A stretch of 64,000 nucleotides of DNA from contig NZ_JAIQDE010000026.1 in the NCBI RefSeq assembly GCF_020037015.1, positions 1 to 64,000 of the forward strand, read 5' to 3'. The position numbers and the translations under genes are program-made. The DNA comes from Corallococcus sp. AS-1-6. Lineage in GTDB: Bacteria > Myxococcota > Myxococcia > Myxococcales > Myxococcaceae. Below, piece by piece: positions 1 through 64,000 of the stretch (position 1 is the first letter of the stretch; the number at the start of each line of letters is the position of its first letter). Below the pieces are notes generated by a model. That model saw nothing but the letters and a program-made list of their open reading frames with translations, ran no database searches and was not told the DNA's origin.

Positions 1-59
1 GGGCCTGCCTGCTCGGCTGCACCTATGTCTTTGATTCTGCTTTGCTTTTCGCCGCCGCG

Positions 60-533
60 TTAAACGGACGCGGATGGTCGAAGGGCGACTCGATGAAATC
101 TCTGGAGAATGACTTCTAGCTTTTCGAGCGCAGGCGCTTCGACAGGTACGGATGACCGCAGGCTTCGGGCTGCCAATCGGTCTAGGTATTGGACTGCCTC
201 TGCAAGTAGCAGATTCTTCGTGTGTACCTCTTCTCGTCTTTGCTCGGCGAGTTCGTATTCCTCCATGTAGATGATGTTGAAAAATTGCCCGGCGCTCATG
301 GTTCTTTCGACCCAGTCGGAAGCTTCGCCAAAGGCATCTACAAGTGCTGATTTTAAAGTGGCTTTGAACGCAGAGAGTTCTGCTGCGGAGATTGGTGTGG
401 AAGCCATTCTTCTTCCACGGTCCATTAGAGAGCGAAGGTGTGCTGCCCCCTCTGAAGGGGGTAGTGTGGGAGACTGTTGTGTGAGTTCTGGCATGTTGGA
501 TTCTGATATGATGGCTACATTCTTATGGGGCAT
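60..533 (-). CDS. Hypothetical protein, third gene of the toxin cassette
   Basis: I do not recognise a family. The product from the ATG at 533 is 157 residues, mostly helical and charged in the C-terminal half (around residues 80-130), with no signal peptide or membrane segment. The ATG at 533 overlaps the end of the upstream SUKH immunity gene (stop at 523-525) by 11 bases, the same overlap length as between the toxin and the immunity gene, which suggests translational coupling in one transcript. An ATG at 554 is further upstream and one at 497 further downstream in the same frame. Codon use is richer in A/T third positions than in the rest of the window, suggesting acquired DNA. It could be an extra immunity or accessory factor, but that is inference. 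Confidence 0.65.
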   Translation of the reverse strand: MPHKNVAIISESNMPELTQQSPTLPPSEGAAHLRSLMDRGRRMASTPISAAELSAFKATLKSALVDAFGEASDWVERTMSAGQFFNIIYMEEYELAEQRREEVHTKNLLLAEAVQYLDRLAARSLRSSVPVEAPALEKLEVILQRFHRVALRPSASV

Positions 534-1005
534 TAAGCCAGAACCAGTCCCCATTGCTTCGAAGTGCTTCCGCTAGAAAGCGTGAGAAGCTTGGTGCGAT
601 CTCCGGGCAATACTCCGGATTGGGGAACATCTCGCGATAGCCGTCCCGGATCGAGTAGCGATCTTCCTGTGACGCGCTGACATCCAGGATGATGCAGTTG
701 CCGTCCTTGACCGCGCAGATGGACCACCAGTGAGCGGGTCCTCTGTCGTCGGTGTCCTTCCCGCGAATCGCGACACGCGCGCGGACGATTTGCGCGAGCG
801 GATGGAAACGAAACGGGGGATCGATCCGGTCGAAGAGATCCGCTCCGTCACAATGCAGGTAGAACGCACGCAGGTCCGGATCCAACCTCCATCCCACCCG
901 CTGCTCGAAGGCTTCGATCTGCTCGGCCGTAGCGGGCGGATTCGGAAAATGCCGCTGGGAAATCTCCAGCAGCATCGCGCGCATCGGCTCCGGTTCATTC
1001 GCCAT
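523..1005 (-). CDS. SMI1/KNR4 (SUKH) family immunity protein
   Basis: This is a cytoplasmic protein of 160 residues from the ATG at 1005. It has the usual SUKH pattern: an N-terminal stretch in which a short helix with F-E-x-R-V-G leads to L-P/D-x-x-L-R-x-F-Y-L-H-C-D-G, then a WWSICAVKDGN-like core and a C-terminal S-F-x-x-F-L-x-E-A-L helix. SUKH proteins neutralise nuclease toxins in polymorphic toxin systems. The gene starts inside the last codons of the toxin gene (toxin stop at 995-997), so the two are co-translated, as expected for a toxin and its immunity partner. A longer form from the ATG at 1029 or 1062 is possible; I prefer 1005 because the SUKH domain begins right after it. Confidence 0.85.
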   Translation of the reverse strand: MANEPEPMRAMLLEISQRHFPNPPATAEQIEAFEQRVGWRLDPDLRAFYLHCDGADLFDRIDPPFRFHPLAQIVRARVAIRGKDTDDRGPAHWWSICAVKDGNCIILDVSASQEDRYSIRDGYREMFPNPEYCPEIAPSFSRFLAEALRSNGDWFWLNAP

Positions 1006-1639
1006 AGGGATAATCGACTCCCACGCCATTCCATGGCGGTGCTCCGGCATAGCACTGGCCATATGAGTCCGTGACGTACTGGTGGAGGTCCTGAGGCAGC
1101 GGAATCACGTTGTCCCAATTGACAGGGTCGCCACCATGACCCAGGTCGAAGACATGGTGCCCTTGCCAGGGTGTGCCGCCCGCGTCGCTCGGCCATGCTC
1201 CCATGCGCTTCGCCCACTCACGGCGGAAGGTGTCGCGGATGTTGTTCCAGCGACTGCGGTTCGCTCGCGTCGCGGCTGGCGCAATGGGTGTGTAGTTGCA
1301 GCAGCAGTGCGTCACGCCGTACCGGCTGCCCGCGTGGACGACAGGGCCTTCGAAGTCCATCTTGATGTCCGCCAGCCAGATGCATCCCATGACCACGTTG
1401 CCCGTCGCCGCGCACTTGCTCTCGCAGGAGCGCATGAACGCGGGTCTGCATTGCCACGGGCCGTAGTGGATGACCGTGCGGAAATGACCTCCTCCGGGGA
1501 CGGCAACCAGGGGCCCCACCCACTTCCGACCAGGACCCACCAATGAGGGGGTGACCGAGCCGCAAGCCGTGGAGGCAAGCATCAGGGCCACCATGACCAG
1601 GATGCTGCATCGCAAGGACCAGGAGGGGGAGGATTCCAC
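995..1639 (-). CDS. Secreted lipoprotein toxin with C-terminal GHH/HNH nuclease, SitA-like
   Basis: The product has 214 residues from a GTG at 1639. A hydrophobic signal (residues about 11-25) ends at Cys26, a lipoprotein site. A central Cys-rich region includes the run HCCC at 111-114. The C-terminus carries G160-H161-H162, then N-W-D-N-V-I-P-L at 174-181 and H186, the pattern of GHH-type treble-clef nucleases of the HNH/Endo VII superfamily. In Myxococcus, lipoprotein toxins of the SitA group pass between kin cells by outer membrane exchange and kill those lacking the matching SitI; the N-terminal layout fits that group, though I recall this rather than searched it. The start is supported by a TAACAT box at 1652-1647 exactly seven bases upstream, implying a leaderless message. 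An ATG at 1684 is the alternative. Confidence 0.8.
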   Translation of the reverse strand: MESSPSWSLRCSILVMVALMLASTACGSVTPSLVGPGRKWVGPLVAVPGGGHFRTVIHYGPWQCRPAFMRSCESKCAATGNVVMGCIWLADIKMDFEGPVVHAGSRYGVTHCCCNYTPIAPAATRANRSRWNNIRDTFRREWAKRMGAWPSDAGGTPWQGHHVFDLGHGGDPVNWDNVIPLPQDLHQYVTDSYGQCYAGAPPWNGVGVDYPYGE

Positions 1640-1652
1640 GGCCACGATGTTA
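1639..1652 (-). promoter_or_regulatory. Putative -10 box (TAACAT) for leaderless toxin mRNA
   Basis: TAACAT lies at 1652-1647 on the minus strand and is followed by exactly seven bases and then the GTG at 1639. No Shine-Dalgarno sequence precedes this GTG. The spacing matches that of several other genes in the window. Confidence 0.4.
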
Positions 1653-1848
1653 GAGCGTCCGTGACCTGCGCCGCGACGGTCCATGCTCGCCCGCCAGGCG
1701 TGCGTCCCGGGCCGCGTGAGGGTGCGGTCCCATGGCCACGGGGCAGGGGCTCCCCTCGGTGACGCAGGCGGGCACGCGCGGTGCACTGAAGCGGACGTTC
1801 CAGGGGAATCTTCCCCCCGCTCAAGTGTCGACGGAGCCGCACCCGCGC

Positions 1849-1857
1849 TGCTATGCA
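1849..1857 (+). promoter_or_regulatory. Putative extended -10 element (TGC-TATGCA)
   Basis: An extended -10 like sequence ends seven bases before the ATG at 1865. The TATGCA hexamer lacks the final T of the consensus, so support is modest, but the spacing is the same as for the TAGAGT box before 6385. Confidence 0.35.
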
Positions 1858-1864
1858 CCTCGCC

Positions 1865-4009
1865 ATGGAAGTCCTCTCCGCATCGCGCCGCGCGCTCGTC
1901 GCCGCGCTGGCCCTGACGTTGACCGCCTGCCCCAAGACGCCTTCCCGCACTGACGGCCGGGACGACACCTCCGGGGGTGACTCCACCCAGCCCAACCGGC
2001 CGCGCGTGGAGGTGAGACAGGACGCCACCGCGAACGCCGCGCTCGCGCAGGCCCGCACCCAGGCGCAAGGCAACCCGGACAAGAAGCAGGCCGCGGAGGC
2101 CTACCTGTCCGTGCGCAAGGCGTACCCCGCCACCACCGCCGGCCAGGACGCGCTCTACAACGCGGGCGTCCTCTACTTCGAGGCGAAGGACTACGCGAAC
2201 GCGCGCAAGACCTTCAACGAGCTGCTCTTCGAGAACCCCCTCCACGCCCAGGCCGAGGACGCCAAGCACAAGCTCGCCATCTCCGCCATGGAGGTCGGCG
2301 CCTACCGCGACGCGTACCAGACGCTCACCAGCCTGGCCGAGCGCGCGGAGGGCGCGGAGAAGGAGCAGCTCCTGCGGGAGGCCGCGCGCGCCGCGGAGGG
2401 CGCGGGCCTGTACTCGCAGGCGCTGTCGTCCGCGGTGAAGGAGGCGGGCGACGCGCGGACGGAGGAGGAGAAGGCCGCCTCGGTGAAGAAGGTGGAGCAG
2501 TTGGTGGAGGGCCGCGCCAGCTTCCTCGACATCGCCCGCGTGCAGGAGGGGCTGTCCCCGTCCAACCCCGCGTGGCCGGTGCTCCAGTTCAAGCTGGCGC
2601 GCATCTACTACCACCTGCGTGACTGGACCCGCCTGGAGGAGACGCTCCAGACGTTCCTGCGGGACGCGCCCAACAGCACCTTCGCGCCGCAGGCCAGGGA
2701 GCTGCTCGCGCGCGCCACCCGCCGCGTGGAGGTGCGCCCGCGCACCGTGGCGGTGCTGCTGCCCATGACGGGCCGCTACCAGCCCATTGGCGAGGCGGTG
2801 CTGCGCGGCGTGAAGCTGGGCCTGCAGGGCAGCGACATCGAGCTGGTGGTGAAGGACACGCAGGGCGACGTCAACAAGACGGGCACCGCGATGGAGCAGC
2901 TCGCGTTCGACGACGGCGCCATCGCCGCCATGGGCCCGCTGCTGGTGGACGACACCAAGCGCGCGGCGCTCCTGGCGGAGGAGCTCCAGGTGCCGCTCCT
3001 GACGATGAGCCGTCAGGAGGGCGTCACGGACATTGGCCCGTACGTCTTCCGCAACATGCTGACGAACTCCGCGCAGGCGCGCGCCATCGCGGACTACGCG
3101 ATGAACGTGAAGGGCTACAAGCGCTTCGCGGTGCTCTACCCGAACATCCCCTACGGCGTGGAGCTGGCGAACGAGTTCTGGGACGACGTGGTGTCGCGCG
3201 GCGGCGCGGTGCGCGGCGCGGAGTCGTACTCGTACGACCAGACGACGTTCACCGGCGAGGCCAAGCGCCTGGTGGGCCGCTACTACCTGGAGGACCGCGG
3301 GGACTACGCGGAGGCCGTGCGCGACGTGCAGGGTGAGAACATCACGGACGCGTACCGCCGCCGCAAGGCCATGGAGAAGGCGCGCAGCGGCGTGGAGCCC
3401 ATCATCGACTTCGAGGGCCTCTTCATCCCGGACGACTGGCGCCGGGTGAGCCTGGTGACGCCCGCGCTCGCGGTGGAGGACATCGTCACCAACGCGTGCG
3501 ACCCGCGCGACCTGGAGCGCATCCGCAAGACGACGGGCAAGAAGGACCTGAAGACCGTCACGCTCTTCGGCACCAACCAGTGGTCCAGCCCCAAGGGCCG
3601 CTCGGGCCTGCCGGAGCTGCTGGAGCGCGGCGGCAAGTTCGTCACCTGCTCGGTGTACGTGGACGGCTTCTTCGTGGACTCGCAGCGGCCGGCGACGCAG
3701 AAGTTCGTGAAGACCTACCGCGACGCGTACAAGGAGACGGGCCGCGACCCGGGCCTGCTGGAGGCCATCGGCTACGACTCGGCGCGCATGGTGCGGCAGG
3801 TGCTGGACAAGCAGCGCCCCAACACGCGCGCGGCGATGCGCGAGGCGCTGGCGGGGCTGAAGGACTTCGACGGCGCCACCGGCCGCACCTCGTTCAACGA
3901 CAAGCGTGAAGCGGACAAGCAGTTGTTCCTCCTGTCCGTGGACAACAAGGGCGTGAACGAGATCAACGTGGAGAAGGAGAAGGCCGCCGTCCGCGGCTCG
4001 GGTTCATGA
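1865..4009 (+). CDS. LppC/LpoA-like lipoprotein: TPR domain plus periplasmic binding fold
   Basis: The 714-residue product is predicted to be an outer-membrane lipoprotein that activates peptidoglycan synthases, as LpoA does for PBP1A in enterobacteria. A short signal ends in L-T-A-C within the first 22 residues. TPR-like helices cover roughly residues 45-280. From about residue 295 a Leu/Ile/Val-binding type fold starts with VAVLLPMTGRYQPIGEAVLRG-type sequence and runs to near the end, the order known for LppC/LpoA. The ATG at 1865 is chosen over 1853 because it gives a normal signal peptide and sits seven bases after a TGC-TATGCA extended -10 (1849-1857). The next gene overlaps its stop by four bases. 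The organism is not an enterobacterium, so the partner synthase is unknown; a degenerate GT51 protein lies 2.4 kb downstream. Confidence 0.82.
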   Translation: MEVLSASRRALVAALALTLTACPKTPSRTDGRDDTSGGDSTQPNRPRVEVRQDATANAALAQARTQAQGNPDKKQAAEAYLSVRKAYPATTAGQDALYNAGVLYFEAKDYANARKTFNELLFENPLHAQAEDAKHKLAISAMEVGAYRDAYQTLTSLAERAEGAEKEQLLREAARAAEGAGLYSQALSSAVKEAGDARTEEEKAASVKKVEQLVEGRASFLDIARVQEGLSPSNPAWPVLQFKLARIYYHLRDWTRLEETLQTFLRDAPNSTFAPQARELLARATRRVEVRPRTVAVLLPMTGRYQPIGEAVLRGVKLGLQGSDIELVVKDTQGDVNKTGTAMEQLAFDDGAIAAMGPLLVDDTKRAALLAEELQVPLLTMSRQEGVTDIGPYVFRNMLTNSAQARAIADYAMNVKGYKRFAVLYPNIPYGVELANEFWDDVVSRGGAVRGAESYSYDQTTFTGEAKRLVGRYYLEDRGDYAEAVRDVQGENITDAYRRRKAMEKARSGVEPIIDFEGLFIPDDWRRVSLVTPALAVEDIVTNACDPRDLERIRKTTGKKDLKTVTLFGTNQWSSPKGRSGLPELLERGGKFVTCSVYVDGFFVDSQRPATQKFVKTYRDAYKETGRDPGLLEAIGYDSARMVRQVLDKQRPNTRAAMREALAGLKDFDGATGRTSFNDKREADKQLFLLSVDNKGVNEINVEKEKAAVRGSGS

Positions 4010-5643
4010 GCCCGCGCACCGGGGGCTTCGTGCTCGCGGGCGCGCTGGCGCTCACGGGCTGCGCGCACACGGCCGCGGGCCTGCCGCCGGACGCGCGGGG
4101 CCGGTTGGCGTCCACGCCCGGAGGCTTCCTCTCCGGCGCGGTGGAGGGCTTCGACGGGGAGCCCACCGTCCTCAACCGCAAGGACTTCATCTACGCGTTG
4201 GACTTCGCGCCGCGCGGCCAGCGCGTGGCGTACACGCGCCTGGGGGATGACGCGTACCACGTCTCCGTCTGGGACCTGGCGCCCGAGGCGAAGTCCGGGG
4301 ACGACGGCGCGCCGGTGCTGCGCGCGGATCCATCGGTCAACGTGCAGCAGTACGACCTGGAGGGCGTGGCCTTCTCGCCGGACGGCGCGCGCGTGGCCAC
4401 GGTGAGCCGCAGCGGCGCGGTGCAGCTCTTCGACGCGGCGACGGGCTCGCAGGTGGGGGTGCTCGCCACGGAGGAGCCGCTGGTGTCGGTGGCCTTCCAT
4501 CCGGACGGCCGGTGGCTGGCGGTGGGCAGCGCGCAGGGGCTGGTGTCCCTGCTGTCCGTGCCGGAGCTGGCGTTCGGCGCGGAGGCGCGGCTGCACGCGG
4601 GGCCGGTGAGCGCGCTGGCGTTCGCGGCGGACGGGACGCTGTACTCGGGCGGCTGGGACAAGCACGTGCGCGCGTCGGACACGCCGGAGCAGCAGATGCG
4701 GCCGGACGTGGCGCGCACGCACTTCGAGCGGCGCGGCGGGTTCGCGGCGGTGCAGGGCCGCGTGGACAGCGGGCCGCCGGTGGTGCTGGCGCTGGACTCG
4801 CGCACGCCGGTGGTGGTGCTCACCGCGGCCGCCGCGGCGGCGTCCGGCATCGACGCGGCGTCCCTCCAGGACACCGTCACCGTGCCGGGCGCGATGGGCA
4901 ACACCGTGGCGCGCCTGTCGCGCGGGCGCACGCTGCGCTTCAAGCAACTGACGCTGCCGGGCGTGGACGTGGCGGTGTGCGACGCGTGCGTGCCGCAGGG
5001 CAGCCAGGGCGTGCTGGGCGCGCCCTTCGCCGAGCGCGTGGACACGGTCTTCGACGAGACGACGGCGGAGGCGGTGCTCACGCTCAAGGGCGGCGCTCCG
5101 CAAGGGGCGGCCACGGCGACAGGCCGGGCGCTCACGCCGCGGCGGGACTTCACCTTCCCGGCGCACGTCAACGACGTCACCGTGGACGCGCGCGGCCAGC
5201 GGCTGGGCGTGGCCTTCAGCCAGGAGAAGGCGGAGCGCAACCGCACGGTGTACGAGCGCGAGCGCAAGGGCGTCCAGGAGCCCCAGGGCCCGTGGAACGC
5301 GGGCGCGCTGGTGGACGCGGCCTCCGGGCAGGTGCTGCGCAAGTGGGAGCTGCACCACGGCGTGGTGTCCACCGCGGCCATCTCGCCGGATGGGCGCTCG
5401 CTGGTGTCGGGCGGGTGGGACCGGCGCGTGTATCTCTTCTCCGAGGGCGCGCCGGACGCGAAGGGCGAGCTGGAGTTCGGCTGGTCCGTGCGGCGCGTGC
5501 GCTTCTCACCCGACGGACGCCAGGTGGGCGTGGCCGCGTGGACGCCGCAGAAGGTCACCGGCAACCAGGAGAGCGACCCGGCGGCGGTGGTGGTGGGCGT
5601 GCGCTACGCGGCCCCCACCGTGGAGACGCGCGCGGCTCAGTAG
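4006..5643 (+). CDS. WD40-repeat lipoprotein
   Basis: The product has 545 residues. A signal peptide ends in L-T-G-C at residues 16-19, so it is a lipoprotein. WD40-type repeats are visible, for example DLEGVAFSPDGARVATVSRS near residue 115, VSVAFHPDGRWLAVGS near 160, ALAFAADGTLYSGGWDKHVR near 203 and AAISPDGRSLVSGGWDRRVY near 460. A central part (about 245-390) departs from the repeat pattern and contains a CDACVP motif. The ATG overlaps the stop of the LpoA-like gene (ATGA), so the pair is an operon and the propeller may act as a scaffold for the same envelope process. Its 3' end overlaps the convergent oxidoreductase gene by seven bases. Confidence 0.8.
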   Translation: MSPRTGGFVLAGALALTGCAHTAAGLPPDARGRLASTPGGFLSGAVEGFDGEPTVLNRKDFIYALDFAPRGQRVAYTRLGDDAYHVSVWDLAPEAKSGDDGAPVLRADPSVNVQQYDLEGVAFSPDGARVATVSRSGAVQLFDAATGSQVGVLATEEPLVSVAFHPDGRWLAVGSAQGLVSLLSVPELAFGAEARLHAGPVSALAFAADGTLYSGGWDKHVRASDTPEQQMRPDVARTHFERRGGFAAVQGRVDSGPPVVLALDSRTPVVVLTAAAAAASGIDAASLQDTVTVPGAMGNTVARLSRGRTLRFKQLTLPGVDVAVCDACVPQGSQGVLGAPFAERVDTVFDETTAEAVLTLKGGAPQGAATATGRALTPRRDFTFPAHVNDVTVDARGQRLGVAFSQEKAERNRTVYERERKGVQEPQGPWNAGALVDAASGQVLRKWELHHGVVSTAAISPDGRSLVSGGWDRRVYLFSEGAPDAKGELEFGWSVRRVRFSPDGRQVGVAAWTPQKVTGNQESDPAAVVVGVRYAAPTVETRAAQ

Positions 5644-6329
5644 TTGAGGAACACGGCGCTGCGCGGGACGCCGCGCTGGCCCAGTTGGGCCATCACGTCC
5701 TGCACCATGTCCTGGGGGCCGCACACGAAGGCGATGGCGTGCTCCAGCCGCTCCTCGCCCAGGTGGGCCTGCACGTAGCCGGTGAGGCCCTGCCAGCCGC
5801 TGGCGCCGGGGCGGCTCACGGTGCACAGCACGCGCACGCCGTCCGCCTGCCACTGCTGCAGCTCATGCTGGTACGCGAAGCCGCCCGCCGTGCGCGCGCC
5901 GAAGTACAGCGTCACCCGGCCATACGCGCCGCGCTCCTGGCGCACGGCGGCGATGACGGGGCGGATGGCGGAGATGCCGGAGCCGCTGGCGAACAGCAGC
6001 AGGTCTCGGCCGCGCGCCTTCTCCATGGGGAAGCCCGGGCCCGCCGGGAGCGTCACCTCCACGCGCGCCCCCAGGGGCAGGTGCAGCAGCGCGGACGGCA
6101 GCGAGCCTTCGTCCTTGAGGAGGAACTCCCACCGCGTGCCGGTGGGGGTGGGCGGCGAGGCGATGGCGAACATGCCCGGCTGCCCACCCGGGAGGCGCAG
6201 TTGGACGTACTGCCCCGGGTGGGTGTGCGAGCCCACGAGCGGCGTCCCGCCGACGTCGAGCACCCAGTCGGTGAGGCCATCCGCCGAGGGGGTGCGGGCG
6301 GTGACGGTGGCGGTGTGCCAGTCGCTCAT
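5637..6329 (-). CDS. FNR-type FAD/NAD(P)-binding oxidoreductase
   Basis: The 230-residue protein has the two domains of the ferredoxin-NADP reductase superfamily. The flavin domain holds PGQYVQLRL near residue 38 and MFAIASPP near 52, in place of the usual R-x-Y-S. The nucleotide domain holds G-S-G-I-S-A-I-R-P near 115 and the C-terminal C-G-P-Q-D-M near 205. There is no iron-sulfur or haem domain, so it is a stand-alone reductase whose electron partner is not encoded next to it. It is convergent with the WD40 lipoprotein gene and divergent from the GT51-like gene. The exact substrate cannot be told. Confidence 0.8.
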   Translation of the reverse strand: MSDWHTATVTARTPSADGLTDWVLDVGGTPLVGSHTHPGQYVQLRLPGGQPGMFAIASPPTPTGTRWEFLLKDEGSLPSALLHLPLGARVEVTLPAGPGFPMEKARGRDLLLFASGSGISAIRPVIAAVRQERGAYGRVTLYFGARTAGGFAYQHELQQWQADGVRVLCTVSRPGASGWQGLTGYVQAHLGEERLEHAIAFVCGPQDMVQDVMAQLGQRGVPRSAVFLNY

Positions 6330-6368
6330 GGGGACTTTCTAACCCGTCCTCCTGGCGCGTGCCTCCCC

Positions 6369-6377
6369 TGCTAGAGT
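6369..6377 (+). promoter_or_regulatory. Extended -10 box TGC-TAGAGT, leaderless spacing
   Basis: TGC-TAGAGT occupies 6369-6377. Seven bases separate it from the GTG at 6385 and no ribosome-binding site intervenes. No convincing -35 is seen. Confidence 0.45.
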
Positions 6378-6384
6378 CGTGCCC

Positions 6385-7170
6385 GTGAAGACCGTGTTCT
6401 GGCTGTTCATGTTCCTCGTCGGTCTGGCCGGCGTGGTGATTCCGATCACGTACCTCTACACGGCCAGCAAGCTGCCGCGGCTGGAGAGCGAGTTCGACGT
6501 CGAGAGCCAGTTGCGCCATCGCATCGAGGGCGACCGGATGAGCGTGCTGGCCGGGCGGATGGACCAGGGCATCCGGGATCGCTCGTCGGTGACGTTCACG
6601 CGGCCGGACTTCTCGCGGATGCCCAAGGACCTGGTGGCGCTCTACATCCGCCAGATGAACTGCCCCACCTACTTCCAGACGCCGCGCGAGGACGGGCGCG
6701 CGTGGGCGTGGCGCCTGTTCGCCGGCGTGACGCTGGGCAAGGCGCCCCCCGGGGACGGCGCCTGTGAGCGGCGCCTGGCCATGCGCATCGCGCGGGAGAT
6801 GGGCATCGAAGGGGACCTGCAACTGTCCGTGGCCGCGCACCGGCTGCACGCCTTCTTCCAGAAGGACCAGCTCGTGGCCTACGACCTGTCCATCATCCGC
6901 TTCGAGCGCGGCGTCGTCGGCGTGGAGGACGCGGCCCGCAAGCTCTTCCACCGCGAGCTGGGGGAGCTCCAGTTGGCGGAGCTGGCGGAGCTGCAACTGG
7001 CGCTGCCGCCGTACGGCTATTACGGCGACATCAAGGCGTGCAAGAACGCCAGCCTCATCCGGCAGAACCGCGACATGCTGTTGCAGGACCTGGCGGGCTA
7101 CGCGCTGGTGAGCGAGGAGCGCGCGCGCAACGCCATCGCGCAGCCGGTGGCGTGCCTGTCGGTGAAGTAG
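6385..7170 (+). CDS. Degenerate GT51 transglycosylase-like membrane protein
   Basis: The 261-residue product starts with one transmembrane segment (residues about 4-24), then aligns by eye along the whole glycosyltransferase-51 domain of class A penicillin-binding proteins. The later part is clear: V-V-G-V-E-D-A-A-R-K-L-F-H-R-E-L-G near 175-190 corresponds to the G-x-x-A-A-x-x-Y-F-G-K segment, followed by LQLAELAELQLALPP and a C-terminal R-N-R/D-x-x-L-x-D-L helix. The catalytic E-D-x-x-F-Y motif is replaced by M-N-C-P-T-Y-F-Q, and the Q-Q-L-x-K-N motif by M-R-I-A-R-E-M, so it is probably not an enzyme. It may be a scaffold or regulator of a true synthase. The start GTG at 6385 follows TAGAGT by seven bases; a GTG at 6379 is in frame. 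Confidence 0.7.
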   Translation: MKTVFWLFMFLVGLAGVVIPITYLYTASKLPRLESEFDVESQLRHRIEGDRMSVLAGRMDQGIRDRSSVTFTRPDFSRMPKDLVALYIRQMNCPTYFQTPREDGRAWAWRLFAGVTLGKAPPGDGACERRLAMRIAREMGIEGDLQLSVAAHRLHAFFQKDQLVAYDLSIIRFERGVVGVEDAARKLFHRELGELQLAELAELQLALPPYGYYGDIKACKNASLIRQNRDMLLQDLAGYALVSEERARNAIAQPVACLSVK

Positions 7171-7177
7171 CCGGCGC

Positions 7178-7627
7178 TCAGCGCCGCACGTCCGCGGGCA
7201 CCTGGGGGAGCCAGCCCACCTCCAGCGCGCCCCACAGGCCCAGCAGGATGGCCTCCGCGGCGTCGTGGCGCAGCGAGGTGGGGCGGGGCGCGCGGGACCA
7301 GTCGATGACCCGCCGCGCGAGCGTGTCCGCGGCGTCCTTGGCCTGTGCGCCGCTGCGCTGCTCGCGCGCGTAGAGCAGCCGGTGGCGCCAGTCCTCCGCG
7401 GCCACGCGAAGCACGGGCAGGGCGCGGCGCAGGGCCTCGCGCTCCCAGACGTCCGCGATGGGGCCGCCGCCCTCCAGCACGAGCCACGCGAGCGGGGACG
7501 CTTCCTGGAGCACGGCGGGCACCGCGCGCTTGAGCCGCGCGTGCGTGCCCAGGTTCTGGGAGCGGTACCACTGAAGCCGCCCGTCCGCGCCGAAGCGCGC
7601 GAGCCCGCAGCGCAGGCCCAGGTCCAC
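7178..7627 (-). CDS. RuvC-like (RNase H fold) small protein
   Basis: The 149-residue product from a GTG at 7627 starts within an LLAVDLGLRCG-like first strand, contains W-L-V-L-E-G-G-G near residue 50 and ends with L-R-H-D-A-A-E-A-I-L-L-G-L-W near 120-133. An Asp on strand one, a central Glu and a C-terminal D-A-A-E-A motif are the arrangement of RuvC-type resolvases. The role is unknown; a Holliday junction or other nucleic acid processing enzyme is plausible. It lies 39 bases downstream of the kinase stop on the same strand. No ATG or GTG exists further upstream before the kinase stop, so the first hydrophobic residues of the strand are lost unless a CTG is used. It is convergent with the GT51-like gene. 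Confidence 0.65.
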   Translation of the reverse strand: MDLGLRCGLARFGADGRLQWYRSQNLGTHARLKRAVPAVLQEASPLAWLVLEGGGPIADVWEREALRRALPVLRVAAEDWRHRLLYAREQRSGAQAKDAADTLARRVIDWSRAPRPTSLRHDAAEAILLGLWGALEVGWLPQVPADVRR

Positions 7628-7665
7628 CGCGAGCAGCGCGGCGGGGCCTGGGGACGCGGGGAGCG

Positions 7666-9369
7666 TCAGAGGGCTTCCTGCTTGACCTCGTTGAGGTCCT
7701 TCACGATGCGCGCCCGGTCCGCGGCGGAGGACTCCTCGGTGGCCAACTGGAGCTGGTAGAGGAACCCGACGAAGTGCTTGCGCTCCGTCTCGCCCAGCTT
7801 CGTGTTGGCCTTCACCCTGGCGGCGACGGAGCGGATCTCCGCCAGGAGGTCTTCCTCGGAGGGGATCCGGCTGCCGCGGGACGTCGGGCGGCCCTCTGAC
7901 GGCGCGGCGTGCTTCGCCGCGACCCTGGGGGCCGGCTCCGCCTGCTTCGCGGGGGCCTCCACGACGGGGGCGGGCGGCGGCGGCGGGGTCGCTTCCCGCA
8001 CGGGCTCGGCGACGGCCTCCGGCGGAGGCTGCGTGGGCGTGGGGTCCGCCTTCGGGGTGGGCGGCGGCGGCGCGGCGACGGCGACGGCGGGCGGCGGCGT
8101 CCCACCCCCGCGCGTGGCGATGACCACGCCCACGGCGGCGAGCAGCACGGCCGCGCCCACGGCGATGGGGGCGAGGCGGCGCAGGGACGACGTCTCTTCC
8201 TGCGGCACCACCCTCAGGTCGTCCGGCGGGACCGGCGGCGGGACGTGGGTGGTGGGGCGGCGCGCGTCCGCGTCGCTGACGGCGACCGCGGGGGCGGCGG
8301 GCTTGGGCGGCGCGGGCTCGACGGGGGCGAGCGCGGTGGGGTTGGTGCGCGTGGCGCGCAGGGTGCGGCGCAGCTTGGCCAGGTGCTGACGCAGGGGGTC
8401 CGCGGAGTTGGGGCGCGTCTCCGGGTCCTTGGTGAGCATCTGCAGGATGAAGGCGTCCACTGCGGGCGGCAGGTCGGGGACGAACTCCGACGGCCGGGGC
8501 GGGCGCGCCTCCACGTGCTTCATGAGCAGGTCCACCGGGGAGCTGCCGATGAAGGGCAGCCGGCCGGTGATGATTTCGAAGGTGACGACGCCCATGGCGT
8601 ACAGGTCCGTCATGGGCCCCACGGACTGGCCGCGGGCCTGCTCGGGCGCCATGTACTCCGGCGTGCCGACGACCATGTCGGTGCGCGTCTGCGCGGTGCG
8701 GCCGGTGGGGCCTTCGCCGCGCTTGGCGAGCCCGAAGTCCAGCAGCTTCACGTAGCGCGAGCCGTCCGGCTGGCGCACGAGGAAGATGTTGCTGGGCTTC
8801 AGGTCGCGGTGCACCACGCCCGCGCCGTGCGCGGCGCCCAGGGCGGCGAGCACCTCATCCAACAGGGACAGGGCCTCCGGGACGGGGAGGCGGCCCTTCT
8901 CCGCGAGGATGGCGTCCAGCGGCTGGCCGTCCAGGTACTCCATGACGATGTACTGGCGACCGTCGGGGAGCTGGCCGAAGCCGAAGATGTCGATGATGCC
9001 GCGGTGGCGGATGGCGTTGACGGCGCGGGCCTCCGCGAGGAGGCGGGCCACCTGCTCGGACGAGTGCGCCAGCTCGGGGCGCAGCACCTTCACGGCGACG
9101 CGCTTGCCGATGAGGGGCTGGATGCCCTCGTAGACGAGCCCCATGCCGCCCACGCCGATGCGCGCGCGCAGCTCGTACTCGCCCAGCTTCAGGCCGATGA
9201 GGGGGTCGGTGATGGCGGTCGCTTCGGTACCGGGGTGCTCCACGATGACCTTCGGTTCCGGTGGAGTCGGATGGAACGACGACAGCACGACGGTGCCATC
9301 GCGAGGGCACACCGCCGTCTCGGACGGAACGGTGAGGCCGCAGGTTTCGCAGATCAGCTCGGAAGACAT
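7666..9369 (-). CDS. Eukaryote-type Ser/Thr protein kinase with zinc-ribbon-like N-terminus
   Basis: The 567-residue protein phosphorylates Ser/Thr residues and is probably anchored in the inner membrane. A Cys motif (C7, C10, C21) at the N-terminus resembles half of a zinc ribbon. The kinase domain runs from about residue 65 to 325, with glycine loop GVGGMG at 72-77, Lys94, the catalytic H-R-D-L-K-P-S-N with Asp189, D-F-G at 211-213 and a G-T-P-E-Y-M-A-P-E-Q activation segment. A Pro/Ala-rich linker follows, then one transmembrane helix near residues 400-420 and a proline-rich, charged C-terminus. The ATG at 9369 is preceded closely by GGTGGAG. Myxobacteria carry many such kinases; nothing here names its target. 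Confidence 0.92.
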   Translation of the reverse strand: MSSELICETCGLTVPSETAVCPRDGTVVLSSFHPTPPEPKVIVEHPGTEATAITDPLIGLKLGEYELRARIGVGGMGLVYEGIQPLIGKRVAVKVLRPELAHSSEQVARLLAEARAVNAIRHRGIIDIFGFGQLPDGRQYIVMEYLDGQPLDAILAEKGRLPVPEALSLLDEVLAALGAAHGAGVVHRDLKPSNIFLVRQPDGSRYVKLLDFGLAKRGEGPTGRTAQTRTDMVVGTPEYMAPEQARGQSVGPMTDLYAMGVVTFEIITGRLPFIGSSPVDLLMKHVEARPPRPSEFVPDLPPAVDAFILQMLTKDPETRPNSADPLRQHLAKLRRTLRATRTNPTALAPVEPAPPKPAAPAVAVSDADARRPTTHVPPPVPPDDLRVVPQEETSSLRRLAPIAVGAAVLLAAVGVVIATRGGGTPPPAVAVAAPPPPTPKADPTPTQPPPEAVAEPVREATPPPPPAPVVEAPAKQAEPAPRVAAKHAAPSEGRPTSRGSRIPSEEDLLAEIRSVAARVKANTKLGETERKHFVGFLYQLQLATEESSAADRARIVKDLNEVKQEAL

Positions 9370-9508
9370 CTCCACCACGGGGGAGCGTAACAGGTGAAAT
9401 CCCGGGAAGCGAAACGCCCGCCCCGGGGCGCCGGGCAAGCAAACAGGCACCTGCCCCCGGGTCGCGTTTTCTCACCCGCTGGTGTCCGGCAGCGGGCGAT
9501 GTGGTGGG

Positions 9509-11224
9509 TCAGGGAGCCGTTTGGACACAGCCGCCACGGGTCTCCTGGGAGATGCCGGGGCTGCCCGTGCCGCCGCCGTCGCTGGTTCCACCATCGCCAC
9601 CGGGGCCCGCGATGACGGTCACCGTGGAGGCCTTGAAGACCGTCGAGTTGGCCCCACACCAGATGCCCACGGACGGTCCACCGCCGCCTCCGCCACCCGC
9701 ACCGCCGGAGCCGCCCGGACCGCCGTTGCCTCCACGACCTCCATTGCCACTCACGATGTAGTAGTCGGGAGGTGCCCCGGCGACCCGGGAGGTGGACGAG
9801 TTGTAGACGCCACCATCGCCGCCCATGCCGCCGGCACCGCCTTCGCCTCGCTCGCCTCCCGCGCCGCCGCTACCGCCGCCCCGGGTCGTGAGCTGCGCGT
9901 CCGTGATGGCGACGCTGGAGTCGAGGACGAGCAGCGCGATGGATGCGCCACCGCCCTCGCCCCCACGGCCTCCGGTGCCGGGGCATCCACCGCCACCGCC
10001 ACCGCCTCCGCCCGCCCCTCCCGTCAAGGTGATGGCCAGATTCGAATTGCAGCTCCCGCCACCGCCTCCGCCTCCACCCCCGCCACCCGCGGCGCCTTGC
10101 CGGCCGTCCTCACCCGCTTGATTGGCCATCCAGCGGCCATCGGCTGACACCACGCCGTCTCCGCTGCCTCCATCGCCCGGAGCGCCTGCATCCCCGGCAA
10201 GGCCGTCCGCGCCGGGCATGCCGTCGGAGGCGGTGCAGGTACACGTGGTCGCGTTGCACTGGGCGCTTGGAGGAGGCTGCACCCGGGTGGTCGCGCCCCC
10301 TTCACCCCCGTCCGCGCCGGCGGCCGCGATGTCGCCCGCGGCGCCCGCGGCGCCCGCTCCGCCCTTGCCCCCCAGGCCACCACTGCTCTTGGGCTCACAC
10401 GATGTCCCGCCGTTTCCGCCCGGCTGGGGCAACCCGGAGTTGTAGACCGAGGACACGCCCGCTCCACCGTCGGTCCCCTCTTTGCCCGGCGTCCCCGGTG
10501 CGCCGCTCTTCCCCATGGCGCCCAGCCCGGCCTCGACGACCAGGCGCCGGAGGTCCACCGAGGGGCTGCCAATGATTCGCAGCGCGATGGAGCCTTCGCC
10601 TTCCTGGGTCGCGTTCGAGGAGGCGATGTGCAGCGCATCCAGGAGGACCCCCGCGTCCTGGACGTTCACATCGCGGATGGTGAAGGCCAGCGTTCCTCCG
10701 TCGATGAGCGTGGTGCCGCTGCCCGGCAGACGGTTCCAGACACCTGAGCCCGGACCGTTCCAGCGATAGCCCCCGTAGACGGACACGGGCGTCGTCACCA
10801 GGGTCGCTGGCTCGTTGTACGCGCCCACGCCCAGATACAGGTTCGTGCGCCCCGGCTCCGCGGTACGGATCAGCTCGAGTGCACGGGCCAGCGTGCGGAC
10901 TGGAGCCAGGTGCGAGCCCTCATTGGCGTTGTCGCCCCGCTCGGGGTCCACGAAGAAGCCCGCGGCCGCGACGCCATCCACACCGTCGCAGTCCGTGTCC
11001 CTTCCCTCATCATCGGGGAGGTCAGGCCCCGAATTGGGAACGGGCTCGCAGTCATAGCCCGCATCCGGGCCACCGTCGGTCCCGGCATCCCCGCTCGCCT
11101 GCGGTCCGCAGCGGCCCTCGCCCTGACAGTTCTCATAGGCCGCGTCGAAGTCACTGCAGCCGCCCGCGCCGAGCACCGCACCGAACACCGCGCCCAGCGC
11201 GCCGACCTTCCAGAGGTTCCGCAT
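9509..11224 (-). CDS. Glycine-rich (PGRS-like) lipoprotein
   Basis: The 571-residue product has a signal peptide ending in G-A-G-G-C (Cys near residue 20), then an acidic Cys-containing linker and a DUF1565-like beta-helix start, with F-F-V-D-P-E-R-G-D-N-A-N-E-G and A-P-V-R-T-L-A-R-A-L. From about residue 230 to the end it is dominated by G-G-x repeats, with collagen-like G-A-P-G-T-P-G-K and long Gly runs near 390-460, broken by short beta-strand-like hydrophobic segments. The layout suggests a surface adhesin or matrix protein; that is inference. The ATG at 11224 has GGGGAAA four bases upstream and sits 14 bases downstream of the previous gene, so the two form an operon. Confidence 0.8.
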   Translation of the reverse strand: MRNLWKVGALGAVFGAVLGAGGCSDFDAAYENCQGEGRCGPQASGDAGTDGGPDAGYDCEPVPNSGPDLPDDEGRDTDCDGVDGVAAAGFFVDPERGDNANEGSHLAPVRTLARALELIRTAEPGRTNLYLGVGAYNEPATLVTTPVSVYGGYRWNGPGSGVWNRLPGSGTTLIDGGTLAFTIRDVNVQDAGVLLDALHIASSNATQEGEGSIALRIIGSPSVDLRRLVVEAGLGAMGKSGAPGTPGKEGTDGGAGVSSVYNSGLPQPGGNGGTSCEPKSSGGLGGKGGAGAAGAAGDIAAAGADGGEGGATTRVQPPPSAQCNATTCTCTASDGMPGADGLAGDAGAPGDGGSGDGVVSADGRWMANQAGEDGRQGAAGGGGGGGGGGGSCNSNLAITLTGGAGGGGGGGGGCPGTGGRGGEGGGASIALLVLDSSVAITDAQLTTRGGGSGGAGGERGEGGAGGMGGDGGVYNSSTSRVAGAPPDYYIVSGNGGRGGNGGPGGSGGAGGGGGGGPSVGIWCGANSTVFKASTVTVIAGPGGDGGTSDGGGTGSPGISQETRGGCVQTAP

Positions 11225-11238
11225 GGCTTTCCCCGTGC

Positions 11239-12213
11239 TCACTGCCACGTCCCAGCGAAGCTCAGTCCACCGCCCTGCGGTGTGAGCGTCACGGACGGCT
11301 GAACGTTCGTCTGCTTCACCGGCAGGAAGTACATCAGCGCGCCCGCGGCGATCGCCGCCGCGCCCACCCCGATCCCCGCCACGCCCAGCGTCTGCGAACG
11401 CTTGCCGGAGTCGCGCACCTTCTCCGCGTCCTGCAGGTCCGGATACTCGTTCGTGTTCAGGTCGCTGAGCTTCCCGCGCGACTGCACGTAGAGCACCGTC
11501 CCCACGCCCGCGAGCACCACGCCGCCCGCCGCCGGCACCCACGCCCACTTGCGCCGTCCCGGCGTCTCCACCTTCGACCCCTCCCCGGTCACGCCCAGCG
11601 CGGTGGGCGGCTGCACGCCGGGCGTCAGGTCCGGTCCCGGCACGGGCTGCTTCACGCCCGGCGTCACGTTGGGCGTCTGCTGCGCCACGGGCGGCGTCAC
11701 CGGCGGCGGCGCCACCGGCTCCGGACGCAGCACCCGCAGCGTGATGGGCACCACCTCGTCCAGGGACCGCGTCAGCGCGTCCATCACCTGGTCCTTCTTC
11801 ACCTCCGGGACGGAGTGCTCGGTGAGGGGCGCGCCATCCTGTGCCGTGTACACGCGCACGCCGGCCTTGTAGCCGTTGAGGTAGGGCAGCACCTCCGTCA
11901 CCATCACCACGTCCGTCTTCGCCGCCGCGCCCAGCGACGCGATGCACGCCGGCTGCGTGCGCTTGCAGCGCATCATCGCCGTGCGCTGCTTCTTCGGCAG
12001 CGTGCGCGTCACGTCCTCCACGCGGATCACCTCCAGGCCCCGGGCCTTGAGCTGCTCGGCCACGTGCTCCTGGGCGATTCCGATGAGGTAGCGCGGCGTC
12101 CCCCGCGTCGCGTCCGTGGGCGCCAGCAACACGGTGACGGGTTTCGCGGAGGAGGCGGGTGCGGGCGCCTGGGCGACCACCAGGGTGAGCGCGGCGAGGA
12201 AGGGGATCAACAC
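11239..12213 (-). CDS. Secreted/membrane protein of unknown function
   Basis: The 324-residue product from the GTG at 12213 has a signal peptide (about residues 1-14, ending near VAQA). Its N-terminal half, with C-K-R-T-Q-P-A-C-I-A-S-L-G near 85, resembles the small Cys-containing domain common in myxobacterial envelope proteins that sense or bind unknown ligands. A Pro-rich linker of about 60 residues follows and then two hydrophobic segments (near 220-238 and 275-295). AGGGAG lies eleven bases before the GTG. It is co-directional with and 14 bases from the glycine-rich lipoprotein gene, suggesting that the two work together. I do not recognise a named family. Confidence 0.65.
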   Translation of the reverse strand: MLIPFLAALTLVVAQAPAPASSAKPVTVLLAPTDATRGTPRYLIGIAQEHVAEQLKARGLEVIRVEDVTRTLPKKQRTAMMRCKRTQPACIASLGAAAKTDVVMVTEVLPYLNGYKAGVRVYTAQDGAPLTEHSVPEVKKDQVMDALTRSLDEVVPITLRVLRPEPVAPPPVTPPVAQQTPNVTPGVKQPVPGPDLTPGVQPPTALGVTGEGSKVETPGRRKWAWVPAAGGVVLAGVGTVLYVQSRGKLSDLNTNEYPDLQDAEKVRDSGKRSQTLGVAGIGVGAAAIAAGALMYFLPVKQTNVQPSVTLTPQGGGLSFAGTWQ

Positions 12214-12269
12214 GGGAGCACTTTCTCCCTGACCCGCCCTCCTCGCAAGGTCAGGATTCGCGGACCCAT

Positions 12270-12293
12270 GTGGTGGGACAGGGCCCCACCCAC
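12270..12293 (-). terminator. Hairpin downstream of the CpaF gene
   Basis: GTGGTGGG at 12270-12277 can pair with CCCACCCAC at 12285-12293 around a seven-base loop, with one bulged base. It lies between the CpaF stop (12388) and the start of the next minus-strand gene. A related sequence recurs at 20684-20718. No T-run follows. Confidence 0.4.
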
Positions 12294-12387
12294 CCGGGGG
12301 CGACACCGGTGTCCGGCGCCGGGCTCCCCGCGTGGATGCGCTCCGTCATCACGGCGCGGGAGACCTGGAAGGTCCCCCCGCCGTCGG

Positions 12388-14118
12388 CTACCGGCGCGGG
12401 CGCTCCGGCGGCGGGCGGATCTGCGTCTTCTCGGACGTGTTCAGCTCCGTCCTCGGCCGGTCGTCGTCCTCGTCCTCGTCGTCCGAGGGCGGCGGAGGAG
12501 GACCCGGCGGACGGCGCGTGGGCGTGGCACCCGCGCGCAGCGTGTTGGACGGCGGCGGACCGGGACGGGCCGGAGCCGGCGGTGGACGGCGCGGCGGCGG
12601 CGTGTTGCGCGCGGGCGGGGCCTCCGCGAGCAGGTCCTCGGACACCTGCACCAGCGGCTCGGACGCCGGCGTGGCGCGGGTGTCCTCCTGCTCCGCGAAC
12701 GGGTTGCGCGTGGGCGGCGGCGTCTTGTCGTCGTCCTGCGGGGGCGGCGGGCGCGGCGGCAGCGAGGGGCGCAGCGCCGGCGCGGCCTTCGCGGGCGGCG
12801 GCGCCGGAGCCGGCGCGGCGGCGGGCTTGGACGGGGGCGCCGGCTGCTTGGGGCCGGCGACCGGGCCGTCCGGGGCCGCGTTGCGGAGCACCTGCTCGAA
12901 CCGGGCCCAGTCCTCCTTGAAGTGCGCCGGGTCCGGCAGCCCCTGCTCGCGGTGCTTCAGGGACGGGGCCCAGCGCAGGGTGTACGCCTCGCCCACCTGG
13001 AAGCTGGGCGGGGGCGGCACGCCGTAGGTGGCCGGGTCGAAGAAGGCGTCGTCCAGGTCGTCGAAGCCGTACGCGCGCGCCTTCTGGATGAAGTTGGGGA
13101 TGATGCCGGTGGGCGCGTGGTAGCCCAGGATGTTGCCGTGCTCGTCCTTGGCGACGGGCGTGAAGACGAAGATGTCCTGGGTGCGGTACTCGCCCTTCTC
13201 CGTGAGGGGCAGCACCTCCGACAGGGCAATCGTCTTGCGGCTGCCGTCGTGGAGGCGCTCGCAGCAGATGACGAAGTTGATGGCGCTGGCCACCTGGGCG
13301 CGCACGGCGACCATGGGCAGCTCCACGGACGACATGAGGCACAGGGACTCGATGCGGCGCAGCGTGTCCGTGGGCGTGTTCGCGTGCGTGGTGGCCAGCG
13401 AGCCGCCGTGGCCGGTGTTCATGGCCTGCATGAGGTGGAAGGCCTCGCCGCCGCGCACCTCGCCCACCACGATGCGGTCCGGGCGCAGACGCAGCGCGGA
13501 GTGCAGCAGGTCGCCCATGTCCACGGCGCCCTTGCCGAACTTGTCGGCGGGGCGGGACTCGAAGGCCACGATGTGGGACTGGTTGAGCTGGAGCTCGGCG
13601 GAGTCCTCGATGGTGAGGATGCGCTCCTCGTCCGGGATGAGGGACGAGACGATGTTGAGCAGCGTCGTCTTGCCGGAGCCCGTGCCGCCGGCCACCAGCA
13701 TGTTGAGCTTGGTGGCGATGCCGGCCTCGATGAGGCGCGCCATGGGCTTGGTCAGCGACTTGAACTTCAACAGCGAGTCGATGGTCAGCTTGTCCTTGAA
13801 GAACTTGCGGATGGAGATGGTGGTGCCGTTGCGCGCGATGGGCGGGATCACCACGTGGATGCGGCTGCCATCGGGCAGGCGCGCGTCCAGGCGGGGGCGC
13901 TCCTCGGACAGGGGGCGGCCCACGAACTGGGCCATGTTGCGCGCGGCGCCCAGCAGGCCTTCATCGGAGAAGGAGGCATCCGTCTTGATCAGCCGGCCCT
14001 TGCGTTCGATCCACACGTCGGTGGGGCCGTTGATCATGATTTCCGACACCGACTCGTCGTCCAGGTAGGGGAGGACGGGCTTGAGGAAGGCGCGGAGCGA
14101 CTCGGTGTACATCGTCAT
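12388..14118 (-). CDS. CpaF-family secretion ATPase with long proline-rich C-terminal tail
   Basis: The 576-residue protein is a type II/IV secretion (tight adherence) ATPase. The N-terminal part has the C-p-a-F signature S-E-I-M-I-N-G-P near residue 25. Walker A GGTGSGKT is at 144-151; the Asp-box I-E-D-S-A-E-L, Walker B V-V-G-E-V-R-G-G-E and the His box G-H-G-G-S-L-A-T-T-H-A-N follow in order. The usual protein ends near residue 440; here about 135 extra Pro/Ala/Arg-rich residues follow, probably disordered. No other pilus or secretion genes lie in the window, so it is an orphan copy. The ATG at 14118 is chosen because the domain begins there; a second ATG lies two codons on. Confidence 0.88.
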   Translation of the reverse strand: MTMYTESLRAFLKPVLPYLDDESVSEIMINGPTDVWIERKGRLIKTDASFSDEGLLGAARNMAQFVGRPLSEERPRLDARLPDGSRIHVVIPPIARNGTTISIRKFFKDKLTIDSLLKFKSLTKPMARLIEAGIATKLNMLVAGGTGSGKTTLLNIVSSLIPDEERILTIEDSAELQLNQSHIVAFESRPADKFGKGAVDMGDLLHSALRLRPDRIVVGEVRGGEAFHLMQAMNTGHGGSLATTHANTPTDTLRRIESLCLMSSVELPMVAVRAQVASAINFVICCERLHDGSRKTIALSEVLPLTEKGEYRTQDIFVFTPVAKDEHGNILGYHAPTGIIPNFIQKARAYGFDDLDDAFFDPATYGVPPPPSFQVGEAYTLRWAPSLKHREQGLPDPAHFKEDWARFEQVLRNAAPDGPVAGPKQPAPPSKPAAAPAPAPPPAKAAPALRPSLPPRPPPPQDDDKTPPPTRNPFAEQEDTRATPASEPLVQVSEDLLAEAPPARNTPPPRRPPPAPARPGPPPSNTLRAGATPTRRPPGPPPPPSDDEDEDDDRPRTELNTSEKTQIRPPPERPRR

Positions 14119-14261
14119 GGCGGGCGCAAGGCTAGCGCGCCCGGGCCCGGGCCCCAAGCTCCCGCCCTGATTGCCTGCTCGCTTTCCGGTGCGGCGTTCC
14201 GGCACGATGCCGCCCACGGGCGGCCCTCCGCCCTCCGTTTCCGAGGAAGGGGTGCCAGCCC

Positions 14262-15014
14262 ATGCGCGGTCCCTGGTGGTGCTGCCTGGTGTGCTGCCTC
14301 GGAGGCTGCGCGTCCTCCGCCGTGCTCGACCCGGACCTCGTGCGGCCCGAGCCAGGAGCCCCCTTTCTGGAGGAGATTCCCGGGCCCCTGCTGGGCCCCT
14401 TCGATTCGGCCTCGGACGCGCTCCTGGCCGCGTGCGGGAAGATCCTCTCGAAGCCCCACGCCAGCGCGGGCCGCCCGGATCACCCCAGCTTCAGCACCCA
14501 CTGGCGCGTCTCCAGCGAGTACTGCGCATGGCTGTACTACACGCCGGAGCACCAGTTCTCCGTCAGCCGGCTGACCGACCAGTCGAAGGTCGATCCCGCT
14601 CAGCGGAGCAAGAGTTGCCTGCTGCCCTCCAAGGTCGCGGATGCGCGGTATCCCTCCGACTCCATCCGCTACATCTACGCCCTCCACAACCATCCCTATG
14701 GCAGTGCGCTGTCCTCGAATGACCTGCGCTTCATCGTCTCCGAGGGCCGGGTGCACGGCTTCGAGACCGAAACGAAGGTCGGACGCGTGCGGCTCTCCAT
14801 CGTCGCGTTCTTCTCCAATGCGATGGAGCCGGCATCGTGCGACGGCTTCCATCAATACATCCCCCTCACGGGGCAGTTGCTGAAGTGGACACGCACCGCA
14901 TCGGCGGGATGGCAGTGCGAGCAGACGGGGCGCGTCACGTGGCACGATGCGGACGCATTGGACTTCACCCTCCAGAAACTCCAGGGCCCCTGTCTCAGAG
15001 GGGCAGGGCCATGA
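14262..15014 (+). CDS. JAB/DUF4329-like lipoprotein, module 1
   Basis: The 250-residue product has a short signal with lipobox L-G-G-C (Cys16), so it is exported and lipidated. The core has S-S-E-Y-C-A (Glu86), then L-H-N-H-P-Y-G-S-A-L-S-S-N-D with His142, His144 and Asp154. A Glu about 55 residues before H-x-H-P and a following S-x-x-D is the zinc site of JAB/JAMM metalloproteases and of DUF4329 and RadC-type domains. It should be a surface or periplasmic metallopeptidase-like protein, with unknown substrate. The neighbouring lipoprotein gene overlaps its stop (ATGA). A paralogous pair is found at 55951-57252. The ATG at 14262 is preceded by GAAGGGG. Other Cys residues (89, 119) may form disulfides. 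Confidence 0.78.
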   Translation: MRGPWWCCLVCCLGGCASSAVLDPDLVRPEPGAPFLEEIPGPLLGPFDSASDALLAACGKILSKPHASAGRPDHPSFSTHWRVSSEYCAWLYYTPEHQFSVSRLTDQSKVDPAQRSKSCLLPSKVADARYPSDSIRYIYALHNHPYGSALSSNDLRFIVSEGRVHGFETETKVGRVRLSIVAFFSNAMEPASCDGFHQYIPLTGQLLKWTRTASAGWQCEQTGRVTWHDADALDFTLQKLQGPCLRGAGP

Positions 15015-15577
15015 AGCGGCTGCTGCTCGTGGGCGCGGTGCTGTGCACCGCGTGCATGCGGCGCGAAGCGGGTCCTTCTGACTCGCTGACGTCGGAGGAC
15101 CGCTCCGTCGTCTTCCCGGAGATGTTCGCGCGAGAGGCGCTGACCGTTGGGGCTCCGGGGCAGCCGTACTCGCTGGAGGGCAGCCTGCTTCGGGCCATGG
15201 TCGTGGCGGCCGATGACTTCCTCCCCCGTCATCAGGAGGGGCGGTCCTGTTCGAGCAGGAGGGAGGCCCATCGCTTCCGGATCCTCCGTGAAGGAGACAT
15301 CGTCTTCATCCGCATGGACCTGGACCCGCGCGCCTGTGAACCCGGCGGGATGCTGCTGGATGGAGGCGCCACGTACGCGGTCCGGCTGTCGGACGGACGC
15401 ATCCTGCGGCGGCTCCACGATGGCGAGCCGGATGGAGCGCTCGTTCCTGCAGGCTCCGATGCGGGTGTGCACACCGGCCCTTCGGACTCGTCCATCCCCG
15501 TGGGGGACACCTCCTGGGGCGAGCCGCAGCCCTCGTTTCCAGTCCAGTTGCTGGACGCCGGGAGCCCCCATCCCTGA
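15011..15577 (+). CDS. Partner lipoprotein of JAB module 1
   Basis: The 188-residue product has a signal ending in C-T-A-C (Cys15) and no recognisable family. Its middle resembles the partner in module 2 by eye: an A-A-D-D-F-L helix, a Cys, a strand with D-I-V-F-I-R-M-D-L, then R-A-C-E-P-G-G and L-D-G-G-A-T-Y-A-V-R-L-S-D-G-R-I-L. The C-terminus is low-complexity and Asp/Pro/Ser-rich. It starts inside the stop codon of the JAB lipoprotein gene (ATGA), so it is co-translated with it. It may be an inhibitor, a substrate carrier or a co-factor for the JAB protein; this is inference only. Confidence 0.72.
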   Translation: MKRLLLVGAVLCTACMRREAGPSDSLTSEDRSVVFPEMFAREALTVGAPGQPYSLEGSLLRAMVVAADDFLPRHQEGRSCSSRREAHRFRILREGDIVFIRMDLDPRACEPGGMLLDGGATYAVRLSDGRILRRLHDGEPDGALVPAGSDAGVHTGPSDSSIPVGDTSWGEPQPSFPVQLLDAGSPHP

Positions 15578-15633
15578 ACGGGCCGCCTCAGGACGCGCGC
15601 GCTGGTCTAGGGTGCGGCCCACGGAGGAGTGCA

Positions 15634-16314
15634 ATGAGCCTGGCGGATGGGTTGCCCGAGGACTGGAAGGAAGTACTGCAGGACGCCATCCACGCCCCGT
15701 CGTTCGCGGAGCTGGAGAAGTTCCTTCGCAAGGAGCGCCAGGAGCACACCGTGTTCCCGTCGGAGGAGGACCTGTTCTCCGCGTTCCGTCTCACGCCCTA
15801 CGCGGACGTGCGCGTGCTGCTCCTGGGCCAGGACCCCTACCACGGCCCGGGGCAGGCCCATGGCCTCGCCTTCTCCGTCCAGCCCGGCGTGCCGCCCCCG
15901 CCCTCGCTCGTGAACATGTTCAAGGAGCTCCAGAGCGACGTGGGCGCGCCGAAGCCTCGCGACGGGTCGCTCATCCCGTGGGCGAAGCAGGGCGTGCTCC
16001 TGCTCAACACCGTGCTCACCGTGCGCCAGGCCTCCCCCAACAGCCACGCGAAGCACGGCTGGGAGCCCTTCACCGACGCCGTCATCCGCGCCGTCAGCGA
16101 CAAGCAGGACCCCGTCGTCTTCCTGCTCTGGGGCAAGCCCGCGCAGAAGAAGAAGGCCCTCATCGACACGGAGCGCCACATCGTCCTGGAGGGCGTGCAC
16201 CCCTCGCCGCTGTCCGCCAGCAAGGGGTTCTTCGGCAGCAAGCCGTACAGCACCACCAACGCCGCGCTGAAGAAGCACGGCCAGCACACCATCGACTGGG
16301 AGCTGCCCTCGTAG
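15634..16314 (+). CDS. ung: Uracil-DNA glycosylase, family 1
   Basis: The enzyme removes uracil from DNA to start base excision repair. The 226-residue length is normal for the family. The water-activating motif G-Q-D-P-Y-H-G is present with catalytic Asp67; the P-P-P-P-S-L-V-N loop follows near residue 88; L-L-L-N-T-V-L-T-V near 122 and the DNA-intercalation motif H-P-S-P-L-S-A with His189 complete the set. GGAGGAG precedes the ATG by five bases and a TAGGGT box lies at 15608-15613, so it has its own promoter. Confidence 0.96.
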   Translation: MSLADGLPEDWKEVLQDAIHAPSFAELEKFLRKERQEHTVFPSEEDLFSAFRLTPYADVRVLLLGQDPYHGPGQAHGLAFSVQPGVPPPPSLVNMFKELQSDVGAPKPRDGSLIPWAKQGVLLLNTVLTVRQASPNSHAKHGWEPFTDAVIRAVSDKQDPVVFLLWGKPAQKKKALIDTERHIVLEGVHPSPLSASKGFFGSKPYSTTNAALKKHGQHTIDWELPS

Positions 16315-16352
16315 GAGCGTGCCCCGGGGGTTGGCTATAGTGCCCGCCCACG

Positions 16353-16982
16353 ATGGCCACGACCTTCCTCGAAGACGCCGCACGCACCCAGGCCGCGGAA
16401 GCCGTCGCGGCCATTGAGTCCCAGACCGCCGCGGAGGTCGTGGTGTCCGTGCGCCGCGCCTCCGGCGACTACGCCCACACCGATGCCCGGCTGGGCGCCG
16501 CCGTCGCCTTCGTCATGCTCCTGGTCCTCCTGTTCATCCCGCAGGAGGTCCACCTCTTCGCCTTCCCGCCCGTGGTGCTCCTCTCCTACGCCGCGGGCGT
16601 GATGGGCGGCCGCCTGCTGCCGTCGCTGCGCCGCGCCCTCACCCCGCGCAAACTCCAGGAGGACGCCGTGCGCACCGCCGCGAAGGCCGCCTTCACGGAG
16701 CTGGGCGTTTCGCACACGTCGCGCCGCACCGGCATCCTGGTGTTCGTCTCCCTCTTCGAGCGCCGCGTGGAGGTCGTCACCGACTACGGCGTGGACACCT
16801 CGCTCATGGGCGCCGAGTGGCAGGACGCGCTCACGCAGGTGTCCGCCGCGCTCGCCGCGTCCACCGCGCCCGAGCCCTTCCTCCAGGCCCTGCGCCGCAT
16901 CCAGGCGCCGCTCGCGCGCGTGCTGCCCCGCCTGGAGGATGACGTGAACGAGCTGCCGGACATGCCCGGAGCCGTGGCGTGA
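16353..16982 (+). CDS. TPM-domain membrane protein
   Basis: The 209-residue product begins with T-Q-A-A-E-A-V-A-A-I-E and a V-V-V-S-V-R strand, then two hydrophobic segments (near residues 48-64 and 68-87), and then G-I-L-V-F-V-S-L-F-E-R-R-V-E-V-V-T-D-Y-G-V-D near 130-150, the mark of TPM_phosphatase/Psb32 domains. The domain may function in membrane protein quality control or as a weak phosphatase. Its stop overlaps the GTG of the Tim44-like gene (GTGA), so the two are co-expressed. A TATAGT box lies 11 bases upstream of the ATG, giving a very short leader. Confidence 0.8.
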   Translation: MATTFLEDAARTQAAEAVAAIESQTAAEVVVSVRRASGDYAHTDARLGAAVAFVMLLVLLFIPQEVHLFAFPPVVLLSYAAGVMGGRLLPSLRRALTPRKLQEDAVRTAAKAAFTELGVSHTSRRTGILVFVSLFERRVEVVTDYGVDTSLMGAEWQDALTQVSAALAASTAPEPFLQALRRIQAPLARVLPRLEDDVNELPDMPGAVA

Positions 16983-18598
16983 GGCGCTCCCGGTCCGTCC
17001 TCCTCCTCGCCGTCGCGCTGTTCCTCGGGCTGGGCCTCGCCGCCCTCCCGGAGGCCGAGGCGCGCCCCGGCGGTGGCAACTCCTACCGGGGCTCCAGCCG
17101 CGGCTCGTCGAGCAGCCGCAGCTCCTCCAGCAGCCGCAGCTCGTCGAGCAGCCGCAGCTCGTCGTCCTCCTTCGGCTCCAGCAGCAGCCGGTCCTCGTAC
17201 AGCTCCGGCAGCCGCTCCTACAGCTCCAGCGGCTCGTCGTCCTCGAACGGAGGAGGGGCGTTCGGCGGCTTCTGCCTGCTCATCGTCGTCGTGGGTGTGA
17301 TCGCGATCGTGCTCATGAACGCGAAGTCGGGCGCGGGGCAGCGGGACTGGAGCACCACCGCTCCCCGTGCGCCTCCGCCGCCCCGGCGTCAGGGCTCGCT
17401 GCGCACGAAGCTCGCGAACCTGGCCCGCGTGGGGCCCAGGGGCTCGGACGGGTCGACGCAGCCGTTGGATCCGGAGTTCTCCATCGTCCTCTTCGAGGAC
17501 TTCGTCTACTCGCTCTTCGCCCGCGTGCACGAGGCGCGCGGCGGCGACCGCCTGGCCACGCTGGGCGGCTGGCTGTCCGATGACGCCATCGCGTCGCTCC
17601 AGCAACTGGGCACCCCGGACGCGGTGAAGGCCGTGGTGGTGGGCGCCGTCACGTACGAGTCCGTGGAGGGCGTCAGCGCGAACAGCCAGCGCGTCCGCGT
17701 CGTCCTGCGCTTCGAGGCCAACTACACGGAGGCCACCTCCGGCGCCGAGCAGAGCTGGTACGTCGCGGAGGAGTGGCGGCTGGAGCGCGACGCGTCCGCG
17801 AAGTCCCGGGCGCCCGAGGACGCGCGCGCCTTCAAGTGCCCGAACTGCGGCGCGCCGCTGGAGTCCGTGCACGGCCACAAGTGCTCGTACTGCGACACGG
17901 TGGTGAACACCGGCGAGTTCGACTGGGTGGTGACGCGCGTGTCGTCGCTGGAGCGCGAGCGGCGCGGCCCCCAGCTCACCGGCACCACGGAGGAGCAGGG
18001 CACGGAGCTGCCCACCGTGAAGGACTCGCGCGCGCAGGAGCGGCTGAACGCGCTCCTGCACGACGACCCGGAGTCCACGCCGCTCGCCCTGCGCAGGCGC
18101 CTGGAGTTCATCTTCCAGGAGATGCAGACCGCGTGGGCCCAGCGCGAGTGGAAGGGCATGCGGCCCTTCCTCAGCGACAACCTCTTCCAGACGCAGTTGT
18201 ACTGGATCAACGCCTACCGCCAGGCGGGCCTGCGCAACATCACGGAGGACGCGCACATCACGAACCTGGTGCTCGCGCGCGTGACGCGGGATGCGTACTT
18301 CGACGCCGTCACCCTGCGCGTGTTCGCGTCCAGCCTGGACTACACCGTGCGGGACCGGGACGGACAGGTCGTGGGCGGCAGCCGCTCCCGGGAGCGCGCG
18401 TACAGCGAGTACTGGACGCTCATCCGCGGCCGGGGCGTGCAGGGCAGGCCCTCCACCCAGAAGCAGTGCCCGTCGTGCGGCGCCCCGCTGTCCATCAACA
18501 TGGCGGGCCACTGCACGCACTGCCAGGCGCGCGTGACGTCCGGCGAGTTCGACTGGGTGCTCAGCCGCATCGAACAGGACGAGTCCTACCAGGGGTAG
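16979..18598 (+). CDS. Tim44-like domain protein with two zinc ribbons
   Basis: The 539-residue product has a signal sequence (residues about 4-22), a Ser-rich tract of S-S-R repeats (about residues 36-90), one transmembrane helix (about 96-112), a region like Tim44/TIM44-related membrane-bound folds, and two zinc ribbons: C-P-N-C-G...C-S-Y-C near residue 287 and C-P-S-C-G...C-T-H-C near 497. Each ribbon is followed by almost the same segment (G-E-F-D-W-V), so the second half looks like an internal duplication. It starts with GTG overlapping the TPM gene. Such pairs are found in many bacteria, and a joint role at the membrane is inferred. Confidence 0.8.
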   Translation: MRRSRSVLLLAVALFLGLGLAALPEAEARPGGGNSYRGSSRGSSSSRSSSSSRSSSSSRSSSSSFGSSSSRSSYSSGSRSYSSSGSSSSNGGGAFGGFCLLIVVVGVIAIVLMNAKSGAGQRDWSTTAPRAPPPPRRQGSLRTKLANLARVGPRGSDGSTQPLDPEFSIVLFEDFVYSLFARVHEARGGDRLATLGGWLSDDAIASLQQLGTPDAVKAVVVGAVTYESVEGVSANSQRVRVVLRFEANYTEATSGAEQSWYVAEEWRLERDASAKSRAPEDARAFKCPNCGAPLESVHGHKCSYCDTVVNTGEFDWVVTRVSSLERERRGPQLTGTTEEQGTELPTVKDSRAQERLNALLHDDPESTPLALRRRLEFIFQEMQTAWAQREWKGMRPFLSDNLFQTQLYWINAYRQAGLRNITEDAHITNLVLARVTRDAYFDAVTLRVFASSLDYTVRDRDGQVVGGSRSRERAYSEYWTLIRGRGVQGRPSTQKQCPSCGAPLSINMAGHCTHCQARVTSGEFDWVLSRIEQDESYQG

Positions 18599-18675
18599 GC
18601 GAGGGAGCGGGGAGGCGCGCACCCGCTCATCCAGGCCAGGACATCCCCGCCGGGGACACTAGGATGGCGCGCACC

Positions 18676-19479
18676 ATGACCGCGCCCTTCCTCGCCGCCA
18701 CCCTCGTCGAACCCCTGGAACCCGGGCGCTACCGCTCGCGCTACGAGGCCGCCTGGTATCAGGGCCGCGGCGCCTACGGCGGCGTGGTGGCGGGGCAGGT
18801 GCTGCGCGCGCTGGAGCACCACCTGAACGACCCCCAACGGCCGGTGCGCTCGTTCACCGTGCACTTCTGCTCGCCCGCGGCGGAGGGCGTGGCGGACCTG
18901 CACACGCGCATCGAGCGCGCAGGCAAGCTCGTCACCCACGCCACCGCGCGCGTGGAGAGCGGCGGCGCGGTGGTGGCCGTCGCCACGGCGACCTTCGGCG
19001 CCGCTCGCGGGGGCGCTCCCGGGTACCTGGACTTCGCCATGCCGCGGGTGCCCGCGCCCGGCACGCTCACGCCCGTGCACGAAGACACGCCCATGCCGGA
19101 CTTCTGCCGCTTCTTCGAGTACCGCTACTGCGTGGGCTCGCCGCCGTACTCGGGCGGGCCCGAGGCGGAGGTGGGCGGCTGGCTGCGGCCTCGCGTCCCC
19201 ACGGCGCTGGACGCGCCCTTGTGCGTGGGGTTGATGGATGCATATCCGCCGTCCGTCCTGTCGCGGCTGGACGGCTTCCGCGCGGCGGCGTCCGTGGACT
19301 TCAGCGTGCAGTTCTTCCAGACGTTCCCGCTGAAGGGCACCGCGCCGGACGCGCAGTACCTGCGCACCGGCCGCTCGCGCCAGGCCGCGGACGGCTACAC
19401 GGAGGAGACCCAGCTCCTCTGGGCGGAGGACGGCACGCTGCTCGCGCAGTGCCGTCAGCTCGTCGCCGTGCTCGGCTGA
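18676..19479 (+). CDS. Acyl-CoA thioesterase, TesB/double hotdog type
   Basis: The 267-residue protein has two hotdog halves. The first contains G-R-G-A-Y-G-G-V-V-A-G-Q near residue 33, typical of thioesterase II-like enzymes, and V-R-S-F-T-V-H-F-C-S-P-A. The second has S-V-D-F-S-V-Q-F-F-Q-T-F-P near 210-222. It would hydrolyse acyl-CoA to free acid and CoA. The ATG at 18676 is used because the domain starts there; an in-frame ATG lies at 18664. TAGGAT at 18660-18665 lies ten bases upstream. Its end overlaps the convergent EEP gene by 25 bases. Confidence 0.85.
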   Translation: MTAPFLAATLVEPLEPGRYRSRYEAAWYQGRGAYGGVVAGQVLRALEHHLNDPQRPVRSFTVHFCSPAAEGVADLHTRIERAGKLVTHATARVESGGAVVAVATATFGAARGGAPGYLDFAMPRVPAPGTLTPVHEDTPMPDFCRFFEYRYCVGSPPYSGGPEAEVGGWLRPRVPTALDAPLCVGLMDAYPPSVLSRLDGFRAAASVDFSVQFFQTFPLKGTAPDAQYLRTGRSRQAADGYTEETQLLWAEDGTLLAQCRQLVAVLG

Positions 19480-20201
19480 AGCGCCAGCTCGGCCACCACG
19501 GCATGGTGGTCGGAGACGGCGTCCGGCAGGCGCGCGTAGCGGGTGAAGCGCAGCGCGTGGGAGACGAGCACCTGGTCCAGGCGCTGGCGCGCGTCCGGGA
19601 CGGGGTAGGTGGGCTCGCCTTCGGTGGGCGTGTGCAGTCCCAGCGCCGCGCACAGGCGGTCCACGGGCCCGTCCGCGTCCTCCGCGTTGAAGTCACCCAT
19701 CACCACGCGAGGCCGCCGGGGCCGCTGGCGCAGGGCGTGGATGAGCTGGTCCACCTGCCGCCGCCGCACCGCCGCGGAGAACGGATCCAGGTGCAGGGAC
19801 ACCACCTCCGGCCCGTGCTCCCCGGCGAGCGTGGCCACGACGTAGCCCTTGTCCACGCGCCGGTCGCGGCCGAAGTGCGCCGTGTCGCGTGACTCCAGGG
19901 GATGCCGGCACAAGAGCGCGGTGCCCTGCGCGAACAGGCCGGGGACGCCGGAGTGCACGCCGTGGTGCACGTGCGGATAGCCGGCCTGCTCCGCGATGCG
20001 GGCCACCTGATCCACCCGCCCGCTGAAGAGGCTGGAGCGGTCCGCCTCCTGCAACGCCACCACGTCCGCGCCTTCACGGGCGAGCAGCGCCGCCACCCGG
20101 TCCAGCGTGCCCAGCAGCGCGGACCGGCCGCGCAGGAAGGGCAGGGGCACGGCGAACGGCGCGCCGTGCGCCACGTTCAGGGTGAGGACCTTGAGCCGCA
20201 C
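19455..20201 (-). CDS. Endonuclease/exonuclease/phosphatase (EEP) family protein
   Basis: The 248-residue product shows the EEP core in order: L-T-L-N-V-A-H-G near residue 6, D-V-V-A-L-Q-E-A-D near 46, V-V-S-L-H-L-D near 132, M-G-D-F-N-A near 168 and the C-terminal V-S-D-H-H-A-V near 231. These carry the metal-binding Asn, Glu, Asp and His residues. Members hydrolyse phosphodiester bonds in nucleic acids, lipids or sphingomyelin; the substrate here is unknown. No signal peptide is present. It starts with GTG, 23 bases after the response regulator stop, so the two are likely one transcript. Confidence 0.85.
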   Translation of the reverse strand: MRLKVLTLNVAHGAPFAVPLPFLRGRSALLGTLDRVAALLAREGADVVALQEADRSSLFSGRVDQVARIAEQAGYPHVHHGVHSGVPGLFAQGTALLCRHPLESRDTAHFGRDRRVDKGYVVATLAGEHGPEVVSLHLDPFSAAVRRRQVDQLIHALRQRPRRPRVVMGDFNAEDADGPVDRLCAALGLHTPTEGEPTYPVPDARQRLDQVLVSHALRFTRYARLPDAVSDHHAVVAELALQPSTATS

Positions 20202-20224
20202 GGAGCCGGTGCGCGCGTGACGGC

Positions 20225-20584
20225 TCAGGCGGCGATCTGCTTGCGCAACAGCCGCGTCAGCTCCGCGGGGTCCACCGGCTTGGGCAACAGCTCCGCGCCG
20301 TAGCGGATGGCCACGGGCAGCAGGTCATCCAGGTCCGAGTGGCCGGTGAGGAAGATGAACGGCGCGCGGCACTCCTGCAGCTCGCGCATGGCGACGAGCA
20401 CGTCGGAGCCGTTCATGTCCGGCATGTTGTAGTCGCACAGGATGGCGGCGACGCCGGTGAGGTCCAGGTGGAAGGCCTCCGCGGGGGACTGCACCGTGAG
20501 CACCGTGTAGCCCGCGCCCCGCAGGGTGTCTCCCACGGTCGCGAGCACGAAGAGGTCATCGTCGATGACCAGCACGGTTGGCAT
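20225..20584 (-). CDS. Single-domain response regulator
   Basis: The 119-residue protein consists of a receiver domain only. Acidic pair Asp8-Asp9, phospho-acceptor Asp51 in L-C-D-Y-N-M-P-D-M-N-G, Thr80 and Lys102 in L-L-P-K-P-V are all present. With no output domain, it should relay phosphate or act by protein contact, as CheY-type proteins do. The ATG at 20584 has GGAGG six bases upstream, which decides this start against longer forms. No histidine kinase gene is nearby. Confidence 0.9.
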   Translation of the reverse strand: MPTVLVIDDDLFVLATVGDTLRGAGYTVLTVQSPAEAFHLDLTGVAAILCDYNMPDMNGSDVLVAMRELQECRAPFIFLTGHSDLDDLLPVAIRYGAELLPKPVDPAELTRLLRKQIAA

Positions 20585-20683
20585 GGCGGTCCTCCAGCGC
20601 CTGGGCGGCGCGCGCGATGCGCCCGAGTGTATCCGAGCCCGCGCGTCCGCGCGCCACGCCCCACCGTTCAAGTCGCCGGGTTC

Positions 20684-20718
20684 GGACCCACCCACGTCGT
20701 AGGGTGTGGGCAGGGTCC
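20684..20718 (-). terminator. Hairpin downstream of the M24 peptidase gene
   Basis: GGACCC (20684-20689) pairs with GGGTCC (20713-20718), and inside it CCCAC (20691-20695) pairs with GTGGG (20706-20710). It lies 14 bases after the peptidase stop, on the strand of that gene, and before the response regulator. It lacks a T-run. Confidence 0.5.
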
Positions 20719-20731
20719 GCGCCCCGGGCCC

Positions 20732-22069
20732 TCAGCGTTGCGCGGGCGTGACGGGGGAGGGGATGAGGATGAGCTGCTCCTGGGGTGGGTTGAGGTACTC
20801 GGCGCCGGTCTCCGTGACGACGGCCATCTCCTCCACGGAGAGGATGCGCAGCGCGTCCGGGCTGCTGCCGTCCTTCCACGCGTAGAAGCCGTCGAAGGCG
20901 AACACCTGCCCGGGCTGGAGCTTGCGCAGCGAGGAGCCCGTGGGCGGCTTGCCGGACGCCGCGCCGGACAGGGCGGGGCCGGCGTCATGGGCCCAGTAGC
21001 CCACCGGATGGCCCGTGCCCCACATCACCGGCTCGGAGCCCGCTTCGCGCATCCAGTCGCGCTGGGCCTTGTCCACGTCGTAGCCGCGCGCGCCGGGCTT
21101 CATCGCCGCGAGCGCGATGCGGCTGCCCTTCTTCGACTTCTCCCACTTCGCCAGCGCCTCCGCGGGCGGCTGCTTCTCCCCCGGCGCCAGCACGTACGCG
21201 AAGCGCTGGATGTCCGTCACCCACGTGCCGCCCACGCGGATGCCGAAGTCCGTCTGGATGAAGTCCCCCGGCTGGATGACGCGGTCGGTGGCGTTGGAGT
21301 GCCCGCGCGTGGGCCCGCTGTTCACGTTGGGGTTCTGGTCCGGCTGCCACCCATCCCCCACGCCCAGCTCCGCGATGCGCTTCTTGAGGAAGCGCGCCAC
21401 GTCCGAGTCCCGCGTCTTGCCGGGCACCACCGTGCGGTACGCCTCCTCCTCCAGCTTCGCGGTGAGGTCCGCCGCCTTGCGCAGGATGTCCACCTCCTCG
21501 GGCGTCTTCACGGACAGCCACTCGGAGACCAGGTCCTCGGAGGACACCAGCTTCTTGCGCAGCGCGGGGGACAGCGCCGCCTCCAGCTTCGCGCGCTGCG
21601 TGGCGGACAGCCCGTCCGCGATGGACATCCGCTCCGACGAGTTGATGGCCACCTTCGCCGGCTTCGCCTTGGCCAGCCGCGCGGCGATGAGCGCGTTCAC
21701 GTCCGCGCCGCGCTCGAAGGCCACCACCTCGTCCACCACGCCCATGTCCCGGAGCGCCGTGGCCTCGCCCTCGGGGGAGAGCGCGGTGGAGCGCAGCGAG
21801 TCACCGTCGCGCAGGAACAGGAACGCGGCGGTGCCGCCCGCGTTCTCCCCGCCCACGTGGGCCGCGAGCGGGTCGTTGTCGTTCTCCCGGCACAGCACCA
21901 CCCACGCGTCCACGCCCGCGCGGGCCATGGCCTGGGGCAGCAGCTTCTGGAGCCGCTCCTTGCGCACGCGGGGCCACGCGCCCTCCGCCGCGGGCACGGC
22001 GGGCGCCGCTTGGGCGAGGGAGGCGAACAACAGGGCGGAGAGCAGCACGGGCCGGACGCGCGTCGTCAT
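20732..22069 (-). CDS. Secreted M24 family metallopeptidase (aminopeptidase P-like)
   Basis: The 445-residue protein has a signal peptide (residues 1-21, ending A-Q-A), so it is exported. An N-terminal creatinase-like domain is followed by the pita-bread catalytic domain with F-I-Q-T-D-F-G and W-V-T-D-I-Q (two Asp ligands), G-T-G-H-P-V-G (His) and V-E-E-M-A-V-V-T-E-T-G (last Glu). The first Glu ligand, usually in I-E-P-G, appears to be Asp in F-A-F-D-G-F, a conservative change that may alter metal binding. It should remove N-terminal residues before proline or act as a dipeptidase. Confidence 0.85.
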   Translation of the reverse strand: MTTRVRPVLLSALLFASLAQAAPAVPAAEGAWPRVRKERLQKLLPQAMARAGVDAWVVLCRENDNDPLAAHVGGENAGGTAAFLFLRDGDSLRSTALSPEGEATALRDMGVVDEVVAFERGADVNALIAARLAKAKPAKVAINSSERMSIADGLSATQRAKLEAALSPALRKKLVSSEDLVSEWLSVKTPEEVDILRKAADLTAKLEEEAYRTVVPGKTRDSDVARFLKKRIAELGVGDGWQPDQNPNVNSGPTRGHSNATDRVIQPGDFIQTDFGIRVGGTWVTDIQRFAYVLAPGEKQPPAEALAKWEKSKKGSRIALAAMKPGARGYDVDKAQRDWMREAGSEPVMWGTGHPVGYWAHDAGPALSGAASGKPPTGSSLRKLQPGQVFAFDGFYAWKDGSSPDALRILSVEEMAVVTETGAEYLNPPQEQLILIPSPVTPAQR

Positions 22070-22347
22070 GGCGGAGGCGTTCCTTCAGGGTGGGGGGACG
22101 CGCGGATTGTTTCACGGCCGCGCCGCGCGGCAACCCACGCGCCGTGCACCGCGCGGGGGCTTCACCCGGAAGTCCAGGAATCACAAGAGACATGTCCGGG
22201 ACGTGGGCCTGTCCGGGGATGGACGCGGCCCTGCCCTCCGGTCGCGGAGGCGGATGGCTGTCTGTCATTGCGCCGGGACCGCCGGGCGGGCGCGCACGGC
22301 GCCAGGGCTTGCGACCGTGCGCGTCGTCTCCAACCCCGGAGTCGCAC

Positions 22348-23193
22348 ATGCGTGTCGAAGAAACCAGTGCCGCCGCGGAGTACGTCCAGGGCAACGAGGA
22401 CCGGGAGCTGCGACGGCTGATGCTCCAGGCCCAGGTGTACGCGCCGCTGACGGAGGGAGTGCTGCGCGGGGCCGGCTTGAAGCCCGGCATGCGCGTGCTG
22501 GACGTAGGCTGCGGCGTGGGGGACGTGTCCTTCCTCGCCTCGGAGCTGGTGGGCCCCACGGGCGAGGTGGTGGGCGTGGACCGCGAGGAGCGCGTGCTCG
22601 CCTGCGCCCGGCGCCGCGCCGGAGCGCAGAAGCTGTCCCACGTGCGCTTTCAGCAGTGCAGCCTGGAGGCCCTGCCCGTCGGCGCCCCCTACGACGCCGT
22701 CATCTGCCGCCTGGTGCTGATGTTCCAGCCGGATCCGGTGTCGTTCGTCCGCCGCATGATGGAGCACCTGCGCCCCGGCGGCGTGCTGGCGGTGCACGAG
22801 CTGGAGCTCGCGGCCATGGGCCTGACGCACCCCAGGCTCCCGCTCTTCAACCGCATCTGGAACTGGATGCTGCCCACCTGCGAACGCCTGGGCATCAAGG
22901 TCCACATGGGGCTGGAGCTGGTGTCCACGCTGCGGCGGGCCGGGCTGGTGGTGGATGACGGCGTGGTGGGAGGGCGGCTGAGCGTGACGCCGGACTCGGA
23001 GCCCACGCAGACCCTGGTGGAGACCGTGCGCACGCTGCTGCCCCACATGGAGCGGCTGGGCGTGGCGCTGCCCATGGAGGTGGACATCGACACGCTGGCC
23101 GCCCGCCTCACCGCCGAGCTGCGCTCCAACGGCGGCGTGCTGGTGCCCAGCCTCATGGTGGGCGTCTGGGCCCACCGTCCAGGCCCCGTCTAG
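22348..23193 (+). CDS. Class I SAM-dependent methyltransferase
   Basis: The 281-residue product has motif I V-L-D-V-G-C-G-V-G-D near residue 50, an acidic V-V-G-V-D-R-E end of strand two near 73, Y-D-A-V-I-C-R-L-V-L near 113 and L-R-P-G-G-V-L-A-V-H-E near 145. These belong to the UbiE/COQ5-like fold. The C-terminal hundred residues are less typical and may set the substrate. The ATG at 22348 is used, since the codons upstream look non-coding. Upstream, from 22070, about 278 bases hold no gene. The methyl acceptor is unknown. Confidence 0.85.
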   Translation: MRVEETSAAAEYVQGNEDRELRRLMLQAQVYAPLTEGVLRGAGLKPGMRVLDVGCGVGDVSFLASELVGPTGEVVGVDREERVLACARRRAGAQKLSHVRFQQCSLEALPVGAPYDAVICRLVLMFQPDPVSFVRRMMEHLRPGGVLAVHELELAAMGLTHPRLPLFNRIWNWMLPTCERLGIKVHMGLELVSTLRRAGLVVDDGVVGGRLSVTPDSEPTQTLVETVRTLLPHMERLGVALPMEVDIDTLAARLTAELRSNGGVLVPSLMVGVWAHRPGPV

Positions 23194-23241
23194 CGCGGCC
23201 GGCTTCGCACGACTTCACGAGCGGCGGGGGAGTGGGTCGCT

Positions 23242-23247
23242 TAGAGT
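23242..23247 (+). promoter_or_regulatory. -10 box TAGAGT, leaderless spacing
   Basis: TAGAGT ends six bases before the ATG at 23254. It is the same hexamer as before 6385. No Shine-Dalgarno sequence is present in between. Confidence 0.45.
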
Positions 23248-23253
23248 GGCCCC

Positions 23254-24018
23254 ATGGCAAAGACGGCATCCCGCAAGTCCCCCGCGAAGGCGAAGAAGCA
23301 GCCCGCGCGCCCCGCCGCGCCCGCGAAGCCCCCGGCCCGGCCGGTGAAGGCGAAGGTGGAGAAGGTGGAGCCTCGCCGCGCCTCCGCGTCATCCCCGAAG
23401 CCCCCCGTGCTGGAGGCCGAGCCCGTCTTCGACTCCAGCCCCCAGGCGGCCCCGCCCCGGGCCACCCCCAAGGGCCTGCCCGCGGGCGAGCCCCAGGGCC
23501 GCGTGCTGCCCTTCGAAATCGACCCGGCGCAGTTGGAGGCCGGCTTCAAGAAGCTCCGGGGCGAGCTGGTCCACTGGACCAACAAGGGCCGCTACACCAA
23601 GGTCCGCTTCAAGTTCCGGGGCAAGCAACTGCTGCCCGACCTGCCCCTGGCCGCCGTCGTCGCCGCGGAGGGCCTGTCGTTCTACTGGGGCGGCATCCTG
23701 CGCGTGCTCGTGGCCAACGTGGTGGGCAAGAGCGTGCTGGAGGTGGAGCTGGTCAACGACGCGGACAAGCGCGTCCAGGCGGGCCGCGAGGCGCTCCTGT
23801 CCGGCGACGTGGACCAGGCGCTCACGCTGTTCCGCGAGGCGCTCGCCATGGACCGCGACAACGCCTCCGCGCACCTCAACGTGGGCGTGGCGCTGAAGCT
23901 CCGCGGCGACCGCGAGGGGGCGCTCGCCGCGTTCGAGGCCGCGAAGGCGAAGGACCCCGAAGGCGGCGTGGGCGCGGAGGCCGAACGGCTGGCCGCGAAC
24001 CTCCGCCCGAAGGCCTGA
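23254..24018 (+). CDS. TPR protein with basic Lys/Ala/Pro N-terminal tail
   Basis: The 254-residue product has a basic, disordered N-terminus (about residues 1-75, K-A-P rich, histone-like), a middle unknown domain with W-T-N-K-G-R-Y-T-K-V-R-F-K-F-R-G-K near 108-124, and a C-terminal TPR pair (about 172-240). The basic tail suggests contact with nucleic acid or acidic partners, but this is inference. The ATG at 23254 follows TAGAGT by six bases and has no ribosome-binding site. Confidence 0.75.
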   Translation: MAKTASRKSPAKAKKQPARPAAPAKPPARPVKAKVEKVEPRRASASSPKPPVLEAEPVFDSSPQAAPPRATPKGLPAGEPQGRVLPFEIDPAQLEAGFKKLRGELVHWTNKGRYTKVRFKFRGKQLLPDLPLAAVVAAEGLSFYWGGILRVLVANVVGKSVLEVELVNDADKRVQAGREALLSGDVDQALTLFREALAMDRDNASAHLNVGVALKLRGDREGALAAFEAAKAKDPEGGVGAEAERLAANLRPKA

Positions 24019-24181
24019 AGACAGGGCCGGAAGGGCCCCGGAAGACGGGCCTGGAAAGGGCCTCCGGTGGGGCTGAAAACGCACCGCCCGGATGTTCCCT
24101 CCGGGTGCCCCGGAAAGGCCCCCTCCGACCCCTGGAACCGGGCGGGCGGGCAGCCGTGGCGAATCCCCCCTGTTTCCCTTA

Positions 24182-24210
24182 TTGACTGAGGGAAATCCGG
24201 GGGTTACGAA
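24182..24210 (+). promoter_or_regulatory. Predicted gyrA promoter with inverted repeat on the -35
   Basis: TTGACT (24182-24187) is followed by 17 bases and TACGAA (24205-24210), about 60 bases before the gyrA start. TTTCCCT (24173-24179) and AGGGAAA (24189-24195) form a perfect inverted repeat that brackets the -35. The stretch from 24019 to here has no other recognisable feature. Confidence 0.5.
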
Positions 24211-24269
24211 CACTCTCCCATCGGGCGGAGCCCCCCACGCGCGGGGCCCGTCCGCACCTTCCAGAGCCC

Positions 24270-27080
<2,811 letters not shown>

Positions 27081-27102
27081 GCCCAGGCGGTAGGCATCAC
27101 GG

Positions 27103-27137
27103 GAGGGCCGGGCATGTGACCCGGCCCTCTTCGTTTT
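27103..27137 (+). terminator. Intrinsic terminator of gyrA
   Basis: GAGGGCCGGG (27103-27112) pairs perfectly with CCCGGCCCTC (27120-27129) around a seven-base loop, followed by TTCGTTTT. It is the best intrinsic terminator in the window along with the one after the tRNA. Confidence 0.92.
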
Positions 27138-27146
27138 CGCGGGGGA

Positions 27147-27740
27147 CTACTTCTGGGTGACGTCCTTGGGCACGGCGAGGCCGGCGGTCTTCTCGTCGAT
27201 CCAGAAGATGTTCATCACCCACCAGCGCTGGCCGTCGTTGAAGAGCTGGATGCTGTTGACGCCCTTGGCGATGAGCGGCCCGTCCTGCGTGCCGCGCGCC
27301 TCATAGGTGCTCATGACCTGCACCAGCGCGCCGAAGGCGTGGGTCTGGCGAGCAATCTCCTTCTCGAAGAAGCCGTGCGTCGCGGTGCTCTCCTGGCCCC
27401 ACGCCACGTAGTCCTCCGGGGTGATGGGGCGGGCCGCCAGCGTGGTCGCGCCCGGCGGCTTCGCCAGCGGGATGAGCTGGGCGCCCGGATAGAAGAGGGA
27501 GCGGAAGCGCTGCCAGTCGCGAGGCGCGCCCGCCGGTCCGCTGATGACGTCGTAGAGGGCCTTGAGGATGGCGTCCTGGGACTTCACGTCCTCGGGCTTC
27601 GCCTTGGGCAGCCGGGCGAGCGCGGCCTGGGTGCGCTCCGCGGAGGACTTGAGGGGGTTGGGCTTCTCCGGAACAGCGGTGGCCTGGGCGAAGGACGTGG
27701 CTCCCAGCAGGACGGCACAAGCGACGAGCAGGCGCGACAT
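27147..27740 (-). CDS. Secreted NTF2-like (SnoaL-type) protein
   Basis: The 197-residue product has a signal peptide ending F-A-Q-A near residue 20. The rest looks like an NTF2/SnoaL cone: an A-I-L-K-A-L-Y-D-V-I helix, D-W-Q-R-F-R-S-L-F-Y-P-G, then F-E-K-E-I-A-R, the strand V-Q-V-M-S-T-Y-E-A-R and S-I-Q-L-F-N-D-G-Q-R-W-W-V-M-N-I-F-W. No catalytic residue set can be named; the domain often binds small ligands. GGGAG lies upstream of the ATG. The gene is convergent with gyrA and shares the terminator region. Confidence 0.75.
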   Translation of the reverse strand: MSRLLVACAVLLGATSFAQATAVPEKPNPLKSSAERTQAALARLPKAKPEDVKSQDAILKALYDVISGPAGAPRDWQRFRSLFYPGAQLIPLAKPPGATTLAARPITPEDYVAWGQESTATHGFFEKEIARQTHAFGALVQVMSTYEARGTQDGPLIAKGVNSIQLFNDGQRWWVMNIFWIDEKTAGLAVPKDVTQK

Positions 27741-27913
27741 GGGGACTCCCGGAAGAGGGATGGAGCGGCGAGGAGCCTAATCCCACGGCGCGGAGGTGCT
27801 CGTGGCGGACCGCACGAACCTGTCCGACAGTCGGACAGGTTGGGACCGGGCCGGGCGGCGGCGGGACCCGGTGCTTGGCCCGGCCGGTGCCGCACCGTAG
27901 TGTGCCCGCCGTC

Positions 27914-28969
27914 ATGGCCTTCCTCTCGCTCGATGCCCTCAGCCTGAAGTTCCTCGGTGCCGCCGCCCCGGTGGTGCGGGACGTGTCGCTGGCGCTGGAG
28001 CCGGGCGAGGTGGTGGCGCTGATGGGCACCTCCGGCTCGGGGAAGACGGCGCTGCTGCGGCTGGTGGCGGGCCTGGAGCAGCCGACGTCCGGCACCCTCA
28101 CGCTCGCGGGCCGCGTGGTCGCCGGGCCGGACGTGTTCGTGCCCCCGGAGCAGCGCCCGCTGCGCCGCGTCCTCCACGACGCGGAGCTCGAAGCCGGCCT
28201 CACCGTGCGCGACGTGGTGATGAGCGTGCAGCCGAAGGGCGAAGGCCTGGCGCACGCGCGCGGCATGCTGGCGCTGTTCCAGGTGGAAGACCTGGAGGCG
28301 CGCGCCTGCGGAACGCTGTCACGGGGACAGCGGCAGCGCGTCATGCTGGCGCGCGCGCTGGCCTCCGGCACGAAGCTGCTGGTGCTGGATGAGCCCTTCG
28401 CCGGCATGGACGCCGGCCTGCGCGCCACCGTCCTCGGGGAGCTGCGCCGCGTGCTCAAGGCCCGAGGCACCGCCGTCCTCTTCGCCACGCACGACGTCGG
28501 GGACGCGCTGGCCTTCGCGGACCGGCTGGTGCTGCTGCGCGCGGGCACGGTGGAGCAGCAGGGCACGCCCGAGTCCGTCTACGCGGCGCCGCGCAGCGCC
28601 TTCGCCGCGTACTTCCTGGGCGGCACCAACCTGCTGCCCGGCTCGGCCTTCGGCCGCGTCGCGCGCACGGCCCTGGGCAACCTGCCGCTGAGCACGGACG
28701 CGCGCGGCGAGGTGATGCTCTCCCTGCGCCCGGAGACGCTGCGGCTCGTCCCCGACACGGACGGCGTCGCGGTGGGCGGCGCCCTGCGCGCGGAGGTGCT
28801 GGAGCGCGCCTTCCGGGGCTCGCACGTGGACCTCACCGTGTCCTGCGCGGGCATGGCGCTGGTGGTGCGCGCCGCCGCCTCCGCCCCCTTTCGCGAGGGC
28901 AGCCGCGCCCGCCTGGAGGTCGCGGGCCGCGCGGACGTGCTGGAGGAGACATCCGGGGCCGCCCGCTAG
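27914..28969 (+). CDS. Orphan ABC transporter ATPase, FbpC/MalK type, with Q-loop change
   Basis: The 351-residue product has Walker A GTSGSGKT (38-45), signature L-S-R-G-Q-R-Q-R (usual L-S-G-G-Q), Walker B K-L-L-V-L-D-E-P and the H-loop F-A-T-H-D. The region normally holding the Q-loop Gln has V-L-H-D-A, so His88 replaces it. A TOBE-like domain (about residues 255-340) with L-S-L-R-P-E-T-L-R-L follows, as in ferric or thiosulfate importers. No permease or binding protein gene is next to it. TAGTGT lies ten bases before the ATG. The lost Gln may affect coupling. Confidence 0.85.
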   Translation: MAFLSLDALSLKFLGAAAPVVRDVSLALEPGEVVALMGTSGSGKTALLRLVAGLEQPTSGTLTLAGRVVAGPDVFVPPEQRPLRRVLHDAELEAGLTVRDVVMSVQPKGEGLAHARGMLALFQVEDLEARACGTLSRGQRQRVMLARALASGTKLLVLDEPFAGMDAGLRATVLGELRRVLKARGTAVLFATHDVGDALAFADRLVLLRAGTVEQQGTPESVYAAPRSAFAAYFLGGTNLLPGSAFGRVARTALGNLPLSTDARGEVMLSLRPETLRLVPDTDGVAVGGALRAEVLERAFRGSHVDLTVSCAGMALVVRAAASAPFREGSRARLEVAGRADVLEETSGAAR

Positions 28970-29038
28970 CACCCCGGGCGTGCAAGCTCCCGGCACGAAT
29001 GGTGCAATCACTCGCGTCCCCCATGCGTAGGGAGGGGT

Positions 29039-29356
29039 ATGAACATCGCAGGCCTTCGAGGAATGGGAACCCGCTTCTTCCACTACGTGCGCGACCCTCG
29101 GGTGGCGACGTGGCGCAAGCTGGCCGGGCTGCTGGCCGTCCTGTACTTCGTGTCGCCCGTGGACGTGATTCCGGACTTCATCCCCGTGTTCGGCTGGCTG
29201 GACGACCTGGGCGTGCTGTCCGCCGCCGCGTTCTTCATGGTGCGCGAGGTCCAGCGCTGGAGCCCCGCCACGCCCGCCGGTGCGCCGTCGTTCGACGGGC
29301 TCCCGCGTGACGAGGAGGGCCGCGCGCGCGTGCCCTCGCTGCGCCGGCACTCCTAG
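29039..29356 (+). CDS. DUF1232 / YkvA family small membrane protein
   Basis: The 105-residue protein has the family core D-P-R-V-A-T-W-R-K-L-A-G-L-L-A-V-L-Y-F-V-S-P-V-D-V-I-P-D-F-I-P, two membrane helices and G-W-L-D-D-L-G-V-L between them. The S-P-x-D-x-I-P-D motif is the mark of the family. The function is unknown. GGGAGGGG is placed directly before the ATG. Its C-terminal tail is basic and Pro-rich. Confidence 0.85.
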   Translation: MNIAGLRGMGTRFFHYVRDPRVATWRKLAGLLAVLYFVSPVDVIPDFIPVFGWLDDLGVLSAAAFFMVREVQRWSPATPAGAPSFDGLPRDEEGRARVPSLRRHS

Positions 29357-29359
29357 CCG

Positions 29360-29998
29360 TCAGTCGTTGCCGCCGCGGCGGTCCTCGAAGTGCACGAAGT
29401 CGATGAGGAACGTCGCGGCCAGCACCAGCGTCCGCACGCGCGGGTCGTGCAGGCCGTCGAACCGGACGCCGAAGTTGTCGGCGTCCGTGAACAGCTCCTT
29501 GCCGAACCCGCTCCACTTCTTCGCGATGGTCCCCACCTCGCGGCCCTGCTGCTCCACGTTGAACGTCCACGGCCTGAAGAACGGCCCGCTCAGGTGGGCC
29601 AGCGCCTCGTCGTCGGGCCCGAGCACGTCGTAGGCGCGGGTGAAGAAGCGGAAGCGCTGCTGGATGGCGCCCAGGTGCCGCCCCGCGCCGTCCTCCACCT
29701 CCAGCCGGGACAGCCAGAAGCGCCACGGGCGGCGCAGCCGCAGGAGCGTCTCCCCGCGCTCGGACTTGAGCTCCATCGTGAAGGGCCGCTTCGCCTTGAG
29801 GAAGCCGCGCAGGAGGAACAGGCCCAGCCCGCTGCCCACCTCGCCCGCGAAGAAGAGCGGGCGGCCGTCGTCGCCCACCACCTCGTAGCGGTTGCGGCCC
29901 TCGAAGCCGGTGAGGATTTCGCCCCACTCCTTCACCTGCCGCACGCGCAGCGCGCGCTCATCACGCAAGAGGGTCAGCGCCTGGGACTCGACGGGCAT
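29360..29998 (-). CDS. Phospholipid scramblase-related (LURP-one fold) protein
   Basis: The 212-residue product has R-Y-E-V-V-G-D-D-G-R-P-L-F-F-A near residue 37, F-T-M-E-L-K-S near 72, then a tubby-like strand pattern ending with K-W-S-G-F-G-K-E-L-F-T-D-A-D-N-F-G-V-R-F near 163-181, typical of the scramblase/LURP family. A hydrophobic C-terminal segment (about 190-205) would be the membrane anchor inside the barrel. Its role in bacteria is unknown. It is convergent with the DUF1232 gene and its stop follows four bases after that gene. Confidence 0.82.
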   Translation of the reverse strand: MPVESQALTLLRDERALRVRQVKEWGEILTGFEGRNRYEVVGDDGRPLFFAGEVGSGLGLFLLRGFLKAKRPFTMELKSERGETLLRLRRPWRFWLSRLEVEDGAGRHLGAIQQRFRFFTRAYDVLGPDDEALAHLSGPFFRPWTFNVEQQGREVGTIAKKWSGFGKELFTDADNFGVRFDGLHDPRVRTLVLAATFLIDFVHFEDRRGGND

Positions 29999-30039
29999 GG
30001 GCGGCTCCGGGACGGCCGGGGAAAGACAGCCGCCGCAGT

Positions 30040-31188
30040 CTAGAACTGTCCGAGCACCGCGAGCCCCATCCCCCCGTGCCGCCCCATGGCCGCCGGGACG
30101 ACGGAGACGGCCGGAGTGTTGTCTGGTGCATCGAAGTCACGCGTGAGGAACGTCGCGGTCCCCAGGCCGGCCAGCACGCCCACGGCGGTCCCCACCAGCA
30201 GGGCGTCCCCGTGGTCGTCGTCCAGCGCGAGGAACAGCGCGCTCAAGCCCAGCAGGCCGCCCAGGATGCCGCCCGCGTCGATGAGCAGCACCCGGCCCCG
30301 GGAGATGTCCAGGTGGCGCGACACCAGCGCGAAGGTGAGCAGGCCCGCGCCCACCACGCCCTGCTCGATGCCGATGAAGTCTCGCGTCTCTCCGCTCTGG
30401 GTGGCCATCAGCAGCCCCGCCACCACGCCCGCCCACAGGCCGCCGGAGTTCGTCAGCGACACCTGCCCGGCGGTGGGCCGCGCGAACTCCGCCACCAGGA
30501 GGCCCAGGCCCGTGAAGCCCAGCGCCCCCACCATCACCGCCCCCGTGGCGTTGTCCCCGTCCAGGTCGAACGAGCTCATGGACGCCAGGCCATAGCCGAA
30601 GCCCCACACCGTGCCGGAGTTGATGGCCGCCGCCTGGCCCTGCGTCAGCCCGCTCCGGGTGGCGAGCAGCGAAATCGCCGCCCCCGCGCCGCCGCCCAGC
30701 AGCGACACCGCCACGTACGCGCGCCCGTCCTCGCAGTGGGAGATGGCGCACAGCAGGATGCCCTGGGTGATGCCGTGCAGCGTCTGCACGACGGTCAGCG
30801 ACGCCCGGGCGCTCTTGGACGGTCCCTCCTTCGCGCCCACCTCCGGCTCCGCCACCACCGGCCGCGCCAGCGTGTCCTGCGCCAGCCGCGCGGCCGGGTC
30901 CAGCCGCGTCCGCGCCAGCCGCGCCAGCTCCGGCGCGTACGGATGCCCGGGGCACACCAGCATCACGCGCTCCAGCAGCTCCAGCGCCTGCGCATCCTGT
31001 CCGCGCACCAGCGCGTCGAAGCCCGCCGCGTAGTCGGACTCGGCGGCGCAGGCCTCCTCGCTCGCCACGAGCGGCGGCGCGGAGACGGCGCCGGGAGCCG
31101 TGACGGCGGGAGGCGCCGCGGCTTCGCGGGGCGGAGGGCCGGGCTGCGCTGCGACGAGGACGGCCAGGACGAAGGGCGCGAGGACCAT
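30040..31188 (-). CDS. Polytopic membrane protein of unknown function
   Basis: The 382-residue product has a signal-like N-terminus, a Pro/Ala-rich segment with A-D-Y-A-A-G-F-D-A-L-V-R-G near residue 55 like a tetratricopeptide start, and then about eight Gly/Ala/Leu-rich hydrophobic segments from residue 140 on, with no charged catalytic motifs. The family is not known to me; similar proteins are common in myxobacteria. The ATG at 31188 is ten bases after TAGGGT (minus strand), so the start is well placed. Confidence 0.65.
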   Translation of the reverse strand: MVLAPFVLAVLVAAQPGPPPREAAAPPAVTAPGAVSAPPLVASEEACAAESDYAAGFDALVRGQDAQALELLERVMLVCPGHPYAPELARLARTRLDPAARLAQDTLARPVVAEPEVGAKEGPSKSARASLTVVQTLHGITQGILLCAISHCEDGRAYVAVSLLGGGAGAAISLLATRSGLTQGQAAAINSGTVWGFGYGLASMSSFDLDGDNATGAVMVGALGFTGLGLLVAEFARPTAGQVSLTNSGGLWAGVVAGLLMATQSGETRDFIGIEQGVVGAGLLTFALVSRHLDISRGRVLLIDAGGILGGLLGLSALFLALDDDHGDALLVGTAVGVLAGLGTATFLTRDFDAPDNTPAVSVVPAAMGRHGGMGLAVLGQF

Positions 31189-31290
31189 GCGGACGCCCAC
31201 CCTAGTCGACCCCCGCGAAAAGACGGGAGGCCCGGGACCCCGGTCCTCCTGGAAGGGAGGCACGGGGCCCGGGTGACGCCACGCGGCGGT

Positions 31291-33993
31291 CTACCGCGTC
31301 GCCAGCGTCTCCAGGTGCTGGCGGAGCGCGGCCGTGTCCCCCAGCCGTCCGTCCAGGCCCGGAAGGGGCTTCGCGGCCTGCTCGATGCGGCCCCGCGTGC
31401 GCGGCCCCGCGGCCACCAGCCACGCCACCCCCAGCGCCAGCTCCGCCACGTCCGGCGCCTGGCCCAACTGCGAGGCCAGCGCGAGCAGCGCGTCCACGGC
31501 CTTCTTCACCTGCGCGCCGTGCAGCGGGTGGCTGCTGGTGATGCCCTCGCGCAGGAGCACCAGCAGCACCCGCGCGGTGGCGCGGGCCTGGCGCACCGGC
31601 TCCGGCCCTTCACCCGCGCCGGCCCACAGCCCGTTCGCCAACTGCCGTCCCAGCAGGCCGCCCACGTCCTCGGTGGGGATGGACCCCTCCGCCACGGACA
31701 GCGGCTGGGACTCCTCCTGCTCGTAGAACACCTCCGCCTTCCCCTGGGCGCGCTCCAGCTCCGGGGCGGAGTCCGGGCCGCGAGCGACGGCCTTGGACGG
31801 CATCGCCGCGGACAGCAGCCGGTCGAAGAGGCCGCCCTTCTCCTTCTTCACGGACTCCTGCTCCCTGCGCGCCGTGGGCGCGGCCCGGCCTCCCACGGCC
31901 CCGGCGCCATCCGCGGACTCCGCCTGGAAGGAGGCGCCGGTGGTGGGCTCCGGCCCCAGGTCGCGCGCCGGTGCGGGTGCGGGGGCGGCGGCGGGGGCGG
32001 ACATGCCTGGCGGCGGCGGGGGCACCGCGCCGCCCCGGGAGCGGCTCGGCGCCGCCCCGGGCGCGGGCATCGGCTTCGACACCCTCCGCTTCAGCACGCG
32101 CGCCTGCTCCTGCGCGAGCCCGCCCTCCGGCACCTCGTCATCCACGTCCCGCGCGGTCTGGTTGAACATGCTCCAGCCCGCGGGCGCGTTCACCGGCACC
32201 ACGCGCGTCTCCGGCGTGCCGGACGCGCGGCGGTCGCCCTGGCGCTCCTCCACCACCACGAACGACGTGTAGGGCGTGGCCAACTGGTGCTCGATGGCGA
32301 GCCGCACGATGCGCTCCTTCATCGCCTCCGCGCGCCGGCCCACCAGCCCCGCGTCCATCCAGCCCCGGATGCGCTCGGCGGCCCACAGCTTCTCCACCAC
32401 CGGCCGGTCCGACTGCGCGGGCAGCTCCAACCGCACCGTGAGGGAGAAGGGCTCCCGGCCCGACTTCCCCTTCAGCGTCACGCTGCCCGTGCCCGCCTGC
32501 GCATAGCGCCCGAAGAGCGTCCACGGCGTGCCGTCCACCAGCGGCGGCAGCGTGGACGGCGCCAGCTCGCTGGCCTCCACGCCGTCGAAGCGCACCTCCA
32601 GGTCGGTGACGCGCGGCGCGAGCGCCCGCGAGAACTGCGCCACCACCTTCTCGTCGATGCGCTCCCCGGGGTGGATGAACTCCACCGCGCCGTCCGTGCG
32701 CCGCGCCAGGTCGCGCAGGAGCGCGTCGCTCACGTTGGTGCCGATGCCGAACGAGAACACCCGCCCCGCCCCGCGCGCCGCGAGCACCGCGTTGAGGATC
32801 TCCTCCTCGTTGCCCACCTGGCCGTCCGTCAGCAGCACCACCACGCCGTCCGGCGCGGCCTTCATCGCGGTGACCATCGGCTCCAGCAGCTCCGTGCCGC
32901 CATAGGCCTTCAGCCCCGCGACCCACGCGTCCGCCTGCTCCAGCGTGCGCTGGGTGAACGGCACCGTCTGCGCGGAGAAGGAGCGGAAGGAGTTCTCGAA
33001 CGCGATGACGTTGAAGCGGTCGCCTTCACGCAGGTGGCGCAGGCACAGCCGGAGCGCGGCCTGGGCCTGGGGCAGGCTGTCGCCGTCCATGGAGCCGGAC
33101 GTGTCCACCACGAACACCACCTCCTGCCGGGGCGGCGTCGTCGCCAGGTTCAAGAGGTCCGGCACCACCGTGAGCGCGAACGTGCCCGGGCCTTCCGCCT
33201 TCCGGTGCGTGACGACGGGCGTGAGCATCACGTCCGGGTTGGCGTTGCGCATCGTGAGCACCACGTCGCGGTCCAGCGCCACCTCGTCGCCCGCGAAGTC
33301 CTTGAGGAGCGAGTCGCGCCGCAGGTTCACCCGCGTGCGCGTGCCGTCCTTCGCGACGGTGATGCGGTGGGACGGGCTCTCCACCACCACGTCACGGCCC
33401 ACGTCGATGAGCAGGTCCATGCGCAGCCCGTAGTCCACCGCGCCCGTGGGCGGGGTGATGCGGTCCGCGTCCGGCACCCGCGTCGTCGGGGCCGCGCTGC
33501 CGTGGCCGGTGCGGTCGCCGTGCACCGCGCCGGGGATGTACCGGGGCGCCACCAGCGTGGGCAGCATCCAGCGCACGCTGCCCTCCTCCGCGGTGAGCGT
33601 CTGGAGGAACTCCACCTCCACCCGCGTCTCCTCGCCCGGCAGCAGGTTGCCCACCTGCGCGGTGAAGACGTTGGCGCGCTCCTGGTCCAGCAGCGCCGCG
33701 CCGTGGCCTTCGGTGATGGCGTCGTCGTAGGCGCGGAAGGCGGCCTCGCGCTCCTTCACCACGCCGGCCACGCGGCGGCCCGCGCACGTCATGGAGAAGG
33801 CGCTGAGCGTCGCGTCGGAGGGCAGGGGGAAGGTGTAGAGGGCCTCCACCGGCCTCTTCTCGTCGTTGCGGTAGCGCTGCGTCACGCGCACCCGCGCGTG
33901 CCCCCCGAGCAGCTCACCGGTGACCTCCACTCCCTGCAGGGGCACCTGGGCGCCCTCACGCGTGAACAGCCCACACTTCGCCTGCTCGTTCAT
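31291..33993 (-). CDS. VIT and VWA domain protein
   Basis: The 900-residue product lacks a signal peptide. An N-terminal VIT domain (about residues 8-140, with A-L-Y-T-F-P-L-P-S-D-A-T near 51) is followed by a VWA domain (about 290-465) with the MIDAS D-T-S-G-S at 297-301, a T-D-G-Q-V near 390 and the downstream Thr site. Long Pro/Ala-rich and Ser-rich linkers lie from about 640 to 760, then a helical C-terminus. VIT/VWA proteins act as metal-dependent protein-binding scaffolds. It is co-translated with the MerR-type gene (ATGA overlap), which likely controls it. Confidence 0.9.
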   Translation of the reverse strand: MNEQAKCGLFTREGAQVPLQGVEVTGELLGGHARVRVTQRYRNDEKRPVEALYTFPLPSDATLSAFSMTCAGRRVAGVVKEREAAFRAYDDAITEGHGAALLDQERANVFTAQVGNLLPGEETRVEVEFLQTLTAEEGSVRWMLPTLVAPRYIPGAVHGDRTGHGSAAPTTRVPDADRITPPTGAVDYGLRMDLLIDVGRDVVVESPSHRITVAKDGTRTRVNLRRDSLLKDFAGDEVALDRDVVLTMRNANPDVMLTPVVTHRKAEGPGTFALTVVPDLLNLATTPPRQEVVFVVDTSGSMDGDSLPQAQAALRLCLRHLREGDRFNVIAFENSFRSFSAQTVPFTQRTLEQADAWVAGLKAYGGTELLEPMVTAMKAAPDGVVVLLTDGQVGNEEEILNAVLAARGAGRVFSFGIGTNVSDALLRDLARRTDGAVEFIHPGERIDEKVVAQFSRALAPRVTDLEVRFDGVEASELAPSTLPPLVDGTPWTLFGRYAQAGTGSVTLKGKSGREPFSLTVRLELPAQSDRPVVEKLWAAERIRGWMDAGLVGRRAEAMKERIVRLAIEHQLATPYTSFVVVEERQGDRRASGTPETRVVPVNAPAGWSMFNQTARDVDDEVPEGGLAQEQARVLKRRVSKPMPAPGAAPSRSRGGAVPPPPPGMSAPAAAPAPAPARDLGPEPTTGASFQAESADGAGAVGGRAAPTARREQESVKKEKGGLFDRLLSAAMPSKAVARGPDSAPELERAQGKAEVFYEQEESQPLSVAEGSIPTEDVGGLLGRQLANGLWAGAGEGPEPVRQARATARVLLVLLREGITSSHPLHGAQVKKAVDALLALASQLGQAPDVAELALGVAWLVAAGPRTRGRIEQAAKPLPGLDGRLGDTAALRQHLETLATR

Positions 33994-34478
33994 GACTGCG
34001 TTCCTTCCTGGGACTCCTCGATGAGGGCGCGCACCCGCTCCGCCAGCGCCCGGACCTTCGCTTCCGCCTGCTCCGACACGTGCAATTCCAACCCCGGCGC
34101 CAGGAGCCAGCGCTGGTAACGCGCCACCTCCACCGTCGGGTCTTTTCCCGGCCGCTTCAGCGGCATCCGGGGGGGCTCCTCCGGCACCGGCGACGTCCCC
34201 GGGCCCACCGGCGTCTCCGCCAGCCGGCGCAGCTCCTCCGGCGACAGCCGCAAGAGCTCCGCCTGGATGGCGTCCAGCGGCAGGAACCGGGCCTGGAGCA
34301 CCCGGATGGCCTTGAGCCGCACCCGGTGCTCCTCTCCGTAGACCGTGTCCGGCCCCTTGAAGGGCGGCGCGGGCAACAGGCCCCGCTGGACGTAATAGCG
34401 GACCGTGCGAGGCGAGACGCCCACCTCCTCCGCCAGCGCGGTCAGCTTCCACTCCGTCTGTGTCTTGGGCGTGCTCAC
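33990..34478 (-). CDS. MerR-family transcription regulator
   Basis: The 162-residue product has the N-terminal winged helix W-K-L-T-A-L-A-E-E-V-G-V-S-P-R-T-V-R-Y-Y-V-Q-R-G-L-L-P (about residues 10-36), with helical continuation to about 80, and a C-terminal Glu/Arg-rich coiled-coil tail. There are no metal-binding Cys residues. The start GTG at 34478 is seven bases after TACTGT in a consensus promoter, so the earlier TTG of the open frame is not used. It is the first gene of a two-gene operon with the VIT/VWA gene and probably regulates its own operon. Confidence 0.88.
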   Translation of the reverse strand: MSTPKTQTEWKLTALAEEVGVSPRTVRYYVQRGLLPAPPFKGPDTVYGEEHRVRLKAIRVLQARFLPLDAIQAELLRLSPEELRRLAETPVGPGTSPVPEEPPRMPLKRPGKDPTVEVARYQRWLLAPGLELHVSEQAEAKVRALAERVRALIEESQEGTQS

Positions 34479-34485
34479 GAACCTG

Positions 34486-34514
34486 ACAGTATGTTGTGAC
34501 AGCTCGACTGTCAA
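34486..34514 (-). promoter_or_regulatory. Consensus promoter and dyad operator of the merR-VIT/VWA operon
   Basis: On the minus strand TTGACA (34514-34509), 17 bases and TACTGT (34491-34486) form a near-perfect sigma-70 type promoter, followed seven bases later by the GTG, so the mRNA is leaderless. TGACAG and CTGTCA make a perfect inverted repeat with a five-base centre (34513-34497), and a second CTGTCA overlaps the -10. This is a good binding site for the MerR protein itself. Confidence 0.75.
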
Positions 34515-34593
34515 GACGTCGGTGGCGATTCGTCAGTGGAAGTGTCGGGATGCGGGAGGTGGCGGCCGGGCGGGCGGTGGGCCAGAAGGGGGC

Positions 34594-35085
34594 ATGAACG
34601 TCGGCGTGGAAGGCCTGGACCCCTCCTCCATCCAGCTCATCGGTACGGCGGTGACGCCCGCGGTGATGGTGTCCGGGTGCGGCATCCTGGCCACCGGCCT
34701 GGACAATCAGATTTCGCGCATCACCGCGCGCATGCGGGACATGGTCCGGGAGTGGCGCACGCTGCCGGAGGGCCACGCGCGCCGGTCGCTCCTGCGCGAG
34801 GAGGTGGCCATCCTGGACCGCCGCCACGCCATCCTCGCCCGGGCCATCGGCCTTACCTACGCGGCGCTCCTGTCCTTCGTGGTGACGTCGCTCTTGTACC
34901 TGCTGCGCCGCAGCGTCGCGGTGCCGGAGGGGCTGCCGGTGATGTCCTTCTCCCTGGGCGTGGGGCTGTTGGGCTCCACGGCGGTGCTGGCCCTGGCGTC
35001 GCTGCGCTTGAGCCGCCGCGCCATCACGCTGGAGGGCGCCGAGCTGTTTCGCGACGAGCGGCCGGACGGGCCTCCCGCGCCCTGA
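34594..35085 (+). CDS. DUF2721 family membrane protein
   Basis: The 163-residue product has an N-terminal membrane segment I-Q-L-I-G-T-A-V-T-P-A-V-M-V-S-G-C-G-I-L, a charged helix pair with D-N-Q-I-S-R-I-T-A-R-M-R-D, two further hydrophobic helices (about 93-111 and 123-140) and a charged tail. The A-x-x-P-x-x-x-x-S-x-x-G-I-L pattern is that of DUF2721. Function is unknown. AGAAGGGGG lies near the ATG. It is divergent from the merR operon. Confidence 0.8.
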   Translation: MNVGVEGLDPSSIQLIGTAVTPAVMVSGCGILATGLDNQISRITARMRDMVREWRTLPEGHARRSLLREEVAILDRRHAILARAIGLTYAALLSFVVTSLLYLLRRSVAVPEGLPVMSFSLGVGLLGSTAVLALASLRLSRRAITLEGAELFRDERPDGPPAP

Positions 35086-35181
35086 ATTTGTTCCGCAGCG
35101 CACGCGAAGGTGCTAGCGGGTGCCTCCGAGACGCGCGGGTCTGGTACGTCCCGCCCAACCCTCACCGTGGAGCACGTGAAC

Positions 35182-35697
35182 ATGGCAAACGCCAAGGTCT
35201 TCTTCGACATGTCGATTGGTGGCCAGCCCGCCGGCCGCATCGTGATGGAGCTGTTCTCCGACGACGTTCCCAAGACCGCCGAGAACTTCCGCGCCCTGTG
35301 CACGGGCGAGAAGGGCGTCGGCAAGAGCGGCAAGGCGCTGCACTTCAAGGGCACGCCCTTCCACCGCGTCATCCCGAACTTCATGTGCCAGGGCGGCGAC
35401 ATCACGCGCGGCGACGGCTACGGCGGCGAGTCCATCTACGGTGAGAAGTTCGCGGACGAGAACTTCAAGCACAAGCACACGGGCCCGGGCATCCTCTCCA
35501 TGGCCAACGCGGGCCCCAACAGCAACGGCTCGCAGTTCTTCCTCACCACCGCCACCACCTCGTGGCTCGACGGCAAGCACGTCGTCTTCGGCAAGGTCGT
35601 CGAGGGCATGGACGTGGTGAAGAAGATTGAAGCCGTGGGCAGCCAGTCCGGCGCCACGCGCCAGCCCGTGAAGATTGAAGACAGCGGCCAGCTCTAA
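35182..35697 (+). CDS. Peptidyl-prolyl cis-trans isomerase, plant-type cyclophilin
   Basis: The 171-residue cytoplasmic enzyme isomerises X-Pro bonds. It is full length for a cyclophilin with no extra domain. The active-site residues are present: Arg62, Phe67, Gln70, Phe in S-Q-F-F, Trp128 in S-W-L-D-G-K-H and His133. A seven-residue insertion K-S-G-K-A-L-H (about 48-54) is the divergent loop of plant and some other eukaryotic cyclophilins. The sequence is nearly colinear with plant Cyp18 proteins as I recall them. Trp128 suggests that cyclosporin would bind. Third-position G+C is like that of its neighbours, so any transfer is old. Confidence 0.95.
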
Positions 35698-35726
35698 TCC
35701 GTCCCGCCGCTCCGTCTCACCCCGAG

Positions 35727-35755
35727 GGCCCATCCGTGCGACGCGCGGGTGGGCC
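35727..35755 (+). terminator. Hairpin terminator after the cyclophilin gene
   Basis: GGCCCA-T-CCG pairs with CGG-G-TGGGCC around a nine-base loop, followed by TTCGCCGTTTCC. It lies between convergent genes and may serve both. Confidence 0.6.
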
Positions 35756-35779
35756 TTCGCCGTTTCCTCCGGAGGCGCT

Positions 35780-36601
35780 TCAGGACGGACCGTGGGACGC
35801 GTCCTCGTCCTCCTCCTCGCGGGGCTCCTCCGGGCGGAAGGGCTGGGCGGGCACCGCGCCGAACGCGCGCAGCAGCTCCAGGGGGATGGGCAGGATGGTG
35901 TGGTTGCCGCCGCTGGTGATCTCCACCAGCGTCTGCAGGTAGCGCAACTGGAGCGTGGCGGGGTTGCGGCTGAGCACGTCCGCGGCCTGGGCGAGCTTCT
36001 CCGCGGCCTGGTGCTCGCCCTCCGCGGCGATGATCTTCGCGCGGCGCTCGCGCTCGGCCTCGGCCTGCCGCGCGATGGCCCGCTGCATCTCGATGGGCAG
36101 GTCGATGTGCTTCACCTCCACGTTGGAGACCTTCACGCCCCACGGGCCGGTGCGCGCGTCCAGCACCTGCTGCAGCTCGTGGTTGATGCGCTCGCGCTGG
36201 GACAGCAGGTCATCCAGCTCCACCTGTCCCAGGATGGCGCGCAGGGTCGTCTGGGCAATCTGACTGGTGGCGTAGAGGTAGTCCTCCACCTGGAGCACGG
36301 ACTTGTCCGCCTGGATGACGCGGAAGTAGACGACGGCGCTGACCTTCACGCTGACGTTGTCCTTGGTGATGACGTCCTGCGGGGGCACGTCGCGCGCCAC
36401 GGTGCGCAGGTCGATGATGACCATCCGCTCGATGAAGGGGATGAGCCAGCGGAAGCCCGCGCGCTTGAGGCCCACGTAGCGGCCCAGCCGGAACACGACG
36501 CCGTTCTGGTACTCCGCGACGATGCGCACGCCGGCGAGGAAGAGGAGGAACAGCAGGGCCACGGGGAGAAGCCACCCCAGCGCTCCGACCAGCTCGTTCA
36601 T
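35780..36601 (-). CDS. Slipin (stomatin/SPFH family) membrane protein
   Basis: The 273-residue product has one N-terminal hydrophobic hairpin or helix (about residues 4-25), the prohibitin/SPFH domain ([14 protein letters not shown] near 29-42, [18 protein letters not shown] near 65), a coiled-coil [14 protein letters not shown] region (about 175-200) and an acidic tail. The function is membrane microdomain organisation. It overlaps the upstream nfeD gene by four bases (ATGA), the usual pair. Confidence 0.92.
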
Positions 36602-37953
36602 GGCATTGGCTCCGCGACGGTGAGGGTGAGCCCTTCCACGGCGCGCACCACGACGCGGGCGCCCTCGCGGATGGGGGTGAAGGAGACGGCGCGCCAGCGC
36701 TCGCCGTGGACGAACACCTCGCCGCCCGAGGGCGTGACGGGACCCAGCGCCGTGCCGGCCTCGCCGACGAGCCCCGCGTCGCCGCCCCGCTGGGGCAGCC
36801 TGCGCGTCTGGGCGCTGCGGTACGCGACGAAGACCGCGGTCCCCGCGAACACGAGCGCCGTGGGCAGCATCACGCCCCACGACATGCGGAAGGACGGGTC
36901 CACGAACCAGCCCGGTTCGAAGCGGTCCACCAGGAACACGCCACCCAATATCAGCAGCCCTACGCCCGCCGTGCCCAGCAGGCCGCTGGTGACGAACAGC
37001 TCCGCGAGGATGAGCCCCACGCCCATCAACATCAGCACCAGCGCGCCCGAGCGCACCGGCAGCGTCGCGGACGCCATCAACGCCAGCACCAGCGCCACGC
37101 CGCCGATGACCCCCGGCGCCACCCCGCCCGGATGGGACAACTCCACCACCAGGCCCAGCGCCGCGACGAGGAACAGCAGGTAGATGAGGGACGGCTGCGC
37201 GAGCGCGTGCACCACCCGCTGGGACAGCCCCGGCTCCAGCGACACCACGTGGGCCTCGCGGGTGGCGAGCGTCACGGTGTCACCGCCCGCCACCTCCACG
37301 CGGCGGCCATCGACGGCGGAGAGGAACGCGGCCTCGGTGGGAGCGACGAGCTCCACCACGCGAAGCTCCACGGCGCGGTCCGCGGGGACGCTGGCGCTGT
37401 CGCGCACGGCGGCGGCGGCCCACTCCGGGTTGCGGCCCCGCTGCCGGGCGATGCCCTCCGCGAAGGCGACGGTGTCGTTCTCCACCTTGCGGGCGAGCTC
37501 CTCGCCCCCCTCCTGCTCCACGTCCTCGCCCCCGGCGCCCACCGGGTGCGCCGCGCCGATGTTCGTCCCCGGCGCCATGGCGCTCACGTTCGACGCGAGC
37601 GCGATGAACACCCCCGCGCTGCCGGCACGCGAGCCGGAGGGCCCCACCCACACGAGCACGGGGACATGCGAGCCCAGGAACGCGCGCACCACGGCGCGGG
37701 TGGCCTCCAGCGAACCGCCTGGCGTGTCCAGCCGCACGAGCAGCGCCGAGGCTCCCCCGTCCTCCGCGCGCTTCACGCAGTCCGAGAGGTACGCGCCCGA
37801 GCCGGCGTCCACCACGCCCTCCAGCTCGCACCGCGCGACGAAGGACGATGCATCGGGGGCCGCCGGAGCGGCGAGGCCCACGAAGAGCAGGGCCAGGAGC
37901 CAGCCCCGGAGGGCGTGACGGCGCCAGCGCATCCTGTCGACGTGGTCCCGCAT
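36598..37953 (-). CDS. NfeD family protein, ClpP-like membrane serine protease
   Basis: The 451-residue product has a signal peptide, then a ClpP/crotonase fold (about residues 35-215) with [13 protein letters not shown] near 75 and [15 protein letters not shown] near 110, whose Ser is the likely nucleophile. Four or more hydrophobic helices (about 240-370) and a C-terminal OB-like NfeD domain (about 390-450) follow. The protease cleaves stomatin-type partners in related systems. A longer N-terminal reading frame has no coding signal, so the ATG at 37953 is used. Confidence 0.9.
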
Positions 37954-38180
37954 GTCCGCCCCCGCGTGCGCGCCCCTCCGCGCGCACGCACTCGGACAAC
38001 GGTGCGCATCGGACCTTCGGATGACCGGGCCATGAAGCCGGGGGCCTGGAGGGCAGGCGGGCGGGAGGGCCCCGGTGCCCCGCTCGTGCATCCAATGTTG
38101 GACGTTGCAGGGGATGCGCGTTGCTGGAGGAGGACGCACCTCCCTAGGGTCGGCCTCTCGATCTTCTCCCAGGAGGTTTC

Positions 38181-38402
38181 ATGCGCCGTGCCGTGCTGCT
38201 CATCGCTGCTCTGGGCCTGTCCGTTGCTGGAGCGGTGGCCTGCAAGACCACCCAGCCTCCGGGGACGGAGGACCAGATGCCCATCCAGGGCCCGGACACG
38301 GCCCGCGAGACCATCCAGAACGTGCCCAATGAACAGGGCGGCCCCGCGGGCCCCATCCAGGCGCCGGACGTGGACGGTGGCTTCCCCCAGGGCGGCGGGT
38401 AG
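38181..38402 (+). CDS. Small lipoprotein
   Basis: The 73-residue protein has a signal ending in A-V-A-C (Cys21), then a Pro/Gly/Gln-rich tail with no domain. TAGGGT lies upstream at about 38147 and AGGAGG seven bases before the ATG, so transcription and translation signals are both strong. The role is unknown. Its stop codon TAG overlaps the TAGTCT box that precedes the amidohydrolase. Confidence 0.78.
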   Translation: MRRAVLLIAALGLSVAGAVACKTTQPPGTEDQMPIQGPDTARETIQNVPNEQGGPAGPIQAPDVDGGFPQGGG

Positions 38403-38413
38403 TCTTCCGCGCC

Positions 38414-40012
38414 ATGTCGGCGGAGACCACGGTCTACAGGGCGGAGCGCGTGTGGACGCTCGATGCGGAGCGTCCGCGCGCGGAAGCATTGGCGGTGCGC
38501 GACGGAAGGTTGCTCGCGGTGGGGACGCTCGCGGAGGCGCGCGCCGCCGCGGGGCCCGGGGCGCGCGAGGTGGACCTGGGCCGCGCCACGGTGGTGCCGG
38601 GCCTGGTGGACGCGCACGCGCACCTGCACGGCCTGGGCAGGAGCCTGACCACGGTGCGTTTGGAGAAGGCGCCCTCGGTGGAGGACGTCGTCCAGCGGCT
38701 GTCGAAGGCGCCCGCGTCGAGCTTCCAGGGGGACTGGTTGCTCGGCAAGGGGTGGGACCAGAACGAGTGGCCCGGCGCCGCGTTCCCCGGCCGTGAGGAA
38801 CTGGATGCGCGCTTCCCCACCACGCCGGTGTTCCTCACGCGGGTGGATCATCACGCGGCCTGGGTGAACGGCGAGGCGCTGCGCCGCGCGGGCATCACGC
38901 GCGACACGCCGGATCCTCCAGGAGGCCGCATCCTCAAGGACGCGCGCGGCGAGCCCACCGGCGTCCTCGTGGACAACGCGATGGACGGGGTGGAGGCCGC
39001 CATCCCCGCGCCCACGCGCGAGCAACTGGAGACCCGCTTGCGAGCCGCCCTGGAGCGGTGCGCGCAAGTCGGGCTCACGGGCGTGCACGACGCGGGCATG
39101 GACCTGCAGGCCTTCCGCACGTTGCAGGCCTGGGACGCCGCGGGGACCCTGCCCCTGCGCGTGTACGCGATGGCGGCGGGGTAGGGCGAGCAGCGCCACG
39201 CCTATCTGGAGCAGGGGCCGTGGCAGGGGCGCCACCTGTCCATGCGCTCGGTGAAGTTCCTGGCGGACGGAGCGCTGGGGAGCCGGGGCGCGGCGCTGCA
39301 CGAGGACTACAGCGACGAGCCCGGCCAGCGCGGCCTGTTGCTCCTCTCACCCGAGGAACTCGAAGTGCGGGCTCGGGCCTTCATGGCCCGGGGCTTCCAG
39401 GTGTGCATCCACGCCATTGGAGACCGTGCCAATACATTGGTCGTGGACGTCCTGCTCCAGGGCGCGGAGCGGACGGGCACGCAGGCCCTGCGCCACCGGG
39501 TGGAGCACGCACAGATTCTACGGCTGGAGGACATCCGGAGGTTGGGCGCGGCGGGCCTGGTGGCCAGCGTGCAGCCCACGCACGCCACCAGCGACATGCC
39601 CTGGGCCCAGACGCGGCTGGGGCGCGAGCGGCTGAAGGGCGCCTACGCCTGGCGCACGTTGAAGGACGCGGGCGCGCACCTGGCGCTGGGCAGCGACTTC
39701 CCCATCGAGAACCCGGACGTGCTCGCGGGGCTCTACGCGGCGCGCACGCGGCAGGACGCGAAGGGCTGGCCGGAGGGCGGCTGGTATCCGGAGGAGCGCC
39801 TGAGCGCGGCGGAGGCGCTGGAGGGCTTCACGGTGGGGCCCGCGTGGGCGTCCTTCGAGGAGGCGCGGCGCGGGAGGCTGAAGCCCGGCCTGGACGCGGA
39901 CTTCGTCGCGCTGTCGGAGGACCCGCTGGAGGGGCCCGCGTCAGCGCTGGTGGACGCGCGCGTGCTGGCCACCGTGGTGGCGGGCGCGGAGGTGTTCCGC
40001 GCGGACGGGTGA
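38414..40012 (+). pseudogene. YtcJ-like amidohydrolase interrupted by an in-frame TAG
   Basis: The gene would encode about 532 residues of a metal-dependent amidohydrolase. The first half (codons 1-256) holds the D-A-H-A-H-L-H-G metal motif near 68 and W-D-Q-N-E-W. A TAG at 39182-39184 (codon 257) stops it. The same frame continues at once without gap through F-L-A-D-G-A-L-G-S-R-G, H-A-I-G-D-R-A, H-R-V-E-H-A-Q and L-G-S-D-F-P to 40012. Neither half alone holds a full metal site. So it is a nonsense mutant or a sequencing error; no frameshift is present. An ATG at 39242 has no ribosome-binding site. Confidence 0.85.
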
Positions 40013-40018
40013 CGGGCT

Positions 40019-40918
40019 TCAGCCGCCGAAGATGTGCGAGCGCGCGGCCTCGGCGATGGCGACGACGGCGGGGTGGCGCAGGCGGCGCTCCACGGTGATG
40101 GCGTAGAAGCACTGCTCGATTTCGTCGGTGTGCCCGATGGCGGTGACGTTGAACTGCCTTTGCACCTCGGCGTCGATGATGGAGGGCATGGCGAAGATGC
40201 CGTGCCCCTTCTGACCGAAGGCCTGGAGCAGCGCGCTGTCGTCGAAGTCACCGGCGATGAGCGGCCGGATGCCGAGCCGCTCGAACCACAGGTCCAGCGA
40301 GCGGCGCACCGACGACTCCTCCGACGGCAGCAGCATGGGCGCGCCGTCGAGCGAGCGCGGGAAGTCCTTGCGCAGGTGCGCGAGCGGCTGGGCGGCGAAG
40401 AACGTCACGCCGCACTTGCCCAGCAGGTGGTTGAAGGACCGGACGCTGACGGGCTCGGAGCCGGGCGCGTCCGCGAGCACCACGTCCAGCTCATGCAGCG
40501 CCAACTGTGCGAGCAATTGGGGCAGGGGGCTCTCACGGCAGATGATGCGCAGCGAGGGCCCGGCGTCCAGCGCGGGCTTGAGCAACTGCTCGGCCACGAG
40601 CTTGGGGATGACGTCCAGCACGCCCACGTTGAGGCGCAACTGCTGGCCGGTGGGCAGGCCGGAGACGACGTTCTTCAGCTCGTTGCCCAGGCGGAAGATC
40701 TCATCCGCGTAGCGCATGACGGTGCGGCCCACGTCGGACAGCACCAGCTTGCGGCCCTTGCGCTCGAAGAGCTGGTGGCCCAGGGACTCCTCGAGAAGCT
40801 TGATTTGAGCGCTGATGGTCGGCTGGGCGAGGTGCAGCTCTTCACTTGCCTTGGCGATGCTGCCCGCCCGCGCAACCGTCCAGAAATACAGGAGATGGTG
40901 GTAGTTGAGCCACGCCAT
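40019..40918 (-). CDS. nhaR: LysR-type regulator, NhaR family
   Basis: The 299-residue product has an N-terminal winged helix-turn-helix (residues 4-63, N-Y-H-H-L-L-Y-F-W-T-V-A-R-A-G-S) with S-I-A-K-A-S-E-E-L-H-L-A-Q-P-T-I-S recognition region, and a periplasmic-binding-like effector domain. The N-Y-H/N-H-L-Y-Y-F-W start is shared with E. coli NhaR, which responds to Na+ and activates the antiporter gene nhaA. No nhaA is in the window, so the target may be elsewhere. It is divergent from the sigma factor gene across 124 AT-rich bases. Confidence 0.85.
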   Translation of the reverse strand: MAWLNYHHLLYFWTVARAGSIAKASEELHLAQPTISAQIKLLEESLGHQLFERKGRKLVLSDVGRTVMRYADEIFRLGNELKNVVSGLPTGQQLRLNVGVLDVIPKLVAEQLLKPALDAGPSLRIICRESPLPQLLAQLALHELDVVLADAPGSEPVSVRSFNHLLGKCGVTFFAAQPLAHLRKDFPRSLDGAPMLLPSEESSVRRSLDLWFERLGIRPLIAGDFDDSALLQAFGQKGHGIFAMPSIIDAEVQRQFNVTAIGHTDEIEQCFYAITVERRLRHPAVVAIAEAARSHIFGG

Positions 40919-41042
40919 GAATTAGGAATAACCGAAGGTTTTCATCCAAACTAGCTTATTTTTTAAAGTGTCGCCCCCGCTTATCTCTACGTCCGTCACC
41001 GCGCGATGGGAGCGCGGGGGACTGATTGGGGAGGTACGCGTC
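40919..41042. promoter_or_regulatory. Divergent AT-rich intergenic region between nhaR and sigma gene
   Basis: This 124-base stretch is much richer in A/T than its surroundings, with runs such as TTATTTTTTAAAG near 40957. It must hold both promoters. TTAGGAATAA at 40922-40931 is near the nhaR start. I cannot assign -35 and -10 boxes with confidence. Confidence 0.45.
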
Positions 41043-41843
41043 ATGGATGCCATCTGCGAGGAGTTCGAGTCCACGGTGGGGGCGGTGGAGGCCGAGGTGG
41101 ACTCGGCGGAAGTGGAGATGCGGGTGCGGGGGCACCTGGAGCTGGTCCGCCGGCTGGCCTGGAAGTACCGCTGGACGGGCCTGTCGCTGGAGGAGCTGAT
41201 GTCGGAGGGCAACGTCGGCCTGGTGGAGGCGGCGCGCCGGTTCGAGGAGCGGGGCGTGCCGTTCGGCGCCTACGCGCAGCAGTGGATCCGCGCGCGCATC
41301 CGGGCGTACGTGTCCCGCACGTGGAGTGTGGCGGGGGGCCGCGCGCCGTGGATCGTCTTCCAGCTCCGCCGCGAGCGCGCGCGGCTGGAGGCCCGCTGGG
41401 GCGAGGGTCACCCGGAGGTGACGAAGCGGCTGGCCGAGGCGCTGGGCAAGAAGGAGGAGGACGTGGTGCGGGGGACGGACGCGCTGGCGAAGGACGTGTC
41501 GTTGAACGCGCCGCTGGGCTGGGAGGGGGACGTGACGCGGCTGGACATGCTGGAGTCGGACGAGGACTCGGCGGAGGAGCAGGCGGACCGGGAGGCCTGG
41601 GCGGAGAAGCTGCGCCAGAGCGTGGCGGCGGCCTGGCCGGAGCTGGACGCGCGCGAGCGGGCGCTGGTGAAGGAGCGGATGCTGGTGGAGGACGGGGTGA
41701 GCGCGGAGTTCCTGGCGAAGCGCTTCGGGGTGACGGCGGTGCGCATCCGGCAGATCGAGCAGGGGCTGCGCCAGAAGCTGCGCCAGCGACTGACGGCGGG
41801 GTGCACGGCCTGGGACAGCGAATCCCCCCGGCTGGCGGCCTGA
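41043..41843 (+). CDS. RpoH-like sigma-70 family factor
   Basis: The 266-residue protein has sigma region 2 (about residues 28-95: L-V-R-R-L-A-W-K-Y, then L-E-E-L-M-S-E-G-N-V-G-L-V-E-A-A-R-R-F and A-Y-A-Q-Q-W-I-R-A-R-I-R), region 3 and region 4 (about 205-255: F-L-A-K-R-F-G-V-T-A-V-R-I-R-Q-I-E). No region 1.1 is present. W-I-V-F-Q-L-R-R-E-R near 100-115 resembles the RpoH box. It probably belongs to the SigB/SigC-like alternative sigma factors of Myxococcus that act in development and stress; that is recalled, not shown. GGGGAGG lies eight bases before the ATG. Confidence 0.88.
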   Translation: MDAICEEFESTVGAVEAEVDSAEVEMRVRGHLELVRRLAWKYRWTGLSLEELMSEGNVGLVEAARRFEERGVPFGAYAQQWIRARIRAYVSRTWSVAGGRAPWIVFQLRRERARLEARWGEGHPEVTKRLAEALGKKEEDVVRGTDALAKDVSLNAPLGWEGDVTRLDMLESDEDSAEEQADREAWAEKLRQSVAAAWPELDARERALVKERMLVEDGVSAEFLAKRFGVTAVRIRQIEQGLRQKLRQRLTAGCTAWDSESPRLAA

Positions 41844-41877
41844 GTGTCGGGCGAGGAGGAGCGATGGTGGAAAGAGG

Positions 41878-41906
41878 TTGACGTCGCGGGCCAGTAACCG
41901 TAAATC
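41878..41906 (+). promoter_or_regulatory. Predicted promoter of tRNA-Phe
   Basis: TTGACG (41878-41883), 17 bases and TAAATC (41901-41906) precede the tRNA by 27 bases. Confidence 0.6.
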
Positions 41907-41933
41907 GGCGCTGCCGCTCGCGGTGCGCGGTAC

Positions 41934-42006
41934 GCCCAAGTAGCTCAGTCGGTAGAGCAGGGGACTGAAAATCCCCGTGTCGGTGGTTCGATTCCGCCCT
42001 TGGGCA
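41934..42006 (+). tRNA. tRNA-Phe (GAA)
   Basis: The 73-base gene has a seven-base acceptor stem GCCCAAG/CTTGGGC, a D-arm with AGCTCAGTCGGTAGAGC, an anticodon stem GGGGA/TCCCC with loop CTGAAAA and anticodon GAA, and a T-arm with GGTTCGATTCC. The discriminator is A. The following bases are CAC, then CA, so CCA does not follow directly and is probably added after transcription. Confidence 0.95.
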
Positions 42007-42026
42007 CACCAGTACGAAGAATCTGA

Positions 42027-42062
42027 AGGGCGTCGGACTCCGGTCCGGCGCCCTTTTCTTTT
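42027..42062 (+). terminator. Intrinsic terminator of tRNA-Phe
   Basis: AGGGCG-T-CGGAC pairs with GTCCG-G-CGCCCT around a four-base loop, followed by TTTTCTTTT. It is a strong terminator. Confidence 0.9.
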
Positions 42063-42085
42063 GCCCGCGCTGGCGGGCTGCGCCG

Positions 42086-42595
42086 TTACGGAGGGCTGAT
42101 GCGTCCGGGGGCGCCATTGGCGCCGGCCACGGTGTGGCAGGAGCCGCAGGCCCCGGTGCCCTGCGGGCTGTTCATGGCCCACTGGGTGCCGCCGTGGGTG
42201 ACGCGGGCGGTGTAGGGGAGCGCGAAGCCCTTCGCGTCGTCGGCCTTGAGGAAGAAGTTGCCGGAGGCGTTGGCCGTCAGGGTGTAGGCCTTCTGATTGG
42301 CGTCGGTGATGACGACCTGGGCGCCCTCCAGGCCCGCGCAGTCATCCGCCTCGTGCGCGGTGGCCTGGACGGTCCCCGCCACCACGAACTTGGGCCCCTC
42401 GCCCCGCTCTGTATGACATTGGATGCAGTTGCCACCGGGATGCATGAGGGCGTTGCCGCTGTCGCCGCCCGTCCACTTCATGCCCGTGGAGCACTCGGAG
42501 GTGCTCACCGCCTCCAGGCTGCCTCCGCCGCATCCAGTGAAAAGACTACCCGCCGACAGACACAGCATGAGTACCGGGGAGATGCGTTGTGACAC
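42086..42595 (-). CDS. Lipoprotein with two CxxCH motifs, cytochrome-like
   Basis: The 169-residue product from a GTG has a signal with lipobox F-T-G-C (Cys22). It holds two haem-type motifs, C-I-Q-C-H near residue 57 and C-G-S-C-H near 151, separated by a carboxypeptidase-regulatory-like beta domain (A-Q-V-V-I-T-D-A-N-Q-K-A). It may be a small c-type dihaem protein on the outside of the inner or outer membrane, or a non-haem Cys/His protein. AGAGGTG lies before the GTG. It is divergent from the next gene. Confidence 0.75.
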   Translation of the reverse strand: MSQRISPVLMLCLSAGSLFTGCGGGSLEAVSTSECSTGMKWTGGDSGNALMHPGGNCIQCHTERGEGPKFVVAGTVQATAHEADDCAGLEGAQVVITDANQKAYTLTANASGNFFLKADDAKGFALPYTARVTHGGTQWAMNSPQGTGACGSCHTVAGANGAPGRISPP

Positions 42596-42761
42596 GTGTC
42601 ACCTCTGGGAAGACTGTGTTTCATTCGAGGCCTTCGCCGCCCCGCTGTCAACGGCACTCCTGGTACGTGGCCCCGCGGGGTGGGTTGGGATGACGAGAGG
42701 GTCCGGGGTGCACATCCGGGCGCGACGCGGTAGATGGGAGTTCCGGAGGTTCATCAACGCA

Positions 42762-43304
42762 ATGGACGCGAACGTGGTGGCGGAGCTGGAGAAGGCGGGC
42801 GTGAAGGTGGAGGACCCCATGCGCCTGTTCATCCCCGTGGAACGGGACGAGCAGGGCCAGGTGAAGCCCGTGGGCGACGAGGTGCCCGTGCGCTTCGGTG
42901 ACGTCACCGCCCACGTGCGCCTGCAGCCCATCTCCGCGCTGTGGACCGGCAACAAGCAGCCCCCCGACTTCACCCGGCCTCCCTTCCCCGAGTACGAGCC
43001 GTTCTTCTTCCTCATCGAGGCCACCGCCGCAGGCTTCTGCCGCGACACCCGCCACGCGGAGGTCGATCAGGAGTTCTCCCAGCTCTACCGGCACCTCGCG
43101 CGCCGGCCGGACGGCCACCACAAGAACCCGCTCTTCTCCTACCTGCGCGCCGCCGCCCGCCTGTACCTGTCCCTGCGCGACGTCAGCCAGGCGGAGTTCG
43201 AGGCCGTGGCCCAGCGCCTCCACCAGTCCGCCAAGCTGCACGCGGGCCACATCGGCAGCACGAACTACTTCCAGGCCGTGCTGCGGCAGGTGCTGGGCGC
43301 CTGA
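42762..43304 (+). CDS. Hypothetical cytoplasmic protein
   Basis: I do not recognise the family. The 180-residue product from the ATG at 42762 has no signal or membrane segment. It contains P-P-F-P-E-Y-E-P-F-F-F-L-I-E-A-T near residue 85, two His-rich stretches and a C-terminal helix A-G-H-I-G-S-T-N-Y-F-Q-A-V-L-R-Q-V-L. GGAGG lies 13 bases before the ATG, a little far. The reading frame goes further upstream but without coding character. Confidence 0.6.
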   Translation: MDANVVAELEKAGVKVEDPMRLFIPVERDEQGQVKPVGDEVPVRFGDVTAHVRLQPISALWTGNKQPPDFTRPPFPEYEPFFFLIEATAAGFCRDTRHAEVDQEFSQLYRHLARRPDGHHKNPLFSYLRAAARLYLSLRDVSQAEFEAVAQRLHQSAKLHAGHIGSTNYFQAVLRQVLGA

Positions 43305-43396
43305 CGCTCCTCGGGGACTCCCGCGCGGCGTTTCTGGAATAGGGTGCGCTTTCGCCCGTTCCCGGGCGCCGCCGTGGTCCCTCCCCAGGAGCAAGG

Positions 43397-44803
43397 ATGT
43401 TCCGTCCGCCGTTGTCGTGGTTCGCCTGTCTGGCCCTCCTGGGTGCGCCCCAGGCCGGGGCCCAGGCCGTCTCCGAGTCCTCCGCGAGGCCCGCCGCCGC
43501 CTCCACCCCCGCCGCGAAGCCAGGCTCGGACATCCAGGCCCGCACGCTGAAGAACGGGCTCACCGTCATCGTCTGGCCGGACCACGACATCCCCAACGTG
43601 GCGCTCGCCAACTGGTTCCGCGTGGGCAGCCGCAACGAGCGCCCCGGCATCACCGGCCTGTCCCACTTCTTCGAGCACATGATGTTCAACGGCGCGAAGA
43701 AGTACGGCCCCGGCGAGTTCGACCGCGTCATGGAGGCCAACGGCGGCGCCAACAACGCCTTCACCTCCGAGGACGTCACCGTCTACCTGGACTGGTTCCC
43801 GGCCTCCGCGCTGCCCCTCATCCTGGACCTGGAGCAGGACCGGCTCCAGTCGCTCGCCTTCGACCCCAAGGTCATCGAGTCCGAGCGCGGTGTCGTCTAC
43901 TCCGAGCGCCGCTCGGGCGTGGACAATGACAACAACGGCGCGCTCCAGGAGCAGCTCCAGGCCACCGCCTTCGTCGCGCACCCGTACCAGATCCCCGTCA
44001 TCGGCTGGCCGTCCGACATCGAGTCCTGGCGCATGGAGGACCTCCAGCGCTACTTCAAGACGTACTACGCCCCCAACAACGCCACGCTCGTCCTCGCGGG
44101 AGACCTGGACCCGGACCGCGTCTTCGAGCAGGTGGAGGCCACGCTGGGCACCATCCCCTCGCAGCCCGCGCCGGAGCCCGTGCGCACCAAGGAGCCCGAG
44201 CAGCAGGGCGAGCGGCGCATCGTCGTGAAGAAGCTGGCGCAGTCCCCGCTGCTCCAGGTCGCCTACCACGGCCTCGCCGCCAACGACCCGGACATGGAGA
44301 CGCTGGAGCTGCTGGGCCTCATCCTCACGTACGGGGACTCGTCGCGCCTGCACCGCAAGCTGGTGGACGAGACGCGCATGGCCATCCGCGTCCGCGGCTC
44401 CACCGCCGGGGGCTTCGACCCGTCGCTCGTCTGGCTCGCCGTGGACCTGCCGCCGGGCGGTGACCTGGCCAAAACGGAGGCGCTGCTCACCGCGGAGCTG
44501 GCCCGCGTGGTGAAGGACGGCGTCACCGACGCGGAGCTGCGCAAGGCGCGCAACGTGGCCCTGGCCACCTTCTGGCGCAAGCTGGAGACCAACAGCGGCC
44601 GCGCCCGCGAGCTGGGCAACGCCGCCACCTTCCGGGGAGACTGGAAGGCCCTGTTCGACGCGCCCTCGCGCTACGAGCAGGTCACCCGCGACGGCGTGAA
44701 GGCGCTGGCCGCCCGCATCTTCAACCCCGACCACCGCACCGTGGGCTGGCTCGTCCCCACCCCGGCCCCCGCCGCTCCCGCCAACAAGGAGGCCGCGCGA
44801 TGA
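43397..44803 (+). CDS. Secreted M16 zinc peptidase, active subunit
   Basis: The 468-residue product has a signal peptide (about 1-23) and the inverted zinc motif H90-F-F-E-H94 with the third ligand Glu170, 76 residues on, as in pitrilysin. The N-terminal M16 domain is followed by the inactive M16_C half with L-V-L-A-G-D-L-D near 240 and [10 protein letters not shown] near 320. It should cleave peptides in the periplasm or outside. It is paired with a second M16-type gene by a four-base ATGA overlap. AGGAGCAAGG precedes the ATG. Confidence 0.93.
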
Positions 44804-46332
44804 GTGCTCCCTTCCGCCTGCGTTCCGCCGGTCCCCTGATGATGCGCTCCACGCTCGCCGCGCTGCTGTTCACCTCCGCGTGCGCGACCACGCCGGCGCC
44901 CGCTCCCACGCCTCCGCCCACGCCGCCCGCCGCGGCGCCGGAGGCCCCGGCCACGCCCGCGCCCACCCCTCCGCTGTCCACGAAGGGCGTGACGCTGCCG
45001 GAGACGACCTCCGTCACGCTGAAGAACGGCGTGCGGCTGCTGCTCGTGGAGAAGCACGAACTGCCCCTGGTGTCCTTCAGCGCGTGGCTCAAGGGCGGCG
45101 CCGTCACCGACCCCGCCGGCAAGGAGGGCCTGGCCGCGCTCACCGCCGAGCTGCTCCAGAAGGGCGCGGGCTCCCGCAACGCCCAGCAGTTCGCCGACGC
45201 CGTGGACGGCGTGGGCGGCGAGCTGGAGGTCGTGCCCGCCCGCGAGGCGCTCGTCCTCAACGGCAGCTTCCAGTCCCGCGACACCGCGCTGATGGTGGAG
45301 CTGCTGTCGGACATGCTCGTGCGCCCGCGCTTCGACGCGCAGGAGCTGGAGAAGGCCCGCGCGCTGCGCGTGTCCGAAATCGCCTCCGCCAAGGACGGCG
45401 ACCCGCGCGCGCTCATCGGCGTGTACTTCAACGCCTTCCACTTCCCGGCTCACCCGTACGGCGGCTCCGCGGTGGGCAGCGAGGCGTCGCTGCCGGGCAT
45501 CAGCCGGGCCGACGTGCTCGGCTGGGCGAAGGCGAACCTGGGCGGGGACCGGCTCATCCTCTCCGTCGTGGGCGACTTCGACGCGAAGCAGCTCGCCGCG
45601 AAGCTGGAGGCCGCGCTGGGCGGATGGGCCCCGGCGGCGCAGCCGCTCGCGGCCGTACCCCCCACCGCGCCCACGAAGGGCCGCCACGTGCTGCTGGTGG
45701 ACAAGCCCGACGCCACCCAGACCTACTTCGCCATCGGCAACACCGGCATCCGCCGCACCGACCCGGACCGCGTCGTGGCGGAGCTGGGCAACACCGTGCT
45801 GGGCGGCCGCTTCACCTCGCTGCTCAACACCGAGCTGCGCGTGAAGACCGGCCTCACCTACGGCGCGCGCTCCTCGCTGGCCCCGGCCCTCCAGCCCGGC
45901 ACCGTCGTCCTCACGTCCTATACCCAGACAGACTCCACGGGCCGTGCCATAGACCTGGCACTGGACGTGCTGGCGCGCTACCGCCAGGACGGCATGGACG
46001 ACGCCACGCTCGCCTCCGCCAAGGCCTACGTGCTGGGGCAGTTCCCCCCGACGCTGGAGACGGGCGAACAGCTCGCCATGAAGCTGTCGGAGCTGGCCTT
46101 CTACGGCCTGGACGCACAGGACGTGAACGGGTTCGCGGACGCCGTGTCCGCGGCCACCCGCGGCAGCGTGCACACCGTGCTCCAGCGCGTCCTGCCCGCC
46201 CGGGAGGACCTGACGTTCGTCCTCATTGGCAAGGCGGAGGCCCTGCGCGACGTGGCCCGGAAGTACGGCCCCGTCACGGAGATGAAGATCTCCGACAAGC
46301 GCTTCGCCCCGCCGGCCGCGCCGGGCCGCTAA
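44800..46332 (+). CDS. M16-like lipoprotein, inactive partner subunit
   Basis: The 510-residue product has a lipoprotein signal (F-T-S-A-C near residue 28), a Pro/Ala-rich linker and two M16-type halves. The place of H-x-x-E-H is taken by L-T-A-E-L in [10 protein letters not shown], so the zinc site is lost. The R/Y pair of the partner subunit is suggested by [14 protein letters not shown] near 350, as in the non-catalytic subunits of heterodimeric M16B peptidases. It should form a complex with the product of the upstream gene, bringing it to the membrane. Confidence 0.9.
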
Positions 46333-46343
46333 AGGCAGAGGCA

Positions 46344-46373
46344 GGTGGGCGCAAGCCTGGAATTGCGCCCACC
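46344..46373 (+). terminator. Hairpin after the M16 pair
   Basis: GGTGGGCGCAA (46344-46354) pairs perfectly with TTGCGCCCACC (46363-46373) around an eight-base loop. It has no T-run, but begins 12 bases after the stop codon. Confidence 0.65.
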
Positions 46374-46382
46374 GGAATTATC

Positions 46383-46439
46383 CTCCAAAAAGTAAATAAT
46401 CAGGAAGTCAGACGCTTCGCGTATAGAAGGCAGCGTCTG
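46383..46439 (+). promoter_or_regulatory. CTCCAAAAAGTA box and inverted repeat upstream of secreted lipoprotein gene
   Basis: CTCCAAAAAGTA at 46383-46394 recurs at 49513-49524 before the M4 protease gene. Further on CAGACGCT (46409-46416) and AGCGTCTG (46432-46439) form a perfect inverted repeat around 15 bases containing TATAGA. Both are possible operator sites. Confidence 0.4.
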
Positions 46440-46491
46440 GTTTGGGCCGGGACCGGACAATCATTGCGATTGCTTGTCACGAAGGCCCATC

Positions 46492-48111
46492 ATGTCCTTG
46501 CGACGTCTGTCGTTGTTGCTCGTCCCCACCTGCGCGGCCTGGCTGGGCTGCGGGGATGCCGCGCCTCCCTCCGAGGAGGTGAACCCTCCCGAAATCGCCA
46601 TGGACCCCCGCGAGGGGACCGCGGTCATCGCCAACGAGGACATGCTGCCGGGCTGTGGCGAGCCCGACGGGGGCACGGGGCCTTTGGACGCGGGCACGTC
46701 CGTGCTGGTGACGGCGGACTCCCGCTTCCACTCCAGCGCCGGGGTGACGGTGGTGCCCCAGAGCCTGGCCGGCCGCGACCTGGAGATATTGGTCCCCAAC
46801 GGCATCGCCTTCGACCGGTACTCCGGCACGCCGGTGGCGGGGGGCATGCGCTTCGACACCGTTCCGGAAGGTGAGTACTTCCTGCGCTCCGGCCGGAACT
46901 ACTACCTGACGCGCGAGCGCCACTTCGACCTGGGCGTCAACCGCATTGGCCGGCCGGACGCGGTCTACCTGCCGGCGTTCGTGGATTCCCCCGCGTCGGT
47001 GGAGCTCTTCAACCTGGAGCCCTGGCAGGACTATGTGTCCATCTCCGAGCAGGGCAGCTCCGTGCAGCTCAGCAGCGCGGACGTGGACCTGTTCAGCGCG
47101 TTGTCCGTGTGGGCCCCGGCCGGTGACACGTCCATCGTCGACCCGTACGCCTCCGCGTACCTCAACAACGGCTACGGGGCCCCTGTCCTGGATGCGTCGA
47201 AGGGCGACCGCATCTACGTGAACCAGCTCAACTCCGTGCAGGCCGGGACGCTGCCGAGCGGCGGGACCCTGGCGTACCAGTCGGTGGTGAGCAGCGCGCA
47301 CCTGCCGTCGTTCTCGTTCACCCCGGACGGCACCACCCCGCTGCCGCTGGCGGCCACGCTGCAGCCCGTGAGGCAGACGCCCTTCTCCCTGGAGTGGCGC
47401 CTGAGCGAGTTCACCCGCTGGCGCTCGGACGCGAACCCCAGCGGCACGCTCAACTACCCGTCGTTGTCGCTGGTGCCCGCGCCGTTCGGCTACCAGGACG
47501 GCTGGGTGGGCTATCAGGGGGAGCTGTTCAACATGTGGCTGCCGCGCGGCGAGGACGGCGTCATCGCGAGCCGGCTCGCCTACGGCAATCCCTATCCGTC
47601 CAACTGGGGCGTGGTGGGCACCGCCGGCTATTCGTTCCGGTCCGCGACGCCCGTCGTCATCGGGAGCCGGATCCACTACCCCAGCGGCAACATCTACGTC
47701 ACCGACCGGCTGGACCGCCTCATCGCCGGTCCCATCCAGCCGCCGGTGTCGCCGCCGCGGGAGCTGCGCATCGACGGCGTGGACGCCTATGTGTCGCGCG
47801 TGGTGGGCACCAACCAGCCCGTCATCTCCTGGCGGCCTCCCGTCCTGGGCACGGCCCGGAACTACGTGGTGTCCGTCATCCAGTTGATCAGCACCTACGC
47901 CGCCAACCCCACGCTGCGCTTCTACGTGCCCGGTGACCGGACGCATGTCCGCCTGCCGCCGGACCTGCTGCTGCCGGGCACCACCTACTATGTGCGCGTG
48001 ATGGCGGAGGGCTCGCCGAACTACGAGCCCTCGCGCGCCCCGTACGTCACCGCGGAGCTGCTGCCCATCATCACCGCGGACACGTTCAGCGCCGTCTTCA
48101 CCACGCCGTAG
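46492..48111 (+). CDS. Large secreted lipoprotein with C-terminal Fn3-like part
   Basis: The 539-residue product has a signal ending in W-L-G-C (Cys20), an acidic Pro-rich linker and a long beta-rich body with no catalytic motif that I can see. The C-terminus (about residues 420-535) with S-W-R-P-P-V-L-G-T-A-R-N-Y-V-V-S-V and T-T-Y-Y-V-R-V-M-A looks like a fibronectin type III domain. The ATG at 46492 has GAAGG seven bases upstream; an in-frame TTG lies at 46474. It may bind other cells or polymers. Confidence 0.75.
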   Translation: MSLRRLSLLLVPTCAAWLGCGDAAPPSEEVNPPEIAMDPREGTAVIANEDMLPGCGEPDGGTGPLDAGTSVLVTADSRFHSSAGVTVVPQSLAGRDLEILVPNGIAFDRYSGTPVAGGMRFDTVPEGEYFLRSGRNYYLTRERHFDLGVNRIGRPDAVYLPAFVDSPASVELFNLEPWQDYVSISEQGSSVQLSSADVDLFSALSVWAPAGDTSIVDPYASAYLNNGYGAPVLDASKGDRIYVNQLNSVQAGTLPSGGTLAYQSVVSSAHLPSFSFTPDGTTPLPLAATLQPVRQTPFSLEWRLSEFTRWRSDANPSGTLNYPSLSLVPAPFGYQDGWVGYQGELFNMWLPRGEDGVIASRLAYGNPYPSNWGVVGTAGYSFRSATPVVIGSRIHYPSGNIYVTDRLDRLIAGPIQPPVSPPRELRIDGVDAYVSRVVGTNQPVISWRPPVLGTARNYVVSVIQLISTYAANPTLRFYVPGDRTHVRLPPDLLLPGTTYYVRVMAEGSPNYEPSRAPYVTAELLPIITADTFSAVFTTP

Positions 48112-48129
48112 TCCCGGCGTGGCGGCCCG

Positions 48130-49329
48130 CTACCGCGCCGGCTGGCGGTGGCGGGCCATGCACTGCTGGTAGCGGGCGTCCACCGACTTCGCGAACCACG
48201 CGGTGGAGCGCTCCCCGCTCAGCTTCACGCTCTTGAGCGTCACCTGGGGCAATTGGGCGTAGGCGGGCGCCTGTCCCGTCCGGTTCGCGTACACGCGCTT
48301 CACCGCCAGGTACGTGTCCGTCTTCTCGAAGTCCGCCGTCTTCTCCTCCTCCACGTCCCGGCGCACCCGGCGCTCGCTCAGGTCCGGCGCGTAGCGCTGA
48401 CGGAAGAGGAGCAGCGCCTGGAGGCTCTGGCTGTCCTCGCCGCGCGGCTCACCGTCCTTGTCATAGAGCTGGAGGTCGCCGTCGGTCGCCAGGGGGACGC
48501 CGGTGAGCCGGCTGACCTGGGCCTGGAGCGCGGCGTTGCGCGAGCTGTAGACGCCGCTGTTGTAGTCCGCGAAGCGGTAGAGCGGCGCGTCGTACGCGGC
48601 CTGGAAGCCCAGGAGCCGCGCGGTGCCGTAGCGCACGCCGCCCGCGCGCGTGTAGAGCGACTCGCGCACCGCCACCGGATCCGCGTCCGGGCCCGCCTTC
48701 TCCACCGCGTAGCGCACGCTGACCTGCATGGAGCCCGCGGTGGTGACGGGGTTCTGCCCCGCGAACGAAGACGGACCGAACAGCGAGCTGGCCAGGTCCG
48801 CGGCCGCGTACGCCGCCGGGTACTCCGCTTCGTAGTACGCCAGCATGTCCCGGAAGAGCCGGTCCAGGTCCCGCTCCGTGCGCAGGGTGTCCAGCCGCGC
48901 CCCGAAGGTGCGCTTCGCCCCCTTCGGCTTCGCCGCGAGGACGTCATCCAAAAGCCGCCGCCCCAGGGGGCCCAGCCGCCCCGCGGTGCTGTCCAGCTTC
49001 TGACGCACCAGCCTGGGCAGCCCCGGCACCGCGGGGTCCGCCTGGAAGCCGGACTCCTGTTCAATGATGGCCAGCACCTGACACACCTCCGGCGCCGCGG
49101 CCGGAATCGCCTCCGCCTCCAGCGCCGCCAGCACGTCGCCCGCCCACCCCTCGCGCTCCGCCGCCCCCTTCACCTTCGCGGGCAGCAGCCGCGCCACCTG
49201 CGCCACCGACAACGTGGGCGGCGCTGGCACCTGCGTCACCACCGGGGCTCGGGACGCGCAGGCCGTGAGCGCCAGCAGCACCCCCACGCACAGCCCCTCC
49301 GCCCACCGGCGTTCGCCGTTCCGCGTCAT
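48130..49329 (-). CDS. DUF1615 lipoprotein, lysozyme-like
   Basis: The 399-residue product has a signal ending L-T-A-C near residue 24. The body holds V-C-Q-V-L-A-I-I-E-Q-E-S-G-F-Q-A-D-P near 82, which resembles the catalytic helix of lytic transglycosylase-like folds (I-x-x-x-E-S-x-F), and A-G-S-M-Q-V-S-V near 207, typical of the G-x-M-Q motif. This fits DUF1615. A role in murein cleavage is thus plausible but unproven. AGGGGG lies five bases before the ATG. It is convergent with the lipoprotein gene ending at 48111. Confidence 0.82.
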   Translation of the reverse strand: MTRNGERRWAEGLCVGVLLALTACASRAPVVTQVPAPPTLSVAQVARLLPAKVKGAAEREGWAGDVLAALEAEAIPAAAPEVCQVLAIIEQESGFQADPAVPGLPRLVRQKLDSTAGRLGPLGRRLLDDVLAAKPKGAKRTFGARLDTLRTERDLDRLFRDMLAYYEAEYPAAYAAADLASSLFGPSSFAGQNPVTTAGSMQVSVRYAVEKAGPDADPVAVRESLYTRAGGVRYGTARLLGFQAAYDAPLYRFADYNSGVYSSRNAALQAQVSRLTGVPLATDGDLQLYDKDGEPRGEDSQSLQALLLFRQRYAPDLSERRVRRDVEEEKTADFEKTDTYLAVKRVYANRTGQAPAYAQLPQVTLKSVKLSGERSTAWFAKSVDARYQQCMARHRQPAR

Positions 49330-49587
49330 GTCAGCCCCCTGAGGCATCCTTCCGCCCGTCTCATGAAACATTTTTTGAGACATCCTGGATGCAGGACCGT
49401 TGTCTCCTGAGATAAGCTGAAGAACAGCAAGATGGCTCAGGTTTGCTAAAGCTGTAATTCCAGCTATCCATGCTTGTTGTGTAGGGCGCGAGAAAGTGAC
49501 CAAACGTACTTTCTCCAAAAAGTAGTTGATCTGATGAATTCAAGTGTGTCACGTAGCACCCCGCTGTTTCTTCATGGAGGTATCGCG
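49330..49587. promoter_or_regulatory. AT-rich divergent region upstream of the M4 protease gene
   Basis: This 258-base region is far more A/T-rich than its surroundings. CTCCAAAAAGTA is at 49513-49524. Runs such as CATTTTTTGAG near 49370 lie close to the DUF1615 start. Open frames in it, including an ATG at 49534, have no ribosome-binding site and are not taken as coding. Confidence 0.5.
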
Positions 49588-51804
49588 TTGGCTCATCGAC
49601 TGTTGAAGACGATTGGCGCGGCCTGGTTGGGCGTGGCTCTGACGGCGTGCGGTACGCAGGGTCCCTCGGGGGAAGAGGCTCAGGCGCCTGAGCAGGAGAG
49701 GTCGGGCGAGGACATCCAGAGCACGCTGAACGCGCTCGGCGGCGCCCAGGTGGTGGGCGTGCACGCGGACGGCATCCCGGACAGCATCCAGGGCGAGCTC
49801 GGCCGCGTGGAGCGGACGCTCAACACGCTGGACGCGAGCCGCCAGGCGGTGGCGCGCGTGGCGCCGGCGTTCCGGCTGAACGCGGAAGACATGGTGCTGC
49901 GCAAGTCGAGCACCGACGAGCAGGGCAACCAGCACCTGCGCTTCACGCAGACGAAGAACGGCCTGGAGGTCGTCGGCGGTGAGCTGGTGGTGCACGTGCG
50001 TCCGGACGGCACGGTGTTCCGCGCCAACGGCTCCGCGCGTGACGGCGCGAACGTGTCCGCGCTGCCGCGCATCGCGGCCGCGTCCGCGCGTGAGGCGGCG
50101 CTGAGCGCGACGGTGGGCACGGGCCTGGAGGCCCAGGGTGCTCCCCGCCTGGTGTACGTGCGCACCGAGGAAGGCGCGCTGCGCCTGGCGTACGAAGTGA
50201 CGGTGACGGGTGAGAGCAACCTGATGCCGCTGCGCGACCGCGTGTACGTGTCCGCCCAGGACGGCTCCATCGTGCTGCGCGCGCCGCAGATCCACTCCGC
50301 GCTCAACCGCAAGGTGTACAGCGCGAACAACGGCACCTCCACCCCGGGCACGCTCAAGCGCAGCGAGGGCCAGGCGGCCATCGGTGACTCCCATGTCGAC
50401 ACCAACTACGACATGCTGGGCTACACCTACGACTGCTACAAGGTGCTCTTCAACCGCGACTCGCTGAACAACGCGGGCGCCACGCTCATCAGCACGGTGC
50501 ACTACAGCACCAACTACGTGAACGCCTACTGGGACGGCACCCAGATGGTGTACGGCGATGGCGACGGCGTGAACTCCATCGAGCTGGGCAAGGACGCGGA
50601 CGTCACGGTCCACGAGCTGACCCACGCGGTGACGGAGTACGAGTCCAACCTCACGTACTCCGGCCAGTCCGGCGGTCTCAACGAGGCGATGTCCGACACG
50701 TTCGGCGCCGTCTGCGAGAGCCGCGTGAACAACTGGAGCACGGCGGCGGCCATCTGGATGGTGGGCGAGGACGTCTGGACGCCGGGCACGGCGAACGACG
50801 CCTTGCGCTACATGGATGACCCGGCGAAGGACGGCGTGTCCAAGGACTGGGCGCCCAACGTGACGTCCAGCACGGACGTGCACTACAGCTCCGGCGTGCC
50901 GAACCTGGCGTTCGCGCTGCTCTCCAAGGGCGGCGTGCACCCGCGCGGCCGCAGCAGCATCAACGTGCCGGCCATCGGCGTCGAGAAGGCCGCCCGCATC
51001 TGGTACAAGGCCAACACCGACCTCTTCACGGCGAGCACCACGTTCGCGCAGGCGAAGACCTGGACCATCCAGGCCGCCGCGGACCTGGGCTACGACGCGG
51101 CGACGCAGGACGCGGTGAAGGCGGCCTGGGAAGCGGTGGGCGTGGGCGTGACGGTGCCGCCCCCGACCTCCACCCCGCTGTCCAACGGCACCGCGGTGAC
51201 GGGCCTGAGCGACAGCGCGGGCAACGCCAAGTACTTCTCGCTGGTGGTCCCCTCGGGCGCCACGTCCCTGTCGTTCACCACCTCCGGTGGCACGGGTGAC
51301 GTGGACCTGTACGTGCGCTTCGGCGCCGCGCCGGACTCGGCCACCTACGACTGCCGTCCGTACGCCAGCGGCAACGCGGAGACGTGCACCATCACCAACA
51401 TCCAGGCGGGCACCTACTACGTGATGCTGAACGCCTACTCGGCGTACTCGGGCGTGTCGCTGACGGGCACGTACGGCACCGGCGGTGGCGGCGGCAACGT
51501 GCTGCAGAACAACGTGCCGGTGACGGGCATCGCCGGCGCCTCCGGCTCCTTCACCAACGAGTGGATCACCCTGGACGTGCCGGCCGGCCGCTCGGTCACC
51601 ATCACCACCTCCGGTGGCACGGGTGACGGCGACCTGTACGTGAAGTTCGGCTCCTCGCCGACGACCAGCTCCTACGACTGCCGTCCGTACCTGTCCGGCA
51701 ACACGGAGACCTGCACCCTCTCCAAGACGACCGCGGGCAAGTACTACGTGAAGATCCGTGGCTACAGCGCCTACTCGGGCGTGACGCTCAAGGCCGTCTG
51801 GTAG
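49588..51804 (+). CDS. Secreted M4 (thermolysin family) metalloprotease with two PPC domains
   Basis: The 738-residue preproenzyme starts with TTG at 49588, chosen because GGAGG lies seven bases upstream; it gives a signal with L-T-A-C (Cys21). A FTP/PepSY-type propeptide covers about residues 60-220. The catalytic domain has H342-E-L-T-H346 with Glu366 in G-G-L-N-E-A-M-S-D and a downstream His. Two PPC beta-sandwich domains follow (about 545-635 and 645-738), with the repeat G-G-T-G-D-V/G-D-L-Y-V and Y-D-C-R-P-Y. It is an extracellular protease, suited to predatory nutrition. The lipobox may mean surface attachment before maturation. Confidence 0.93.
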   Translation: MAHRLLKTIGAAWLGVALTACGTQGPSGEEAQAPEQERSGEDIQSTLNALGGAQVVGVHADGIPDSIQGELGRVERTLNTLDASRQAVARVAPAFRLNAEDMVLRKSSTDEQGNQHLRFTQTKNGLEVVGGELVVHVRPDGTVFRANGSARDGANVSALPRIAAASAREAALSATVGTGLEAQGAPRLVYVRTEEGALRLAYEVTVTGESNLMPLRDRVYVSAQDGSIVLRAPQIHSALNRKVYSANNGTSTPGTLKRSEGQAAIGDSHVDTNYDMLGYTYDCYKVLFNRDSLNNAGATLISTVHYSTNYVNAYWDGTQMVYGDGDGVNSIELGKDADVTVHELTHAVTEYESNLTYSGQSGGLNEAMSDTFGAVCESRVNNWSTAAAIWMVGEDVWTPGTANDALRYMDDPAKDGVSKDWAPNVTSSTDVHYSSGVPNLAFALLSKGGVHPRGRSSINVPAIGVEKAARIWYKANTDLFTASTTFAQAKTWTIQAAADLGYDAATQDAVKAAWEAVGVGVTVPPPTSTPLSNGTAVTGLSDSAGNAKYFSLVVPSGATSLSFTTSGGTGDVDLYVRFGAAPDSATYDCRPYASGNAETCTITNIQAGTYYVMLNAYSAYSGVSLTGTYGTGGGGGNVLQNNVPVTGIAGASGSFTNEWITLDVPAGRSVTITTSGGTGDGDLYVKFGSSPTTSSYDCRPYLSGNTETCTLSKTTAGKYYVKIRGYSAYSGVTLKAVW

Positions 51805-51860
51805 TCGCATCCGCTTCCAGCCCGGCTCCCTTCGTGTGAGGGGGGCCGGGATGAAGACAG

Positions 51861-51891
51861 GCACCCGGGGAGCCCTCATGGCTTCCCGGGT
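51861..51891. terminator. Bidirectional hairpin terminator
   Basis: CACCCGGGGAGCC (51861-51873) pairs with GGCTTCCCGGGTG (51879-51891) with one mismatch and a five-base loop. It lies between two convergent genes. A second, weaker hairpin is just upstream near 51817-51850. Confidence 0.7.
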
Positions 51892-51907
51892 GTCGTCGTT
51901 TCCGGCC

Positions 51908-52624
51908 CTAGCGCCGGACCTGCACGTCGCGCGCGACGGTGCGTCCGCCCATGAGGACGAACTGCGCGCGCACCGGGGTGCCCTCCTGGATTTCCTTGAG
52001 GGGCACGCGCTGGCCCTGGCGCAGGCCGCGGCTGCGCTGGTCGAGCTGGAGCTCGTAGACGGTGCCTTCACCGTCGCGCACGTGCAGGGTGTTCCTGCCC
52101 ACGCGCGTCACCCGGCCGCTCACCGTGCTGGACGCGATGATGACCTGCTCCAGCGGCCGGTTGGCGGAGGTGTCCGTCACCGCCGCCCGCGCCGCCTTGG
52201 CCGCGCCCTCGTACCAGGCCTCGTCGTCGCTGGCCTGCACGGCCTGGGCGCCAATCATCACCCGGCCCTCGGCGGGGGCCTGCGTCGCGGGCTGCTGCCG
52301 CGCGTTCGCCTGGGCCGGGGTGCCCCGCGCGGGCTCGGTGACGCGGGGGCCTGGCAGCGGCCGGGCGCCGGGCGGAGGCGCCGCGTCCGGAGGCACCTGT
52401 GCGTTCGCCGTGGGGCTCGCGTCGCCGCTGGGGGCGCGGTCGCCGTCCACCGTGCTTCGCGCCAGCGCGGGCGTGGCCGGCACCATCAGCCCGCCGCTCG
52501 CGGAGTCCCGGGTCCGCAGCGTCGCCGGTTCCGCCGGCACCGCGTCCACGGTGTCGTGCTCCCGACAGCCGGAAGCGAGCGAGCACAGCGCCACCATCCC
52601 CCACCACATCCAACGTCCACCCAT
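51908..52624 (-). CDS. Small lipoprotein with C-terminal OB-like segment
   Basis: The 238-residue product has a signal ending in L-A-S-G-C (Cys near residue 20), a long Pro/Ala/Asp-rich linker (about 30-120) and a C-terminal domain with I-I-A-S-S-T-V-S-G-R-V-T-R-V-G-R-N-T-L-H-V near 170-190, an OB-like beta strand set. The family is unknown to me. GGGAGGG lies eight bases before the ATG at 52624. The in-frame extension beyond it is not coding. Confidence 0.68.
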   Translation of the reverse strand: MGGRWMWWGMVALCSLASGCREHDTVDAVPAEPATLRTRDSASGGLMVPATPALARSTVDGDRAPSGDASPTANAQVPPDAAPPPGARPLPGPRVTEPARGTPAQANARQQPATQAPAEGRVMIGAQAVQASDDEAWYEGAAKAARAAVTDTSANRPLEQVIIASSTVSGRVTRVGRNTLHVRDGEGTVYELQLDQRSRGLRQGQRVPLKEIQEGTPVRAQFVLMGGRTVARDVQVRR

Positions 52625-52718
52625 CCGCCAACCCTCCCGCAGGCGAACCTGCGGACGACCCCCTGCCGTTGCAAGCGGCCCACGTGCGACGGGGTGTCGG
52701 GTTCTGGATGGCGCGGGC

Positions 52719-53528
52719 TCAGGCGGGGAAGGTGGCGGCCACGGCGCGCACGTGCTCGCGCACCCGCGCCCTGGCGGCGAGCAGCTCCGCCGCATCCGAG
52801 GGCGTGTAGCCCAGGCACAGCACCACGTCGTCCTCGGGGGCGGCGCGCGTGCCCAGCGCCGCGTAGTCCAGCGAGCGCGGGGTGGGTTCGCCCTCGGCGT
52901 CATGGGCGAAGCGGCCGAACACGGCGGCCTGCCCGTCGCGGCCGGGCGCCGTCTCCTTGAGGGCGAAGAGGCGACGCACGGCGGCGAGCGAGTCGGGGCG
53001 CTCGCGCAGCAGGTCCGGGGACGCGGGACCTCCCAGCTCCCACTCGAGGAGCTTCAGGCAGCCGCGCACGAACTCCACGTCGGTGATGACCAGCCCGTAC
53101 AGGTACCAGTCCGCGCACGCGGCCTGGACCAGGCGGGCCTGCGCGTCGGTGAGCCAGCCGAAGGACGGGCAGGTGAACGTCTCACAGGTGGTGGCGCGGT
53201 AGACGCCGCAGTCGCGCAGGTCCGTGCCGCCCGTCACCCGCGGGTGGCCCAGGCAGCCCACGCGCTGGTGCTCCGCGTCCAGGAAGCCCAGCAGGGGACA
53301 CACCCGCACGATGGGGAAGAGGGCGGGGGCGTCCCGGTTCGCGGTGAGCTCGCGCGCGGCCTCGCCGTAGGCCTCGGGGGTGTGGGGCGTGCGGGAGAGC
53401 CGCTCCGTCTGCGCGGTGAGCCTGCGGGTCAGCGCCGCGCGCGAGTGGTCGCGGAAGTTGTAGAGGCCGCAGCAGGCGCCGCACGACGCGCCCTTGCCGG
53501 GCTGGCACAGGTGGAAGGAGACGGACAT
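52719..53528 (-). CDS. Cys-rich protein of unknown function, YkgJ-like
   Basis: The 269-residue product has an N-terminal C-G-A-C-C-G-L-Y-N-F near residue 16 and further Cys at about 77, 92, 107, 115 and 120, with V-C-P-L-L-G-F and C-L-G-H-P between. This resembles the metal-chelating Cys arrangement of YkgJ-type proteins. No signal peptide is present. The ATG is one base after the stop of the acyl-CoA dehydrogenase gene, so they are co-transcribed. The role is unknown. Confidence 0.68.
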   Translation of the reverse strand: MSVSFHLCQPGKGASCGACCGLYNFRDHSRAALTRRLTAQTERLSRTPHTPEAYGEAARELTANRDAPALFPIVRVCPLLGFLDAEHQRVGCLGHPRVTGGTDLRDCGVYRATTCETFTCPSFGWLTDAQARLVQAACADWYLYGLVITDVEFVRGCLKLLEWELGGPASPDLLRERPDSLAAVRRLFALKETAPGRDGQAAVFGRFAHDAEGEPTPRSLDYAALGTRAAPEDDVVLCLGYTPSDAAELLAARARVREHVRAVAATFPA

Positions 53529-53529
53529 G

Positions 53530-55341
<1,812 letters not shown>

Positions 55342-55352
55342 GCCCGCTTTCC

Positions 55353-55517
55353 CTACCAGGACGCGATGGGGTCGTCGAAGTCGTCGTGCGGCGGGCATTC
55401 ACCGCCGGACGCAGGAGGAGCGGCGTCCGGGCGTGGGGGCCGCGGAGGCAGCGGGGGCTTGGGCTTCCAGGTGGGGGGTGGGGGCTTGGGGCGTTGGGTG
55501 CCGGTGGTGTCTGGCAT
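55353..55517 (-). CDS. Small proline-rich protein
   Basis: The 54-residue product is Pro/Lys-rich ([17 protein letters not shown]) with an acidic end. GGAGG lies seven bases before the ATG at 55517. It is 11 bases upstream of the acyl-CoA dehydrogenase gene, so it may lead that operon. No family is known to me. Confidence 0.55.
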
Positions 55518-55716
55518 TGGCGCACCTCCATGTGGGGTGGTCCCGGCGGCGCTCTGGCAAAGGTGCGTCCCATGTCTGTCCATTGCCAGGCGGGGGGCCC
55601 CGGGGTCGCAGACACGGGTGGGGGCGGACAGGGAGACAAGGTCCCGCAGGGCGTGTCGGCTCAGGCCTGCGGGAGGGGCAGGCGCGACGCATCGTTGGGA
55701 GGTGGAGGTGGTTCAG

Positions 55717-55914
55717 ATGCTCATCGTCGGCGCGATGGTGGTGGGAATCCTGTTGATGATGCTGGTGATAGGTGGGGTCATCGTGGGAGGGGCGCTCGCG
55801 CACAAGAACGCGCGCGAGGATGAGGCGCGGTGGGCGCGGGAGGACGCGGAGCGCGCGGCACGGCGCGACCGGGACAGGTCCGGGCCCGTGGGTGGAGAGC
55901 CCGTGCACGCGTGA
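55717..55914 (+). CDS. Small single-pass membrane protein
   Basis: The 65-residue product has one strong transmembrane helix (residues 2-27) and a very charged, Arg/Glu/Asp-rich tail. GGAGG lies nine bases before the ATG. It is 36 bases upstream of the JAB lipoprotein gene of module 2 and may be in the same transcript. Confidence 0.6.
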   Translation: MLIVGAMVVGILLMMLVIGGVIVGGALAHKNAREDEARWAREDAERAARRDRDRSGPVGGEPVHA

Positions 55915-55950
55915 TGCGGTCTCCTCGCGTGGATGCGAGGATGCCGCGCC

Positions 55951-56700
55951 GTGCGATTCGCGCTGCTGTCATGGATGGTGTTGCTGGTGGGGTGCGCTGC
56001 CTCGGCGCCAGCCCCCACCCCGTTCGCGGACGCGAAGACGGGCCGCGGCCCCTGGACGGAAGTGCCCGCGGTCGAGATGCCCGCGGGGGACAACTCCATC
56101 CCCATTGGCCTGATACGGGATGTGGCGGACGCCTTCCTCACGCGTCCGGGGGCCCGGGCGTGCGACCCCGCGACGCTGCGGCCCATCCAGGGGTTGTCCA
56201 CGGAGTACTGCGCGACCGTCTATGTCGCAGGCGGGCGAGAGGCCCTGTCCTGGCGCGTGTCCGAGCCGGTTCGCGGAAGCCACAGTCGCTGCTCCGCGCC
56301 TCAGCAGGTCCGGGACGCGGATTACCCGGCCTCGCAGGTCTGGGTGGTCGGGTTCATTCACAATCATCCGTGTGGCAGCCCTCCTTCGTCGGTGGACCTC
56401 ATGGCCTGGCCGACGGATGCGATTGATCCGCTGACGGCCATGGCCGTGGTGCGCCTCGTCCCCGGCAATCCCGCGCCCGCCCTCTTCAAGAGCCTGGCAA
56501 TCGAGATGGCCTCCGCCCTGGTCGCGGAGCGCATGGACGGCTCCCGGGTCTACCTGCGCTATTTTCCCACGGGTGAGGTCGAGCAATGGAGCGAACGGCG
56601 GCGAAGGTGGATCCTCCTGGGCACCTGCACGCCGACACAGAGTCACCTGGGGGCGGTGCCCCGGTGCACGAATGGCTCGCTGCGGCTGCTGCGTGAATAG
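55951..56700 (+). CDS. JAB/DUF4329-like lipoprotein, module 2
   Basis: The 249-residue product from the GTG at 55951 has a lipobox L-V-G-C (Cys15). The metal set is Glu85 in S-T-E-Y-C-A, His137 and His139 in I-H-N-H-P-C-G-S, and Asp149 in S-S-V-D. The segments S-T-E-Y-C-A, D-A-D-Y-P and H-N-H-P-x-G-S match module 1 in order and spacing, so the two are paralogs. Cys71, Cys87 and Cys114 may form disulfides. The function should be a secreted metal-dependent peptidase-like activity with unknown target. An in-frame ATG at 55933 gives six more residues. The partner gene follows after nine bases. Confidence 0.78.
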   Translation: MRFALLSWMVLLVGCAASAPAPTPFADAKTGRGPWTEVPAVEMPAGDNSIPIGLIRDVADAFLTRPGARACDPATLRPIQGLSTEYCATVYVAGGREALSWRVSEPVRGSHSRCSAPQQVRDADYPASQVWVVGFIHNHPCGSPPSSVDLMAWPTDAIDPLTAMAVVRLVPGNPAPALFKSLAIEMASALVAERMDGSRVYLRYFPTGEVEQWSERRRRWILLGTCTPTQSHLGAVPRCTNGSLRLLRE

Positions 56701-56709
56701 GGAGCATCG

Positions 56710-57252
56710 ATGAGGGGCAGGGTCGTGGCGGCAGGATGCATCGCGGTGCTCGCGGGATGTGCCGCGAAGCCGAAGGCGTGGACGGCGCCCATTGAATGGC
56801 CCGACGAGACGTCCGCCACGCTCGTGGGGCAACCCATGGAAGCCGGGGCCGCGGTGGCTGCCGCCGGCGCGGTACGGGAGTTCATCCGTACGAATCCCGA
56901 CCCCACGTTGTTCCAGGGCTGTTCCACCCCCGAGCAGGGCCTGTCGGTCGCCGTCTTCACCGGGCCCACCCAGGGCCTCTACTTCGTCGCGATACACCAG
57001 GACTTCAGACGGTGTGGAGGGCCGCGCATCCGGGTGCTCGACGCATGGGATGCCTATGCCGTCACTCCCCAGGGAGAGGTGCTCGCGAAGGCCCCACCTC
57101 CGGCGGGAGATGCTTCCTTCGCGGCTCCGGAGACGGCGCCTCCTCCAGCGCCTCCCGCGCAAGAGGCTCCGGCCCCGCCGCCCGCGCCGGAGCCACAGGC
57201 TCCTGTTCCTACCGGGGACGCGGCGCGTAGTAGCGGCGCAGCCAGCGGCTGA
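56710..57252 (+). CDS. Partner lipoprotein of JAB module 2
   Basis: The 180-residue product has a signal ending in L-A-G-C (Cys17). The core, with A-A-A-G-A-V-R-E-F-I, a Cys, L-Y-F-V-A-I-H-Q-D-F-R-R-C-G-G and V-L-D-A-W-D-A-Y-A-V-T-P-Q-G-E-V-L, aligns by eye with the partner of module 1. The last 45 residues are Pro/Ala-rich. GGAG lies six bases before the ATG. Its end overlaps the convergent FRG gene by 44 bases. Confidence 0.72.
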   Translation: MRGRVVAAGCIAVLAGCAAKPKAWTAPIEWPDETSATLVGQPMEAGAAVAAAGAVREFIRTNPDPTLFQGCSTPEQGLSVAVFTGPTQGLYFVAIHQDFRRCGGPRIRVLDAWDAYAVTPQGEVLAKAPPPAGDASFAAPETAPPPAPPAQEAPAPPPAPEPQAPVPTGDAARSSGAASG

Positions 57253-58000
57253 GGCCGTCCAGGCCGGGGAAGAGGACGCGCTCGGTGATGTTCGCCTGGT
57301 CGAGCTTGTCCCTGACTTCCCACTTGAGCTTCGCCGGCACCACCAGCCGGCGCACGCCCTGGTGCTGGTGCCCCAGGAACTCGTTCAGGCTCAGCCCCGG
57401 CCCGTTCATCACCGAGAACAGCGCGAACTGATTCACGATGCGCGCGTCCAGCGACGGCGGCTCGAAGAACAACACGAACGGGTGCTCGCCCAACCCGTCG
57501 AACGTCGTCAGGTCCCCCGCCACCGTCGCCAGCATCTCCGCCGTGAACACGTCCGCCCCCTCCAACCGCAACTGCTCACGCAGCGGCCGGGGCAACTGCT
57601 GGTTCGTCTGGTGATAGTCCACGCACCAGACCGCGCCGTCCTGCTCCAGCAGGTCCACGCGCTCCGTCATGAAGTGCAGCGCCACGTAGGGGCTGAACGT
57701 CCAGTCCAACAGCCGCGTCGGCATCCCGTGATGCTGCGCCAGCGCCAGCCAGTCCCAGATGGACGTCAGCCGCTCCGTGCCCTCCACGCCTCGCGCGTAC
57801 TTGCGGAAGGCCCGCAGCAGGTCCCGCTCCAGCCGGACGAACGCGCCCTGGCGGTTGAGCGTCGCCGTCAGGTCCAGCGTCGCGTCCGGGACGCCCCGGA
57901 ACACGAAGCTCGTCCGGAACCGGCCCAACGGCTCGTTCCAGGAGCCCGCGAACAGCAGGTCCTGCAGCTCCAACCAGGATGTGACCCGACGCTCCTCCAT
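57209..58000 (-). CDS. FRG domain protein
   Basis: The 263-residue cytoplasmic protein has F-V-F-R-G-V-P-D near residue 32 and Q-H-H-G-M-P-T-R-L-L-D-W-T-F-S-P near 90-105, both typical of the FRG domain (named for its F-x-R-G start). Some FRG proteins occur in phage-defence or toxin settings, but the role of the domain is not settled. It lies tail to tail with the JAB module 2 partner, sharing 44 bases. Confidence 0.85.
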   Translation of the reverse strand: MEERRVTSWLELQDLLFAGSWNEPLGRFRTSFVFRGVPDATLDLTATLNRQGAFVRLERDLLRAFRKYARGVEGTERLTSIWDWLALAQHHGMPTRLLDWTFSPYVALHFMTERVDLLEQDGAVWCVDYHQTNQQLPRPLREQLRLEGADVFTAEMLATVAGDLTTFDGLGEHPFVLFFEPPSLDARIVNQFALFSVMNGPGLSLNEFLGHQHQGVRRLVVPAKLKWEVRDKLDQANITERVLFPGLDGLSRWLRRYYAPRPR

Positions 58001-58111
58001 CCGCTGTCCCCTCGCCGCCTGACAAGGTGGGCCGGGTCCTCCCGGGATGCAGGGGCCGGGCGCCCAGGACGCCCGGCCGGTTCAATCACAGACCCTGAAA
58101 CACAAGACACC

Positions 58112-58348
58112 TCAGGGCTGCCCGTAGTTCGCCGGCTGCGTGAAGGCGAACGAGCTGGCGCCCGGCGCCTTGTCCTCGCGGAACAGGGGGCACTTGGCGC
58201 AGGTGAAGCTCTCCCAGTCCTGACGGACCGCCACGTCGATGCAGCCGCCGTAGAAGCGGCAGTGGACGTTGCGGTGCTCCTCGATGGAGAACGTATCGGC
58301 CCGCAGCGGGAGGTGGAACTTGGTGGGACGCGGCTGTGGACAAGGCAT
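58112..58348 (-). CDS. Small Cys-containing protein
   Basis: The 78-residue product has four Cys (about residues 5, 30, 36, 50, 53 are candidates) with C-A-K-C near 50-53 and may bind a metal ion. Its start is preceded by GAGAGAA. The stretch from 58349 to 58623 after it has no gene that I can support. Function unknown. Confidence 0.6.
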   Translation of the reverse strand: MPCPQPRPTKFHLPLRADTFSIEEHRNVHCRFYGGCIDVAVRQDWESFTCAKCPLFREDKAPGASSFAFTQPANYGQP

Positions 58349-58623
58349 TGGATTCTCTCTAGCCCCCCTCGTGGGTGCTGATTCCCTCTACTGACTGGTG
58401 CGTCGCGTCATTCCCGGCCGTCCGCCGCCTGGAACCTGAACGCCCGCACCCAGGCTCATCGCTGCCAGCAGAAGACGGTGTGGGTGTGACACATTCAAAA
58501 GGCACAACAGCCTAATGACGTCGGGCGCCCCTGGCCCGTCCCGCCAGGATGTCTGCCTTCACGCGGAGCAACCAGCCGGGCGGGCCACCGGAATCTTCAC
58601 GCCCGGAGCGCTTTCCCGCGAGA

Positions 58624-60438
58624 ATGCGGCGCGTGAGCTCCCCCGCCCGACCCCCTCGCGATTCCTCCCGCTGGCTGAGCGCCCTGGCCGTGCTGTCGCT
58701 CGTGCTGCTCAGCGGCTGTTCCGCCTTCTCCCGCGCGGTGCGCGAGGGCGACGGCGCCGTGAAGGAGCGCCACTGGGCGGAGGCCGAGGCCGCCTACCTG
58801 CGCGCCCTGGCCGCGGACCCGGAGGCCTCTGAAATCACCGTGAAGCTGCGCGCGGTGCGCAAGGAGTGGGGCGCGGAGGTGTACCAGGAGGCCGGCGCCG
58901 CCCACGCCTCCGGGGACCTGCCGTCCGCCACCAGGCTGCTGGTGCGCGTGCTGGAGCTGGACCCCGACCATGATGGGGCCCGCGCGCTGCTCGCCCAGAC
59001 GCTGGAGGCGCGCGTGCAGGTGGCCCTGGGGCTGCTCAAGGAGGAGAAGCTCCAGGACGCCCGCGCGGAGCTGGACGCGGTGCTGGCCGTGTCTCCGGAG
59101 CACGTGAACGCCCGCAAGGGCGTGGACGCCGTGCAGGTGGCGTGGGCGAAGCGCTTCTTCGCCAGCGCGGAGACGCTGGAGAAGTCCGGCAAGCTGGGCA
59201 ACGCGCTCGTGGCCTACGTGCGCGCGGACCAGGAGCGCGTGGGCGCCACCGCCGCCCGCGAGCGCGCGGAGGCCGTGCGGCAGCGGCTGCGCGACGAGGT
59301 GGCCTTCCTGGTGGTGGCCACGCCCGTGGAGGACAACGCGCAGGCCCCCGACGTCGCCCAGCGGCTGAGCGCGGGCCGGCTGGCGTCCGCGCTGCCCACG
59401 AAGCTGCCCCTGAAGGTCGTGACGGAGGCGCCCCCGGGCCGCGTGGGCGTGAAGCTGGATTTGTCCCTGGAGCGCGTGCTGCCGCTCAAGGCGGTGGAGG
59501 ACTCCCAGCGCAGCCAGCGCTACCTCGCGGGCAACCGCTCCGTGCCCAACCCCAGGCGCGGCGACTACGAGAAGAAGCTGCTGGAGGCCGAGCGCACCCT
59601 GGAGGGCGTGGAGCGCAAGCAGGCCGCCGTGCTGCGCGAGTACCTGCGCGCCCAGGTGGAGCTGGGCACGCTGCGCGACGCCGCCGAGCGCTGCCGCGAG
59701 CGGGAGAAGCGCGAGTGCCGCGCGGCCATCCAGGAGTGCGGCGAGGAGGCCCGCGACGCGAAGAGCCCGGGCAAGGTGCCTGGCGAGTGCGACCCGGAGC
59801 GGTGCTCGGGGCAGTGCACCCAGGACGAGGGCCTGATGTCCCAGAAGGCCAAGGCGACGCGCGTGCTGGAGCTGGCGGTGCAGGCGGCGCTGGAGAAGGC
59901 GGAGCTCCAGCGCTCCGAGGTGCAGCGCAACCGCGACGCCGTCTTCCGCGAGCCCATCACCGTGGAGGAGCCCATGTACTCGGACTTCGTCTACGACGTG
60001 CAGTTGCACCGGCTCACCGTGACGGCCACCGTGACGTCGGTGATGCGCGACCTCCTGGCGCCCCAGCAGGTGCCCGCGCCCAGCACGCAGGACTACGCGG
60101 TGCTGCACGAGGACCTGGCGCACAAGGGCTATGACCGCTACGGCGTGCTCGCGGACCCCGTGCAGCTTCGCAACGAGCTGGAGCTGCGCGTGGACGCGGG
60201 CGACAAGGCCGTGGCGGACGTGGCGAAGCACGTGAAGGAGCGCTTCGACCTGTACCGGGGCAAGCGCGTGGAGGACGCCCGGCGCGGCATGGTGCGCCCC
60301 GGCGCGGAGGACGTGGTGGAGACCGCCGTGCGCGCGCTGCTGCTGACCGCGGACGCGCCGCCGCAGGACATCCTCCAGCCCGTCGCCCGCGCGCGCGGCC
60401 TCACCCGGCCGGAGGCCCTCCTGGGCGTGGGGCAGTAG
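58624..60438 (+). CDS. TPR lipoprotein
   Basis: The 604-residue product has an N-terminal signal with L-L-S-G-C (Cys32). TPR helices cover about residues 35-185, e.g. W-A-E-A-E-A-A-Y-L-R-A-L-A-A-D-P near 50. A Cys-rich segment (about 365-405: C-R-E-R-E-K-R-E-C and C-D-P-E-R-C-S-G-Q-C) and a charged C-terminal domain follow. The ATG at 58624 is chosen to keep the signal short; one at 58549 also exists. It may be an assembly factor in the envelope. Confidence 0.78.
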   Translation: MRRVSSPARPPRDSSRWLSALAVLSLVLLSGCSAFSRAVREGDGAVKERHWAEAEAAYLRALAADPEASEITVKLRAVRKEWGAEVYQEAGAAHASGDLPSATRLLVRVLELDPDHDGARALLAQTLEARVQVALGLLKEEKLQDARAELDAVLAVSPEHVNARKGVDAVQVAWAKRFFASAETLEKSGKLGNALVAYVRADQERVGATAARERAEAVRQRLRDEVAFLVVATPVEDNAQAPDVAQRLSAGRLASALPTKLPLKVVTEAPPGRVGVKLDLSLERVLPLKAVEDSQRSQRYLAGNRSVPNPRRGDYEKKLLEAERTLEGVERKQAAVLREYLRAQVELGTLRDAAERCREREKRECRAAIQECGEEARDAKSPGKVPGECDPERCSGQCTQDEGLMSQKAKATRVLELAVQAALEKAELQRSEVQRNRDAVFREPITVEEPMYSDFVYDVQLHRLTVTATVTSVMRDLLAPQQVPAPSTQDYAVLHEDLAHKGYDRYGVLADPVQLRNELELRVDAGDKAVADVAKHVKERFDLYRGKRVEDARRGMVRPGAEDVVETAVRALLLTADAPPQDILQPVARARGLTRPEALLGVGQ

Positions 60439-60444
60439 CCGCTC

Positions 60445-61698
60445 TCAGTCCAGGCTGGCGCTCATCTCCGGGCGCTCCAGCCGCAGCGCCTCCACCCGGC
60501 GCCTGCGCGCTCCCGCGATGGTCAGGTGCCACGCGGCGGCGGCCAGGCCCACGCAGAAGCAGCCCGCCCACAGCGCGGTGGCGCCCACGTGGCCCAGCAT
60601 CGCGCCGCCCAGCGCGGGGGCGGCGCTGGACGCCAGGCCCCACATCATGTGGTACGCGCCCTGGTAGCTGCCGCGCAGCTCCGCCGGCGCCAGGTCCGCC
60701 ACCACCGACGGCGCCACCGGCGAGTGGACGATCTCCCCCAGCGTCCACACCGCCACCGCCGCCATCGCGAGCGGCACGGTGGCCGGCAGCGCGTGCAGCC
60801 CGAAGCCCACGGCGGTGAGCACGCCCGCCACCGCCAGCGCGGTGGAGCGGCGCACCCGGCCCACGCCTCGCACGACCAGGGGCTGGAGCGCGACGATGAG
60901 CACCCCGTTGACGGACATCACCAGCCCGTACTCGGCGGGCGTCAGGCCCTGCTGGGTCAGCGTCACCGGCAGGCTCATGAAGCTCTGGTGGAAGAGCAGG
61001 GCCAGCGCGAACACCGGCAGGCAGAAGGCCAGGTACACGCCGTCCCGGAAGGGCGTCAGCACCGCCCCCAGCGGGGAGTGCGCCGCGTGCGCCGCCCGCG
61101 CCTCCGGGGGCCGCGTCTCCGGCACGAACGCCCAGACGCAGCAGCCGTAGAGGAACGTGGTCACCGCGTCCGCGATGAAGAGCAGCCGGTAGCCCAGCCC
61201 CGCCAGCAGGCCCGCCAGCGGCAGCGCGATGGCGAAGCCCAGGTTGATGACCCAGTAGAGCAGCCCGTACGCGCGCGCCCGGTCCTGGGGCGGCACCAGG
61301 TCCGCCACCGCCGCGGACACCGCCGGCCGGTATAAATCCCCAAGGATGCCCAGCAGGAAGGCCGCCACCGCGATGCGGCCCGGCGTCTCCGAGTGGCCGA
61401 TGAGCAGCATGGCCCCCGACCCCAGCCACAGGCCCCCCGCCAACGTCAGCCGCCGGCCCACCCGGTCCGCGAGCATGCCCCCCAGGGGCGCCGCCAGCAC
61501 CGCGCCCGCGCCGTTGAGGGCCACGATGAAGCCCGCCTGCTCCACGCTGAAGCCGCGCTCGCGCGTGAGGTAGAGCGCCAGGAACGGCGCGACGAAGGAC
61601 CCCAGCCGGTTCACGAAGGTGCCCACCCACAGGACCCAGTACGTCCGTGGCAGGCCACCCCCGCCCAGCGCTCTCAACACCGTGGCAACGGGATTCAT
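60445..61698 (-). CDS. MFS transporter, drug-exporter type
   Basis: The 417-residue product has 12 hydrophobic segments. The A-motif G-G-M-L-A-D-R-V-G-R-R lies near residue 68 between helices 2 and 3, as in MFS. It is most like MdtH-type multidrug exporters; the substrate is unknown. The ATG at 61698 fits the first helix region. It is convergent with the TPR lipoprotein gene and divergent from the AEC transporter. Confidence 0.88.
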   Translation of the reverse strand: MNPVATVLRALGGGGLPRTYWVLWVGTFVNRLGSFVAPFLALYLTRERGFSVEQAGFIVALNGAGAVLAAPLGGMLADRVGRRLTLAGGLWLGSGAMLLIGHSETPGRIAVAAFLLGILGDLYRPAVSAAVADLVPPQDRARAYGLLYWVINLGFAIALPLAGLLAGLGYRLLFIADAVTTFLYGCCVWAFVPETRPPEARAAHAAHSPLGAVLTPFRDGVYLAFCLPVFALALLFHQSFMSLPVTLTQQGLTPAEYGLVMSVNGVLIVALQPLVVRGVGRVRRSTALAVAGVLTAVGFGLHALPATVPLAMAAVAVWTLGEIVHSPVAPSVVADLAPAELRGSYQGAYHMMWGLASSAAPALGGAMLGHVGATALWAGCFCVGLAAAAWHLTIAGARRRRVEALRLERPEMSASLD

Positions 61699-61883
61699 GG
61701 CGTGTGCCCGACGGCCGTGGGGTGGAGGGACTGACCGCGGGCGCCCGTCAGCATGCCCCCGATTCCAGCCGCGCGCGAAACGCGACTTCCCCGGGCGCGC
61801 CTTCAAGGCGCTGGACATCGCTTCCGGGCTCCTCCAGGTTGCCGCGCCAATCCACACCCAGGAAGGCGGGACGCAAGGCGGGC

Positions 61884-62789
61884 ATGGGGCAGGTCATCGG
61901 TCTTTTGGGGGTGTGCCTGGTCCTGGGCGTCCTGGCGCGGCGCAGCGGCCGGTTCCCGGAGGGGACGGCGCCCGCGTTCAACGTCTTCCTGCTCAACGTG
62001 TCCCTGCCGGCGCTGGTGCTGCGCGCCATGCACCGGCTGGAGTTCGCGCCGGGGCTGGTGGTGGCCGCCGCGGCGCCGTGGCTGCTCTTCGCGGGCGCGA
62101 CGCTCTTCATGCGGCTGCTCGGGCCGAGGCTGGGGCTGGCGCGCGAGTCGGTGGCGGCGCTCATCCTCACCGCGGGGCTGGGCAACACGGCCTTCGTGGG
62201 CCTGCCCATGGCCGCCGCGCTCCTGGGGCCCCCGGGCGTGCCGGTGGCGGTGGTGGCGGATCAACTGGGCTCGTTCCTGGTGCTGGCGACGCTCGCCACG
62301 CTGACGGCGGCGAGGGCCCGCGCCCGGACGGAGCTGTCCGTGCGCACGCTCCTCCGCAAGGTGCTGGGGTTCACCCCGTTCCAGGCGCTGGTGGTGGCGC
62401 TGCTCCTGCGCCCAGTTCCCTTCCCGGACTGGCTGGAGTCCGTGCTCCAGCGGCTGGGCGACCTGCTCACGCCGCTGGCGCTGTTCGTCGTGGGCTTCCA
62501 ACTGCGGCTGAAGGGGCTGTGGCCGCGCGCGCCGGCGTTGGCGCTGGGGCTGTCCTACAAGCTGGTGCTCGCGCCGCTGGCGGTGATGGGCCTGCTGATG
62601 CTCATGCCCGGGCTGGCGCTGGTGGTGAGGCAGGCCACGGTGCTTCAAATCGCCATGGCGCCCATGGTGACGGCGGCCATCCTCGCGGCCGAGCACGACC
62701 TGGACGCGGACCTGGCGGTGCTGATGGTGGGCGTGGGCATCCCGCTGTCGTTCTTCACCGCGCCGCTGCTGCTGTCCCTGGTGCACTGA
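61884..62789 (+). CDS. AEC (auxin efflux carrier) family transporter
   Basis: The 301-residue product has about ten hydrophobic helices. F-N-V-F-L-L-N-V-S-L-P-A-L-V-L near residue 34, G-L-G-N-T-A-F-V-G-L-P near 98 and a mirror set in the second half (I-A-M-A-P-M-V-T-A near 255) show the AEC fold with internal symmetry. Malate or amino-acid derivatives are common substrates of the family. AAGGCGGG is close to the ATG. Confidence 0.88.
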   Translation: MGQVIGLLGVCLVLGVLARRSGRFPEGTAPAFNVFLLNVSLPALVLRAMHRLEFAPGLVVAAAAPWLLFAGATLFMRLLGPRLGLARESVAALILTAGLGNTAFVGLPMAAALLGPPGVPVAVVADQLGSFLVLATLATLTAARARARTELSVRTLLRKVLGFTPFQALVVALLLRPVPFPDWLESVLQRLGDLLTPLALFVVGFQLRLKGLWPRAPALALGLSYKLVLAPLAVMGLLMLMPGLALVVRQATVLQIAMAPMVTAAILAAEHDLDADLAVLMVGVGIPLSFFTAPLLLSLVH

Positions 62790-62894
62790 CGCCCGTGCGG
62801 CGGAGGGGTCGCACGGGCGCTTTCGTCATCGCCGCGCCGGGAAGGAGACGTGCCCCCGGGCGGGCTGTCAGCATGGGGAAGGGCGCCCGTTGCT

Positions 62895-63104
62895 TCAGGC
62901 GAGCGCCGTGGTCTCGAAGGAGAGCTCGACGCCATTGGGCTTCACGCGCATCTGCGGGCGCGACAGCACATGGCACTGCGGGCAATAGCCGTGGGCACCG
63001 GCTGGCGTGGCCCGGATGGAGACCGCGCCGCCACACATCATGCAGCCCTCGGGAAGATCGAAGTCCGCGAACCGCTCTCCGCTCTGGGTCTCGAAGTGGG
63101 TCAT
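62895..63104 (-). CDS. Small zinc-ribbon protein
   Basis: The 69-residue product has C-M-M-C-G-G near residue 21 and C-P-Q-C near 41, a four-Cys zinc ribbon. The rest has no other domain. The function is unknown. The gene is alone on its strand; 63105-63353 upstream holds no other gene. Confidence 0.7.
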   Translation of the reverse strand: MTHFETQSGERFADFDLPEGCMMCGGAVSIRATPAGAHGYCPQCHVLSRPQMRVKPNGVELSFETTALA

Positions 63105-63353
63105 GCCATTGAGTTAACGCAGGATCCGCCCGACACAAGCAGACCGTCGCCGCGCCGCGAGGACCCGGTGTGGCGCCCTGCCCCACCTTTCAGGGACAGA
63201 AGCCCGCCCTCCAGGGCAGCCTGCAAAGGTTACCGGCCGGGCTCCCACTGCTCACCCTTGGACAGCGCAAGCTGTTGGTCGGGCTCGCGGGCGCTGGCAC
63301 GGGGATTTCATGGCGTACCCCCTCGGACAGCAGCGGGACGGGGGAGGCGTGGG

Positions 63354-63596
63354 ATGGGTGCAGGGAACACAGTGAAGGTCATGTGCGACCGGAAGGGCTG
63401 GCGCGTGGAGGTGGCGCACGCGGGGGGCGTGCGGCGCTACCGGTACGGCAGCGAGTCCCAGGCGCGCTACTTCGCGGCGGTGTTCGAGCTGGGGCCCAGC
63501 GTGCTGCCCCCCAAGAACCATGCGCGAAGGCGGCGGGAGCCCCGCTTGGCTCTACCCAATGAGGTCTCTTTCGGAGAGGCTTGGCTTCATGAGTGA
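63354..63596 (+). CDS. Small basic hypothetical protein
   Basis: The 80-residue product is Arg-rich, with V-K-V-M-C-D-R-K-G-W-R-V-E-V-A-H-A-G-G-V near its start and a basic C-terminus. GGAGG lies eight bases before the ATG at 63354. It overlaps the next gene by eight bases, so translation is coupled. Function unknown. Confidence 0.6.
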   Translation: MGAGNTVKVMCDRKGWRVEVAHAGGVRRYRYGSESQARYFAAVFELGPSVLPPKNHARRRREPRLALPNEVSFGEAWLHE

Positions 63597-63879
63597 TGCT
63601 CCCAAGCCCAAGCCCTTCATCCTCCCCAACCGGCAGCACGTCACCAAGGAGCCGGATCCCGGCGGCCGTTGGTCCGCGCAGTTCCCGGACATGATTGGTT
63701 ACACCAGCCAGGGCGGCGGCAAGGTGCCGGCCGACTTCGGGTGGAACACCAACCCCAAGCAGTGGCAGGAGGAGCTGACGCCGCAGACGCTGGCGGAGCG
63801 CTTCGAGGAGCTGCGCATCCTGCCTCCGAAGAAGGACGCCCCCGCGCTGCCCGCGCCGGCCACGCCCGCGAAGCCCTGA
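63589..63879 (+). CDS. Small hypothetical protein
   Basis: The 96-residue product is Pro/Lys-rich at both ends, with R-W-S-A-Q-F-P-D-M-I-G-Y-T-S-Q in the middle and L-A-E-R-F-E-E-L-R-I-L near 75. No family is known to me. GGAGAGG lies nine bases before the ATG, which is inside the end of the previous gene. Confidence 0.65.
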   Translation: MSDAPKPKPFILPNRQHVTKEPDPGGRWSAQFPDMIGYTSQGGGKVPADFGWNTNPKQWQEELTPQTLAERFEELRILPPKKDAPALPAPATPAKP

Positions 63880-63901
63880 GCCGGCCAGCCGTTCGCCTCC
63901 T

Positions 63902-63925
63902 GGGCCCGGTGGCACCCGGGCCTTG
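63902..63925. terminator. Putative terminator hairpin between convergent genes
   Basis: GGCCCGG and CCGGGCC form a perfect seven-base stem around TGGCAC just after the gene that ends at 63879 and before the stop of the gene entering from the right. Confidence 0.5.
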
Positions 63926-63940
63926 TCGAGGCGGGGCCCG

Positions 63941-64000
63941 CTAGCTGAACGGCAGGCTGGCCAGCCGCTCGCGGAAGCGGGCGAGCAGGTCGCGCGCGCC
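63941..64000 (-). CDS. Partial gene at right edge (C-terminus only)
   Basis: On the minus strand the last 60 bases read A-R-D-L-L-A-R-F-R-E-R-L-A-S-L-P-F-S and then TAG. The bias is coding-like and a hairpin follows, so this is probably the C-terminus of a gene that starts outside the window. No family can be told. Confidence 0.5.
   Translation of the reverse strand, partial: GARDLLARFRERLASLPFS

What the first reader, a model, noticed from the sequence alone, without database searches (positions are those of the whole stretch)
34478..34514. Perfect leaderless promoter with dyad operator ahead of merR-VIT/VWA
TTGACA-17-TACTGT is followed seven bases on by GTG. A perfect inverted repeat TGACAG-5-CTGTCA covers the -35 and the spacer and a third half-site CTGTCA overlaps the -10. 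In a genome of about 70% G+C this stands out. The MerR-type protein is encoded first, so autoregulation of a VIT/VWA scaffold protein is implied, a control circuit I have not seen described.
Basis: partly seen in the sequence, partly recalled or inferred. Interest (0 to 1): 0.55.

Follow-up and report, generated by a model that had tools for sequence, protein, structure and literature searches.

The report
Self-regulating leaderless promoter for MerR–VIT/VWA
A two-gene bacterial unit (a MerR-type DNA-binding switch followed by a large VIT/VWA protein) appears to start from a promoter that lies inside the switch's own probable binding site and begins right at the start codon, and this unusual layout is kept in many unrelated bacteria.

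Summary
On the minus strand, TTGACA-17-TACTGT ends 7 nt before a GTG, and TGACAG-N5-CTGTCA occurs once in the 9.5 Mb genome. In one genome this is near chance; comparison makes the case. All 61 family orthologues keep TTGACA-17-TAnnGT 6-7 nt before GTG/ATG, 59 of 61 keep the spacer half-site, and DNA further upstream is not conserved. The letter-perfect dyad is local (4 of 61). Four genomes show no divergent DUF2721 gene but keep the element, so it belongs to merR-VIT/VWA. A search with distant MerR proteins, blind to promoters, gave 80 loci titled as Planctomycetota, Myxococcota, Melainabacteria/Cyanobacteriota, Armatimonadota, Acidobacteriota, Chloroflexota and others. In 72 of 80 MerR precedes a VIT/VWA gene; in 56 of 69 testable loci a perfect TTGACA lies 33-39 nt before an in-frame start (shuffles 11 of 3450). 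Operator forms follow the MerR clade rather than the host, and strict motif searches find about one per genome. Best reading: a compact autorepression module on leaderless mRNA. Binding, repression and the 5' end are untested. CvkR is a published leaderless MerR repressor, apparently not autoregulated and without VIT/VWA.

The parts
34509..34514 (-). -35 element TTGACA, also the left operator half-site (TGACA)
   Evidence: TTGACA followed 17 nt later by TAnnGT in 61 of 61 family orthologues
34508..34513 (-). left arm TGACAG of the local dyad
   Evidence: sequence; once in the genome with the other arm; letter-perfect dyad in 4 of 61 orthologues, the window's own included
34497..34502 (-). right arm CTGTCA of the dyad, in the -35/-10 spacer
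   Evidence: TGTC at this spacing in 59 of 61 orthologues; dyad centre -27 is the best of the centres tested, mean complementarity 0.686 against 0.248 (59 rows)
34484..34489 (-). third half-site CTGTCA overlapping the -10
   Evidence: full TTGACA-N7-TGTC-N6-TANTGTC in 46 of 61 orthologues; columns -13, -12, -9, -8 invariant in 59 rows
34486..34491 (-). -10 element TACTGT
   Evidence: TACTGT in 56 of 61 orthologues, TACAGT, TAGTGT or TATTGT in the other 5
34518..34524 (-). conserved block upstream of the -35 (family CA[C/G]TGnC, here CACCGAC); possible fourth half-site
   Evidence: columns -46, -45 and -42 at 90%, 97% and 95% in 61 rows; the window is one letter off the consensus
34476..34478 (-). 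GTG start codon of merR, predicted at or within a base or two of the mRNA 5' end
   Evidence: GTG in 54 and ATG in 7 of 61; no Shine-Dalgarno-like 4- or 5-mer upstream in 61 of 61
33990..34478 (-). merR gene, 162 aa: winged HTH, low-confidence linker, C-terminal beta-beta-alpha tail
   Evidence: PF13411 E 1.3e-13; AlphaFold2 model, block pLDDT 88-96 for residues 11-90 and 77-87 for 121-160
31291..33993 (-). VIT/VWA gene, 900 aa, start overlapping the merR stop (ATGA)
   Evidence: PF08487 E 5e-32, PF13768 E 1.3e-21; MIDAS-like DTSGS in the translation

Best explanation
This is the control region of a self-contained two-gene module. MerR binds several TGACA/TGTCA half-sites laid over the -35, the spacer and the -10 of its own sigma-A-type promoter and shuts out RNA polymerase, so it represses merR and the co-transcribed VIT/VWA gene. 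Transcription starts at or next to the start codon, so MerR is made from a leaderless mRNA and the VIT/VWA protein by coupled translation through the ATGA overlap. A signal, possibly relayed by the VIT/VWA protein docking on MerR's C-terminal tail, would lift repression. Shown here: the DNA layout, its conservation, and its co-variation with the MerR clade. Inferred: MerR binding, repression rather than activation, the leaderless 5' end, and the VIT/VWA feedback.
For: 61 of 61 family orthologues keep the promoter at a near-fixed distance from the start (36 nt from TTGACA in 59, 35 in 2), 59 of 61 keep the extra spacer half-site, which sigma-70 does not need, and DNA at -110..-58 is not conserved. 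None of 61 has a Shine-Dalgarno-like 4- or 5-mer upstream of the start, and none an AGG, GGA or GAG at -14..-5. In L056, L057, L060 and L062 no DUF2721 gene is found in the 2.3-2.5 kb upstream, yet the element is kept. VIT/VWA follows merR in all 61 and in 72 of 80 loci of the genome scan. In 56 of 69 of those loci a perfect TTGACA lies 33-39 nt before an in-frame start, against 11 of 3450 shuffles; in 38 of the 59 passing loci the distance is 35. The best dyad centre differs by MerR clade (+12.5, +22, +9, +9.5 from TTGACA). Operators of one clade in different host sets differ at 11.1 of 29 positions on average, those of different clades within Myxococcota at 20.1. With motifs taken from these loci the operator is found about once per genome (of 20 genomes 17 have one place on both strands, 1 on one strand, 2 none; of 19 genomes 18 have one, 1 has two). 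In that last genome the second copy precedes a second VIT/VWA gene with no ORF of 90 aa or more between it and the first.
Against: No 5' end, binding or expression data. L063 (G044), a true merR-VIT/VWA pair, lacks the element. 10 of 69 loci fail the TTGACA-to-start test even with one mismatch; by eye L137, L140-L142 (gammaproteobacterial bins) and L184 keep half-sites with a longer leader, and L131 shows nothing in the stretch printed. With one mismatch allowed shuffles pass in 239 of 3450. In 19 of 61 family orthologues another in-frame start codon lies between the -35 and the proposed start, and 29 of 61 have an AGG, GGA or GAG within the last 12 nt, though too close for a usual Shine-Dalgarno spacing. 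GUG is a poor start on leaderless mRNA in some bacteria, good in others (PMC9031893, passages). The third half-site cannot be separated from -10 function. In one genome the promoter pattern is at chance frequency. The loci overlap in part with contigs fetched, so the two sets are not independent.
Confidence: 0.7

Rival explanations
1. MerR is an activator of its own operon in the classical MerR way (DNA distortion of an over-long spacer), rather than a simple repressor.
For: MerR-type HTH, E 1.3e-13 to PF13411; the dyad touches the spacer.
Against: The spacer is 17 bp in 61 of 61 orthologues and the -35 is consensus; the dyad overlaps the -35 instead of being centred in the spacer. The distant loci add little here, because the promoter tests admitted only spacers of 15-18 bp. 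That classical MerR activation uses a 19-20 bp spacer is recalled.
Confidence: 0.12
2. The dyad is the site of another regulator (or serves the divergent DUF2721 gene), and merR-VIT/VWA is only a target.
For: A divergent DUF2721 gene starts 116 bp from merR in the window and is found in most relatives; binding by MerR is not tested.
Against: The element persists in 4 genomes without a DUF2721 match upstream; it goes with merR across phyla, its form follows the MerR clade rather than the host, and strict motif searches find about one per genome.
Confidence: 0.08
3. The conservation is only a good promoter: TTGACA plus a tolerated -10, the repeats being incidental.
For: TTGACA is itself the sigma-70 -35 consensus and contains TGACA; promoter and dyad are each near chance in one genome.
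Against: The spacer half-site TGTC is kept in 59 of 61 though sigma-70 does not read it; the dyad centre -27 scores 0.686 against a mean of 0.248; in clade A palindromes reach 12 of 12 pairs in 2 loci (L118, L126).
Confidence: 0.06
4. The start is not leaderless: the mRNA starts upstream of this promoter or merR starts elsewhere on a led mRNA.
For: No 5' mapping; 19 of 61 orthologues have another in-frame start codon between the -35 and the proposed start; L063 and 10 of 69 distant loci lack the layout.
Against: GTG/ATG interchange at a fixed position; in 13 of 61 an in-frame stop lies within the 36 nt upstream; no Shine-Dalgarno-like 4- or 5-mer in 61 of 61; of the 56 orthologues with a further in-frame start within 120 nt downstream, 46 have it at codon 19 or later, inside the HTH.
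Confidence: 0.13

Closest known systems
CvkR (Alr3614), MerR-type repressor of type V-K CRISPR-associated transposons (PMC9938897; abstract and passages seen; structure 7xn2)
   Same: Small MerR-type regulator made from a leaderless mRNA; winged HTH plus a short non-classical C-terminal part; first Foldseek hit of the model by E-value, 6.5e-4, though with rmsd 20.3 there and only rank 41, Z 8.8 over 79 residues, in VIA-align
   Different: CvkR acts on cas12k, and the authors' gel shifts point away from autoregulation; its motif AnnACATnATGTnnT is not in this site by eye; no VIT/VWA partner
HspR and its HAIR operator CTTGAGT-N7-ACTCAAG (PMC6102357; passages seen)
   Same: MerR-family repressor acting on its own promoter; the Myxococcaceae consensus CTTGACA-N7-TGTCGAG has the same 7-7-7 geometry and similar outer letters; HspR also extends to flanking sites
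   Different: HspR controls heat-shock operons; inner letters and partner gene differ
GlnR/TnrA with the glnRA operon (recalled; GlnR or TnrA structures appear among the hits)
   Same: MerR-family autorepressor encoded first, with its partner protein encoded next; short C-terminal tail instead of a long dimer helix
   Different: Operator TGTNA-N7-TNACA (recalled) has the opposite half-site orientation; the partner is glutamine synthetase, not VIT/VWA
Leaderless repressor mRNAs of lambda cI and Tn1721 tetR (named in a passage of PMC9938897)
   Same: Repressor genes translated from leaderless mRNA
   Different: Other repressor families, not coupled to a VIT/VWA gene
ArnA-ArnB, archaeal motility repression pair (PMC6509490, passages)
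   Same: A vWA protein (its paralogue vWA2 has a beta-sandwich and an intact MIDAS) working together with a partner on gene expression
   Different: Archaeal, FHA partner, phosphorylation-dependent

Membership tests
MerR family | N-terminal MerR winged HTH | tested here: met
   PF13411 E 1.3e-13; HTH superposes on PbrR691/CadR at Z 11.4-11.7 over 72-73 residues
Classical MerR activators | 19-20 bp promoter spacer with the dyad centred in it (definition recalled) | tested here: not met
   17 bp spacer in 61 of 61 and dyad overlapping the -35
Classical MerR activators | long antiparallel dimerisation helix after the HTH (definition recalled) | tested here: inconclusive
   the monomer model shows only H80-87 and then a low-confidence linker
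CvkR subfamily | translated from leaderless mRNA | tested here: inconclusive
   predicted from promoter-to-start spacing in 61 of 61; no RNA data
CvkR subfamily | operator AnnACATnATGTnnT | tested here: not met
   by eye absent from window 34476-34524; no pattern search made
HspR | HAIR inverted repeat CTTGAGT-N7-ACTCAAG | tested here: inconclusive
   geometry and outer letters similar in the family consensus, inner letters differ; no search for HAIR made
HspR | controls heat-shock operons | tested here: inconclusive
   the co-directional neighbours are VIT/VWA and a 407-aa protein without a Pfam match, the divergent one DUF2721; a strict motif search finds only this site; the regulon was not tested
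GlnR/TnrA | TGTNA-N7-TNACA box (recalled) | tested here: not met
   by eye: half-sites have the opposite orientation, TGACA-N7-TGTCA
VIT/VWA proteins (ITIH, PARP4, VWA5A kind) | VIT domain followed by VWA domain | tested here: met
   PF08487 and PF13768; PARP4 and an ITIH chain are the best solved relatives, E 4.8e-37 and 1.3e-26

The most novel reading that the evidence does not exclude
merR-VIT/VWA is an undescribed, portable two-gene regulatory system spread over at least eight bacterial phyla (by record titles). Its promoter, operator and first codon form one unit of about 40 bp that travels with its own MerR. The VIT/VWA protein is the partner that senses and sets MerR activity, and leaderless translation is selected so that the module can still be made when ordinary initiation fails.
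Probability: 0.3. Interest if true: 0.78.

Novelty: new variant of a known kind. Interest (0 to 1): 0.6.

Why it matters
[quoted passage not shown] A dedicated regulator with a defined operator, recurring across phyla, gives a direct way to find the inducing signal and the partner, and a natural set of predicted leaderless transcripts in which to ask why leaderless starts are kept.

Tried and rejected
Tried: the single-genome argument is near chance level and was not used alone. One search used a pattern with the spacing wrong by one base; it missed the real site and stands only as an accidental control; one search is the corrected search. A strict promoter definition (TAnnnT -10, start at or before the match) catches only 27 of 69 loci with a perfect TTGACA, 29 with one mismatch allowed, shuffles 1 and 8 of 3450. 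The looser distance test catches 56 and 59, shuffles 11 and 239; it was written after I had seen those sequences, and its shuffles keep base composition only. The start positions used were chosen by me after reading the sequences. In one search some single loci have another best dyad centre, so the clade averages are the safer statement; clades were read off the tree by me, the best centre is the maximum of 62, and the host comparison sets Myxococcota against the rest. Clade C has no member outside Myxococcota, so it adds nothing to the cross-host comparison. A third conserved gene was sought in 19 wider neighbourhoods plus the window with mechanical ORF calling: only the VIT/VWA family (16 of 20) and the merR family (14 of 20) recur; family F2 is largely minus-strand ORFs over the VIT/VWA place, family F3 is minus-strand ORFs in 3 records, not followed up. 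No defence-system match beyond a weak MerR-type hit to 'mad1'. Literature: 10 searches listed no paper on a MerR-VIT/VWA pair; some were on other questions, most hits were seen as listings only, and the library is incomplete. A fold for the C-terminal tail alone was not sought; few of the solved chains listed reach it. The second structure job, for VIT/VWA, was not run.

Dropped rows: L001 is a copy of L002, and L063 lacks the element; both were left out of the 61. L013 and L014 (6 nt instead of 7) were left out of the column statistics but counted. The scan found 85 relatives and kept 80. Of these, 8 had no VIT/VWA within 2.5 kb (4 at contig ends: L125, L156, L158, L182; 4 others: L162, L172, L183, L186), and 3 more (L111, L128, L133) had under 150 nt upstream, leaving 69. 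The tree and one search use the 59 loci that pass the test plus 13 chosen family members, so loci without the layout are not in them. In one search, L082 and L083 (pairs cut off by a contig end) were not used; L094 and L095, which carry a similar MerR without VIT/VWA, were and fail the promoter test.

Full report
What is there. The window lies in a 9.5 Mb genome held as 82 contigs. One contig of a genome that the genome search places in the same family (G048:C608, 13,431 bases, locus L083) has the length of a public contig titled 'Archangiaceae bacterium' (L111), so I infer Myxococcaceae in the broad GTDB sense. On the minus strand, TTGACA (34514-34509), 17 nt, TACTGT (34491-34486), 7 nt and GTG (34478) precede merR (33990-34478, 162 aa). 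Its stop overlaps the ATG of a 900-aa VIT/VWA gene (31291-33993). TGACAG-N5-CTGTCA covers the -35 and the spacer, and a third CTGTCA overlaps the -10.

Is it more than chance? In one genome, barely. The perfect dyad occurs once. The combined motif has 6 matches at up to 3 mismatches against 3 for the reversed control, the real one being the only match with fewer than 2. The promoter-plus-start pattern occurs once, as does its reversed control. The answer comes from relatives. 67 of 96 genomes of the family have a MerR match at E 0.001 or better; I took 61 orthologues, the window's own included, and left out L063. Without gaps, 61 of 61 have TTGACA-17-TAnnGT, 59 of 61 the spacer half-site TGTC, and 46 of 61 the whole TTGACA-N7-TGTC-N6-TANTGTC; the letter-perfect dyad is in 4 of 61. 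The start codon (54 GTG, 7 ATG) is 7 nt from the -10 in 59 and 6 nt in 2. No orthologue has one of the Shine-Dalgarno-like 4- or 5-mers tested; 29 of 61 have an AGG, GGA or GAG in the last 12 nt, but none at -14..-5. In 59 rows, 16 of 31 columns of the element are at least 95% identical, against 0 of 53 columns at -110..-58. The best dyad centre of the region is -27, in the middle of the reported repeat. Against the leaderless reading, 19 of 61 have another in-frame start codon inside the promoter; for it, 13 of 61 have an in-frame stop there.

Whose element is it? The divergent neighbour is a DUF2721 gene (34594-35085). No match to it is found in the 2.3-2.5 kb upstream in L056, L057, L060 and L062, which keep the element. 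merR and VIT/VWA stay together in all 61 (L057 and L062 needed a search without composition correction to show the full VIT/VWA match).

Beyond the family. Searching the order and the phylum gave more distant MerR proteins. Of 14 further merR-VIT/VWA pairs with upstream DNA (13 from more distant MerR groups, plus L063), 12 meet a promoter signature (at most one mismatch in TTGACA, spacer 15-18, TAnnnT, 4-10 nt to the start), L086 nearly does, and L063 does not. A scan of the species-genome collection with an alignment of six distant MerR proteins, blind to promoters, found 85 relatives and kept 80 loci. 72 of 80 have VIT/VWA downstream on the same strand. Of 69 with enough upstream DNA, 56 have a perfect TTGACA and 59 one with at most one mismatch 33-39 nt before an in-frame start; shuffles give 11 and 239 of 3450. 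In 38 of the 59 the distance is exactly 35, the rest being 34, 36 or 38. Hosts by record title include Planctomycetota, Myxococcota, Candidatus Melainabacteria/Cyanobacteriota, Armatimonadota, Acidobacteriota, Chloroflexota, Elusimicrobiota, Vulcanimicrobiota, Pseudomonadota and two Catenulispora bins; many are metagenome bins whose labels may err. Some of these loci are the same contigs as, so the sets overlap.

Operator forms follow the regulator. I read four groups off the MerR tree. Group A (Planctomycetota, Nannocystis/Kofleria type Myxococcota, others) has a palindrome such as TGACACTGTCATATGACAGTGTCA centred 12.5 nt from the -35 start. Group B (Melainabacteria, some Myxococcota, Armatimonadota and others) has TTGACAGCATGACAGTAATTTGnnnnAATACTGTCATG or similar, centred at 22, its last half-site abutting the ATG. 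Group C (the window's family) is centred at 9, and group D (5 rows) at 9.5. Mean paired positions at the best centre are 8.9, 7.9, 7.2 and 7.0 of 12 against means over 62 centres of 3.0-3.2. Operators of one group in different host sets differ at 11.1 of 29 positions on average (241 pairs); those of different groups within Myxococcota differ at 20.1 (221 pairs). The nearest operator in the other host set belongs to the same group for 26 of 28 in A, 26 of 26 in B and 4 of 5 in D; group C has no member there. This is what a regulator reading its own operator predicts, and it also fits transfer of the whole unit. Motifs taken from these loci hit about once per genome: in group A, 17 of 20 genomes have one palindrome seen on both strands, 1 has it on one strand and 2 have none, their own site failing the motif; in group B, 18 of 19 genomes have one and one has two. 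In that genome the second copy, on the same strand, precedes a second VIT/VWA gene without its own merR in front. Because the motifs come from the loci, only the lack of further sites is informative.

The proteins. MerR is a winged HTH (best solved relatives PbrR691, CadR, CueR; GlnR and CvkR further down, CvkR first), a low-confidence linker and a beta-beta-alpha tail. The VIT/VWA protein is related in sequence to PARP4 and ITIH chains, with a DTSGS motif of MIDAS type in its translation. Only these two families recur in 19 wider neighbourhoods plus the window.

How it most likely works. The half-sites sit on the -35, the spacer and the -10 (in group B also against the start codon), the spacer in the window's family is of normal length and the -35 is consensus. 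That is a promoter which should need no activator and is covered by its regulator, so autorepression is the simplest reading (inference). In groups A and C the dyad lies upstream of the predicted RNA start, so it acts as DNA, not as an RNA hairpin. Leaderless initiation is predicted from spacing and the lack of Shine-Dalgarno motifs, not measured. That VIT/VWA feeds back on MerR is a guess by analogy with glnRA (recalled) and with the vWA protein ArnB working with ArnA (PMC6509490, passages).

Compared with what is known. CvkR is a MerR-type repressor shown to be expressed from leaderless mRNA, but its authors' gel shifts point away from autoregulation (PMC9938897, abstract and passages). HspR binds a HAIR-like repeat (consensus CTTGAGT-N7-ACTCAAG) on its own promoter and spreads to flanking sites (PMC6102357, passages); the Myxococcaceae consensus CTTGACA-N7-TGTCGAG has the same geometry. 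No paper on a MerR-VIT/VWA pair appeared in the listings of searches. I therefore call it a new variant of a known kind: MerR autorepression on a leaderless mRNA, with an unusual breadth of conservation and an unstudied partner.

Noticed in passing
L095:3154-5616; L162:3932-8468; L186:3962-8280: MerR proteins of the same type precede other large proteins: a 617-aa VWA protein without a VIT match (L095), and ORFs of 1200-1323 aa running to the end of the locus with MshEN/T2SSE domains and a weak TED match (L162) or an FHA domain (L186); L183 looks similar by eye.
   Followed up: partly
L233 (reverse strand), oriented 6032-6069 and 6206-9017: A second VIT/VWA gene with its own copy of the operator but ATA instead of ATG after it, hence a leader of about 137 nt if the mechanical start is right.
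   Followed up: partly
L176, L159, L163 and some other Obscuribacterales loci, upstream of the promoter: Further TGACAGTAA/TTACTGTCA-like sequences roughly 70-110 bp upstream of the operator, perhaps a second operator or looping site (by eye).
   Followed up: no
L047 (G002:C1:2035064-2035258): A copy of the merR C-terminal tail (query residues 92-156, 48% identical) lies just behind the VIT/VWA gene.
   Followed up: no
L122: The promoter leads to the ATG of a short ORF that ends in an overlap (ATGA) with the likely merR start, as if a leaderless mini-gene preceded merR (by eye).
   Followed up: no
window 34594-35085: A DUF2721 gene diverges from merR in most relatives, with a spacing that varies from about 106 to 250 bp.
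   Followed up: partly
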